A DNA stretch of 43,199 bases from an uncultured Lachnospiraceae bacterium. Lineage in GTDB: Bacteria; Bacillota; Clostridia; Lachnospirales; Lachnospiraceae. The stretch spans positions 1 to 43,199 of the forward strand of contig CALWLI010000026.1 in assembly GCA_944381485.1 (NCBI GenBank). Reading direction: 5' to 3'. Shown piece after piece: positions 1 to 43,199 of this stretch. Each line of letters starts with the position of its first letter. Position 1 is the first letter of the stretch. The notes beneath the pieces were generated by a model. The model searched no databases, was not told where the DNA came from, and saw nothing but the letters and a program-made list of their open reading frames with translations. A program made the position numbers and the translations under genes.

Positions 1-643
1 TGTGTCTCTTACGGCCTGCCTTACCGTAGTTGATAAGGTTATGGTCAACATTTCCGATAACTCCCATGGTTGCGCGGCACTCGATGGGAACCATTCTCAT
101 CTCGCCTGAAGGAAGTCTCAGTGTAGCGTACTTGCCTTCCTTAGCCATGAGCTGTGCGCTGTTTCCGGCTGAACGAACAAGCTGTCCGCCCTTTCCGGGG
201 ATAAGCTCTATATTGTGAACAGAGGATCCTACAGGGATCTTTGAGAGAGGAAGGCAGTTGCCCACTCTCGCCTCTGCGTTCTCACCGTTCATAACCTTCA
301 TTCCGTCCTTGAGTCCGAGAGGTGCAAGGATGTATGCCTTCTCTCCGTCCTCATAGCAGATGAGTGCTATGTTGGCTGTTCTGTTGGGATCGTACTCGAT
401 TCCCAAAACTGTTGCGGCGATTCCGTCCTTCTTGTTTCTCTTGAAGTCAACTATTCTGTACTTCTGTCTGTTTCCGCCGCCGTGGTGTCTTACTGTTATC
501 TTTCCCTGGTTGTTACGTCCTGCAGTCTTCTGCTTGCCTGCAAGGAGAGACTTTTCAGGAGTCTTTTTCGTAACCTCTGAGAAATCAGAGCCTGTCATAT
601 GCCTTCTGGAAGGTGTATAAGGTCTGTATGTTTTAATACCCAT
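1..643 (-). CDS. rplB: 50S ribosomal protein L2 (partial, N-terminal part)
   Basis: Ribosomal protein L2 is a primary 23S rRNA-binding protein of the large subunit, near the peptidyl-transferase centre. The reading frame starts at the ATG at 641-643 with [14 protein letters not shown] and stays open to base 1, so about 214 residues are present and the C-terminal part lies outside the window. Characteristic L2 stretches are visible, such as [17 protein letters not shown] and the segment around [20 protein letters not shown]. It is the fifth gene of the S10 operon in the usual order rpsJ-rplC-rplD-rplW-rplB, 66 nt after rplW, with an AGGAGAAAT ribosome binding site upstream. Identification is certain. 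Confidence 0.97.
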
Positions 644-709
644 AACCGGTCATTTCTCCTTCAATTAATTTATTTTCGCAGTTTTCTCTGCATATTTGGG
701 GCTTTCAGC

Positions 710-1009
710 TTATAAGCCCTGGAATATCTCTATGTCCTTAGAGTCCTTGGTAAGCTTTACTACAGCCTTCTTTGTCTTAGCTGTCTTACCGATGATCATT
801 CCTCTTCTTCTGTCCTTTCCGGGAGCGTTGTAGGTGTTTACCTTGTCAACCTTTGTTCCGGGGAACATTTTCTCTACAGCTTCCTTGACCTGTGACTTTG
901 TGGCCTCGGGAGCTACGAGGAAGGTGTACTTCTTCTCCGCCATGGCATTCATTGATGTCTCGGTAACGACCGGGCGAAGGATGACATCATAATATTTTAA
1001 ATCAGCCAT
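710..1009 (-). CDS. rplW: 50S ribosomal protein L23
   Basis: L23 binds domain III of 23S rRNA at the exit of the peptide tunnel and is the docking site for trigger factor and SRP. The 99-residue product has the usual length and the family pattern: YYDVILRPVVTETS at the N-terminus, KYTFLVAPEATKSQVKEAVE in the first half, and VNTYNAPGKDRRRG followed by KKAVVKL. Its start ATG overlaps the stop of rplD by one base (the TAATG arrangement), which suggests translational coupling in the S10 operon. Confidence 0.97.
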   Translation of the reverse strand: MADLKYYDVILRPVVTETSMNAMAEKKYTFLVAPEATKSQVKEAVEKMFPGTKVDKVNTYNAPGKDRRRGMIIGKTAKTKKAVVKLTKDSKDIEIFQGL

Positions 1010-1629
1010 TATGCATATACCTCCTCAATATCTGAAACAGCCTTCTTTGTGAGGACCAGTGTGTTGTACTTGAGTACATCGTACACATTGAGCTCGTTCA
1101 CCTGAGCTGTCTTTACGTCGGGGATGTTCCTTGCTGAGAGGATGACGTTCTTGTCATTCTCATCAAGAACGAAGAGCGCCTTGTCAAGGTTAAGTGCCTT
1201 GAGAACAGCTGCAAACTCCTTTGTCTTGATGCCGTTCATCTTGAGCTCATCGAGAACCACAAGCTTCTGATCAACAACTCTGCTGGTGAGAGCTGACTTA
1301 AGTGCGACTCTCTTCTCCTTCTTGTTGAGCTGAATGCTGTAGTCTCTGGGTGCGGGAGCGAATACGACTCCGCCACCCTTCCACTGGGGAGCTCTTATAG
1401 ATCCCTGTCTTGCATGGCCTGTTCCCTTCTGTCTCCAAGGCTTTCTTCCGCCTCCTGAAACTTCAGATCTGTTCTTTGCCTTCTGTGTGCCCTGACGCTT
1501 GTTGGCGAGCTGAGCAACTACGGCCATATGTACAAGATGCTCGTTGATCTCAACACCGAAGATGCTGTCATTGAGCTCTATCTTATCAACTTCTTTGCCT
1601 TGCATGTTATAAACTGCAACCTGTGCCAT
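1009..1629 (-). CDS. rplD: 50S ribosomal protein L4
   Basis: L4 is an early-assembling large-subunit protein whose long loop lines the peptide tunnel. In E. coli it is also the autogenous repressor of the S10 operon. The 206-residue product has the conserved loop RSEVSGGGRKPWRQKGTGHA followed by RQGSIRAPQWKGGG, and the family C-terminal fold including NIPDVKTAQVNELNVYDVL. Length is normal. It sits 33 nt after rplC behind an AAAGGAGGAA ribosome binding site and overlaps rplW by one base. Whether this L4 regulates its own operon through the leader at 2878-3051 is not known from the sequence. Confidence 0.97.
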   Translation of the reverse strand: MAQVAVYNMQGKEVDKIELNDSIFGVEINEHLVHMAVVAQLANKRQGTQKAKNRSEVSGGGRKPWRQKGTGHARQGSIRAPQWKGGGVVFAPAPRDYSIQLNKKEKRVALKSALTSRVVDQKLVVLDELKMNGIKTKEFAAVLKALNLDKALFVLDENDKNVILSARNIPDVKTAQVNELNVYDVLKYNTLVLTKKAVSDIEEVYA

Positions 1630-1662
1630 TTAAGTGTTCCTCCTTTCTCTTCTCCATCAAAT

Positions 1663-2298
1663 TTATCTTGTTACTTTAACAGTCTCTTTGATGGTGACAA
1701 GGGACTTCTTGGGTCCGGGGACAGAACCCTTAACCAAAAGCAGATTGTTCTCTGCGTCTACCTTTACCACTTCAAGATTCTCTACAGTTCTCTGAACGGA
1801 ACCCATGTGTCCGGGCATTCCCTTTCCCTTGAATACGCGTCCGGGAGTTGTAGCTGAACCGTTAGATCCCTGATGACGATGGAACTTTGAACCGTGCTTC
1901 ATAGGTCCTCTGTGCTGTCCGTATCTCTTAACGGCGCCCTGGAAACCTTTTCCCTTTGAAACAGCGGTGGCATCCACCTTGTCTCCTACTGAGAAGATGT
2001 CAGCCTTGATCTCGTCCTTGAGCTTGTAGTCAGCTGCATTGTCGAATCTGAACTCTCTCAGGTATCTCTTGTATGATGTTCCGGCCTTGTCAAACTGTCC
2101 CTTGAGGGGCTTGTTCACCAGCTTCTCTCTGATGTCTCCGAAGCCTACCTGAACAGCGTTGTAGCCGTCTGTCTCTTCAGTCTTTATCTGTGTAACGACA
2201 CAGGGTCCTGCCTGAAGGACAGTTACGGGAACGAGCTCTCCGTTTTCTGCGAAGATCTGGGTCATTCCCACCTTGGTAGCAAGTATTGCTTTCTTCAT
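1663..2298 (-). CDS. rplC: 50S ribosomal protein L3
   Basis: L3 is one of the proteins that nucleate 50S assembly, and its extension reaches the peptidyl-transferase centre. The 211-residue product begins [20 protein letters not shown] and contains the diagnostic central region [20 protein letters not shown], then [20 protein letters not shown] and [20 protein letters not shown]. The start ATG at 2296-2298 has a near-perfect SD (AAAAGGAGGTAACT). It is separated from rpsJ by 111 nt containing two hairpins, a wider gap than elsewhere in this operon. Confidence 0.97.
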
Positions 2299-2324
2299 TA
2301 GTTACCTCCTTTTAATCTACAGCG

Positions 2325-2382
2325 GAACGCTTTTAGCGTTCATTCTAGAACAGCGCACTGCTTGCGGCAGTGATGAAGTTCT
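2325..2382 (-). promoter_or_regulatory. Two hairpins in the rpsJ-rplC intercistronic spacer
   Basis: Two stems are visible in the spacer between rpsJ and rplC. One is GAACGC (2325-2330) with GCGTTC (2336-2341), loop of five. The other is CACTGC (2356-2361) with GCAGTG (2367-2372), closed further out by AGAAC (2347-2351) with GTTCT (2378-2382). Neither is followed by a U-run, so they do not look like terminators. They lie just upstream of the rplC SD and could be a processing site, an RNA-stability element or a protein-binding site. Function is inferred only. Confidence 0.5.
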
Positions 2383-2409
2383 CTTTATTAAATCTGATGA
2401 CCGAACGTT

Positions 2410-2835
2410 TTACTCAGCCTTCTCTGCAGCGGGCTTCTTAGGTGCTCTGTTTGTCCTCTTGGGAGCTGCAGGCCTTGTGATGAGCTGCTTTCTGGGTGAT
2501 TTCTTTCCGCTCTTGTCATTCTGATTTTTCATCTGAACGTCGATGTATACTCCTGCGGGCATATCAAGCCTCTGAAGTGACTCCATTGTCTTGGGTCCGG
2601 GATTGATTACATCGATAAGTCTCTTGTGGGTCCTCTGCTCAAACTGCTCTCTTGAATCCTTGTACTTGTGTACAGCTCTGAGGATGGTCACAACCTCCTT
2701 CTTTGTAGGTAAGGGCACGGGTCCCGAAACCTCTGAGCCTGTTTTCTTGCAGTTCTCCACGATCTTTGCGGCTGACTGATCGATAAGCTGATGATCGTAA
2801 GCCTTAAGTGTGATTCTCATTATCTGACTTGCCAT
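2410..2835 (-). CDS. rpsJ: 30S ribosomal protein S10 with a long basic C-terminal tail
   Basis: S10 is a small-subunit head protein and also the NusE partner of NusB in antitermination. Residues 1-102 match the family: [14 protein letters not shown], the segment [40 protein letters not shown], and the end [14 protein letters not shown]10 normally stops there at about 102 residues. This protein continues for 39 more residues, rich in Lys, Pro and Ala (for example [20 protein letters not shown]). It is the first gene of the S10 operon. GGAGG lies 11 nt before the ATG at 2833-2835, a slightly long spacing with a T-run between; the internal Met6 is a less likely start. Confidence 0.96.
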
Positions 2836-2877
2836 AAAAAAAGTCGCCTCCTATTCGTACTTTGAATAATACCGGTA

Positions 2878-3051
2878 CGACGAGTGGTGACTGTACACGT
2901 AATCGGGTGTTTCATATCTATCCTCACACCCGGGCTGCCCTAAGCAGCTATTTTCCTTTGGTACAGTGACTTGTCGTCGAGTTTAACTTGACATTCGCTC
3001 CGTGTAAAAACCCGCATGGCTTATGTATTTGCCGAGGCGGCAACCTTACAC
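2878..3051 (-). promoter_or_regulatory. Structured 5' leader RNA of the S10 operon
   Basis: The roughly 240 nt between the predicted promoter and rpsJ hold no credible ORF but many complementary segments. A long-range helix pairs 2878-2883 with 2974-2979 (CGACGA/TCGTCG) and continues as 2890-2896 with 2961-2967 (ACTGTAC/GTACAGT). It encloses two hairpins: 2904-2910 with 2926-2932 (CGGGTGT/ACACCCG) and 2934-2938 with 2944-2948 (GCTGC/GCAGC). Nearer the promoter, 3002-3007 pairs with 3046-3051 (GTGTAA/TTACAC) around a small stem 3029-3033 with 3039-3043. This is typical of a ribosomal-protein autoregulatory leader; I cannot name an RNA family. Structure is seen, function is inferred. Confidence 0.65.
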
Positions 3052-3079
3052 ATCAACGCTATCATGCCACAGCCAACCA

Positions 3080-3108
3080 AGAATAACATAAAAGCACCTG
3101 CAATGCAA
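3080..3108 (-). promoter_or_regulatory. Putative S10 operon promoter
   Basis: Read on the minus strand there is a -35 TTGCAT (3103-3108), a 17-nt spacer and a -10 TATTCT (3080-3085). This is the right strand and position to start the structured rpsJ leader about 240 nt upstream of the gene. The -35 lies inside the hairpin at 3091-3115, so promoter and possible terminator overlap. Confidence 0.5.
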
Positions 3109-3115
3109 GTGCTTT
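3091..3115 (-). terminator. Hairpin, possible terminator of the upstream cell-wall-binding gene
   Basis: AAAGCACCTGC (3091-3101) is complementary to GCAAGTGCTTT (3105-3115) apart from one C/A mismatch, with a 3-nt loop. On the minus strand the stem is followed by TTTTATGTTATT, a moderately T-rich tail, 77 nt after the stop of the gene at 3192-4559. It may end that transcript. A weaker AT hairpin (3139-3146 with 3153-3160, loop of six T on the plus strand) lies between the two. Confidence 0.45.
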
Positions 3116-3191
3116 CAGTGTTTATACTATGTTTGTTTATTGTATTTTTTTTAATACAATCTCTTTTCTTTAATTCTTTCGATCAGAGGCT

Positions 3192-4559
3192 TTAATCCAC
3201 GGTATATTCGGGCTCCTCGGCGTCCAGTATGTCTCCGTAGCCGCCGCTCCTTCTTCCGCTTGAATCGGATTTGTACTCTATCTCTCCGTCAGACTTGTAC
3301 TCCTTGTTCTTGAGTATGGATCCGCTGCTGTTTACAAGATAGACCTCTCCGTTTACTCTTATGAAGGCTCTGCTTCCCTCTGTGGCCTTCTGAAGTCTTC
3401 CCATGTAGTAGAGCTTTCCGTCATGTACTCCGTCATAGCCGTAGCCTGAGGAGTTGAATTCGAAGGTCTCCTTGTTGCCTACTCCGTCATCTATCCTCTG
3501 AGTCCCCTTCTGAGCGGGCTCAGGAGCATTCTCTCCGAAATACATCGACTTGTTACCGGAGGAGGTCTTTACCTTCCTGAGTCCTGATACAGGGTTTCCT
3601 ACATTATTAAATAAGTAGACCTTTCCGTCTATCCTCTCAAGGCCCTCTGTAAAAAGCTGATTTCCATTGCCGTCGTCAGTGATCTCTCCTGCAAGAGGCT
3701 CTCCGGTCCTTCCCAGATAGTACCAGTTCACATCCGCGCTGTCAAAATCGTCATCGTCGGGGGCCTCGGCGGACCACCAGGTTGCCGTAAGCATCTCTCC
3801 GTACTTGTGTCCGCTGATGTTCTCCGAGTCGGCACAGAATCTGTAGCCTGTTATGTCAGGATCTCTGTCATCATAGAGCTTTACCCAGCCGGTCTGCATT
3901 ATTCCGTCCTCGTCAAAGCAATATCTGGCGTCTCCTATCCTCTTTTCAACGTAATCGTCGGAGTCCTCGGCTCTTACCACCTTTCCGCTGTCCTGGAAGT
4001 AAAACCAGTATTTTCCGTCGCTTCCGGAGGTCTGAGGTCCGTTGTTGTCCTCCTCATACTCATCGGGAGGAAGTATGAACTGCCAGCCTTTCTTCATGAC
4101 TCCGTTCTCAGCACAGTAATATCTGTTGTCGTCCACCCAGCCGGTCTGCATGACTCCGTCATCGTTAAAGTAGTAGTAAGCTCCGCTTATCTGCTTCCAA
4201 CCGTCGGTCACAGCCTTTCCGTTGGAGCTGAAGTACATCCATTTGAGCTTCCCGTCTATATTTACCTGTCTCCACTGATTGACTACCATGCGTCCGTTCT
4301 CGTCAACGCAGTACTGACCGTCGTCCACCAGACTGTTGACAACCATGTATCCGTCTGCATTCAGCCAGCGCCACTCATTGTCGGAGCTGCCTCTCACCCA
4401 GGCGGAGCGCTCAAGATCTCCGTAAGAGTTGTAATATACGTATCTCAAGGTCCCGTTCTCATTGACCTGCTGCCAGCCGGTAGCCGCCATTGCACTTATG
4501 GAAGCTGCCCCGCAGAGCGCAGCCGATACCAAAAAAATGCGGAGTTTTTTATTTTTCAT
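3192..4559 (-). CDS. Secreted cell-wall-binding repeat protein
   Basis: A 455-residue exported protein. Residues 1-25 are a classical signal peptide (KNKKLR, hydrophobic core, cleavage near SAMAA). The rest is a chain of aromatic/glycine-rich cell-wall-binding repeats of the choline-binding/glucan-binding type. Recurring cores include GWQQVNENGTLRYVYYNS, WRWLNADGYMV, KQISGAYYYFNDDGVMQTGW and ARYCFDEDGIMQTGWVKL. Such repeats form beta-hairpin solenoids that bind surface polymers. No catalytic domain is recognised, so it may be a structural or adhesive surface protein. The C-terminus is acidic with an SDSSGRRSGGYGD segment. It has its own promoter at 4630-4658. Its exact ligand cannot be told from sequence. 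Confidence 0.85.
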   Translation of the reverse strand: MKNKKLRIFLVSAALCGAASISAMAATGWQQVNENGTLRYVYYNSYGDLERSAWVRGSSDNEWRWLNADGYMVVNSLVDDGQYCVDENGRMVVNQWRQVNIDGKLKWMYFSSNGKAVTDGWKQISGAYYYFNDDGVMQTGWVDDNRYYCAENGVMKKGWQFILPPDEYEEDNNGPQTSGSDGKYWFYFQDSGKVVRAEDSDDYVEKRIGDARYCFDEDGIMQTGWVKLYDDRDPDITGYRFCADSENISGHKYGEMLTATWWSAEAPDDDDFDSADVNWYYLGRTGEPLAGEITDDGNGNQLFTEGLERIDGKVYLFNNVGNPVSGLRKVKTSSGNKSMYFGENAPEPAQKGTQRIDDGVGNKETFEFNSSGYGYDGVHDGKLYYMGRLQKATEGSRAFIRVNGEVYLVNSSGSILKNKEYKSDGEIEYKSDSSGRRSGGYGDILDAEEPEYTVD

Positions 4560-4629
4560 ACCCGTCTCCTTATATTGAAGCTCTGCATACCGGGAGGGTA
4601 TACAGACATTTTATTCTCAATTATAATTC

Positions 4630-4658
4630 AGTATACCGGCAAGGCTGATTTTTAACAA
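4630..4658 (-). promoter_or_regulatory. SigmaA-type promoter of the cell-wall-binding gene
   Basis: On the minus strand: -35 TTGTTA (4653-4658), 17-nt spacer, -10 TATACT (4630-4635), about 70 nt upstream of the start codon at 4559. Confidence 0.65.
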
Positions 4659-4705
4659 TAAAATTATTATTGCAAAATAATTACAAAATACGGAAAAAGA
4701 TGCTG

Positions 4706-4734
4706 TTTACTTAATTTTTGCCATGTGCAATAAT
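4706..4734 (+). promoter_or_regulatory. Putative promoter of the methyltransferase gene
   Basis: On the plus strand: TTTACT (4706-4711), 17-nt spacer, AATAAT (4729-4734), with the ATG 41 nt further on. The match is moderate. It is divergent from the promoter at 4630-4658. Confidence 0.4.
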
Positions 4735-4775
4735 ATTATCTGAAGAAAACATGTGTAAAGGACGGATATCAGATT

Positions 4776-5699
4776 ATGTGGACAGCTGAAAGATGGAGGG
4801 ACTATGAGGTCATAGACACCTCCCGGGGAGAAAAGCTTGAGAGATGGGGTGAATATATGCTGGTTCGCCCGGATCCCCAGGTCATATGGAAAAGCCCTGA
4901 AGTCTCCAAATATTGGAGAAGGCCCAATGCCAGGTATCACAGAAGCCAAAAGGGAGGGGGAGAATGGGAGTGCTTCGATCTTCCCTCGGAGTGGAGCATC
5001 GACTATGAGCTTCCTGAGGGAGTTTCTTCTTTAAATAATAAGGCCTCCCACGGGGACAGGCTGAGCTTCAACTTAAAGCCCTTCGCCTTCAAGCACACCG
5101 GGCTTTTCCCCGAGCAGGCTGTAAACTGGGATTTCTTTTCCGAGCTGATAAAGAAAAGGATAGCGGAGGGCGGCGAGAAGCCCTCGGTCTTAAATCTCTT
5201 TGCCTACACCGGAGGAGCGACTCTTGCGGCGGCAGCGGCAGGGGCTTCTGTCACCCATGTGGATGCCTCAAAGGGCATGGTGACCTGGGCAAGGGAAAAC
5301 GCACAGCTTTCAGGTCTCTCCGAGGCACCTGTAAGGTGGCTTGTGGACGATTGCAAGAAATTTGTGGAGAGGGAGATAAGGAGAGGAAACAAGTATGAGG
5401 CCATAATCATGGATCCTCCCTCCTACGGGAGAGGCCCCAAGGGGGAGATATGGAAAATAGAGGAGAGCATATGGCCCTTTGTACAGCTGTGTGCGGAGCT
5501 TGTGTCTGATGAGCCCCTCTTCTTCCTCATAAATTCCTACACCACAGGCCTTCAGCCGGCTGTCTTAAGCTATATGCTGAACCTCGCCCTTAAAAAGAAA
5601 TTCGGAGGCACTGTGGTCTCCGATGAAATAGGCCTTCCTGTCACCGATTCGGGACTTACACTTCCCTGCGGTGCCGGCGGCCGGTGGATAAAGGACTGA
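4776..5699 (+). CDS. Class I SAM-dependent methyltransferase (COG1092-like)
   Basis: A 307-residue cytoplasmic methyltransferase resembling the COG1092/RlmI group, which methylate rRNA bases, although the target here is not known. Residues 139-157 form the SAM-binding motif I (LNLFAYTGGATLAAAAAGA). Residues 162-164 (VDA) supply the acidic ribose-binding position, and residues 213-220 (DPPSYGRG) are motif IV. The N-terminal 120 residues lack a clear PUA domain, unlike full-length RlmI. Start ATG 4776 is preceded by AAAGGACGG. The gene stands alone on the plus strand between two minus-strand genes and ends in a GC-rich hairpin terminator. Confidence 0.85.
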   Translation: MWTAERWRDYEVIDTSRGEKLERWGEYMLVRPDPQVIWKSPEVSKYWRRPNARYHRSQKGGGEWECFDLPSEWSIDYELPEGVSSLNNKASHGDRLSFNLKPFAFKHTGLFPEQAVNWDFFSELIKKRIAEGGEKPSVLNLFAYTGGATLAAAAAGASVTHVDASKGMVTWARENAQLSGLSEAPVRWLVDDCKKFVEREIRRGNKYEAIIMDPPSYGRGPKGEIWKIEESIWPFVQLCAELVSDEPLFFLINSYTTGLQPAVLSYMLNLALKKKFGGTVVSDEIGLPVTDSGLTLPCGAGGRWIKD

Positions 5700-5716
5700 T
5701 ATAATGATTTCGGAAG

Positions 5717-5736
5717 CGGGGGCTCATCTGCCCCCG
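5717..5736 (+). terminator. Intrinsic terminator after the methyltransferase gene
   Basis: CGGGGGC (5717-5723), loop TCATCT, GCCCCCG (5730-5736), followed by TTTATG on the plus strand. The hairpin overlaps the last codons and stop (5724-5726) of the convergent acyltransferase gene. On the minus strand it lacks a T-run. Confidence 0.7.
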
Positions 5737-6890
5737 TTTATGATGCTCCAAAATCCCGGCACCGTTCTCTTAAGCATGCGGGATATAATCAGTGCTGTGC
5801 CTATGCAGATAAGAGGCATTAAAAAAAACAGCAGAAGGAAGACAGCATTCAGATAAGGCCCTGTAAACAGAAGCTCAACCACCCTGTTTACCGCCTTTAT
5901 CACCATATAGTGGGTGGCATAAACAAAAAAGCATATGTTGAGAGATTCGGGCAGGGCCGCCTCCCTCCCGGATCTTTTTTTGTATATCCCCATGCCTAGG
6001 GAGACAAAACAAAACAGGGCCATGGGAAGAGCGGCTCTCAGGAGCACCGTAAGGCCTGTAACAAGCTCCGACCTGAAAAGGGGCTCCACCTCAAAAAAGG
6101 TCCCATCCTGAATCCCACAGTTTATAATAAGAAGAAAGACAGCAGAAAAAGAGAGTATGACACCCCTTTTAAGCCACAGAGAGCTTTCATGCTCACTCTC
6201 CACCTCCTGTCTTAAGTGCATGGCAAAATACGCTCCCAAAAGATAGTAGAACAGGGCATCCTCGTTTACTATGTGGTAGGGGATGCGAGTCCAGAAAGCG
6301 GCTCCCAAAAAGGAAAGAAGGAGAAAAAGCCGGGCTGTATTCCTGTTTTTAAGTGCCACGAACACAAAGGGAGCCAGCACCGTGAGCATTATGAGCTGCT
6401 TCATATACCAGAACACAGGGTTGTACCTGTAGTTTACAATAGCGTCAAAGAGAGAGGCGGCTGAGACCTCAAGCCTTCCACCGCTGTCGGCAAAGCTGAG
6501 CAGAAAATACAATAAGTTCCACAAGAGATAAGGAATAAGAAGGGAACGGACCCTCCTCTTCCACTTTATAATCATTTTTCCCGGGTAAAGCCTCGGGCCT
6601 ATGTTTCTGTAAAAAAGATAGGCGGATATCATAAAAAAGCCCGGCACAGCCCCCTGTCCCAAAAGCTCGGAAAATATATTTTCAATGCAGGCCGCAAAAA
6701 AGGCAAACTCCCCCTCGGGGGTCATTCTCAGCTCAGCGGATAGGGCTTCCTGCCCGGGAGTAAAAAAGTTAATGCCGGTAAGCAAGTTACCGGCATACTC
6801 CACGTTGAAAGCATGCACCCATATAACAGCTATGGTGAGTGCAAAGCTCAAAATATTTATTTTATTTCTGAAATATCTCTCGTCTGTCAT
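5724..6890 (-). CDS. Membrane acyltransferase, acyltransferase 3 family
   Basis: A polytopic membrane protein of the acyltransferase 3 (OafA-like) family, which transfers acyl groups to extracellular or envelope sugars. Taking the ATG at 6888-6890 gives 388 residues (MTDERYFRNKINILSF). The longer frame from 6944 would overlap prs by 38 nt and has no better SD. The first membrane segment carries the family histidine in AVIWVHAFN (the catalytic His region), and about ten hydrophobic segments follow, including PGFFMISAYLFYRN and FWYMKQLIMLTVLAPF. It is 16 nt downstream of prs on the same strand and may be co-transcribed. The substrate is unknown. Confidence 0.8.
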   Translation of the reverse strand: MTDERYFRNKINILSFALTIAVIWVHAFNVEYAGNLLTGINFFTPGQEALSAELRMTPEGEFAFFAACIENIFSELLGQGAVPGFFMISAYLFYRNIGPRLYPGKMIIKWKRRVRSLLIPYLLWNLLYFLLSFADSGGRLEVSAASLFDAIVNYRYNPVFWYMKQLIMLTVLAPFVFVALKNRNTARLFLLLSFLGAAFWTRIPYHIVNEDALFYYLLGAYFAMHLRQEVESEHESSLWLKRGVILSFSAVFLLIINCGIQDGTFFEVEPLFRSELVTGLTVLLRAALPMALFCFVSLGMGIYKKRSGREAALPESLNICFFVYATHYMVIKAVNRVVELLFTGPYLNAVFLLLFFLMPLICIGTALIISRMLKRTVPGFWSIINGGR

Positions 6891-6906
6891 ATAAGACTTT
6901 TTATGA

Positions 6907-8121
6907 TCAATCGTCGATCCTGTGCTTTTCCCTGTACTCGGCAAGCCTCTTGTTGATCCTGTCAGTGGGACTGAGGAGGCTGCTGAGGGAATTGTCGTGA
7001 TTCAGGCAGTCTATAATGAGGGCCACGTACTTGGCCATATCCACATCAATGTAGTACTCTCTCTTTAAGAGCTCAGGGGTCTGATATACCATGTTTGTGG
7101 TGAGTATCCTGTCTATTATGCCGTCCTCGTAGGCCTGATCGAAGGCCTTAAGGCCCTTTGTGAAGAGTCCGAAGGTGGCGCAACAGAATACCCTCTTTGC
7201 CTTTCTCCTCTTAAGCTCCTTTGCCACGTCTATCATGCTCTCTCCGGAGGATATCATGTCGTCTACTATGATGACGTCCTTGCCCTCCACTGAGCTTCCC
7301 AAGAATTCGTGGGCAACTATGGGATTCCTTCCGTCTATGATCTTGGTGTAATCCCTTCTCTTGTAGAACATACCCATGTCTATACCCAATACATTGGCAA
7401 AATATATGGCTCTTGCCATTCCTCCCTCGTCAGGGCTTATGATCATCATGTGATCCGAGTCTATGCTGAGGTCAGTGATGTTCTTCAAAAGTCCCTTTAT
7501 GTACTGGTAGGTGGCAGATATAGTCTCAAAGCCCTTTAAGGGTATGGCATTCTGTACTCTGGGGTCATGGGCATCAAAGGTTATGATATTCTCCACGCCC
7601 ATGTCGCAGAGCTCCTGAAGAGCCATGGCACAGTCCAAGGACTCTCTGGCACTTCTCTTGTGCTGTCTGCTCTCGTAAAGGAAGGGCATGATAACGCTTA
7701 TCCTTCTGGCCTTTCCCGCGGAGGCTGCTATAAGTCTCTTCAGATCCTGAAAGTGATCGTCAGGGGACATGTGATTGAGAAGTCCCGAAACTGTGTAAGT
7801 GAGGGAATAGTTTGTCACATCCACAAGGAAATAAAGATCATCTCCTCTTACGGAGCTGTTGATGACTCCCTTCGCCTCTCCTGTTCCGAATCTGGGGGTA
7901 GAGCTGTCAATAAGGTAGCTGTCCCTCTGATATCCGGAGAAGGCTATGGTATGCTTGTGCTCAGATTCCCTCTCCTTCCTCCATTTTACAAGGTACTTGT
8001 CCACCTTCTTGCCGAACTCCTCGCAGCCCTTTAAGGGTACCAGGCCGAGAGGGCCTACAGGCACTGTCTCTATAACCTGAGAGCTGGGGCGTGACTTTGT
8101 ATTATTCTCTTTATCTGACAT
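6907..8121 (-). CDS. prs: Ribose-phosphate pyrophosphokinase (PRPP synthetase), long form
   Basis: Makes PRPP from ribose 5-phosphate and ATP, feeding purine, pyrimidine, histidine and NAD synthesis. The 404-residue product is longer than the usual 310-320 residues because of an N-terminal extension of about 60 residues and inserted segments. Recognisable parts are the tandem phosphoribosyl fold, YESRQHKRSARE (148-160), the FDAHDPRVQ metal/ATP region (182-190), and the PRPP-binding loop DVIIVDDMISSGESMI (282-297). This long divergent form is, to my knowledge, common in Lachnospiraceae. It overlaps the loader gene upstream by 11 nt, implying co-transcription with the replication genes. Confidence 0.88.
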   Translation of the reverse strand: MSDKENNTKSRPSSQVIETVPVGPLGLVPLKGCEEFGKKVDKYLVKWRKERESEHKHTIAFSGYQRDSYLIDSSTPRFGTGEAKGVINSSVRGDDLYFLVDVTNYSLTYTVSGLLNHMSPDDHFQDLKRLIAASAGKARRISVIMPFLYESRQHKRSARESLDCAMALQELCDMGVENIITFDAHDPRVQNAIPLKGFETISATYQYIKGLLKNITDLSIDSDHMMIISPDEGGMARAIYFANVLGIDMGMFYKRRDYTKIIDGRNPIVAHEFLGSSVEGKDVIIVDDMISSGESMIDVAKELKRRKAKRVFCCATFGLFTKGLKAFDQAYEDGIIDRILTTNMVYQTPELLKREYYIDVDMAKYVALIIDCLNHDNSLSSLLSPTDRINKRLAEYREKHRIDD

Positions 8122-9103
8122 TTTTTCCTCCTTTAAGCCGCAGGTCCCTTCCGTAAAAGGGTATGACCGTGTATTCGCTCATTATCCGCGACGCTATTCT
8201 GTCTGTATACAGGTCTCTTATGGCCTGCATGCTCAGATTGGTGGAGATCAGAGTGGCTTTTTTTCTGATCATCCTGTAATTAAGAAGAGAAAACAACTGA
8301 GAATTTATGAAGTCAGACTGCATTTCTGTTCCCAGATCATCCACTGTGAGGAGATCGCATTGGAAAAGCATATCCCTGCTGTCGGTAACCTGCTCATCAT
8401 TTTCTCCGAATCGAGCCTTTGCCAACAGGTCAAAAAGCTCGACTGCCGTCATATATATGACCGAGTATCCCATATCCAGGATCCTCTTTGATATACAATT
8501 TGAAAGGAAGGTCTTTCCTGTCCCCGTAGGGCCTGTAAAGAGAAGGCTGGTCTTTTCATTGTCTCCGAAGTGATCACAGAACCTTAAGCACTCCGCCTTC
8601 ACCGCCCTCATATATTCCCGCTCAGTCTTTTTTATGTAGGGAATAAACTCCCCATCGTCAAATATGTCCTCACGAAAGGTCTCGAAGTTTTCCTTCTTGA
8701 GCACCTTTGAGAGGCCTGACTGAGCGTAGAGAAATTCTGTCTCAAGTCGTCTGAAACAGCGGCATTTCTCACCATTTGCATATCCGGTATCTTTACAATA
8801 CATACAATCATAGGGCATGTCAAGATAATCAGCCGAAAAACCGGCCCTTAAAAGCAGTCTCTTCTTCGCCTCGGAGAGCTCTTTTGCCTCCTCCTTTGTA
8901 GGTCCTGAGTCACTGCTTCTGCCAGCGATTATGTCCGCGGCGTTCTTGAGAGCCAGGGCCCTGAGCCTCTCATCAGCCTCCCGGAGCTCCGGGATCTTAA
9001 GATAGACCTCCTCAAGCCTTGCCCTCTGCTTAAGGCTGTTTTTTATCCTGCGCTCTTGATAGACAGACATTATTTGATTGTACTGACTCTTGTTAAGCCC
9101 CAT
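8111..9103 (-). CDS. Replicative helicase loader, DnaI/DnaC-type ATPase
   Basis: An AAA+ ATPase that loads the replicative DNA helicase during initiation and restart. In the 330-residue product Walker A is GPTGTGKT (191-198) and Walker B is LLTVDDLG (251-258). The N-terminal half carries a zinc-binding knuckle with Cys100, 103, 114 and 116 (CMYCKDTGYANGEKCRC), as in many DnaI-like loaders. The C-terminus has the sensor region LISTNLSM. It follows dnaD by 3 nt and overlaps prs by 11 nt, so dnaD, loader and prs form one unit. It differs from transposon IstB proteins by the zinc knuckle and the dnaD partner. Confidence 0.87.
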   Translation of the reverse strand: MGLNKSQYNQIMSVYQERRIKNSLKQRARLEEVYLKIPELREADERLRALALKNAADIIAGRSSDSGPTKEEAKELSEAKKRLLLRAGFSADYLDMPYDCMYCKDTGYANGEKCRCFRRLETEFLYAQSGLSKVLKKENFETFREDIFDDGEFIPYIKKTEREYMRAVKAECLRFCDHFGDNEKTSLLFTGPTGTGKTFLSNCISKRILDMGYSVIYMTAVELFDLLAKARFGENDEQVTDSRDMLFQCDLLTVDDLGTEMQSDFINSQLFSLLNYRMIRKKATLISTNLSMQAIRDLYTDRIASRIMSEYTVIPFYGRDLRLKGGKNVR

Positions 9104-9106
9104 TTA

Positions 9107-9847
9107 CTACTCTATCCTTCTCAAAAACGACTGCTCCATCACAAGGGCATCGTAATCCGTATCACTTCTGTTCACAGCCTTCTTTCTCGCATTTGACAGG
9201 CTGCGCTTCTCATTTTTCTTTATGAGCTCCTCCTTGGCCTTGTCAAAGGCCTTGGCCTGCTTCACGGCCGAAGCCACATCTCTTATGCCCTGGGAGGCCC
9301 AGTTAAGTCCGGTCTTTTCTATGTATCTGATGTCATTATGCCCACCCTGAACGCAGTAGTCTATGAGATAGTCTATAACGTCTGCAGGCATCTTCAAGGT
9401 GTCATACAGATACCCCAGCACATTCACCTCCCTGGGAGTGAATATCATGCTCATATATTTCTGAGCTATCATAAGGAGCTGTCTGAATTCCTCATCCCCG
9501 GAAAGCCTCTCCTGCTGCTCCCTTGTTATGCTGCCGGGCTTTGCTTCGGTCTTTTCCTTTGCAGCCTTCTTATCTTCCCCGGAAGGTTCCGGTCTTCCCT
9601 CCTCTTTTGCCTCAAGCTTATCAAGGAGTATCCCCTGCTCCTTCCAGTATTTGACGGCTCTTTTTACGTCGCCCTCTGTGAGTCTCAGCTTTTCCGCCAC
9701 ATCGGAAATACTTATGCCCGCATCCTTGTTCTTAAGCATGTAGAGATATACCTTCACATAGTCTCCGTTAGCCTCAGGCATATAGTTTTCCAAAAAATCA
9801 TTGGCCACCAAGGTGGCATCTATCGCAAAAATATCCCTGTAGTTCAT
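9107..9847 (-). CDS. dnaD: DnaD-like replication initiation/restart protein
   Basis: DnaD remodels DNA and helps bring the helicase-loader complex to origins and stalled forks in Firmicutes. With the ATG at 9845-9847, preceded by GGAGAAGGT, the product is 246 residues. A frame extending upstream to 9964 lacks an SD and runs into the DnaA-box region, so I reject it. The N-terminal winged helix spans about 1-80 (ISISDVAEKLRLTEGDVKRA). A charged linker covers about 85-125, and a DnaB_2-type C-terminal domain covers about 130-215, ending in the YIEKTGLNWASQGI motif that matches the family YxxxIxxxW signature. It is first in the dnaD-loader-prs cluster. Confidence 0.9.
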   Translation of the reverse strand: MNYRDIFAIDATLVANDFLENYMPEANGDYVKVYLYMLKNKDAGISISDVAEKLRLTEGDVKRAVKYWKEQGILLDKLEAKEEGRPEPSGEDKKAAKEKTEAKPGSITREQQERLSGDEEFRQLLMIAQKYMSMIFTPREVNVLGYLYDTLKMPADVIDYLIDYCVQGGHNDIRYIEKTGLNWASQGIRDVASAVKQAKAFDKAKEELIKKNEKRSLSNARKKAVNRSDTDYDALVMEQSFLRRIE

Positions 9848-9935
9848 ACCTTCTCCGCCCCTGAAAAAAATCTTGATTAAATCATAACACAGCAAAAAAT
9901 AAATTGAAACCTTCCCTGCGGGCCGCCACTTATTT

Positions 9936-10052
9936 TGTGGATATTGTGTATTAATTTTTAACAATCCTTATTTTCCCAAGTTTTGGAGATAAAAATATCC
10001 ACAGAATCTTAAACCGAATTGTTGTTAATAACTCTGTGGATAATGTGGATAA
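9936..10052. promoter_or_regulatory. Cluster of four DnaA-box-like 9-mers
   Basis: Two perfect consensus boxes (TTATCCACA on the minus strand) lie directly back to back at 10035-10043 and 10044-10052. Two one-mismatch boxes are at 9995-10003 (ATATCCACA, plus strand) and 9936-9944 (TGTGGATAT, the reverse complement on the minus strand). The DNA between them is AT-rich. The cluster lies between the stop of murC and the start of dnaD, 89-205 nt upstream of dnaD. It may let DnaA regulate dnaD-loader-prs or titrate DnaA. No dnaA or dnaN gene is near, so it is probably not the chromosomal origin. Confidence 0.7.
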
Positions 10053-11435
10053 CTACATGGAAAGGAGCTTTTCTCCAATATTTACCACGTCTCCCGCCCC
10101 CATAGTTATCAACAGATCACCTTCTTGTACATTTTTAAGTACAAAATCTTCTATCTCCTCAAAGCTCCGGATGTAGTTCACACTTCCTCCGGAAAGCCTT
10201 ATCTTTTCCGCCAGGTCTCCCGAGCTTACGCCCACTTCGTTCTTTTCTCTTGCGGCATATATGTCTGCAAGTATTACCTCGTCAGCCAAAGACAGGGCCT
10301 TTGCAAAGTCATCCATGAGAGCCTTGGTCCTGGTATAGGTGTGGGGCTGGAAGATGACCCAAAGCTTTTTGTGGGGATACATCTTTGCAGCCTTCAAGGT
10401 AGCCTCTATCTCCTGAGGGTGGTGGGCATAATCATCTATTATGGTAAAGCCCCTTACCTCTCCCTTTATCTGGAAGCGTCTCTCTGTTCCGGAGAAGCGC
10501 TTTAAAGCCCGCTTTACGCTGTCGAGCTCTATTCCCGCATTCAGTGCTACGGCTATGGCTGCAAGGGAGTTGTATACATTGTGCTCTCCGGTGACACCCA
10601 GCTCTATCCTTCCTTTTCTCTCCCCTCTTACGATGAGCTCATATGAGGGCCTTGCGAAGGAGTCATAGCTTATGTCCTCGGCCCTGAGGTCATTTCCCTC
10701 GCTGTGTCCGAAGGTCACAACTCTGCACTTAAGGCCTTTTAAAAAGAAATCAGGATCTTCTATGTCACCGTTAAATATGAGAAGCCCTCTGTCGTTCTGA
10801 GGGAGCCTTCCTATGAAATGCCTGAAGGAATTCCTTATGTCGGAAATATCCTTGAAGAAGTCCAGATGGTCAGCCTCAACGTTTAAGACCACTGCTGTTG
10901 TGGGGAAGAAGGACAGGAAGCTGTTGGTGTACTCACAGGCCTCTGCTATAAAGTACTTTGAGCCTCCGACTCTTATATTTCCCCCTATGGAGTCAAGTAT
11001 GCCTCCCACAGTGACTGTGGGATCGGCCTTTGCCTCCATAAAGATCTCTGTGATCATGGAGGTGGTTGTCGTCTTTCCATGGGTTCCGGCCACGTTTATG
11101 GCATCCTCATAGTTGTTCATAAGCTCTCCCAAAAGCTCGGCTCTGGGCATCATGGGTATGCCCTTTATGAGGGCTGCTCTGAACTCCGGATTGTCAGGAT
11201 GTATGGCCGCTGTGTAAACGACCACATCCGGATCCTCTATATTGTCCGCAGCCTGGGGATAGGATATCTTTGCCCCTATTTTTGCAAGGTGCTCCGTGAG
11301 CTCCGAGCTCTTCATATCCGAGCCGGAAACCTTAAAGCCCTCGGAGATCAGTATCTCCGCAAGTCCGGACATGCTGATGCCGCCTATTCCTATAAAATGA
11401 ACGCTGCAGGGTTTTTTAAAGTCTATCTGATACAT
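10053..11435 (-). CDS. murC: UDP-N-acetylmuramate-L-alanine ligase
   Basis: Adds L-alanine to UDP-MurNAc, the first amino-acid step of peptidoglycan precursor synthesis, in the cytoplasm. From ATG 11433-11435 (SD AGAGGTGG, 5 nt spacing) the product has 460 residues, the usual MurC length. Residues 11-22 (SVHFIGIGGISM) are the N-terminal nucleotide-sugar fold, 117-127 (GTHGKTTTTSM) the ATP P-loop, VLNVEADHLDFF the central motif, and YAHHPQEI the MurC-specific domain-3 region. A start 7 codons upstream is possible but has no SD. It is 56 nt downstream of queT on the same strand. Its last bases abut the tandem DnaA boxes. Confidence 0.96.
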   Translation of the reverse strand: MYQIDFKKPCSVHFIGIGGISMSGLAEILISEGFKVSGSDMKSSELTEHLAKIGAKISYPQAADNIEDPDVVVYTAAIHPDNPEFRAALIKGIPMMPRAELLGELMNNYEDAINVAGTHGKTTTTSMITEIFMEAKADPTVTVGGILDSIGGNIRVGGSKYFIAEACEYTNSFLSFFPTTAVVLNVEADHLDFFKDISDIRNSFRHFIGRLPQNDRGLLIFNGDIEDPDFFLKGLKCRVVTFGHSEGNDLRAEDISYDSFARPSYELIVRGERKGRIELGVTGEHNVYNSLAAIAVALNAGIELDSVKRALKRFSGTERRFQIKGEVRGFTIIDDYAHHPQEIEATLKAAKMYPHKKLWVIFQPHTYTRTKALMDDFAKALSLADEVILADIYAAREKNEVGVSSGDLAEKIRLSGGSVNYIRSFEEIEDFVLKNVQEGDLLITMGAGDVVNIGEKLLSM

Positions 11436-11491
11436 AAAAACCACCTCTTTAAACATACTCCTCAGTCCCCCTTACGGGACCTCCGGAGCTT

Positions 11492-12001
11492 CTATGACTC
11501 CTGTCTTTTGAAAAGGAGTGCCTTATATTTTTCCAAGATCGCAAGCAGGATGTTTCCTATCACTCCCACCGCCAGGAGCTCTCCTATTCCTACAGTAAGC
11601 ACAAAGAAGGATAGAGCTCCCTCAAAGTGATAGGCATATTTGAGAACAGGAGGTATTATAAGCATGTTGGCCAATATGGGCGGAAGGCATACAAGATATT
11701 TGTTTCCTCTCAACATATATGAGCCGGCAGCGCCCAAAAGCGTGGCAAGGCTCCCGAATACTATGTCAGGAAGCATGGCTCCTCCCAGGACATTTCCAAG
11801 AAGGCAGCCTGCAAAAAGGCCGGGGACAGCTGCAGGTGTGAAGTAGGGCAGTACACAGAACATCTCCGATATGCGGAATTGTATGGGCCCGAAGGATATG
11901 GGTTCAAACATAAGTGTCAAAGCCACGTAGAGGGCTGCTATAAGCGCAGCCTCGGTCATCTTTTGTGTACCGCCTGAAAGCGATCTCTTTTCTCTCTTCA
12001 T
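11492..12001 (-). CDS. queT: QueT-type queuosine-precursor transporter (ECF S component)
   Basis: A 169-residue integral membrane protein of the QueT family, the substrate-binding component of energy-coupling-factor transporters that import queuosine precursors such as preQ1 or preQ0. The family pattern is visible: TEAALIAALYVALTLMFEPI near the N-terminus, then FGPIQFRISEMFCVLPYF, and GLFAGCLLGNVLGGAMLPDI in the centre. About five hydrophobic segments are present. The ECF energising subunits are not in the window. Identification is reinforced by the preQ1-I-like riboswitch in the leader, whose 3' strand includes the SD. Confidence 0.9.
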   Translation of the reverse strand: MKREKRSLSGGTQKMTEAALIAALYVALTLMFEPISFGPIQFRISEMFCVLPYFTPAAVPGLFAGCLLGNVLGGAMLPDIVFGSLATLLGAAGSYMLRGNKYLVCLPPILANMLIIPPVLKYAYHFEGALSFFVLTVGIGELLAVGVIGNILLAILEKYKALLFKRQES

Positions 12002-12013
12002 ATTAAATTTTCT

Positions 12014-12054
12014 CCTCTAGTTTTGTTTTAGGTGTGGAAGGTCTCGAACACACC
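12014..12054 (-). ncRNA. preQ1-I-type riboswitch
   Basis: On the minus strand P1 is GGUGUG (12049-12054) paired with CACACC (12031-12036), enclosing a 12-nt loop that begins UUCGAGACCUUC. A typical A-rich tail (UAAAACAAAACU) follows, then GAGG (12014-12017). The loop CCUU (12038-12041) can pair with that GAGG to form the H-type pseudoknot. The GAGG is the queT SD, so ligand binding would block translation. Size, layout and gene context fit the preQ1-I class, one of the smallest known aptamers. Confidence 0.8.
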
Positions 12055-12095
12055 GACGATATAGGGCAAAAGCTTTATTTTGCCTTAACTGACAT

Positions 12096-12124
12096 AGTAT
12101 AGCATTGGGCTATGATTTTCTCAA
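12096..12124 (-). promoter_or_regulatory. SigmaA-type promoter of queT
   Basis: On the minus strand: -35 TTGAGA (12119-12124), 17-nt spacer, -10 TATACT (12096-12101), 42 nt upstream of the aptamer. A hairpin (GGCAAAA 12065-12071 with TTTTGCC 12078-12084) lies in the leader between promoter and riboswitch; it has no U-tail and its role is unknown. murC may share this promoter. Confidence 0.72.
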
Positions 12125-12190
12125 GCTTTATCAATATAATTATACCTGTACAAACAACTATGTCGAGTCGAGATCGAAAACTTAAAACAA

Positions 12191-12219
12191 CAGGACACCC
12201 CTATTTTCAGGATGTCCTG
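12191..12219 (-). terminator. Intrinsic terminator of the antitoxin-like gene
   Basis: CAGGACA (12191-12197) pairs with TGTCCTG (12213-12219). On the minus strand the stem is followed by TTGTTTTAAGTTTT. It lies just beyond the stop of the gene at 12226. Confidence 0.65.
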
Positions 12220-12225
12220 CTTCAT

Positions 12226-12540
12226 CTATAAACTCCTTGATACCATATCAGGATCATTTATAGCATTATCCAAAAGCCTGCTGAGAAAGCCTGTATACCC
12301 CTTCCCCGTAGCTTTGGCTTTTGCGAGAGTATCAGGGGATATTCTGAGTGCTATAACAGGTTTCTTTGATAGCTCTCTTTGTTTGCGGGCATATTCCGCC
12401 ATTTGAGCCAGCTGTTCGGAAGTAAGCTTTGGAGAATCCTCATCAAATACAGGAGGCTTCTTTGCGGCAGCTCTGATTTCTTCCCTCTGAGCTTCTGTAG
12501 ACTTCATTCTCTGAGTTATCTTTTTTCTAACAGTTGCCAT
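12226..12540 (-). CDS. BrnA/CopG-like antitoxin, apparently orphan
   Basis: A 104-residue protein. Its C-terminal third (KKPVIALRISPDTLAKAKAT, then GKGYTGFLSRLLDNAIND) resembles the ribbon-helix-helix DNA-binding part of BrnA-family antitoxins. The middle (PPVFDEDSPKLTSEQLAQMA) matches the usual linker. BrnA normally neutralises the RNase BrnT, encoded just upstream, but no BrnT-like frame is present here. The ATG at 12538-12540 has a perfect SD (AAAGGAGG, 7 nt). An in-frame ATG at 12601-12603 with AGAGG six bases before it would add 21 residues and cannot be excluded. The promoter carries tandem palindromes suited to autoregulation. Confidence 0.7.
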   Translation of the reverse strand: MATVRKKITQRMKSTEAQREEIRAAAKKPPVFDEDSPKLTSEQLAQMAEYARKQRELSKKPVIALRISPDTLAKAKATGKGYTGFLSRLLDNAINDPDMVSRSL

Positions 12541-12623
12541 AGTATAGCCTCCTTTCAGCCTCTGTAGATAATCGACATAAACATCATTAATTCGGTTTTT
12601 CATTCATTACCTCTTTGTGATAT

Positions 12624-12654
12624 AAGTATAACTTAAAGTATTACTTTTTGTCAA
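12624..12654 (-). promoter_or_regulatory. Antitoxin promoter with tandem palindromic operator
   Basis: On the minus strand: -35 TTGACA (12649-12654), 18-nt spacer, -10 TATACT (12625-12630). Two 11-bp palindromes, AAGTATAACTT (12624-12634) and AAGTATTACTT (12636-12646), are spaced 12 bp centre to centre and cover the spacer and -10. Tandem short palindromes at about one helical turn are what ribbon-helix-helix repressors bind, so autorepression by the adjacent antitoxin is likely. Confidence 0.72.
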
Positions 12655-12708
12655 ATAAATTGCTCTTTATAAATAAGCTATAAATTACATTTAATTCATA
12701 TATAAAAG

Positions 12709-12737
12709 TTGCAGATTATCATAACGGGTGTTATATT
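12709..12737 (+). promoter_or_regulatory. Promoter of the small helical-protein gene
   Basis: On the plus strand: -35 TTGCAG (12709-12714), 17-nt spacer, -10 TATATT (12732-12737), followed after 17 nt by an AAAGGAG SD and an ATG at 12770. Confidence 0.6.
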
Positions 12738-12769
12738 TATTGCGTATAAAATATAAAGGAGTAAGAAAG

Positions 12770-13056
12770 ATGGATTTAAGGATTTAAGCAATCTCAATGA
12801 ATTGAAGAACAGTATTGAAGGCCTTGTCAAGAATGTTAAGAGCGAGGACATTGAAAAGATCAAGGACATGGTAAAGGACGGAGTTGACGCCGAAGATGTC
12901 AAGGAAATAATAAAGACAGGAATGGAAAATGTTGACGGCATCAAGGAGGGCATTGAGGATCTGTCAGAAAAGATCCCCGAGATGGACGGTGTCAAGGAGC
13001 AGCTCGGAAAGCTTGAGGGTCTTAAGGATCTCTTGGGCAGCGGCAAGGACAAGTAA
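12770..13056 (+). pseudogene. Small charged helical protein gene with a frameshift at codon 2-3
   Basis: A perfect SD (AAAGGAG) precedes the ATG at 12770, but that frame ends after five codons (MDLRI). The -1 frame from 12775 reads FKDLSNLNELKNSIEGLVKN and stays open to the TAA at 13054-13056. Joining them after GAT restores MDFKDLSNLN... and needs one extra T in the GATTTAAG stretch, giving 95 residues. The product is Lys/Glu/Asp-rich with repeated amphipathic heptads and VKEII, VDGIKEGIED and MDGVKEQLGKL elements. I recognise no family. Either it is a recent frameshift, a sequence error, or it starts at a TTG at 12802, which has no SD. The PHP gene follows 51 nt downstream. Confidence 0.6.
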
Positions 13057-13107
13057 TTTTTTCTTCTTAAGCAGACTTAAAAATATATTTTACTCGGAGA
13101 ATACCTG

Positions 13108-13737
13108 ATGTTTATAGACATGCACATGCACGAGAAAACCTTCTCCTCAGACAGCTTTCTCTCCCTTGAAGAGATGGTATACGAGGCGAGAATAAAGGGT
13201 CTCGACGGAATATGTATTACGGATCACGACAGCATGGGGCTTGTGGAGACGGCTGCAGCCTATACGGAAAGGACAGGCTACCCCATATTTGTAGGTATAG
13301 AGTTCTACTCCCTCCAGGGGGATATACTTGCCTTCGGCATCGACAGCTATCCCAAGGAGAGGGTCAGCGCCCAGGAATTTATTGACTTTGTAAATGCTCA
13401 GGGCGGCATAACCATAAGTGCACACCCCTTCAGAAACAACCGCAGAGGTCTTGAGGATAATCTTGACAAAGTAAAGGGGCTTTCCGCCATAGAAGTCCTT
13501 AACGGCAGCACTCTTCCTGACGCCATAAATACGGCAAAGGAATACGCGAAAAAGCTGGGGCTGCCCGCCACAGGAGCCAGCGACTGCCACGTGACGGATA
13601 AGGTGGGTGTGTATGCCACATATTTCCCCGACGAGATAAGATCTTCAGGGGATCTTGTGAGAGCCGTAAAGGCCGGCAGATGCAGCCCCGCCTACTATAA
13701 GGAGGGCTCATATCACATATATGATCTCCTGAGTTAA
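13108..13737 (+). CDS. PHP-domain metal-dependent phosphoesterase
   Basis: A 209-residue PHP-family protein (polymerase and histidinol phosphatase fold), which hydrolyses phosphoesters using a multi-metal site. Metal ligands are visible in order: DMHMHEKTFSSDS at residues 4-16, ITDHDSMG at about 37-44, a Glu in VGIEFYS, SAHPFRNN in the middle, and ASDCHVTD near the C-terminus. It is shorter than the 280-residue YciV/TrpH type and lacks the insertion domain. SD CGGAG lies 8-9 nt before the ATG. Its stop overlaps the stop of the convergent PHP gene by 4 nt. The substrate is unknown. Confidence 0.82.
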   Translation: MFIDMHMHEKTFSSDSFLSLEEMVYEARIKGLDGICITDHDSMGLVETAAAYTERTGYPIFVGIEFYSLQGDILAFGIDSYPKERVSAQEFIDFVNAQGGITISAHPFRNNRRGLEDNLDKVKGLSAIEVLNGSTLPDAINTAKEYAKKLGLPATGASDCHVTDKVGVYATYFPDEIRSSGDLVRAVKAGRCSPAYYKEGSYHIYDLLS

Positions 13738-14522
13738 AGCTTATGAAATTCAGGCTTAAGCTCTGTGAAGGTGCAGAAATACTTAAAGCCCATATCCCTC
13801 AGGATGTTTTTTACCTCGGGTATGTGATCTCCAAGATATTCTGTGCTGTGGGCATCGGAGCCTAAGGTGATCAGCTCCCCTCCCATATCTCTGTAGAGTG
13901 CCAAAAGCTTTCGGGAGGGCGTCAGGTCTTTTAACCCGTAATGAAAGGAGGAGGTATTTACCTCTATACCCTTTCCTGCGGGTATTATTTTTTTAAATAT
14001 GGCCTCAACCGTGTCTGTGATCCTATGATCAGGATAGTCTCCCATCCTGTCATAACGCTTTATCATATCAAGGTGCCCGAGGACAGAGTAGTCATTATAA
14101 TTTTCAACCAGCCAAAGAAGCTCCTCGTAGTAAGCTTTGTGGTACTCATCCTGAGTCTTCCCCTTCTGGTAGCTCTGATCCCAAAAGCCCTTGTCGTCTA
14201 TCTGATGATTGCTGAGTATTATAAAGTCAAAGGGGTATTTTCCGGCATCCCGCTCATACTCGGCCTTTGTATGCCTCTGAACTCCGAATTCTATCCCCCT
14301 CTTTATTTTGATCCTTCCCTCATACTCTTTTTTTCTTCTCTCAAGCTCCTCGAAATATCTCTCGTAGCAGCAATTATCCTCGTCAGAATTTATCCCGTAG
14401 TCCACATGGTCTGTAAAGCAGAGCTCATCTATGCCGAGCTCAAGGGCTCTCTCTATCATATCCGCCATGGGGCAGCTGCTGTCGTGGCTGTAGTAGGTGT
14501 GCACATGGTAATCCGCTGTCAT
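13734..14522 (-). CDS. HisJ-type histidinol-phosphatase family protein (PHP superfamily)
   Basis: A 262-residue PHP-superfamily protein close to HisJ/HisK histidinol phosphatases, which remove phosphate from L-histidinol phosphate, the penultimate step of histidine synthesis. Motifs: DYHVHTYYSHDS (4-15), CFTDHVDYG (about 35-43), RGIEFGVQ, LSNHQIDDKGFW, VLGHLDMIKRYD, EVNTSSFHYGL, and TLGSDAHSTEYLG. All expected metal ligands appear present. No other his genes are in the window, so the exact substrate is not proven. It ends tail-to-tail with the other PHP gene with overlapping stop codons. Confidence 0.8.
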   Translation of the reverse strand: MTADYHVHTYYSHDSSCPMADMIERALELGIDELCFTDHVDYGINSDEDNCCYERYFEELERRKKEYEGRIKIKRGIEFGVQRHTKAEYERDAGKYPFDFIILSNHQIDDKGFWDQSYQKGKTQDEYHKAYYEELLWLVENYNDYSVLGHLDMIKRYDRMGDYPDHRITDTVEAIFKKIIPAGKGIEVNTSSFHYGLKDLTPSRKLLALYRDMGGELITLGSDAHSTEYLGDHIPEVKNILRDMGFKYFCTFTELKPEFHKL

Positions 14523-14591
14523 TTTTTCTCCTTCTGTATGGCCAATTTATTTACGACAGCAATTTTAGCACAGCAGTGAGAAAGCGCCAAC

Positions 14592-15482
14592 TTAAGACTT
14601 TGTAAAGCGCAGCTTAAGTTTTTTGCCTGTGACCTCTATCTCGGACCCTGAGTAGGTCCCTCCGTATTCCCCGTCTATGGTCCAGGAAAGCTCCTCCCCC
14701 TCAAAGAGGAAATGCCTTCCCTGCCTGTAGACTATGAGGGGAGAGTTTGTATTTCCCGCCATTACAGAGCTTAAGAGCTTGCTCAGCTCTCCGATATTTG
14801 ACGCCTTTCTCAAAAGAAGCATCTCAAACATCCCGTCGTCAAGCCTGGTATCATCGTAGGCAATGGACTTCATCCCCGCCACAGACATGGAGTTCGTCAC
14901 CATGCCAAGGATGAATTCTCCCTCTATGACCTCCTCATGATCAACAGTTATCTTAAGTCTGTACAGCTTGAACTCGGCTATGGACATTGCCCCCTCAAGG
15001 ACATAGGCCAGATAGCCGAAGGCATTCTTTGTCTTTTGGGGCGTCTTGTAGGATACATCCGTAAAAAGGCCGAAGCCTGCCACATAGACGAAATGCCTCC
15101 CTGAAAGAGACCCCACATCCGTCTCTCTCATCTCCTCTGAGACTGAGGCGCTTAAGGCTCTCTTAAAGTCCACAGGTATGCCTGTGCTCTTTGCAAAGTC
15201 ATTGGTAGTCCCCTCGGGAAGGTAGCCGAAGGGCAGGATCATATCGTTTTTTATCATGGAGTCAGCAAGAAGATTTATCATGCCGTCACCGCCCATGCAC
15301 ACTAAAAAGGCCTCCTCAGCACGGGCAAAATTAAGCACCTCCTTGAGATCATCATCCTTTTTCGTAAAGTATATCTCAGGCAGAAAGCCAGAGGCGTTGA
15401 AAAAGTCTGTCATCTCCAAAAGCTTTTCCCCTGATATCCCCTTTCCCGCATGGGGGTTGCATATGAGCATGAGCTTTCTCAT
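14592..15482 (-). CDS. Diacylglycerol kinase family lipid kinase (YegS/BmrU-like)
   Basis: A 296-residue soluble or membrane-associated lipid kinase of the diacylglycerol kinase catalytic family. The N-terminus MLICNPHAGKG (5-15) and the nucleotide-binding motif VCMGGDGMINLLAD (61-74) are diagnostic, as is GYLPEGTTNDFAKSTGIP. A beta-sandwich C-terminal domain follows, with the family VAGFGLFTDVSYKTP and a DGMFEMLLLRKAS segment. It probably phosphorylates diacylglycerol or a related lipid recycled during envelope synthesis. It lies 12 nt downstream of the flippase gene, suggesting an envelope operon with the PBP. Confidence 0.87.
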   Translation of the reverse strand: MRKLMLICNPHAGKGISGEKLLEMTDFFNASGFLPEIYFTKKDDDLKEVLNFARAEEAFLVCMGGDGMINLLADSMIKNDMILPFGYLPEGTTNDFAKSTGIPVDFKRALSASVSEEMRETDVGSLSGRHFVYVAGFGLFTDVSYKTPQKTKNAFGYLAYVLEGAMSIAEFKLYRLKITVDHEEVIEGEFILGMVTNSMSVAGMKSIAYDDTRLDDGMFEMLLLRKASNIGELSKLLSSVMAGNTNSPLIVYRQGRHFLFEGEELSWTIDGEYGGTYSGSEIEVTGKKLKLRFTKS

Positions 15483-15494
15483 AGCCTGCCTCCT

Positions 15495-17126
15495 TTAAAT
15501 AAAACGCAGCAAAATTCTTCCCATGGGCATGAGCCTCAGCTCATCCTTGGTCACCGCCTTAAGCTTAAGTATCAAAAATCCGTACACAAGCGCGGCTGCA
15601 AATACTGTCACAAGCACAGCCACAGCGTTTTCAAGCCCTCCTCCGAAGGGAAGAAGAGCACATATGAGCATATAGCAGAGCCTTGCCGCAACTCCCATGA
15701 TCGCTGCAGCGGCAAGGGGAAGCAGGAAGGTGGTCCTTACCTCCTGCCTGTAGTCAAGCTTCTCCCCTATGGATATCCAGTTAAGGATACACACTACCAG
15801 AGCAAAGCTCACGTTTCCTATGACAAGTCCGTACACTCCCATATCAAGCTTGTCAAGCATGATATAGACAAGGATAACATGCAAAAGGAGGGATATGGCC
15901 GAGTGAGTCACGGACTTTCTCATCTCATCGATTCCCTGCAGCACCGCGTTTGTCACTGTCGAGAGAGAGAAAAATACCACAGCCGGGGCTCCTATCATGA
16001 GAAGCAGAGCCGTGAAGCTCCTGCCGTCCCCGAACACAAGCCTCATTACAGGGGATGCTATTGCAAACATTCCCGCTGCACAGGGTATGGCAAGGAGCAT
16101 GTTGAACTTGACAGTCATGTATATCTTGTGCTTTACCTCTTCCTCCTCCCCTCTTATCCGGGACATTACTATTCCCGGGATCAGAGAGGCTCCAAGGGAT
16201 GAGGCTATGGCAACAGGCACATTTGTAAGGAGCCTGTATTTTCCTCCATATATTCCGAGGAGGGACAGTCTCTCGCTCTCGGAAAGTCCCTTTGACCCCA
16301 TAATTATACCGAACATGGAGTTGTCCACCGAGCCACTGAGCTGGTAGACGAACTGGCTCAGTATTATGGGAATGAAGGTGAGGATCAAGAGCTTCATAAG
16401 CCTTGAATAGTCTGAGACCTCGTGCTCCTCCCCTGCTCCAAAGCTCTCCTCCGTGCGCCTCTTGTATCTCAGCATCAGCACCCCAAGGAATAAAAAGGCA
16501 AAGAGTGCCCCCACGAGAGTTCCCAGCGTTCCTCCCGCTGCACCGTAGGAGGCGGGATTTTCGCTTTCAGAGAATCTTCTCATAAAATCATAGGAGGCCC
16601 AAATGCTTACCGCCGCATGGACCAGCTGCTCTATTATCTGGGATATAGAGGTGGGGACCATGTTTCCATGGCCCTGGAAAAAGCCTCTGAAGACACCCAT
16701 AACCGCAAAGACAAATATGGTGGGGGCCATCACCTTAAGGGGAAGGGCGCTTCCCGGGCTGTTGAATATGCCTACGGCTATCTTGTCGGCTCCAATTATA
16801 AGGAGGACAGACATCAGCCCTCCGGCAAATACTCCCACGGCTATTCCGCAGTTGAAAACTCTCTTGGCATCCCCGTGCCTTCTCTCCTGTTCCTTGGCGG
16901 CTATGAGCTTTGACACCGCAAGGGGCAGGCTGTAGGAGGAGAGTATGAGTCCTATGTTGTATATCTCGTAGGCGGTATTATAGTAGCCTATGCCCTCATC
17001 CCCCAGTATCCTTGTCATGGGGATCTTGTAAAGCAATCCTATAAGCCTGACCACAAGCCCTGCCGCCGCCAGAATGCTTCCCTGCACCAGGAAATTACTT
17101 CCCGCGCTAACCTTCTTTTCTTCCAT
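15495..17126 (-). CDS. Polysaccharide/lipid II flippase, SpoVB/MurJ-like (MOP superfamily)
   Basis: A 543-residue membrane protein with about 14 hydrophobic segments, of the MVF/SpoVB branch of the MOP superfamily that flips lipid-linked sugar precursors across the membrane. The family start FLVQGSILAAAGLVVRLIGL and the conserved GDEGIGYYNTAYEIYNIGLI are clear. FRGFFQGHGNMVPTSISQII near residues 150-170 and NAVLQGIDEMRKS near 390-400 are typical SpoVB features. It lies between a class A PBP and a lipid kinase, which supports a peptidoglycan-precursor or sporulation cortex role. Which precursor it carries is not shown by sequence. Confidence 0.85.
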   Translation of the reverse strand: MEEKKVSAGSNFLVQGSILAAAGLVVRLIGLLYKIPMTRILGDEGIGYYNTAYEIYNIGLILSSYSLPLAVSKLIAAKEQERRHGDAKRVFNCGIAVGVFAGGLMSVLLIIGADKIAVGIFNSPGSALPLKVMAPTIFVFAVMGVFRGFFQGHGNMVPTSISQIIEQLVHAAVSIWASYDFMRRFSESENPASYGAAGGTLGTLVGALFAFLFLGVLMLRYKRRTEESFGAGEEHEVSDYSRLMKLLILTFIPIILSQFVYQLSGSVDNSMFGIIMGSKGLSESERLSLLGIYGGKYRLLTNVPVAIASSLGASLIPGIVMSRIRGEEEEVKHKIYMTVKFNMLLAIPCAAGMFAIASPVMRLVFGDGRSFTALLLMIGAPAVVFFSLSTVTNAVLQGIDEMRKSVTHSAISLLLHVILVYIMLDKLDMGVYGLVIGNVSFALVVCILNWISIGEKLDYRQEVRTTFLLPLAAAAIMGVAARLCYMLICALLPFGGGLENAVAVLVTVFAAALVYGFLILKLKAVTKDELRLMPMGRILLRFI

Positions 17127-17172
17127 CTTTTCTCCGTCCGTGTATAAAAGTATTTTTGACTTGAAGAATATA

Positions 17173-19986
17173 TTACATCACTCCGGGTCCTCCGTCTATC
17201 CCCTCTTTGGGGGCTTTGGTGGGATTTAAGACTTCATTCGCCTTTTCGGATATCTCCTCTCTCAGCTCCTGTGAGGCGGCGGACTGTGATTGTCTCAAAG
17301 CTTCCTCCCGGGCTTTTCTCTCATCCTCTGCCCTCTGCCACTCCTCCTCTGTGGGAAGTGATGAGAGGGACTCTACCGCCCTGTAAAGTCTTTCAGCATA
17401 CTCTTCCTCCTCCGGATAGCCCTCTATGAGCTCAAGCTTTTCTATGGCGGAATCCACAAGCTCCTCAGTCTCATCCGATCTGTACTTAAGCGCCTCAAGG
17501 CCCTCTATGGCATTTTCCACCTCTTTTTTGTTTATCTCCTCCTCGGCGGCCTTTCTGTTCTCCTCGGCCTGAGACTCCTCCATGGCCTTGAGCCTCTCGT
17601 CCTCTATGGCCTTCTGCTCCTCATACCTTTCTATCACATCAGCCATTCCCTCTACTATTGCCTCATTCTTCTCGTGGACGGCCTCAAGCCTTTCTAACAT
17701 CTCCCGCCTTGTTTCGCTGTTATCTATGAGGGGCAGCTTTTCCATAAGCTCATCATACTGAGCCCTCACAGTATATACATCAGGCACGCTGTTTATTACT
17801 GTGTCCTCGTATGTGGAGAGGAGCTTTGCGCACTCCTCCTCAAGCCTGTTTTGCTCCTTCTCCTTAAGGCTCTGCTCGGCCCTCAGCTCGTCTGTAGTGC
17901 TCCTTAAGTCAGTTATTCCTGTGGACTCATCGGTCCGCTCCTCCACAGTGGAGGGCATCTCCCAATCTATGGGGGCAAGGCCCTCGTGTATCCTGTCCAT
18001 GGCCTGCTTCCATATCTTTCCCGCGTAGGTTGCACCATATACTCCCGGCATGGCCTGAGGCAAGTCATAGCCTACCCAAAACGCTCCGGTATAGTATCTT
18101 GTGTATCCGCAGAACCAGGTATCCTTGCTGTCGTTTGTGGTTCCCGTCTTTCCGGCACAGGGCATTCCTCCCTCAAGCTCCAGCCCTCCTGCGGTCCCCT
18201 CGGTGAAGGTCCCCTTGAGAATGTCCGTTATCATGTAGGCTGTGTCTTCTCTGTAGACCCTCTCAGACCGGACTTTCTCGTTCTTTGTAAGGTCTCCCAG
18301 CTCGCTGTGCTCTATCTTCAAAATGCAGGTATTGTCCCTGTATATTCCACCGTCAGCCAAGGTGGAGTAGGCCTTTGCCATGTCCACAGGCCTTACGCCG
18401 TTGGTAAAGCCTCCTATGCTCACGGAATTTACACTGCTGTCTATGTAGGAGAGCTTTTGGAACTGCATCTTGTCAAGATAGCTCATGCCGTATTTTATCC
18501 CTATATCGTCAAGCACCTGCCAAGCCACAGTATTGAGGCTCAGATTCAGGGCCTGCCTTACTGTCACATTCCCTCTGTAAGTGCCTGAGGAGTTTCTCGG
18601 CCCGCCCTCGAAGTAATGGTCATTCATTATCCTTGCAGGATAGTACTCTCCCGTGTCAAAGGCCGGTCCGTAGTCCAGTATGGGCTTTATGCAGGAGCCG
18701 GGCTGTCTGGCTGAATTGTAGGCTCTGTTGAGAGGGTCCTCCGTTCCGCGGCCTCCCACTGCCGCCACAACATAGCCTGTCTCGTTGTCGACTATGACTC
18801 CCGCTCCCTGAAGAGCGAGCTTTCCGTTTTCCTGAAGCTCGGTAAAGTCGGAGAGTACACTGTCAAGCTCCTCCTGAACCGTGTTCTGAATATCCGTGTC
18901 AATGGAAGTATATATCCTGTAGCCACCGCTCCTCAGCTCAGAGGACTTCTCGGAGTAGGCCTCATCGTAGCTCTCTGTATAGGCCTCGTACTCCGCCTTT
19001 GAGTCAAAGGTATATTCAAAGTCGAAGCCGTCCAGCTTCATAAGCTCAAGGGCCGCACAGTGGAGGGCATAGCTCGACTCATAGCTCTCGTCAGTCCCTT
19101 CCTGCTGCTCCTCAACTATGACGAGGGGAGAGGCACTGTAGGTATTGTACTCCTCCTGAGTTATGAGCTCATTTTTCAGCATGCTGTTAAGTACCCTGTT
19201 TCTCTTTTCCTTTGACTCCTCAGGATGAGTCACCGGGTCATACCTTCCCGGGGAATTGCTGATTCCCACAAGTGTTGCCGCCTCCGGCACCGTAAGCTCC
19301 GAGGCGTCCTTGCCGAAGTAAAAGCGGGATGCGGCCTGAACTCCGTAGCAGCGGTTACCGTAATAATTGGTGTTGCAGTAAAACTCCATTATGTCCGCCT
19401 TGGTGTATTTTTTCTCTAGCTCCGGAGCCATGAGTATCTCTATTATCTTTCTTGAAAATGTTCTGTCCTGAGTGAGGAAGGTGTTCTTTATGACCTGCTG
19501 GGTTATGGTGGAGCCTCCCTGAGTTATGCGGCCCCCGTTTTTTATCAGGGCAAGGCCCGCCCTTGCCGTGGCTATCCAATCCACTCCGTTGTGGCTTAAG
19601 AAGCGCTTGTCCTCCTGAGCAATGTAGGCGGCCTGAATATTCTCGCTTATCTCGGATATGGGAACGTACTCGTAGTGCCCGGCATTTATTATCCCTATCC
19701 TCTCCCCGTCGCTGTCAAATATCTCTGTGTCGGGAAGCCTTGAAAAGTCAGCCCTGTCCATGTTGGAGAGCTTTTCATAGACTATTACCTTGTAGCGGTC
19801 GTACTCCGGCTTTATCATCACGTAGCCCGCCACAACTGTCACGGCAAATATGCATGCAAAAATGAGAAGAAGCCTCTTGACTCTTCCCCCTCTCTTTTTC
19901 CTGCCCCGTCCTGACGCAGCAGCTTTCACATTATCAGCCTTCTCGGTTTTCTCCTCAGTCTCTTTCCTTTTCTCTTCTTCCCTCAT
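17173..19986 (-). CDS. Class A penicillin-binding protein with long coiled-coil tail
   Basis: A bifunctional peptidoglycan synthase of 937 residues. A basic cytoplasmic N-terminus (1-37) leads to one membrane anchor (38-57). The GT51 glycosyltransferase has catalytic Glu125 in QEDKRFLSHNGVD and QGGSTITQQ (156-164). The transpeptidase has active Ser431 in SCIK (431-434), SLN (483-485) and KTGTT (613-617). From about residue 690 to 930 there is a Glu/Lys/Ala-rich heptad-like region with no recognised domain, ending in VLNPTKAPKEGIDGGPG. ATG 19984-19986 follows CAGGAG by 6 nt; a TTG one codon upstream is not preferred. A TATAAT -10 lies about 35 nt upstream with a poor -35. Confidence 0.93.
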   Translation of the reverse strand: MREEEKRKETEEKTEKADNVKAAASGRGRKKRGGRVKRLLLIFACIFAVTVVAGYVMIKPEYDRYKVIVYEKLSNMDRADFSRLPDTEIFDSDGERIGIINAGHYEYVPISEISENIQAAYIAQEDKRFLSHNGVDWIATARAGLALIKNGGRITQGGSTITQQVIKNTFLTQDRTFSRKIIEILMAPELEKKYTKADIMEFYCNTNYYGNRCYGVQAASRFYFGKDASELTVPEAATLVGISNSPGRYDPVTHPEESKEKRNRVLNSMLKNELITQEEYNTYSASPLVIVEEQQEGTDESYESSYALHCAALELMKLDGFDFEYTFDSKAEYEAYTESYDEAYSEKSSELRSGGYRIYTSIDTDIQNTVQEELDSVLSDFTELQENGKLALQGAGVIVDNETGYVVAAVGGRGTEDPLNRAYNSARQPGSCIKPILDYGPAFDTGEYYPARIMNDHYFEGGPRNSSGTYRGNVTVRQALNLSLNTVAWQVLDDIGIKYGMSYLDKMQFQKLSYIDSSVNSVSIGGFTNGVRPVDMAKAYSTLADGGIYRDNTCILKIEHSELGDLTKNEKVRSERVYREDTAYMITDILKGTFTEGTAGGLELEGGMPCAGKTGTTNDSKDTWFCGYTRYYTGAFWVGYDLPQAMPGVYGATYAGKIWKQAMDRIHEGLAPIDWEMPSTVEERTDESTGITDLRSTTDELRAEQSLKEKEQNRLEEECAKLLSTYEDTVINSVPDVYTVRAQYDELMEKLPLIDNSETRREMLERLEAVHEKNEAIVEGMADVIERYEEQKAIEDERLKAMEESQAEENRKAAEEEINKKEVENAIEGLEALKYRSDETEELVDSAIEKLELIEGYPEEEEYAERLYRAVESLSSLPTEEEWQRAEDERKAREEALRQSQSAASQELREEISEKANEVLNPTKAPKEGIDGGPGVM

Positions 19987-20094
19987 CAATAACTCCTGTA
20001 AAAATATAGGCTTTTACTATATTATAAGGCATAATAAGGCAATTTAATGAATTTTAAGTTAATTTAATCTTATTTTTCCCGTAAACATGAGGAG

Positions 20095-20119
20095 ACCCCG
20101 GTTAAAAAGCAACCGGGGT
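20095..20119. other. Strong hairpin in the gap between the xdh-like locus and the PBP gene
   Basis: ACCCCGGTT (20095-20103) is perfectly complementary to AACCGGGGT (20111-20119) with a 7-nt loop. It lies 125 nt after the stop of the xdh-like locus on the minus strand and probably ends that transcript, although neither strand has a clear U-run after it. The remaining gap (19987-20243) is AT-rich and holds no gene that I can support. Confidence 0.5.
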
Positions 20120-20243
20120 AATTATGAAAAATCTATGTGCAATTTTTACTAATCGGCATATGTTTCAAATAACTTTTATGTGCTAATTATAGGAATTAAT
20201 TGTTAATAAAGTATGAATAATCAGTAAATTTATATAGAACTTT

Positions 20244-22506
20244 TTATTTGTTCTGTCCAAAAGCCTCCTTTATGTCCTCAGGCCTTGCAGGGAGCCTCAT
20301 GATATGAGCTCCTACAGCATTTGAGATGGCATTTATCACAGCGGGAGCTACCGGAACTACAGCACACTCTCCCACGGATTTTGCTCCGAAGGGTCCTGTC
20401 TCCTCCTTTGAATCTATGAAGGCTGTCTTTATAGGAGGCATCTCAGCGGCATTCAACATATGGTAAGCCTTAAAATTCGAGCTTGTGCATCTGCCGTTTT
20501 CAGCTATCTTCATCTCCTCGCAGAGAGCATATCCCAGTCCCATGGATATGCCTCCCTCCAGCTGTCCTGATACTCCCATGGGATTTACCACCTTTCCCAC
20601 GTCATGGACGGCCGCATAGTCAAGAAGCTTTACCTCTCCTGTCTCTGTGTCCACGCTGACCTTTGCGAAGTGAGCTCCGGAGCTCATGGGTCCCTCTGTG
20701 GAGTGGAACATATAGGAGCAGCTTAAATCCTCCTGAAGAGTTTCTCTGGCGTAGACCGCTATCTCGGTCATGTCCACAGACTTATCCTTAAAATAAACTC
20801 TGTTGTCCGCAAATCTCAGCTCTTCCTTATCAGCCTCCAGAAGCTTTACAGCTATGTCGGCTATCTTGTCCCTCATTATCTCCGCAGTCTTTAAGGCGGC
20901 ATGACCGCTGGTGTAGGTTCCTCTTGAGGCGTAAGCTCCGAGATCCGACATAGCGGCGTCTGTATCCGTCTTTATATAGCTTATATTGTCGAGGGGTATT
21001 CCCAAAACCTCGGAGATCATCATGCACTGGGTGGTGACCGAGCCGTTTCCCATGTCTGAGGTTCCTGTTGTAAATACTATGGTTCCGTCCTCGTTCATCT
21101 TCATAGTTATTCCTGTCACGTCAGGCATGAAGGGGAACATGGAGGTTCCGTGAGAGCCGCAGGCTACTCCGACGCCTATCCTGAAGCGGCTCTTCTTATC
21201 AGCGCTCTCTCTCATCTCCTTTACAGCCTCGTCCCAGCCGATGAGCTCTCTTCCCTTTATGACGCAGTCCTTAAGCCTGAAGTTTCCGAAGGATTCACCG
21301 TCACAGCAGGCCTTCTCATAGGGGTCTGCAAGGTTCTTTAAGAACAGCTCGCTGGGGTCCATGCCCAGGATGTTCGCTATCTCGTTTATCATTGAGGACA
21401 CCGGGAAGAACTGCTGAGGTGAGCCGAAGCCCCTCATGGCTGAGGCCACCGGTGTGTTGGTGTAGACCGGTATGCCCTTAAATCTCAGGTTCCTTGTGTT
21501 GAGGAGCTTAAAGAATTTTCCTCCCGCCGCCCAGCATACGGACATGGTGGCGGAGGTGTGGGCTCCCGCATTCAGTATCATGGTCTCGTCAGCCCCTGTT
21601 ATGGTGCCGTCGTTCATGTATCCCATGGTAAGCTTTACCTTGGCGGCGTGGCGGGTCCTGGCGGAGGTGAACTCCTCCTGTCTTCCGTATACCAGCTTTA
21701 CAGGCCTTCCGGTCTTCATGGCAAGGAGTGCGGTCACAGGCTCCGTCACAAGGTCTATCTTTCCTCCGAAGCCCCCTCCCATCACAGGGCTTATGACCCT
21801 TATCTTAGACATGGGAAGCCCGAATATGCGGTGAAGGTTTATCCTCTGGCCGAAGGCATCCTGGGTAGGTGTCCATACTGTAAGCTTTCCTGTGGCGTCA
21901 AACTCTGAAATAGAGGCGTGGGTCTCTATTGGGCAGTGATTTACCGCAGGCATAAAGTACTCTCTCGTTATGACGTGGTCCGCCTCCTTTATGGCCTTTT
22001 CCGGATCCCCTCCCACAGTCTCTGAGGGCATTATTATATTTCCTCCCTCATGTATGGGGTAGGCGTCCTCCTTTAAGGCCTCCTCCGGATCAAAGTAGTG
22101 AGGAAGCTCCTCATACTCCACCTTTATGAGCTTTAAGGCTTTGAGGGCTGTCTTCTCCGAGTCGGCCGCCACAGCGGCAACCTTGTCGCCCACGTATCTG
22201 ACCACATCGTCAAACACCAGCTCCGAGGGCTTTATGTCCTTGTCCTCCCCGTTTCCGTTGTAGCGGTTCTTGGGAGAATCCTTGTAGCATAACTACAGCC
22301 TCAACTCCCTCCAAGGCCTCAGCCGCAGAGGTGTCTATACTCTTTATCCTTGCATGAGGCACAGGGGAGTAGAGTATCTTTGCATAGAGCATGCCGGGAA
22401 GCTTCATGTCGGCCACATAGCGCATCTGCCCTGTAACCTTCAACGCGGCATCTCTTACAGGCACACTTGATCCTATCATCCCGTTTTTTACTTCTTCACA
22501 TGCCAT
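20244..22506 (-). pseudogene. Xanthine dehydrogenase-like molybdenum subunit, frameshifted
   Basis: The large molybdopterin-binding subunit of the xanthine dehydrogenase/aldehyde oxidase family, which hydroxylates purines or aldehydes. It is split in two frames. 22210-22506 encodes the N-terminus (MACEEVKNGMIGSSVPVRDA ... EGVEAVV). After the GTAGTTATGCTAC stretch near 22288 the continuation YKDSPKNRYNGNGEDKDIKP lies in another frame and runs to 20244. One surplus base near 22289 explains it. The rest is intact: PVMGGGFGGK, AMRGFGSPQQFF, GTSDMGNGSV and the active-site Glu in GAKSVGECAVVPVAP. The main frame alone would start at a GTG near 22217 and lack about 100 residues. It may be a true pseudogene or a sequence error. 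Confidence 0.82.
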
Positions 22507-22718
22507 TATGCCTCAGCCTCCTCTCTCAGTCTCCTTGCGGACTCTCTCACCGCCTCCCCGTCGATTATGACCATGCAGGCTCCGCAGTCTCCTGTCTCGC
22601 AGCCGCATTTGGTGCCGGTAAGGCCCAGCCCCTCTCTCAGAGCTCTAAGGAGAGTCCAGTTATGCTCCACAGGGATCTCCCTCACACATCCGTTTACATT
22701 AAGTTTCACAATTTCCAT
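22506..22718 (-). pseudogene. Truncated xanthine dehydrogenase-like [2Fe-2S] subunit
   Basis: A 70-residue remnant of the iron-sulfur subunit, normally about 150-170 residues. The N-terminal ferredoxin-like fold is recognisable, with cluster cysteines Cys40, Cys45 and Cys48 in KCGCETGDCGAC. The fourth ligand, expected about twelve residues on in a V-x-S-C context, is absent; VRESARRL stands there. The second, all-helical [2Fe-2S] domain is missing and the frame ends REEAEA. Its stop overlaps the start of the Mo-subunit frame by one base. No FAD subunit is present. With the frameshift next door, the locus looks decayed. Confidence 0.7.
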
Positions 22719-22769
22719 CTCAACAACTATCCTCCGGAAATCCGTTATTTTTGTTGAAAAACAACAAAA

Positions 22770-22823
22770 AAAGACTACATGGCGTAGCCGTTTAACTCAA
22801 AAACGACAAACCATATAGTCTTT
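22770..22823 (-). terminator. Terminator (or attenuator) downstream of rny
   Basis: On the minus strand AAAGACTA-T-ATGG pairs with CCAT-G-TAGTCTTT (plus-strand arms 22811-22823 and 22770-22782). The stem has 12 pairs around one mismatch, and a run of seven T at 22772-22766 begins in its 3' arm. The 28-nt loop contains a nested CGTTT/AAACG stem. It sits 80 nt after the rny stop and 52 nt before the Fe-S remnant, so it could end rny or attenuate the xdh-like genes. A second hairpin, TTGTTG/CAACAA (22751-22767), follows. No purine-riboswitch core was recognised. Confidence 0.7.
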
Positions 22824-22902
22824 CGACACTCTTATTATAGCAAATATGTCAAAAATTAGTCAATGTTTTTTATACGTACAAAATTCCAAAAGTTTACAGC
22901 TA

Positions 22903-24453
22903 TTACTTTGCTGTGTCTGTCACTCTGGTCTCCCTTATGACATTTACCTTTATCTGTCCGGGATAGGTCATCTCATCCTCTATCCTCTTTGCCACATCGT
23001 GGGCAAGTATCACCATGTCGTCCTCGCTTATCTGCTCAGGAATTACCATGATGCGGACCTCTCTTCCCGCCTGAATAGCGTAGGACTTCTCAACTCCCTT
23101 GTAGGAGTTTGTTATGTCCTCAAGCTGCTTAAGTCTCTGGGTGTAGGTCTCTATGGACTCTCTTCTGGCTCCGGGCCTTGAGGCTGATATGGCATCAGCA
23201 GCAGCCACCACACAGGATATAAGGCTTGTAGGCTCCACATCTCCATGGTGGGATTCCACTGCGTTTATGACTACAGCCGGCTCATGGTACTTCTTGCACA
23301 GCTCCACTCCGAGGCTTATGTGGGTTCCCTCCTGCTCGTGGTCCACTGCCTTTCCTATATCGTGGAGCAGTCCGGCTCTCTTTGCCATCCTTACATCAAG
23401 CCCCAGCTCCGAGGCGAGAAGCCCTGATATCTGGGCCACCTCCACGCTGTGCTTTAAGGCATTCTGTCCGTAGGAAGTCCTGAATTTCATCCTTCCCAGA
23501 AGCTTTATGAGCTCGGGATGGATGCCGTGTATTCCGACCTCAAGGACAGCGGCTTCACCCTCTTCTCTTATGGTGGTGTCAACTTCCTTTTTGGCCTTCT
23601 CCACCATCTCCTCTATCCTTGCGGGATGTATTCGACCGTCAACTATAAGCTTTTCGAGGGCTATCCTTGCCACCTCTCTCCTTATGGGGTCAAAGCCCGA
23701 GAGCACTACCGCCTCGGGGGTATCGTCTATGATGAGCTCGATACCGGTGAGAGTCTCAAGGGTCCTTATGTTCCTTCCCTCTCTTCCTATTATCCTTCCC
23801 TTCATATCGTCATTGGGAAGCTGTACTACTGATACTGTGGATTCCGCAACATGGTCGGCAGCGCAGCGCTGGATCGCATTTACTATGTATTCCTTCGCCT
23901 TCTTTTCCGACTCCTCCTTGGCTATGTTGTCGTACTCCCTGATTATCTTTGCTGTCTCGTGCTTTATATCCTCTCTGACTGAGGAGAGCAGCTCCTCCTT
24001 GGCCTGCTCAGCTGTAAGGCCTGATATCCTCTCCAGCTCCTCCACCTTCTTTTGGTGGAGCTCCTTAACCTCTTCGTCGCGCTTATTGAGCTCCTGCTCT
24101 CTGGAGTTTAATTCCTTTTCCTTTCTCCCTAAGGCATCCTCCTTCCTGTCAGAGTTCTCCTCCTTCTTGAGCAGTCTCTTTTCCAGGTCCTGAAGTTCTT
24201 TTCTTCTCTCTTTCGATTCACGTTCAAATTCGTTCTTATGCTTCAGCGCTTCTTCCTTCGCCTCAAGCAGGGCCTCGCGCTTTTTAGTTTCAGCTGTCTT
24301 TACAGCGTCATCTATTATAGCTCTGGCTCTGGTCTCAGCAGTGCCGACTTTATCTTCATAGTCCTTGATTCCCTTGTTTTTTCCGCAAAAAAAAGCAAGG
24401 ACTACACCTATCGCCGCCACAACGACCAGTGCTCCTACAACAAACGGTGTCAT
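22903..24453 (-). CDS. rny: Ribonuclease Y
   Basis: RNase Y is the membrane-anchored endoribonuclease that starts much mRNA decay in Firmicutes. The 516-residue product has the full layout: an N-terminal membrane anchor (residues 3-22), a long charged coiled coil (about 30-200), a KH RNA-binding domain with [15 protein letters not shown] (219-233), and an HD phosphohydrolase domain with His335, [12 protein letters not shown] (362-373) and ESHHGD downstream. Length matches the family. SD TTAGGAGGT precedes the ATG. Two related palindromes lie upstream at 24481-24557. Confidence 0.96.
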
Positions 24454-24480
24454 CGCACACCTCCTAACTTATTGAATTTT

Positions 24481-24557
24481 CATAGTACACTATAACATAT
24501 ATGTAAAAATACCCTGAAATTTTATTAAAACTTATATGCCCATAGTAAACACTATAA
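24481..24557. promoter_or_regulatory. Pair of related interrupted palindromes upstream of rny
   Basis: CATAGTACACTATAA (24481-24495) and CATAGTAAACACTATAA (24541-24557) start exactly 60 bp apart. Each is an ATAGT/ACTAT palindrome with a 2- or 4-nt centre. On the minus strand each also supplies a TATAGT -10-like element. They may be a repressor operator pair or duplicated promoter elements between recX and rny. Confidence 0.45.
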
Positions 24558-24583
24558 TGGATAATTTTAAATGTTTTTATGCA

Positions 24584-25261
24584 TTATGTCAATAATTCTC
24601 TTCGGCCCAGACACTCCCTTATAAGGTCCCCGTCAAAGCCTTTTCTCATAAGGCTCATATAGAGAGATCTGTACCTTTTTTCATCCATCTCCCGAAGAAG
24701 CTCCGAAAGGTCTTTTTCCGAGTTTTTTATGCCTGCTTTTTTCCTTGCAGCCTTCATGCAGGCCTCCAGCTGAAGCTTCCTCACAGACTCATCCGAGCTC
24801 TCATTGAGGGAAAGTTCAGCCTTAAATTCTTCAAAGCACTCTCTTATAAGCTCTTTATTTATGCCCTTTTCAATAAGCTTTTTCCTTATCACCCTCTCGC
24901 CAAGCCTTGATATCTTCTGAGCTATGAACTCTCTGCAGTATCTTTTGTCGTCGCAGATATTGTATTCTCTGAGAAAATCCAAGACAGCTGCCGCCACCTG
25001 TTCCGGATAGCCGGAGTCCGTAAGCTTCTTAAAGATCTGCCTCTCCGTCTTGTCCCCGGACTTAAGTATGTAGAGGGCCCTCTCCTTCCCTCTTTTTAAA
25101 AGTATCTCCTCTATCTCCGAAAGAGTGGAGGACTTGAGCTCCTCCCCCTCCTTGATCCCCAGTTTTTTTATCTCTCCCCTGTACAAAACAAAGGCAAAGT
25201 CCCCGTCTGTGAGGACTTTGCACCTTCTCTTGTCAAGAGGTCGTACATCTGTTACAGTCAT
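24584..25261 (-). CDS. recX: RecX family regulatory protein
   Basis: A 225-residue RecX-like protein. RecX caps or inhibits RecA filaments and limits recombination. It has the repeated three-helix pattern of the family, for example ALYILKSGDKTERQIFKKLT, DSGYPEQVAAAVLDFLREYN, DDKRYCREFIAQKISRLGER and IRKKLIEKGINKELI. Its position 29 nt downstream of recA on the same strand supports the assignment. The N-terminal 60 residues are a small beta-rich region (VLTDGDFAFVLYRGEIKKLG), as in Firmicute RecX. Confidence 0.9.
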   Translation of the reverse strand: MTVTDVRPLDKRRCKVLTDGDFAFVLYRGEIKKLGIKEGEELKSSTLSEIEEILLKRGKERALYILKSGDKTERQIFKKLTDSGYPEQVAAAVLDFLREYNICDDKRYCREFIAQKISRLGERVIRKKLIEKGINKELIRECFEEFKAELSLNESSDESVRKLQLEACMKAARKKAGIKNSEKDLSELLREMDEKRYRSLYMSLMRKGFDGDLIRECLGRRELLT

Positions 25262-25290
25262 TCCCTCTCGCTCACTTTTTTATTTTTTAA

Positions 25291-26331
25291 TCAATCTTCT
25301 TCAGAGGCCTCTCCCTCTTCCGAGGAGGCACCGTTAAGTCCGTACTTTTCCCTTATCTTGAGCTCTACGGCGTCACATACCTCAGGATGCTCAGACAGGT
25401 ATATCTTTGCGTTCTCTCTTCCCTGGCCTATCTTGTTTCCCTCGTAGGAGAACCAGGCTCCGGATTTCTCTATGAAGCCCTCCTTGACCGCGAGATCAAG
25501 TATATCTCCCTCCTTTGATATGCCCTTTCCGTACATGATGTCGAACTCCGCCTCCTTGAAGGGGGGTGCGATCTTGTTCTTTACTATCTTTACCCTGACT
25601 CTGTTTCCAACCGGCTCGTTGGCTATCTTTAAGGTCTCTGTTCTCCTTACATCCATCCTGACGGAGGCATAGAACTTTAAGGCTCTTCCTCCTGTGGTGG
25701 TCTCGGGATTTCCGAACATTACTCCCACCTTCTCGCGGAGCTGGTTTATGAATATGACTATGCAGTTGCTCCTGCTGATGCAGGCGGTGAGCTTTCTCAG
25801 AGCCTGGGACATAAGCCTTGCCTGCAGTCCCACATGGCTGTCACCCATCTCTCCGTCTATCTCCGCCTTGGGAACGAGGGCCGCCACAGAGTCCACAATG
25901 ATTATATCAACAGCCCCTGAGCGCACCATGGTCTCGGTTATCTCAAGAGCCTGCTCCCCATTGTCAGGCTGAGAGATATAGAGGTTATCTATATCAACGC
26001 CTATGTTCTTTGCATATACAGGGTCTAAGGCATGCTCCGCGTCTATGAAGCCTGCTATGCCTCCCCTCTTCTGGACCTCAGCCACCATATGCAGGGCGAC
26101 TGTGGTCTTTCCCGATGACTCGGGGCCGTATATCTCAACTATCCTTCCCTTGGGCACTCCTCCCAAGCCGAGAGCTATGTCAAGGCTTATGGAGCCGGTG
26201 GGGACAGTCTCTATGTTCATATTTCTGCCGGACTCTCCCAGCTTCATGATGGAGCCCTTCCCGAAGCTCTTTTCTATCTGAGTGACGGCCATATCAAGGG
26301 CCTTCAGCTTGTCTTCCTTGTTCATCTGCAT
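25291..26331 (-). CDS. recA: Recombinase RecA
   Basis: RecA forms filaments on single-stranded DNA for homologous recombination and SOS induction. The 346-residue product has Walker A GPESSGKT (69-76), the conserved [20 protein letters not shown] upstream, Walker [11 protein letters not shown], the loop [19 protein letters not shown] and the [20 protein letters not shown] segment. The C-terminal tail is acidic ([11 protein letters not shown]), as usual. AAAAGGAA precedes the first ATG by about 6 nt, and the internal Met3 is the alternative. In the 82-nt upstream gap I see no Gram-positive LexA box (GAAC-N4-GTTC) and no clear promoter, so read-through from the efflux operon is possible. Confidence 0.97.
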
Positions 26332-26413
26332 TTTTATTCCTTTTCTCTCTTTCTGTTTCGGGGACCTTGGCCCCTCTGTGTTTTTACCCTTGGAATTCAG
26401 ACACAGATAAATT

Positions 26414-27664
26414 TTACTCTAATGTAACGACTCCGTCAACAGCCCATTTGTAAGTGTTTATGGATGAAAAGAGATTGAGCTTTGCAAGCTCATAGGAGGC
26501 CACGTCAGCAATGTAGGAAAGCTGAAGAGCTTTGTACTCTCCGTTTCCCAGAAGCCCCAGCTGATACTTTCTGTCCGCCGAGGCCTTCTCAAGCTCAGCC
26601 TTCCTAAGGCCTGTCTCTGCCGCAGTGTACAGGGCCTTCTTGTTTTTCATGTCCGCATAAAGAGAATCCATCTTTGCCGTAAGCTTTCCCCTGTACTCGT
26701 TGGACTTTCTGTCCGTCACATCCCTCTTGTCGGAGCCTCCGCTGTAGCGCTCCACGCTCTTTAACTCCGAATTATGCATAAATGCGGCGGTCTTATCCGC
26801 ATCCGGGTTTGTGGTGTCGGGAAAATCCGTGTCAGGCTCCGGGAGGGCGCCTATGTCGGGAAGCGTATCCGCGCCCCAGCCCAGCTGCAGGCCCATGGAT
26901 CGCCTCAGCATCTCCAGCGAGTCCTCCACCTGCTGAAGCTGCACCAAGGCTGAGTTCAAGTCGTTCTCCGCACTCAACCTGTCATATTCCGTGGAGAGCC
27001 CCTGCCTCTCACTGTTTGAGCTTGTGTCCAGCAGGCTGCGGTAAAGCTCTGTCTGCTTTTCCAGTATGCCCTTGTTTATGAGAAGCTGATGGTACTGCAA
27101 AAACACCGACTGCATGCCGAACTCCAGCTGTCTCTTTACAGGCCTTAAGCTTATCTCCACACTTTTTTTCGTGTTCCTCACCGTCTGCCCCAAACTCCTT
27201 ACGGTCTTTGACATGGTCTTTTGGGTGGCCTCGGCTGTGGCGAGAGACAGGTTCAGCTCTGCAAGCTGCTTCTCATACTTTTCTCTGTCAGCAGTGGGAA
27301 GAGAAGGGTTTTTGAGGGCCTCCCCTATCCCCGATATGGCATCTTTCGCAGAATCTATGCTTTCTCCAAGGTCAAGGCTCTTATAGTAGGTCGTAAACTG
27401 ATCCACTGCAAAGGATACAGTCTCCGTGGAAGCACCGGCAGTATTCATGGCCTGAGTGTAGGAAGGGTTAAAGTACTGTACCAGATCTCCTATCTCGTCA
27501 TATTCTATGGTATTGTCCTGAAGCCTCGCCCACTCTTCCTCGCTCACTCCCTCAGGAATGTTGTCCTCAGGAGGCACGGCCAGTGGGCTTATAAAAGCCG
27601 AGGCCGAGAGAGCTGCCGAAAGAGCTATAGTCAAGGCTTTTTTTACTGTTTTTTTCTTCATCAT
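26414..27664 (-). CDS. TolC-like coiled-coil protein, second copy
   Basis: A 416-residue exported protein resembling TolC/outer-membrane-factor proteins, which in Gram-negatives form the exit channel of RND pumps. A signal peptide spans about 1-24 ([17 protein letters not shown]). Two long helical hairpins follow, rich in Leu/Glu/Lys (for example [20 protein letters not shown] and [20 protein letters not shown]). The segment [20 protein letters not shown] near the N-terminus is shared with the gene upstream, indicating an old tandem duplication. It is last in the tetR-MFP-RND-tolC-tolC unit. In a one-membrane organism its channel role would be unusual. Confidence 0.72.
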
Positions 27665-27675
27665 ATCCTGCCTTT

Positions 27676-28851
27676 TTAAGCCGAGGCTCCTGTGGAGGCG
27701 CTTCCCTCCACCGCCGAGTCATAGGCGCAGAGAGCCGAAAAGAGAGCGTACTCCTTAAGTATGAGTTCCTCCTCAAGGGAGGCCACTGTAAGCTCCCCGT
27801 TCTTAAGCTCCTTTTGGCTTATGGTTCCCAGCTCAGCCTGCATCCTCTTTGTCTCAAGCTCCTTTTTCTTTATGTCAAGATTGTTTTTCGCCTGATCATA
27901 GTTAAGCTTTGCCAGCTTTACCGCCGAGGCCTTGCTCCTTATGTCGGAGGCTATCTGCTCCCTGTCGTTTGCCACAGTCTCCTCATACTGCTGTCTCAAT
28001 GTTTCGGAGGGAGCGTTCTCAAGCTTTCTCTGATCCGCCCTGTAGCTGTAGTTGTTCTCAAGGGCCTTCAGTATGTCCGCCTCCACGTCCATGTCATCGG
28101 AGGCCTCAATGTCAAACTCAGGCATAGCTCCTATCTCGGGGTCCGCCTCATACTTCCACCCGCATAGCACCATCATATTCCTCTTTGCAGAGGCTATGGC
28201 TGAATCATCGGATATGAGGGCCGCCTCTGCAGTCTGTAGCGCCTCCTCGGCACTCAGCACGTCGATCTCCGTGGCCATGCCCACGTTCCTCTGATTTACG
28301 GCAGTCTCGTAGGCAAGGCGTGAAAGCTCCACCTGCTTTTCATCATACTCCCTCTGCTTTATGGCGGTATGGTAGCTTATGAAATAATTTCTCACGCTGT
28401 CTGCTATGGAGGCCTCCACTCCCCTGTACTGAAGTCTCAGTATCTCCACATCGCTGACACTGCTCTCCGCCGACTGTCTCAGCTGCTCCGCCTGCATGCG
28501 GTAGGTAGCTGCCGTCATGCTCATTCCGTCCTCGCCGTCGGCAGTGGCCGCCAGATCGTCAAGGTCTGCGGCGGAGTCCAAGAGATCGTTTCTTATCTCC
28601 TCCGCATCCTTTCCGGCGTTGTCCTGAAGATCTATGGCATTGTTTCTGACCACAGAGTTGTACTCATTCACAAGGCCGTCTATCTCATCCCACTCAAGCT
28701 TGTCATCCCTGAGCCTTGCCCACTCCTCCTCGCTTCTTGCAAACTCCGGGGAGGCAAGGGCTGTCACGTTTACACAGACTCCTGAGAAGAGGGCTGAGAG
28801 GGCCAGGGCTGCTGCTGATATATTTGTTTTTTTTCTGTATTTATTCATCAT
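27676..28851 (-). CDS. TolC-like coiled-coil protein, first copy
   Basis: A 391-residue exported protein of the TolC/outer-membrane-factor type. Starting at ATG 28849-28851 (AGAGG six bases upstream) gives MMNKYRKKTN followed by a signal peptide with a VTALA cleavage region. The longer frame from 28905 has no [22 protein letters not shown] is shared with its downstream paralogue. Typical TolC helix repeats occur in both halves: AYETAVNQRNVGMATEIDVL, SAEEALQTAEAALISDD, and QAELGTISQKELKNGELTVA. It ends 11 nt before the second copy and follows the RND pump gene. Confidence 0.78.
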   Translation of the reverse strand: MMNKYRKKTNISAAALALSALFSGVCVNVTALASPEFARSEEEWARLRDDKLEWDEIDGLVNEYNSVVRNNAIDLQDNAGKDAEEIRNDLLDSAADLDDLAATADGEDGMSMTAATYRMQAEQLRQSAESSVSDVEILRLQYRGVEASIADSVRNYFISYHTAIKQREYDEKQVELSRLAYETAVNQRNVGMATEIDVLSAEEALQTAEAALISDDSAIASAKRNMMVLCGWKYEADPEIGAMPEFDIEASDDMDVEADILKALENNYSYRADQRKLENAPSETLRQQYEETVANDREQIASDIRSKASAVKLAKLNYDQAKNNLDIKKKELETKRMQAELGTISQKELKNGELTVASLEEELILKEYALFSALCAYDSAVEGSASTGASA

Positions 28852-28936
28852 CGTCATCCTCTTTTCCTGTGTATAAATTATACTTTGGAAAAGGATCTCT
28901 CTCAACTTACGTTATCCTTACTTATTCTTTACAGGC

Positions 28937-31900
28937 CTACTCCAAAAGCTCTCCTGTCGATTCCACGGCCCCGAACTTTGAGGGCTTTTTCTTGTACATG
29001 ATCATGTAGTATATGGGCAGTATCAAAAGGGCCAGCACTGTGGAGGTGCAAAGGCCTCCCACATCCACCAGGGCAAGGCCCTGCATGAGGGCTCCGTTGT
29101 CCCCGTAGCCTGCGGCCATGGGCACCATGGAGACCACTGTGGTGAGGGTGGTCATAAGTATGGGTCTTAGCCTTATGGCTCCCGCCTCTATCACCGCGGT
29201 CTTAAGATCTGTTTTGTTCTCAGCTCTCAGCTGGTTTGCCGTGTCCACATAGAGTATACCGTTATTTACAACAGTTCCCACCAGCATCAGGAAGCCTATC
29301 ATGGCAGGCATGGATATGGAAACATCAAAGAGCCACAGAAGGCCGAAGGAACCTATCAGGGCAAAGGGTATGGTGGTCATTACCATGAAGGAGAATCTGT
29401 AGGACTCAAACTGGGCAGCCATCACCACAAACACCAAAAATACCGCCACGGCTATGGCCATTCCAAGATTTCCCAGCTCCTCATTCATCATCTCCACCAT
29501 GGCGTTCTCCTCCTCGGAGATACCGCCCGTTATTCTGGGACTTACAATGCTGTCATAGAGCTCTCTCATAGTATTATTTGTGGCAGCATCCGTGTACTCG
29601 GCTGTTATCATCACCTGATACTGCTTGTTCTCCCTTGTTATGCTCTTGGGGCTGTCCTCAAAGTGTATGTCAGCCACGTCCTTAAGGAGAACGCTTGCTC
29701 CTGTAGAGCTTCTGACCATCATGTTTTCCAGCTGATTTATGTCGCTGTATTTGTCCTTGGGGAACTCCACCATGACGGAGTAATTCTTTCCGTCAATATC
29801 CATGGCGTCATCCGCCTCCACGCCGCTTACCATGGCGTTTATGCTCTGAGCAAGCTGTGCAGGGACAAAGCCCTCGGCGGCAGCCGCCACCGGATCTATG
29901 TCTATCTTTACAAGAGGCGAGGAGTTTGCAAGGGTCGAGTTCACATTGGTGACCTCGGGCCTCAGCATAAGGGCATCCGTTATGTTGTCGGAGGCCTCCT
30001 TTAGCTCATCGTAATCCGCGGAAAGGAGAGTCACATTGAAGTTGTTGTCCACAGCCATGGAAGCGGTCGTGGATGACTCCTCCACTGAAATGTCGCAGTT
30101 GTCCACAGCCTGAAGGCTCTCCCTCCAAGCCTTCGCCGTCTCCTTTGTGGATTTCTGTCTGTCATCCTTAAGGTAGGCGGTTAGAGTTGAAGTGGTTCCT
30201 GAAGAGGTGCCCATGGAGAGGCCGCCTCCCGAGGTGAGCATGTAGGAGTCAAGATCCGGATCCTCCATTATTATGCTCTCCACCTTTCTCAAGGTCTTGT
30301 CCATCTCCTCAAGCTTAAGGTCAGGCTTTGTCACTACGGACACCTGAATAGTGCCCTCGTCCGTAACAGGCATCATCTCTACTCTGATGCCTCCAAGGAG
30401 GCATACGGAAAGGATAAAGAGGGCCACCGTGCTTATCATGGCAAGGGCCTTGTGCCTCAATATCTTTTCCATCAGGTGCCTGTAACCGTTCTGCAGGGCT
30501 CTGATGAACTTGTAGGCGGGAGACTTCACGTTCTCCACCGGCTTGTAGAACACATAGCACAGGGGAACTATGGTCACCGCCGATATGAGGGAAGCCGTCA
30601 TACAGAATACTATGGTCATTCCCAGAGGCTGGAAGAACTGTCCCGAAAGGCCGCTCAAAAAAGCCAGGGGCAGGAATACCACGCAGGTGGTAAGTGTTGA
30701 GCCCAAAACCGAGGCTCCCACCACATCCGTTCCCAGTATGGCCGCATGCATGTATCCGTTAAAGCTCCTGTCCTCCTTCATAGCCCTGAAGCAGCTCTCT
30801 ATGACAACGGTAGAGTTGTCCACCATCATACCTACGCCCAAAACTATGGAGCTCATGGTTATCACATTGAGAGAATAGCCCATGGCCCACATCATAACGA
30901 AGGCCGTCAATATGGATATGGGTATGGAGGTTCCAACTATGAGGGAAGCCTTCATATCCCCGAAGAAGGCGAAAAGTATGGCCATGGATATGATGACCGC
31001 TATGCCCATGGTGGAGAGCACCGACTTCAGAGAGGCTATTATCTGATCGGAATTGTCGTTTATGATGTTTATCTCAAGGTTGGGGTCCTCCGCCTGAAGC
31101 TTTTCTATGGCCGCATTTACCTGGCGTGACACATCCACGTCCGTGTACTCCTGATTCCTGTTTATGCCAAGCATCACGGTGTCCTGACCGTTGTATCTTC
31201 CTATAGCCGTGGGGTCCTCCTCCTTCTGAGAGACCATGGCTATATCCTCCAAATATATGATGTCGCCGCTTCCCACTGTTATGGGTATCCTCTTTAAGGC
31301 CTCGGCATCCCCATACTCCACTCCCGAGGAGACATTGAGATCCACAGAGCCGAGGCTCGTGTCTCCTGAGGGCATGGTAAAGGATGAGGAACCCACAAGG
31401 CCAGCCACCGTGTTTATGTCAAGATTATATTGGTTCAGCTTTTCAGGTATCAGCTCTATGCTTATATATTCCTGAGAGCCCCCGCTCACATCGACGGAAG
31501 CTACAGATGACAGCTTCTCCAGCTCCGGCTCCAGTGTGTCCGTAGCATAATTATATACATTGTCCACCGCCTTGTTGTTGATGTTCAAGTACATGGAGGC
31601 CATCTGGTTTATGTCCATCTCAATGATGGTGGGATCCTGTACATCCTCGGGAAGGCCTGAGAGGACAAGATCCAGTTTTTTTCTGAGATCGGTGTAGGCA
31701 TTGTCCATGTCGGTGCCGTAATCGTACTGCAAAAGCACCAGAGACATGTTGTCTGCGGAGGATGAGGTCATGGTATCTATGCCGCTTAATGTGTTTACCT
31801 CCTCCTCTATGGGCTTTGTCACAAGCTCCGCCACATCCTCGGGACCTGCTCCCGGATATACTGTAGTTACTATGAGCATGGGCATGTTTATCTCAGGTAT

Positions 31901-32011
31901 CAGCTCCAGCTTCTGGCTTATGAGAGACATGCCTCCGAAAAACACCAGGCACAGCACTACAAGTACAGTAGTTACCGGCCTTTTCAGCACTTTTTTAGCA
32001 AGACTTCCCAT
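28937..32011 (-). CDS. RND efflux transporter (AcrB/HAE family)
   Basis: A 1024-residue proton-driven resistance-nodulation-division exporter, full length for the family. It has two sets of a single transmembrane helix, a large extracytoplasmic domain and five further helices. Visible motifs are the N-terminal KRPVTTVLVVLCLVFFGGMS, PGAGPEDVAELVTKPIEEEV at 55-75, the TM4 proton-relay region GVGMMVDNSTVVIE, and in the second half PFALIGSFGLLWLFDVSISM and GTVVNNGILYVDTAN. The TM4 Asp-Asn pair, rather than Asp-Asp, is common in many RND pumps. Its ATG abuts the stop of the membrane-fusion protein with no gap. Substrate unknown. Confidence 0.93.
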   Translation of the reverse strand: MGSLAKKVLKRPVTTVLVVLCLVFFGGMSLISQKLELIPEINMPMLIVTTVYPGAGPEDVAELVTKPIEEEVNTLSGIDTMTSSSADNMSLVLLQYDYGTDMDNAYTDLRKKLDLVLSGLPEDVQDPTIIEMDINQMASMYLNINNKAVDNVYNYATDTLEPELEKLSSVASVDVSGGSQEYISIELIPEKLNQYNLDINTVAGLVGSSSFTMPSGDTSLGSVDLNVSSGVEYGDAEALKRIPITVGSGDIIYLEDIAMVSQKEEDPTAIGRYNGQDTVMLGINRNQEYTDVDVSRQVNAAIEKLQAEDPNLEINIINDNSDQIIASLKSVLSTMGIAVIISMAILFAFFGDMKASLIVGTSIPISILTAFVMMWAMGYSLNVITMSSIVLGVGMMVDNSTVVIESCFRAMKEDRSFNGYMHAAILGTDVVGASVLGSTLTTCVVFLPLAFLSGLSGQFFQPLGMTIVFCMTASLISAVTIVPLCYVFYKPVENVKSPAYKFIRALQNGYRHLMEKILRHKALAMISTVALFILSVCLLGGIRVEMMPVTDEGTIQVSVVTKPDLKLEEMDKTLRKVESIIMEDPDLDSYMLTSGGGLSMGTSSGTTSTLTAYLKDDRQKSTKETAKAWRESLQAVDNCDISVEESSTTASMAVDNNFNVTLLSADYDELKEASDNITDALMLRPEVTNVNSTLANSSPLVKIDIDPVAAAAEGFVPAQLAQSINAMVSGVEADDAMDIDGKNYSVMVEFPKDKYSDINQLENMMVRSSTGASVLLKDVADIHFEDSPKSITRENKQYQVMITAEYTDAATNNTMRELYDSIVSPRITGGISEEENAMVEMMNEELGNLGMAIAVAVFLVFVVMAAQFESYRFSFMVMTTIPFALIGSFGLLWLFDVSISMPAMIGFLMLVGTVVNNGILYVDTANQLRAENKTDLKTAVIEAGAIRLRPILMTTLTTVVSMVPMAAGYGDNGALMQGLALVDVGGLCTSTVLALLILPIYYMIMYKKKPSKFGAVESTGELLE

Positions 32012-33220
32012 TTATTGTTCCTCCACAGCCGTTTCACTTTCAGAAGCCTCCTTAAAGGCCTCGGTCGGGGCATCAGTCTCCACTGTGGCGACAGTATCTT
32101 CTCCTGTCACAAAGAGCTGTACCTGAGCTCCCTCATAGAGCTGCTGAGTCCAGGTGAGTATGACCTCATCATCAGCCTTTACTCCCGACTTTATCTCATA
32201 ATTTACTCCGTCATTTATTCCCGTCTCCACCTCAACCTTGTGAACTGTGCCGGTATTTGAGTTGAGCTCTTCGACAGCGTCAAAAATATAGACGTAGTTC
32301 TTTCCTCCGTCGTGATAGACTGCGTCCATGGGAAGTATTACCGCATCCTCAGCCCTGTCGGAAACGAAGCTCACCTGAACATTGGCTCCCTGGGCTATGG
32401 CCCCGTTGTCGGCAACAGTTGCCTGCACCTCGTAGAGTCCGGTCTGGGCATTGGGCATGCCCGATATCTCCGTAACTGTTCCCTCATAGTCGCTGCCCTG
32501 CTTTGTCACTGTTATGGGTTCTCCCTGAGAGAGGGCTGAGAGCAGCCTGTCGGTCACTCCGAAGCTGACCTTTTTGGCGCCGTCCCCCGAGATCACACAA
32601 AGCTGCGAGCTCTGGGATACCATGGCGTTTAAGTCCATGCTCTCAGACTCCACCACGCCGTCTACCGGAGAAAGGACTGTGGCATATTCCACCTGAGTGT
32701 CATAGGCAAGCTTTGCCCCCTCATACTGGAGCCTTGCGCTCTGAAGAGCGGATTGAGCCTGCTCATAGCTCTGAGCCGACACATCCCCGGCCTGATAGAG
32801 GGGCGTCATCCTGTCAAGAGAGGACTGAGCCGAGTTTAAGGCTACCTGAGCCGAGTCGAGAGTGATCTTTGCGCTGTCTATCTGCTTGTCGTTATCTATC
32901 TTGCAGATGGGATCGCCCTCGGATATCTCCTGTCCCTGTTCCACATATATCTCCTCTATCTCTCCCGCCACCTTGGGAGTAACATAATATATGTCGGAGG
33001 CCTGCATGCTTCCTATGAGCTCTGTCTCAACATACAGATCTCCTTCTGTGGCCCGGGTCACCGAGACAGTGGGCAGGGGCACCGCCTCTATCTCCTCCTC
33101 AGGCTTTGTCACCCGCTTAAATACCAAATAGAGAAGAATCAAAATACATATGACGAGCAATGCTCTCCATACGCCTCTTCCCCTGTGGCTGTTGTCCTTG
33201 TTTGTCTTTTCCGCCTGCAT
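32012..33220 (-). CDS. RND efflux membrane-fusion protein (HlyD/AcrA family)
   Basis: A 402-residue periplasmic-adaptor-type protein linking pump to channel. An N-terminal membrane anchor (LLVICILILLYLVFK, about 20-34) is followed by the split lipoyl/barrel-sandwich domain, KVAGEIEEIYVEQGQEISEG and ATVLSPVDGVVESESMDLNA. A helical hairpin lies between them (ALNSAQSSLDRMTPLYQAGD VSAQSYEQAQSALQ region). A beta-barrel domain and an acidic tail rich in Glu and Thr follow. It lies 39 nt after tetR and directly precedes the RND gene (TAA then ATG without a gap), so translation is probably coupled. Confidence 0.92.
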   Translation of the reverse strand: MQAEKTNKDNSHRGRGVWRALLVICILILLYLVFKRVTKPEEEIEAVPLPTVSVTRATEGDLYVETELIGSMQASDIYYVTPKVAGEIEEIYVEQGQEISEGDPICKIDNDKQIDSAKITLDSAQVALNSAQSSLDRMTPLYQAGDVSAQSYEQAQSALQSARLQYEGAKLAYDTQVEYATVLSPVDGVVESESMDLNAMVSQSSQLCVISGDGAKKVSFGVTDRLLSALSQGEPITVTKQGSDYEGTVTEISGMPNAQTGLYEVQATVADNGAIAQGANVQVSFVSDRAEDAVILPMDAVYHDGGKNYVYIFDAVEELNSNTGTVHKVEVETGINDGVNYEIKSGVKADDEVILTWTQQLYEGAQVQLFVTGEDTVATVETDAPTEAFKEASESETAVEEQ

Positions 33221-33259
33221 TTTTCATCATCTCCTTAAAATCTTTATTATCTTTTGTCT

Positions 33260-33886
33260 TTATTGTTTTTTGACAGCTCCGTTTTTTATGAGCTTTATCA
33301 TGTTTTCATAAGAAGCTCTGGCGATCTCCGGATCATCTCCCGCCTGAGCTAAAAAGCAGTAGCCCACCACCGTCACCATTACCGTCATCATGATAAGGAG
33401 CACGAGGCTTTTCATCTCCGTAAGGCCTGACACAGAGATACGGGATCTGTCCACATTATCCCAGATCCACTCACTGAGCTCATCGAGGCCACTTATGTAT
33501 TCCTTGTCGTCACAGGTCATGGGCGAATTGAGGCAGCCCTGGTCCATCATGCTCTTGGCGAACCTGAACACATCCTCCTCGTTGAAGTACCTTATATAGA
33601 GGTCAAACAAGAGGTCACAGGTCTTGAAAAAATCTCCCCCGGTCTTTTTTATCCCGGTGCGCATAAGCTCAGCCTCTTTTTCCTTTATGTCATTCAAGAG
33701 GTAATTCATCAGATCTCTCTTGTCGTCAAAATAGGTGTAGAAGCTTCCTCTGGATATACCCGCATTTTTGACTATCCTGTTTATGGAGACTGACTCCAAG
33801 GGCACCCGGCAGAATTCCTCTGTTGACGCCTTTCTTATGAGCTCCCTCTTCTCCTCGGAAAGATTAAAAAATCTTTTGCTCGGCAT
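33260..33886 (-). CDS. TetR family transcriptional regulator of the efflux operon
   Basis: A 208-residue TetR-type repressor. With ATG 33884-33886 (AAGGGGG nine bases upstream) the N-terminus MPSKRFFNLSEEKRELIRKA leads into the helix-turn-helix VSINRIVKNAGISRGSFYTY followed by FDDKRDLMNYLL, the TetR signature. An in-frame ATG three codons upstream is too close to the SD, and the longest frame (to 33970) starts inside the promoter. The C-terminal ligand domain is unrelated to any family I can name. It is the first gene of the efflux operon and very likely represses its own promoter through the 15-bp inverted repeat at 33925-33963. Confidence 0.9.
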   Translation of the reverse strand: MPSKRFFNLSEEKRELIRKASTEEFCRVPLESVSINRIVKNAGISRGSFYTYFDDKRDLMNYLLNDIKEKEAELMRTGIKKTGGDFFKTCDLLFDLYIRYFNEEDVFRFAKSMMDQGCLNSPMTCDDKEYISGLDELSEWIWDNVDRSRISVSGLTEMKSLVLLIMMTVMVTVVGYCFLAQAGDDPEIARASYENMIKLIKNGAVKKQ

Positions 33887-33924
33887 ATTTTTCATCCCCC
33901 TTAAGTCACTTTTATACACAAAAA

Positions 33925-33970
33925 GTGACAATGTGTCATTTATTATAGATGACACCTTGTCACTCGTCAA
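33925..33970 (-). promoter_or_regulatory. tetR-efflux operon promoter with inverted-repeat operator
   Basis: On the minus strand: -35 TTGACG (33965-33970), 17-nt spacer, perfect -10 TATAAT (33942-33947). GTGACAATGTGTCAT (33925-33939) and ATGACACCTTGTCAC (33949-33963) form an imperfect 15-bp inverted repeat with a 9-nt centre. One arm fills the -35/-10 spacer and the other lies just after the -10. Each arm is itself partly palindromic (GTGACA/TGTCAT), as for binding two TetR dimers. Confidence 0.85.
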
Positions 33971-33997
33971 TATCAGTACCGTCAGTTTATATTTATT

Positions 33998-34720
33998 TTA
34001 TTTTTCGGAAGCCTTGTCCCTTTTTCCGGAGGGTTTCTTGGCATTTGCCTCATTCTCTCGAAGCTTTGCCATAACCACCTTCTCCTGGTTGTCTATGTGC
34101 TTGTCCATGACCTTAACGGCCGCATCGGGATCATTGGTCTTTATGGCCTCGACTATGGCCTTGTGCTCTTCTATAAGCCTCTCCCTGGCCTCCTTGTTCT
34201 TTAAGTACTCCAGCCTGAACTGGTACATGTTCTCCTTAAGGTTTGTAAGTATCTGCTGAAGCTTCTCATTGTCCGCCGCGTCGTAAATGAGAAAATGAAA
34301 CTTCTCGTCGGCCTCGGCCATGGCTATAAGGTCCTCGCTCTTTATGGACTCCCTGAAGGCCTGCTCCGCCTCCTCGAGAGTCTTTGCCGTGCCCTCCTTT
34401 GCTCTGGCACAGGCAAGTCTCACCGCAAGACCTTCAAGATTCTTTCTCACCTCAAGTACGTCCTTAAGGCGCTTTTCAGATATGGCGGCGACCTCAGCTC
34501 CTCTTCTGGGTATCATCAGGACGAGCCCTTCCAGCTCCAGTTTTCTTATAGCTTCCCTTATGGGGGTCCTGCTGACTCCCAGCTTCTCGGCAAGCTGTAT
34601 CTCCATAAGCCTTTCTCCGGGCTGCAGCTCTCCCTTGAGTATGGCCATTCTCAAGACATTGAAAACCAAATCTCTGAGCGGAAGGTATTCGTTCATATTC
34701 ATTGTAAAATCAGAAGTCAT
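33998..34720 (-). CDS. GntR family regulator, FadR/FCD subfamily
   Basis: A 240-residue transcription factor. The winged helix spans about 11-80: LRDLVFNVLRMAILKGELQP, GERLMEIQLAEKLGVSRTPI and REAIRKLELEGLVLMIPRRG are textbook GntR. The all-helical FCD ligand-binding domain (about 90-215) has LEVRKNLEGLAVRLA, the metal-type ADEKFHFLIYDAADNE, and EEHKAIVEAIKTNDPDAA. A Lys-rich tail follows (KKPSGKRDKASEK). SD GAGGAG lies 8 nt before the ATG. FCD regulators sense small organic acids or sugars, but the ligand here is unknown. It follows ispE by 105 nt with its own promoter-like element. Confidence 0.9.
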   Translation of the reverse strand: MTSDFTMNMNEYLPLRDLVFNVLRMAILKGELQPGERLMEIQLAEKLGVSRTPIREAIRKLELEGLVLMIPRRGAEVAAISEKRLKDVLEVRKNLEGLAVRLACARAKEGTAKTLEEAEQAFRESIKSEDLIAMAEADEKFHFLIYDAADNEKLQQILTNLKENMYQFRLEYLKNKEARERLIEEHKAIVEAIKTNDPDAAVKVMDKHIDNQEKVVMAKLRENEANAKKPSGKRDKASEK

Positions 34721-34774
34721 AAGTCACTCTCCTCATCCGGTTTTAAAGTTAAGTTTATTTAATGTTGATTTTAT

Positions 34775-34803
34775 AGTTTACTCGAAATATGAATTTCTTT
34801 CAA
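34775..34803 (-). promoter_or_regulatory. Putative promoter of the GntR regulator
   Basis: On the minus strand: TTGAAA (34798-34803), 17-nt spacer, TAAACT (34775-34780). The spacer contains GAAAT/ATTTC half-sites that could serve autoregulation. It lies in the ispE-GntR gap. Confidence 0.5.
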
Positions 34804-34825
34804 GTATTATCAAGCTTTTTGATAT

Positions 34826-35728
34826 TTAAAGCCCCTTTATTCTGTAAAATTCCGTGCTTATCACGCTGCCTATCCCCATCTCTCCCTTTCTCTTCTCCTC
34901 GGCAAAATAACTGTAGGCCTTCTCCAAAAGCTCCGGATCCGAGTAAAGGCCGAATACAGTGGGGCCGCTCCCTGTCATCATGGCCCCCAGAGCCCCCAGT
35001 TCCTCCATCTTTTTCTTTATATCATCTATCTCAGGAAGCATCCTTAGGGTTACGGACTCCATTATGTTCCCCATGGAGCGGGCCAGGCTCTTTAAGCTTC
35101 CGTTTTCTATGGCTTCACACACCTTCTTTGTGTCGGGGAGTCGGGGAAAATGCCTGTCGGCCCCGTCTATGAGCTCATAGACCTCCCTTGTGGATACTCC
35201 CTTTTCAGGCTTTACCAGAAGCACTCGGCAGGCAGGGACAGGCTTAAGCCTTGTAAGTTCTTCTCCTATACCCTCGGCAAGGGCCGTGCCTCCCATAAGG
35301 CAGAAGGGCACATCAGCACCTATCTCCTTTCCGAGCCTCATCATCTGTCCCAGTCCAAGGCCAAGACCGAACATCTCGTTAAGTCCCCTTATGACGGCGG
35401 CGGCATCGGAGGAGCCCCCTCCCAGTCCCGCCGAGTGGGGTATGCGCTTTGTGAGGCGGAACATGAGCCCGTCCTCAATGGAGTATCTCTCTCTCATAAG
35501 GGCTGCGGCCTTGAAAATAAGATTGCTCTCATCCACAGGTATGCCTTTTTCCTCGTCTCCAAGGCCTGTCAGTTCTATGTGTATATCTCCATCATCAGTC
35601 TTTATTATCTCTATAGTGTCATGGAGGGCAAGGCTCTGCATGACCATGCTGACCTCATGATAGCCGTCCTCCCTCTTTTTAAGCACATCCAAACTCAAAT
35701 TTATCTTTGCGTAAGCTTCCACGTTCAT
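34826..35728 (-). CDS. ispE: 4-diphosphocytidyl-2-C-methyl-D-erythritol kinase
   Basis: A GHMP-family kinase of the methylerythritol phosphate pathway, phosphorylating CDP-ME on the way to isoprenoids. The 300-residue product begins MNVEAYAKINLSLDVLKKRE, with the conserved Lys8-Asn10, then DGYHEV, the ATP-binding loop IPHSAGLGGGSSDAA (97-110), GADVPFCLMGGTALAEGIGE, and the C-terminal GALGAMMTGSGPTVFGLYSD. Length is normal (about 280-300). It implies that this organism makes isoprenoids through the MEP route. It has its own promoter candidate upstream. Confidence 0.96.
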   Translation of the reverse strand: MNVEAYAKINLSLDVLKKREDGYHEVSMVMQSLALHDTIEIIKTDDGDIHIELTGLGDEEKGIPVDESNLIFKAAALMRERYSIEDGLMFRLTKRIPHSAGLGGGSSDAAAVIRGLNEMFGLGLGLGQMMRLGKEIGADVPFCLMGGTALAEGIGEELTRLKPVPACRVLLVKPEKGVSTREVYELIDGADRHFPRLPDTKKVCEAIENGSLKSLARSMGNIMESVTLRMLPEIDDIKKKMEELGALGAMMTGSGPTVFGLYSDPELLEKAYSYFAEEKRKGEMGIGSVISTEFYRIKGL

Positions 35729-35802
35729 ATTTTATTCACGATTCCTTCAAAAACTTTTTACAGCTGAAACATATTTTTTTAACCTTTACTTCTTATACTT
35801 GC

Positions 35803-35831
35803 ATCGTAGACAGTTGATACTGTTACTGCAA
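35803..35831 (-). promoter_or_regulatory. Putative ispE promoter
   Basis: On the minus strand: TTGCAG (35826-35831), 17-nt spacer, TACGAT (35803-35808), about 75 nt upstream of the ispE start. Confidence 0.5.
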
Positions 35832-35858
35832 TGCTAATAAGATTTTTTCATAATACTT

Positions 35859-35883
35859 GGGCTGATAATTTTATTATCAGCCC
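35859..35883 (-). terminator. Hairpin after the L,D-transpeptidase gene, probable terminator
   Basis: GGGCTGATAA (35859-35868) is perfectly complementary to TTATCAGCCC (35874-35883), loop of five. It lies 40 nt after the stop of the gene at 35923 and before the ispE promoter. On the minus strand the sequence after it is A-rich rather than a U-run, so termination is inferred from position and stem strength. Confidence 0.5.
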
Positions 35884-35922
35884 TCCTCCCTTTTTAAGGA
35901 GAATTTTAAGGGCGTCGGCCCG

Positions 35923-36795
35923 TTAATCTTTCTTTCCTGAAGCCGAGGGGGCGTATATGACCCTCGGAGCATCATCCTTCTCGGGAGCCTCTTCCTCAAA
36001 AGAGCTCTCTGTCACACTCTCGGACTTCTCCTCTTCCACAGACTTATAATATTTTTCAAATCCGTCCTTCACATCTAGAAGTATATAGGTAGCACCCTCC
36101 TCATAGTTCCTCAACGCAGTTACCATGTCGGTCTCAGGAATAGCTATGCAGCCGCCTGTGTTTATTCCCATGGAGCAGTGAAGGAAGATGGCAGAGCCAA
36201 GGCCCCCGGTACCCTCCGGGTTGTAGCCTGTATCTATGCAGTAATTATAATATCCCCTGTAATCCACAAGGTGCTCTGAGCGGGATCTGTTGAAATCTGT
36301 GTAGTCCCTTGTGCTGACCATGCGGTTGTAGAGAGGTGAGGCGCTGTCACCGTTCCAGTAGTGGGTGTCGTCCACCTTCAGATAATTATTCGGAAAGCCC
36401 TCCTTGAGGTCGGATATACCGAAGGGCGTATTCATCTTAAAGAGTCCGCAGGGGGTCTTTTCGTCTCCCTCCACAGTCTTTCCCATTCCCTTTCTTCCTA
36501 TAAAGCCCTCATCCGTAGTCATTATGAGCTCAAAGCTTCTCTCTCCTGACTCACTCTGCTCAATGTCAAACATTGAGACCTTAGCCTTAAGCCCCTCAGC
36601 CTCAACAGTGACAAGCTTCCCCGCATCCCCGGGGAGGTCAAGCCTTTTAAGCTCAATTCCGCCCTCATATAAGAGCTCCCTTCCGGCTTCCTCACCGTAG
36701 TTATCAGCAAAGGCTGTTCCTGTCATGAGGGAAGCCGCCGCAAAAACACAAAGGGCAGTCCTTACAAAGCCCGCAGCCGTACTTTTTATATTCAT
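35923..36795 (-). CDS. Secreted L,D-transpeptidase (YkuD domain)
   Basis: A 290-residue exported protein with a signal peptide (1-30, cleavage near GTAFA). The central domain is a YkuD-type L,D-transpeptidase, which makes 3-3 crosslinks or attaches molecules to peptidoglycan. The catalytic motif is LHCSMGINTGGCIAIP, with His206 and nucleophile Cys216 in the family order H...T/SGGC. The preceding KTPCGLFKMNTPFGI fits the fold. The C-terminal 50 residues are Glu/Ser/Lys-rich and probably disordered. It may act on the wall made by the nearby synthesis genes. Its 5' untranslated region carries a GC-rich hairpin. Confidence 0.85.
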   Translation of the reverse strand: MNIKSTAAGFVRTALCVFAAASLMTGTAFADNYGEEAGRELLYEGGIELKRLDLPGDAGKLVTVEAEGLKAKVSMFDIEQSESGERSFELIMTTDEGFIGRKGMGKTVEGDEKTPCGLFKMNTPFGISDLKEGFPNNYLKVDDTHYWNGDSASPLYNRMVSTRDYTDFNRSRSEHLVDYRGYYNYCIDTGYNPEGTGGLGSAIFLHCSMGINTGGCIAIPETDMVTALRNYEEGATYILLDVKDGFEKYYKSVEEEKSESVTESSFEEEAPEKDDAPRVIYAPSASGKKD

Positions 36796-36830
36796 ATCTT
36801 ACTCTCCTCCGAAAATTTCAGTTCCTGTGA

Positions 36831-36858
36831 GCCGGGGACTTTAAAATCGATCCCGGGC
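36831..36858. other. GC-rich hairpin in the leader of the L,D-transpeptidase gene
   Basis: GCCGGGGA (36831-36838) pairs with TCCCGGGC (36851-36858) apart from one mismatch. On the plus strand a CTTTTTC tail follows, so it looks like an intrinsic terminator for plus-strand transcription, yet no plus-strand gene precedes it. On the minus strand it would fold in the 5' leader, just after the promoter. It may stop antisense transcription or be a small-RNA terminator. Confidence 0.45.
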
Positions 36859-36865
36859 CTTTTTC

Positions 36866-36895
36866 ATTGTAGCATATTTTAAGGTATTATGCTAA
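36866..36895 (-). promoter_or_regulatory. Putative L,D-transpeptidase promoter with inverted repeat
   Basis: On the minus strand: TTAGCA (36890-36895), 18-nt spacer, TACAAT (36866-36871). The 7-bp inverted repeat TAGCATA (36870-36876) / TATGCTA (36888-36894) overlaps both elements and could be an operator. The -35 is weak. Confidence 0.45.
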
Positions 36896-36900
36896 GATTA

Positions 36901-36929
36901 TTGCTGACTGTATTGAAAATTCATACTTT
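36901..36929 (+). promoter_or_regulatory. Putative promoter of the phospholipase C-like gene
   Basis: On the plus strand: TTGCTG (36901-36906), 17-nt spacer, TACTTT (36924-36929), divergent from the transpeptidase promoter. Downstream, the SD-like GAAAGGGG is separated from the ATG at 36969 by a small GACAG-CTT-CTGTC hairpin. Confidence 0.4.
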
Positions 36930-36968
36930 GATATATAAAAGAAAGGGGACAGCTTCTGTCGATTTAAA

Positions 36969-37964
36969 ATGCCCGGATTTACCACTCATTACATCATGGG
37001 TATGAAAGCCTTCAACGACTTTCGCCCTTCATCTTTAAAGCTTGTCATAGCAAAAAACAGATATATCTACCAGCTGGGCCTCCAGGGTCCTGACATATTC
37101 TTTTATAATCTCCCTCTGGCAAGACACAAAAACCACAAAAATGTGGGCTTATACATGCATGAGAGCCATGTGAACCGTTTTTTTGAAAACTATTTAAAGC
37201 GCATAGGAGAGCTGAGCTCAAAGAGGCAGAGAGAGATGGCCGAGGCCTATTTTGCCGGGATCATGTGTCATTACATAGGAGATTCCATATGTCACCCCTA
37301 TGTCTACGGGAGGATAGGACATGACCCCCATATAAAATCAAGCAAGCAGAGGGATACCCAGGCCCTCCACGCATCTCTGGAAAATGACATAGACGCCATA
37401 CTTCTTTACAAGTACAAGAGAAAGCGGCCCTCTCAGTTCAATCAGGCCGCCACCATATCTCTGAGCGGGATCGACACCCAGTTTATCTCCCGCTTTCTGG
37501 CAAATGTGATAAACGACACCTACTACTCGCCCCTGGTGCCCTCGTCCGCCACCAACTACAAGGTGACTCAGCAGATGGTTTCCCGCTCCATATGGGCCAT
37601 GCGCATAGGCTGCAGAGTCATATCGGACCCGGAGGAGAAGAAAAAGAGAAAGATAAACTTTTTCGAGCGCCACGTTTTAAAGCATCCTGTCATCTCCAGC
37701 AAGCTGGTTACAGACATCATCTCCGACATGAAGTGGGCCCTCAATTCAGCCCACGACACCTGGACAAACCCCTGGGATCCGTCAAAGGCCTCTCAGATGT
37801 CCTTCCCGGAGCTCTTTATGCGCTCCATGGCAAAGTGCAGTGAGTGCTACTATCTCTTTAACGAGCTGACAGAAAAAAAGCTCGCTTGGACAAGTGAGGA
37901 TATGAAGCCCCTCCTTGACACCCTCGGAAATTTCTCCTACCACAGCGGTCTTGATGTGGGTTAA
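36969..37964 (+). CDS. Zinc-dependent phospholipase C family protein
   Basis: A 331-residue protein of the Zn-dependent PLC/S1-P1-like fold found in many Clostridia. N-terminal MPGFTTHYIMGMKAFNDF supplies His7 and starts the family pattern. QLGLQGPDIFFYNL gives the Asp, then HESHVNRFF, and CHYIGDSICHPYVYGRIG carries the central His-Asp-His cluster. There is no signal peptide, so it is probably cytoplasmic, unlike the secreted toxins. The substrate is unknown. The SD (GAAAGGGG) is about 17 nt from the ATG, with a 5-bp hairpin between that would shorten the distance. No better in-frame start exists. Confidence 0.85.
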   Translation: MPGFTTHYIMGMKAFNDFRPSSLKLVIAKNRYIYQLGLQGPDIFFYNLPLARHKNHKNVGLYMHESHVNRFFENYLKRIGELSSKRQREMAEAYFAGIMCHYIGDSICHPYVYGRIGHDPHIKSSKQRDTQALHASLENDIDAILLYKYKRKRPSQFNQAATISLSGIDTQFISRFLANVINDTYYSPLVPSSATNYKVTQQMVSRSIWAMRIGCRVISDPEEKKKRKINFFERHVLKHPVISSKLVTDIISDMKWALNSAHDTWTNPWDPSKASQMSFPELFMRSMAKCSECYYLFNELTEKKLAWTSEDMKPLLDTLGNFSYHSGLDVG

Positions 37965-37974
37965 AATCTCTTTT

Positions 37975-38904
37975 CTATATCCCCTCAAGATCAAAGGGAG
38001 GAGTGTATTCCTCCTTTGCGCTTGATCTCTCCTGCATGTAGCCCTCCGTAAGCCCCAGTCTCACAGCCTCCTTAACCACACTGTCGTACTCGAAGCTTGT
38101 GACTCTCCTGTTTATCTCCCTGTGCTCGCAGGCCTTATAGAAGGGAGTGTACTGGCTCATAAGGCTTATGAGGTATTTCTCTCGGGGCAGCTCTTTTGCC
38201 ATGTACTTAAGGAGCTTTATGGAATCATCTCTGTGGGAGGGGAGCACCATATGTCTCACTATCACTCCTTTTTTTAAGGTCTCTCCCTGAGGAGGTGTCT
38301 TCATGTTCTCCTCCCCCTTCTGCTCTATCATGCAGCTTATGGCTTCCATGGCCACTGCAAAGTAGTCCTCGGCCCCTGAATACTTTTTTGACAGCTCCGG
38401 ACTATAGTATTTAAGGTCCGGAAGATATATATCCACGTAGTCCTCAAGTCTCTCTAAAGTCTCGATCCTCTCATAGCCCCCGCAGTTGTAGACTACCGGT
38501 ATCAAAAGCCTGTGCTTTACAAGGTCCAGGGCTCTTATTATCCCGGGAAGGAAGTGGTCAGCAGTGACAAGGCTGATGTTTTCCGCCCCCTTTTCCTGAA
38601 GCTCAAGGAATATCTCGGAGAGCCTTGCAAGGCTTATATCATTTCCTTTTCCCTCCGCGCTTATGTCATAGTTCTGGCAGTAGCAGCATCTCAAGGTGCA
38701 GCCGGAGAAAAAAACTGTTCCGCTCCCTCCTCTGCCGCTTATGCAGGGCTCCTCCCACATGTGGAGGGCGGCTCTGGCAGCCCTTATATCTGCCCCTGCC
38801 CTGCAGAAGCCCCTCTCGCCCTGGTTTCTGTTCACCCTGCAGCGCCTGGGGCAGAGCTCGCAGGAATCATATTCCGTAAAGATCTTTTTTTCCTCGTCCC
38901 ACAT
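37975..38904 (-). CDS. PflX-like radical SAM protein (COG1313)
   Basis: A 309-residue radical S-adenosylmethionine enzyme related to PflX/COG1313, of unknown substrate and similar to pyruvate formate-lyase activases. The N-terminus has a cysteine cluster, Cys15, Cys18, Cys22 and Cys34 (SCELCPRRCRVNRNQGERGF), usual for this group and possibly an extra metal site. The radical SAM cluster is CTLRCCYC with Cys69, Cys73 and Cys76 (CxxxCxxC). DLKYYSPELSKKY and GVIVRHMVLPSHRDDS are further family features. It follows the BCCT transporter by 4 nt with no strong SD, suggesting translational coupling. Confidence 0.85.
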   Translation of the reverse strand: MWDEEKKIFTEYDSCELCPRRCRVNRNQGERGFCRAGADIRAARAALHMWEEPCISGRGGSGTVFFSGCTLRCCYCQNYDISAEGKGNDISLARLSEIFLELQEKGAENISLVTADHFLPGIIRALDLVKHRLLIPVVYNCGGYERIETLERLEDYVDIYLPDLKYYSPELSKKYSGAEDYFAVAMEAISCMIEQKGEENMKTPPQGETLKKGVIVRHMVLPSHRDDSIKLLKYMAKELPREKYLISLMSQYTPFYKACEHREINRRVTSFEYDSVVKEAVRLGLTEGYMQERSSAKEEYTPPFDLEGI

Positions 38905-38908
38905 CCTG

Positions 38909-40426
38909 TTACAGCTCGCTCTCGTCTTTTATATATTTTTTCCCTTCCTTAAAGAAGCTTGCAATAATGAGTATTATCACCACAGCTATGGGGAAGGCGG
39001 CTATTATGGACACAGTCTGCAGATTGCTCATGCCCGATTCCGAAAATATAAGGGCGATGGGAAGCATTATAAGCAGTATGGACCAGAAAAGTTTCATTCC
39101 CGGGGAGGCCTCCTCATCGTCAGCTATCTCCCTGTAGGAGTAAGCCGAGGCCACAAGGGTTATGGAGTCAAAGGATGTGGCATAAAAGGCTATCATGGAT
39201 ACCGCAAGTATTATGAGTACCAGCTCAGGGATAGGCAGCGTGTCTATCACAGCCATGATCACATTGTAGAGATCTCCCCCTGCGGCGTATAGTCCCATAA
39301 CGTCAAGCCTTCCGTGCACCTCCAGCCCCAGAGAGTAGTTTCCGAGGACTATGAAGGATATGAAGGTGGAGCTGAGTCCGAAGATGTAGGCTCCCAATAC
39401 GACCTGCTTTACTGTCCTTCCCCTCGATATGCTGCCCATAAAGAAGGGGGAGGCGACGCACCATACCATCCAGTAGGACCAGTAAAAGATGGTCCAGTTT
39501 TGGGGAAACATGCTCTCCCTCAAGGGGTCTGTCCTGGTGCTCAAGAAAAGGAAGTTCTGACAGAGATTTCCCAGGGCGGAAAATCCGGTCTCAAGGATGT
39601 ATCTCGCCTCGCCTCCGAAGAGGAACACATATATGAGAAGGGCAAAGAATACGTACATACATATCTCAGCCAAAAATTTTACTCCCTTCATTCCCTTTAA
39701 TACGGAAACTGTGTATACAAGGCAGGTGATAACCAGTATAAGTATGGTGAGCCAAGTTCCTCCATCTATATTGAAAAGCCGGGATACAGCCTTGGAAAGC
39801 AGGGGAGTTGCCAGAGAAAAGGTGGTGGCTGTTCCCGCAAGAAGGGCAAATACCGCCAGTATATCTATGAGCTTTCCGGGGAGCCTGTCGGTAAGCTCTC
39901 CCAAAACAGGCCTTACGGCCTCGGAATACTTCTGTTTTTTGCAGCCTCTTACATGGAGCATGAAGCCGAAGCAGGCTGCAAGAGTGGCATAGAAGCTCCA
40001 GGGTATGGGGCCCCAGTGGAAAAGAGGTATGGTGGAGGCCCAATCCTGGACCGAGCCCAGCTCTGTTATGTAGGATTCGTTGGCGTAAAGTATCCACTCA
40101 CAGAGTGAGTAAAAAAGTATGTCCGCCGCAAGGCCTGAGGTGAACATCATGGCTCCCCAGGTAAAACCTGAGTAGGCGGGCTTTTCATTGGGTCCCCCCA
40201 GCCTTATCTTTCCGTACCGGGAGAAGGCTATATACATGGATACCAAAAACACGGAGAGGCCTACTACCAGGTAGTACAGCCCCAGCTCGTCTCCCAAAAA
40301 GCTCCTTATATCGGAAAGCACGGATCCCGAGGCCTCCGGGCTTATGACAAAGAGCAGGCACAGCACAAGTATTATGGCAAAGGGTATCGCTGTTGTGGCA
40401 GGATCTATATTTTTTAGGCTTTTCAT
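38909..40426 (-). CDS. BCCT family transporter
   Basis: A 505-residue secondary transporter of the betaine/carnitine/choline family with 12 hydrophobic segments. ATG 40424-40426 has SD AAAAGGGG; an in-frame start 11 codons upstream lacks one. Family marks include FSRYGKIRLGGPNEKPAYSG, FHWGPIPWSFYATLAACFGF, and the TM8 region IFYWSYWMVWCVASPFFMGS followed by ISRGRTVKQVVLG. The usual glycine-rich TM3 motif (as in BetP) is replaced by SGLAADILFYSLCEW, so the substrate or coupling may differ. It is co-transcribed with the radical SAM gene and has a strong promoter with an operator. Confidence 0.9.
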   Translation of the reverse strand: MKSLKNIDPATTAIPFAIILVLCLLFVISPEASGSVLSDIRSFLGDELGLYYLVVGLSVFLVSMYIAFSRYGKIRLGGPNEKPAYSGFTWGAMMFTSGLAADILFYSLCEWILYANESYITELGSVQDWASTIPLFHWGPIPWSFYATLAACFGFMLHVRGCKKQKYSEAVRPVLGELTDRLPGKLIDILAVFALLAGTATTFSLATPLLSKAVSRLFNIDGGTWLTILILVITCLVYTVSVLKGMKGVKFLAEICMYVFFALLIYVFLFGGEARYILETGFSALGNLCQNFLFLSTRTDPLRESMFPQNWTIFYWSYWMVWCVASPFFMGSISRGRTVKQVVLGAYIFGLSSTFISFIVLGNYSLGLEVHGRLDVMGLYAAGGDLYNVIMAVIDTLPIPELVLIILAVSMIAFYATSFDSITLVASAYSYREIADDEEASPGMKLFWSILLIMLPIALIFSESGMSNLQTVSIIAAFPIAVVIILIIASFFKEGKKYIKDESEL

Positions 40427-40469
40427 CTTTTTCCCCTTTTCAAACTGCGATATTTTCAATCGAAGTTTT

Positions 40470-40532
40470 GTTCAAAAAATAATATTTTAATCAAATTTTG
40501 AACATAATACCACCGGGTATACTGTCTGTCAA
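40470..40532 (-). promoter_or_regulatory. BCCT promoter with adjacent inverted-repeat operator
   Basis: On the minus strand: consensus -35 TTGACA (40527-40532), 17-nt spacer, -10 TATTAT (40504-40509). GTTCAAAA (40470-40477) and TTTTGAAC (40496-40503) form a perfect 8-bp inverted repeat with an 18-nt centre. One arm touches the -10, so the pair spans the transcription start. The spacer also holds ATACC/GGTAT half-sites. Confidence 0.75.
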
Positions 40533-40642
40533 GGTTTTTCCGGCTTTTACACCCCCTCTTTAAAGCTTTTCTATATTCATTCATTTTTCTTTTAAATCCG
40601 AATATATATTAATTAATATGTATTTTTATATTTATATGTTTT

Positions 40643-40668
40643 AATTATATGCAGTCAATTATATGCAG
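40643..40668. repeat. Two direct copies of a 12-bp motif upstream of the EIIC-like operon
   Basis: AATTATATGCAG occurs at 40643-40654 and again at 40657-40668, a 14-bp period, about 100 bp upstream of the plus-strand promoter. The surrounding gap (40533-40763) is very AT-rich and holds no gene. The repeats could be an activator site for the operon. Confidence 0.5.
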
Positions 40669-40763
40669 ATTTTTATATAAATTACACTATATTTTTTGTA
40701 AATAAACGCATCTTTTTGTGATTTTATAACAAATATTTTTTTGTATTTTGTTTAATATTCGTA

Positions 40764-40792
40764 TTGAAAATCGTCTTTTTAATTCATATTAT
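40764..40792 (+). promoter_or_regulatory. SigmaA-type promoter of the EIIC-like operon
   Basis: On the plus strand: TTGAAA (40764-40769), 17-nt spacer, TATTAT (40787-40792), giving a leader of about 40 nt before the ATG at 40838 with SD AAAGGAG. Confidence 0.65.
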
Positions 40793-40837
40793 GTACCCAC
40801 AAATAAATCGGATATCTTAAGTGAAAGGAGTACGAGT

Positions 40838-42397
40838 ATGAAAAGATTGGCAATTGTAGGCTCCAGTGGCGGAAATCTCTACAACCAGGGCGGAAGCGAT
40901 CCCTATGGCATGATGAAGGAGATCTTCACCCAGGCCGGAGCCGCAGGGGTTGAGGTCGGTTACATCCAGTTCATAGGAACTACAGGTTCCATGGACACCA
41001 TCTCCGAGGACGCCAAGGCAAAGCTTTACTTTTTGAGAAACGGTGAGGTGGCCGAGAGCGAGGAGATGAGCTTAAAGGAGATCAACAAGCTCTCAGAGAA
41101 ATACGATGAAGAGCTTGCAGGCCTCATAAGAGAGGGAAAGATCGACGGAATGATGCTCATGAGCTGTGATCCCAAGGGAGTAAACAACAAGGCCCTCACA
41201 GCTGCAGCCGAGAAGCAGATCCCCATCGCAGGTACCGGCGGCACCTCCATAGCAAATACCCAGGCTATGGGCTGCAAGGTCATAGCTGCCTCAGGCACCA
41301 CCGGAACTACAAACAGGACAAGAGCTATATCCGCTATGGCGGCCCTCTCAAAGGAGTGGGGACTTAAGTTCAGTCCTGTTATAGGAGCCTCAGGAAAAGG
41401 AAAGGTTCAGGAGGGAAATGTCTGGAAGAGGATCAATTTCAGAGGTATCATGATGGCATCCATGCCCGGCTTTATAGCCATGGCCCTCTGTCTTGCCTTA
41501 AGTAAGCTTCCGGGGCTTGCAGGACTTGAGGATGTGTTCAACAACCTGGTAGGAATACTTCCCATAATCCTCGGCGCCATAGCGGCAAAGCAGATCTCAG
41601 GACTTGACGAGGTGGGAATCGTTGCAGGTATCGTTGCGGGAAGCATGTCCACCGACGGCGGCATCATCGGCGGCCTTGCTGCAGGTATAATCGCAGGAAT
41701 ACTCGCCTACTACATCATAAACTTCTGCTTCAAGCATAACGTGCCCGGCACTACCGCAAACATTGCGGCAGGCGGTCTCTCGGGACTTATAGCGGGATTT
41801 GTGGGAATGTTTGCCATAGCCCCCGTTGCTCTTCTCATAGGAAACGGAATAAAGGCTGCCATAGACATGGCTCTCGCCTTCAACCCCGTACTTGCAGGAG
41901 CGGTATCAGGCTTTGCCATCTGGTTCGCCATCATGGGAGGAGTTTACCACGCGGCTATACTCCCCATAGTGCTCCTTGAGATGGAGTCAACAGGCTACAG
42001 CTTCCTGGGAAGCATAGATATGATGTGCATGGTAATGGTCTGCGCAGGCATACAGCTGGCAAACATAATAAAGCCCAAGAAGCAGTCCGACAGAGTAGCC
42101 TGCATACCCAACCTGTTTATAAACCTTGCCTTCGGAACCTTCGTTGAGGCGGCTTATCCCTTCATGTTCTCCAGCAAAAAGATCTTTGCGGGAACAATAG
42201 CGGCAGCCACCATATCAGGACTTCTCGTAGGTCTCCTGGGAGTAAGGGGAACAGCCTATGTGCCCTCTTTCATGGCTCCTCTTATGGCAAATGAAGGCCA
42301 TGCTGTTCAGACCGTCATCTGCATGGTAGCCGCAGTGGCTCTTGGCTGTGTATTTACAATGATCGCAAACGCGACAGATAAGTCAAAGGAGGAATAG
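40838..42397 (+). CDS. EIIC-like PTS membrane protein fused to an unknown N-terminal domain
   Basis: A 519-residue protein from ATG 40838 (SD AAAGGAG, 7 nt); an upstream in-frame start at 40748 lies within the promoter. Residues 1-190 are a soluble glycine-rich alpha/beta domain that I cannot name: it begins MKRLAIVGSSGGNLYNQGG and contains LIREGKIDGMMLMSCDPKGV, AGTGGTSIANTQAMG and AASGTTGTTNRTRAIS. From about 205 on there are about nine hydrophobic segments like the EIIC_2 type of PTS permeases, for example GGIIGGLAAGIIAGILAYYI, AAYPFMFSS and LVGLLGVRGTAYVPSFMAPL. No IIA or IIB domain is present here or adjacent. A gene for a putative enzyme follows 3 nt downstream. Confidence 0.72.
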   Translation: MKRLAIVGSSGGNLYNQGGSDPYGMMKEIFTQAGAAGVEVGYIQFIGTTGSMDTISEDAKAKLYFLRNGEVAESEEMSLKEINKLSEKYDEELAGLIREGKIDGMMLMSCDPKGVNNKALTAAAEKQIPIAGTGGTSIANTQAMGCKVIAASGTTGTTNRTRAISAMAALSKEWGLKFSPVIGASGKGKVQEGNVWKRINFRGIMMASMPGFIAMALCLALSKLPGLAGLEDVFNNLVGILPIILGAIAAKQISGLDEVGIVAGIVAGSMSTDGGIIGGLAAGIIAGILAYYIINFCFKHNVPGTTANIAAGGLSGLIAGFVGMFAIAPVALLIGNGIKAAIDMALAFNPVLAGAVSGFAIWFAIMGGVYHAAILPIVLLEMESTGYSFLGSIDMMCMVMVCAGIQLANIIKPKKQSDRVACIPNLFINLAFGTFVEAAYPFMFSSKKIFAGTIAAATISGLLVGLLGVRGTAYVPSFMAPLMANEGHAVQTVICMVAAVALGCVFTMIANATDKSKEE

Positions 42398-42400
42398 ATT

Positions 42401-43199
42401 ATGATATACAATGATATGAAGAGGAAGATGGAAGCAAGCATGGCAAAGGTCCACAAGGCCCTTGAGAAGGGTCACGGACACACCATATTGAGCACAGGAA
42501 TCACAGGAGATGACTCAAGGCTTGCAAAGGCTGTAGTTGACGCAGGCGTAACCATGCTTGAGCCCAACCATCCCGCCCTGGTCCTTGCAAGAGGCTACAA
42601 GGGCATCACCTCAATGCATGAGGCGGAGCAGGTAAGACACGAGATAAGAGTTGAGCAGATGGCAGAGGTCACAAGAGGCGTGAGAGCTGTCTGCGGCAAG
42701 GATGTATATATAACTGTGGGCATACCCGGAGGCTTCACAGAGGTGGTTCCCAAGATCATCACAGATGAGGAGTTTGAGCTCATGTCCACCAGCGGTGCCG
42801 ACGGACTCCACACCCACAAGTCAAGCCTTAAGGACCTTGAGGAGCTGGTTAAGAAGGCTCACTACTACGGCCTCTGCGTTGACGCCTACATCGGTCTCCC
42901 CACTGACCTTCACACCTTCGGAATATCCGCTGAAAAGCCTGAGGAGGTTGCAAAGGTTGCAAAGCAGATGGAGGAAGTGGGAACTGACATGATAGGCCTT
43001 ATGACCGGAATGAGCTATGAGGGAGTAGAGGCAGGACAGATACCCGCAGTCCTCAAAGAGCGTCTCTGCGCTATGGTGGAGGCTGTAAAGGTTCCCACTC
43101 TCGCAGAGGGCGGAATCAACCTCACAAACTATGAGGCCTTCAAGGATACCGGAGTAAACATCCTTGTAATAGGAACATCCATCGACAAGATGGTGGAGA
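42401..43199 (+). CDS. Putative TIM-barrel enzyme, partial (runs off the window)
   Basis: The frame opens at ATG 42401 (SD AAAGGAGG, about 8 nt) and stays open to the window end (266 codons), so the C-terminus is missing. It reads as alternating beta-strands and helices of a TIM barrel. HGHTILSTGITGDDSRLAKA and VVDAGVTMLEPNHPALVLAR form the first units, VYITVGIPGGFTE the third, STSGADGLHTHKSSLKDLEE the middle, and VPTLAEGGINLTNYEAFKDT then GVNILVIGTSID the phosphate-binding-like end, as in NanE or HisA/TrpC-type barrels. I do not recognise the family. The 3-nt gap to the EIIC-like gene suggests that it acts on the imported substrate. Confidence 0.7.
   Translation, partial: MIYNDMKRKMEASMAKVHKALEKGHGHTILSTGITGDDSRLAKAVVDAGVTMLEPNHPALVLARGYKGITSMHEAEQVRHEIRVEQMAEVTRGVRAVCGKDVYITVGIPGGFTEVVPKIITDEEFELMSTSGADGLHTHKSSLKDLEELVKKAHYYGLCVDAYIGLPTDLHTFGISAEKPEEVAKVAKQMEEVGTDMIGLMTGMSYEGVEAGQIPAVLKERLCAMVEAVKVPTLAEGGINLTNYEAFKDTGVNILVIGTSIDKMVE

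Follow-up and report, generated by a model that had tools for sequence, protein, structure and literature searches.

A cassette of an EIIC-like permease with non-PTS anatomy, a TIM-barrel protein and a GntR/UTRA regulator in an uncultured Lachnospiraceae bacterium and several phyla

We describe an operon of an uncultured Lachnospiraceae bacterium that consists of a permease, a TIM-barrel protein and a GntR/UTRA regulator, and that contains no IIA or IIB gene. The cassette is real and spread across several phyla. Its permease is EIIC-like, but non-PTS in anatomy, and does not qualify as a PTS enzyme II. HisB is repeatedly linked to the cassette. We suggest, giving this reading an even chance, that the cassette takes up and processes a polyol, handled as a phosphate, independently of the PTS and under the control of a repressor.

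The stretch of DNA analysed here (the window, 43,199 nt) is the entire contig C26 of genome G000, which is 91% complete, and the TIM-barrel gene is therefore truncated by the contig end. Both frames described in the initial annotation, an EIIC-like permease and a TIM-barrel gene following it, are present as described and lie 3 nt apart (Table 1). The permease has an ATG start at 40838, with a Shine-Dalgarno-like gaaaggag ahead of it at 40823-40830, and a TAG stop at 42395-42397; from its ATG at 42401 the barrel frame stays open for 266 aa up to the contig end. A second contig of G000, C14 (L128), carries the last barrel residues and the stop codon; its start was matched by the final 50 positions of the barrel profile in a profile search and is exactly identical to the end of C26 over 120 nt. 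A GntR/UTRA regulator gene follows the barrel on C14 (L128:259-996), and next beyond it comes a convergent nucleoside-hydrolase-like gene with two nucleoside-hydrolase stretches. Because C14 joins the window end and supplies the regulator, the order of the operon is permease, barrel, regulator. IIA and IIB genes, which the initial annotation had proposed to look for just beyond the window end, are absent downstream in the operon as completed with C14, and Glc-type queries found none beside the permeases of the relatives. The two genes first noticed have thus been joined by a regulator, an operator-like site and a link to HisB, all of which lay beyond the view of the initial annotation.

Table 1. 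Features of the cassette within the window
Feature	Position	Strand	Evidence or remark
TGTACCCACA, degenerate copy of operator-like site AATGTACGTACATT	40792..40801	+	36 nt before permease ATG
Permease, EIIC fold plus N-terminal Rossmann-like domain (predicted), 519 aa	40838..42397	+	ORF, alignments, AF2, Foldseek, NCBIfam TIGR01995
N-terminal domain, residues 1-184, five parallel strands (predicted)	40838..41389	+	AF2 model, conservation
EIIC-like membrane domain, residues 195-519	41420..42394	+	AF2 model, Foldseek
His371 codon, aligned with EIIC substrate-site His	41948..41950	+	78/79 rows; His in 6/7 true PTS EIIC
Glu437 codon, counterpart of EIIC GITE Glu	42146..42148	+	79/79 rows; alignment one column off
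TIM-barrel protein, 4ml9 family, first 266 residues	42401..43199	+	profile search, PDB relative, contig C14 overlap

The permease is not a chance frame, because 78 relatives align with it over nearly its whole length at 49-75% identity. A Pfam scan of the single sequence gave nothing convincing, and NCBIfam TIGR01995 matched residues 288-515 (E 3.1e-15), far under its cut-off. Across the 79 family members scanned, Pfam PTS_EIIC was matched in 23 (best E 1.9e-6), TIGR01996 in 60 and TIGR01995 in 58. When an AF2 model of the full permease (pLDDT 87, pTM 0.73) was compared with the PDB by Foldseek, PtsG entries of E. coli and V. cholerae came out on top, comprising the integrative models 9a6a (E 8.7e-8) and 9a3b (E 2.7e-6) and the cryo-EM structures 8qsr (E 5.6e-5) and 9lgt (E 1.0e-4). 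These comparisons point to the EIIC fold of the glucose superfamily for the membrane part. The substrate site was located by aligning 14 of the 79 rows of our alignment A2, which excludes a near copy of the window (L002), L082-L084 and L020 (a stop inside the translation at its coordinates), with seven true PTS EIIC of Lachnospiraceae-level relatives, taken from the 13 loci L085-L097 and all carrying the IIB Cys motif. His371 falls on the conserved His of these proteins, the seventh having Gln, and Glu437 falls beside their GITE Glu with a shift of one column; the only A2 row without His371 has a gap there, and Glu437 is invariant.

The N-terminal alpha/beta domain, put at about 190 residues by the initial annotation, is predicted by AF2 as a five-strand parallel alpha/beta structure of residues 1-184 (pLDDT 91.1, pTM 0.87). 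Its invariant residues concentrate in loops, with GSSGG (8-12), S109-D111-P112-N116, GTGG (132-135), SGTT (152-155) and TNRTR (158-162) conserved. No His or Cys is conserved in the 79 rows (two columns have at least 30% Cys, 25/79 each, with Ala commoner at both), and because of this the domain does not appear to be a phosphocarrier of the IIA/IIB type; the alignment speaks against a phospho-His or phospho-Cys role of that kind. A Foldseek search of the PDB with the domain returned 1173 matches up to E 10, none of them below E 1e-3. Among the best 50 of these 1173, MurG ranked first (E 3.3e-3), ahead of PPi-phosphofructokinase and glutaminase-asparaginase among others; the query-normalised TM-scores ranged from 0.18 to 0.46, and there was no IIA or IIB fold, a match that the initial annotation had named as refuting its reading. 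With neither a conserved His or Cys nor a significant fold match, an identity as IIA or IIB was ruled out, and on the strength of its model the domain is best called Rossmann-like, outside any assigned family. An attempt to name it by sequence was also dropped: a scan of ten isolated N-domains yielded two weak families, spread across two proteins, together with a DUF, and no sequence relative was found in the PDB. In the whole proteins, Peripla_BP_4, a sugar-binding fold, was matched weakly in 8 of 79 members and HI0933_like in 1 of 79; the Peripla_BP_4 match lies within the N-domain in the one case inspected (L078), which is no more than a hint that this domain may bind sugar. The earlier suggestion that it binds nucleotide or phosphorylates the cargo found no support in the fold and sequence analyses.

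Whether the permease belongs to the PTS was addressed both in its neighbourhood and in the genomes that carry it. Five IIABC queries, all of the Glc type, were run against 87 stretches (1.19 Mb) and revealed no IIA or IIB of this superfamily beside the permease. Only seven matches fell outside the permease coordinates, two of them being the own permease of L082 and five a single PTS gene, ~7.6 kb from the permease of L009. Of the attributes of a glucose-superfamily enzyme II, the permease has the EIIC membrane fold, the substrate-site His and the GITE Glu, and lacks both an EIIB with a phospho-Cys and an EIIA with a phospho-His, fused or nearby. In this sense it resembles PtsG and BglF/ScrA-type EIIC in fold, in weak sequence match and in the two substrate-site residues, but differs from them in having no fused or adjacent IIB or IIA, in coming from a genome without Glc-type EIIB and in possessing an N-terminal domain in which no phospho-acceptor residue is conserved.

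At the genome level, EI exceeded the TIGR01417 cut-off in 35 of 45 carriers, including the window genome and all 15 no-barrel carriers tested. The EI-negative carriers all belong to the barrel class (10/30 vs 0/15, Fisher p 0.019, a difference that tracks phylogeny), and nine of these ten genomes are MAGs and may be incomplete. HPr and Glc-type EIIB (PF00367) were tested in the ten EI-negative genomes and the window genome, and were detected in 4/11 and 1/11, respectively; among the ten, three have HPr and one of those three has EIIB. All three components were undetected in seven carriers, L057 (Longilinea arvoryzae strain KOME-1, 4.4 Mb), L032, L033, L037, L039, L026 (with a partial EI-like frame in its genome) and L070 (a genome apparently identical to G583, which is 98% complete). 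The window genome has both EI and HPr, so that some PTS component might act in trans there; no EIIB was found in it with PF00367, which covers the Glc type.

The barrel has the AEGGIN...VIGTS pattern noted at its end in the initial annotation. For its family a solved structure is already available, 4ml9, with full-length homology to the barrel (E 5.8e-110 over 265 residues). That PDB record is titled "Uncharacterized protein" and carries no function name, and the cassette ties its family to a transporter and a regulator. Identity to the barrel is 56-83% in 33 relatives, and the invariant residues, which in our reading of the sequence would sit at strand ends, include E54, N56, H57, R64, H137, H139, K140, D161, H171, E207 and E236. 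More distant matches lie mostly in the C-terminal half and comprise ThiE-like proteins (the ThiE label being our own reading) and the HPS and HisA models. The barrel is therefore weakly similar to the phosphate-binding barrels ThiE, HPS (HxlA) and HisA, mainly in the phosphate-gripper half, but scores far under their equivalog cut-offs (HisA, 26.1 bits vs 243; HxlAB, 24.7 vs 500; ThiE, 16.6 vs 145.1). A TrpA-like reading, which had come from likeness by eye only, was abandoned, as no TrpA model appeared among the Pfam and NCBIfam matches.

A genome scan yielded 146 permease relatives, the best 80 of which were kept; they range over Lachnospiraceae, other Clostridia, Bacilli, Anaerolineae, Spirochaetes, Izemoplasmatales and others. 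When 200 genomes of the window's family were sampled, the permease was matched in 16 and full-length in 4, window genome included; the barrel profile, run against 398 genomes from the window's phylum, was matched in 39 and full-length in 3 (G000, G583 and G322). Among the 83 loci, 35 contain the barrel, in every case directly downstream of the permease and on the same strand. The pair proposed by the initial annotation is thus conserved in its arrangement, but it is not obligatory: 44 of the 80 tree rows have a permease without a barrel. A search at E 1e-20, covering 41 of the 45 no-barrel loci, detected no barrel anywhere in 40 of 41 genomes, the exception being L005, where permease and HisB stand at one site and barrel and GntR at another. 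The basic job of the permease therefore does not require the barrel. What stands of the first interpretation is a conserved module of EIIC-like yet non-PTS anatomy. The barrel label changes 9 times on the permease tree, which is a quick build with SH-aLRT support only and some long branches. Several entries are redundant: L005 is the same locus as L082, and the same apparently holds for L021 and L083, while G583 and G635 are apparently one genome. The neighbours of barrel-less permeases were considered as a guide to the substrate and set aside, being miscellaneous genes (20 hand-picked proteins). Spread by plasmids was dropped as well; no plasmid record carried the permease and one, from Nostoc, carried the barrel.

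The regulator on C14 exceeds the Pfam cut-offs for both UTRA (108 bits, cut-off 23.8) and GntR (72.8 bits, cut-off 27). It remains under the cut-off of every NCBIfam model listed, including the HutC equivalog (117.9 bits vs 220). Relatives of this GntR/UTRA type adjoin the permease-barrel pair in 23 of 35 barrel loci, downstream on either strand or divergently upstream, and in Anaerolineae the regulator's place is taken by a divergent 359-aa gene that reached no family cut-off. An operator-like palindrome was counted as the pattern GTACNNAC or its reverse in the 200 nt upstream of the permease and compared with 200 shuffles. In the GntR class (the 23 loci plus the window, n=24) it occurs in 15 loci (shuffles, mean 1.6, maximum 6), against 2/11 barrel loci without GntR (mean 0.3, maximum 2) and 0/45 no-barrel loci (mean 2.0); nine of the 24 have no exact pattern, and the copy in the window is degenerate. 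The motif had been picked from 14 upstream stretches, 13 of them of the GntR class, and within that class the site is found in 6/13 loci viewed for the choice and in 9/11 unviewed ones, some of which are close relatives. The copies read AATGTACGTACATT or near and are mostly placed 20-75 nt before the permease, with single cases at ~90, 143 and 247 nt; the window holds two other matches to TGTACNNACA, compared to 0.55 expected. Control by a riboswitch or T-box was discarded, as none leads into the permease in 44 relative loci and the window stretch, the scan matches being on the opposite strand or belonging to other genes. A pair of tRNA genes in L012 ends 166 nt upstream of the permease.

Of the 83 loci, 15 have HisB close to the permease (13 genomes with HisB on the same strand, L021 with it on the opposite strand, and one duplicate, L005/L082), and 67 have none nearby on either strand, the duplicate L082 being set aside. 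With L021 left out of the tree label (its HisB is 3.8 kb away) and L131 added, the HisB label changes 8 times on the permease tree. The linked loci fall into four groups, a Lachnospiraceae clade, L038, the Treponema MAG L024, and a Bacillota clade (L070, L071 and L131) that includes Candidatus Fermentithermobacillaceae. A rough binomial estimate for linkage in 4 of 20 lineages at 0.5% each, both inputs being assumed, is 3e-6. In L011 the cassette is embedded in the middle of a his operon, hisZ-hisG-hisD-permease-barrel-GntR-hisB-hisA/IE (hisZ by position), and the order is hisG-hisD-hisB-permease in L038 and hisG-hisB-permease-hisA/IE-aminotransferase in L024 (hisC by position). In several Lachnospiraceae genomes, G596, G597 and G599 among them, the cassette contains the sole HisB, and hisG and hisD lie on a different contig; a second HisB is present in G598.

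Three Bacillota genomes (G322, G635 and G636) also have HisB solely in the cassette, and in these HisD and HisG are absent and the HisA/F model gives partial matches of at most 99/228 positions, some above the Pfam cut-off (best E 1.4e-6). The cassette copy shares the motifs of HisB (imidazoleglycerol-phosphate dehydratase), but in these genomes, unlike HisB of histidine biosynthesis, it stands without HisG or HisD. In two of them the copy is divergent, with E values of 4.3e-30 in G322 and 2.3e-30 in G583 (apparently the same genome as G635), vs ~1e-61 in two members of G322's genus that have no full-length barrel; in the other nine family members searched no HisB was found. The HHxxED, NxHHxxE and SxKG motifs, which we take to bind metal and phosphate, are kept in the divergent copy. 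Searches of 33 genomes, with that of L013 left out, found no HisB in the window genome and in 6 more, which speaks against a general role of HisB, and the clue that it offers to the substrate is therefore drawn from relatives. The window genome likewise has no HisD, HisG or full-length HisA/F.

Linkage of this kind could also mean that the permease moves histidine or a metabolite of its pathway, by import or by export of an excess, with the barrel being secondary. Its position within the his operons of L011, L038 and L024 speaks for this. According to PMC9413887, the histidine transporters HisXYZ and YuiF are also grouped or co-regulated with his genes; these are an ABC system and a YuiF-type permease, in contrast to the EIIC-fold permease of the cassette, and neither "EIIC" nor "PTS" occurs in that main text. 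The window genome, at its level of completeness and without the four his functions, would need imported histidine. We nevertheless consider such a transporter rather unlikely: his genes are missing from the surroundings of most loci, the 44 relative loci scanned and the window stretch show no T-box or riboswitch leading into the permease, the window genome's regulator stays under every NCBIfam cut-off listed, that of HutC among them, and to our knowledge the cargo of glucose-superfamily EIIC folds is sugars and polyols, not amino acids.

It is similarly doubtful that we are dealing with an ordinary PTS permease, its EIIC half being served by IIA and IIB encoded elsewhere and its N-domain being an accessory. 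The joint absence of EI, HPr and EIIB from 7 of 10 EI-negative genomes, the near absence of Glc-type EIIB from the genomes tested (the only superfamily covered) and the lack of Glc-type IIA/IIB neighbours all count against this, despite the retention of the EIIC His and Glu, the prevalence of EI among carriers and the EI and HPr of the window genome. Finally, the protein could be an EIIC-like receptor, the N-domain of which signals substrate binding to the cell. The frequent barrel-less permeases with miscellaneous neighbours and the weak Peripla_BP_4 matches would suit a sensor, but a full EIIC transport domain, substrate residues included, and the tight association of permease and enzyme genes in 35 loci make it highly improbable.

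Returning to the PTS-independent cassette, which looks like a carrier-plus-enzyme system of catabolism or salvage, we suggest that the permease is an EIIC-fold transporter whose cargo is most likely a sugar-like polyol, because the EIIC substrate site (His371 and Glu437) is retained. The PEP phosphotransferase relay would not serve it; the cytosolic Rossmann-like domain would stand in for IIA/IIB, its conserved glycine/serine/threonine/arginine pocket possibly binding the cargo or its phosphate, or else a nucleotide. The phosphorylated cargo may then be acted on by the TIM barrel, which has a conserved phosphate-gripper-like end and invariant acidic, His and Lys residues. The GntR/UTRA protein would repress from the palindrome before the permease until relieved by an intermediate. 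Within Lachnospiraceae, and in a Bacillota lineage close to Fermentithermobacillaceae, the cassette additionally includes a HisB-type dehydratase, and because of this the phosphorylated cargo, or the product made from it, is probably similar to imidazoleglycerol phosphate; a vicinal-diol phosphate of this kind is the best single clue to the substrate. A further-reaching version is very unlikely in our view: a self-sufficient group translocator, in which kinase or phosphate-binding activity of the N-domain replaces EI, HPr, IIA and IIB, the EIIC carrier phosphorylates its cargo, imidazoleglycerol or a similar polyol, at the expense of a soluble donor, and the resulting phosphate passes to the barrel and HisB, which in prototrophs would provide a salvage route into the histidine pathway.

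Among the titles listed by our searches of the open literature, none pointed to a permease-barrel-GntR/UTRA cassette. The YhfT/YhfU and "SFCGS" permease modules may be comparable, combining a PTS-like or orphan permease, a glycine-rich alpha/beta partner and barrel enzymes. If our proposal is true, the cassette would represent an EIIC-fold carrier that has a new cytosolic partner domain and works without the phosphotransferase relay; this would bear on the origin of PTS permeases from plain carriers, or their reversion to them. It would further provide a concrete handle on the 4ml9 enzyme family, with its solved structure and unassigned function, and on a dehydratase of the HisB type that persists where HisG and HisD are missing, while the regulator, the operator-like site, the barrel and the dehydratase would jointly narrow the search for the substrate.

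Upstream of the cassette, the divergent gene encodes a large predicted membrane protein that, read by eye, may be BCCT-like, and the Cys-rich protein beside it looks, likewise by eye, like a putative radical-SAM activating enzyme. On contig C14, which completes the barrel, the cassette regulator is faced by a protein with two nucleoside-hydrolase stretches.

Genes of the cassette neighbourhoods and related loci
Feature	Location	Strand
Predicted membrane protein, ~516 aa	window 38909-40459	-
Cys-rich protein, 309 aa	window 37975-38904	-
Nucleoside-hydrolase-stretch protein, 571 aa	L128:1007-2722 (window genome, contig C14)	-
Divergent gene, 359 aa (Anaerolineae)	L037:2787-3866	-
Short second HisB-like stretch	L004:1918-2091 (G640 contig C65)	
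Barrel gene (Nostoc plasmid NZ_CP117772.1)	L129:8001-8792	

A barrel gene, 62% identical, is borne by a large cyanobacterial plasmid, with no permease found within 8 kb of it. In five Spirochaetes loci (L028, L029, L031, L042 and L048), one gene family lies 3' of the barrel-less permease; its L028 member, the one searched, is FemAB-like. Upstream of the permease in L004, a second HisB-like stretch (53% identity over ~58 residues) is apparently a gene remnant.

In Anaerolineae, the position held by the GntR regulator in other loci is occupied by a divergent gene (that of L037 and its relatives) with no family above the cut-off; this gene is possibly a regulator of an unrecognised kind.
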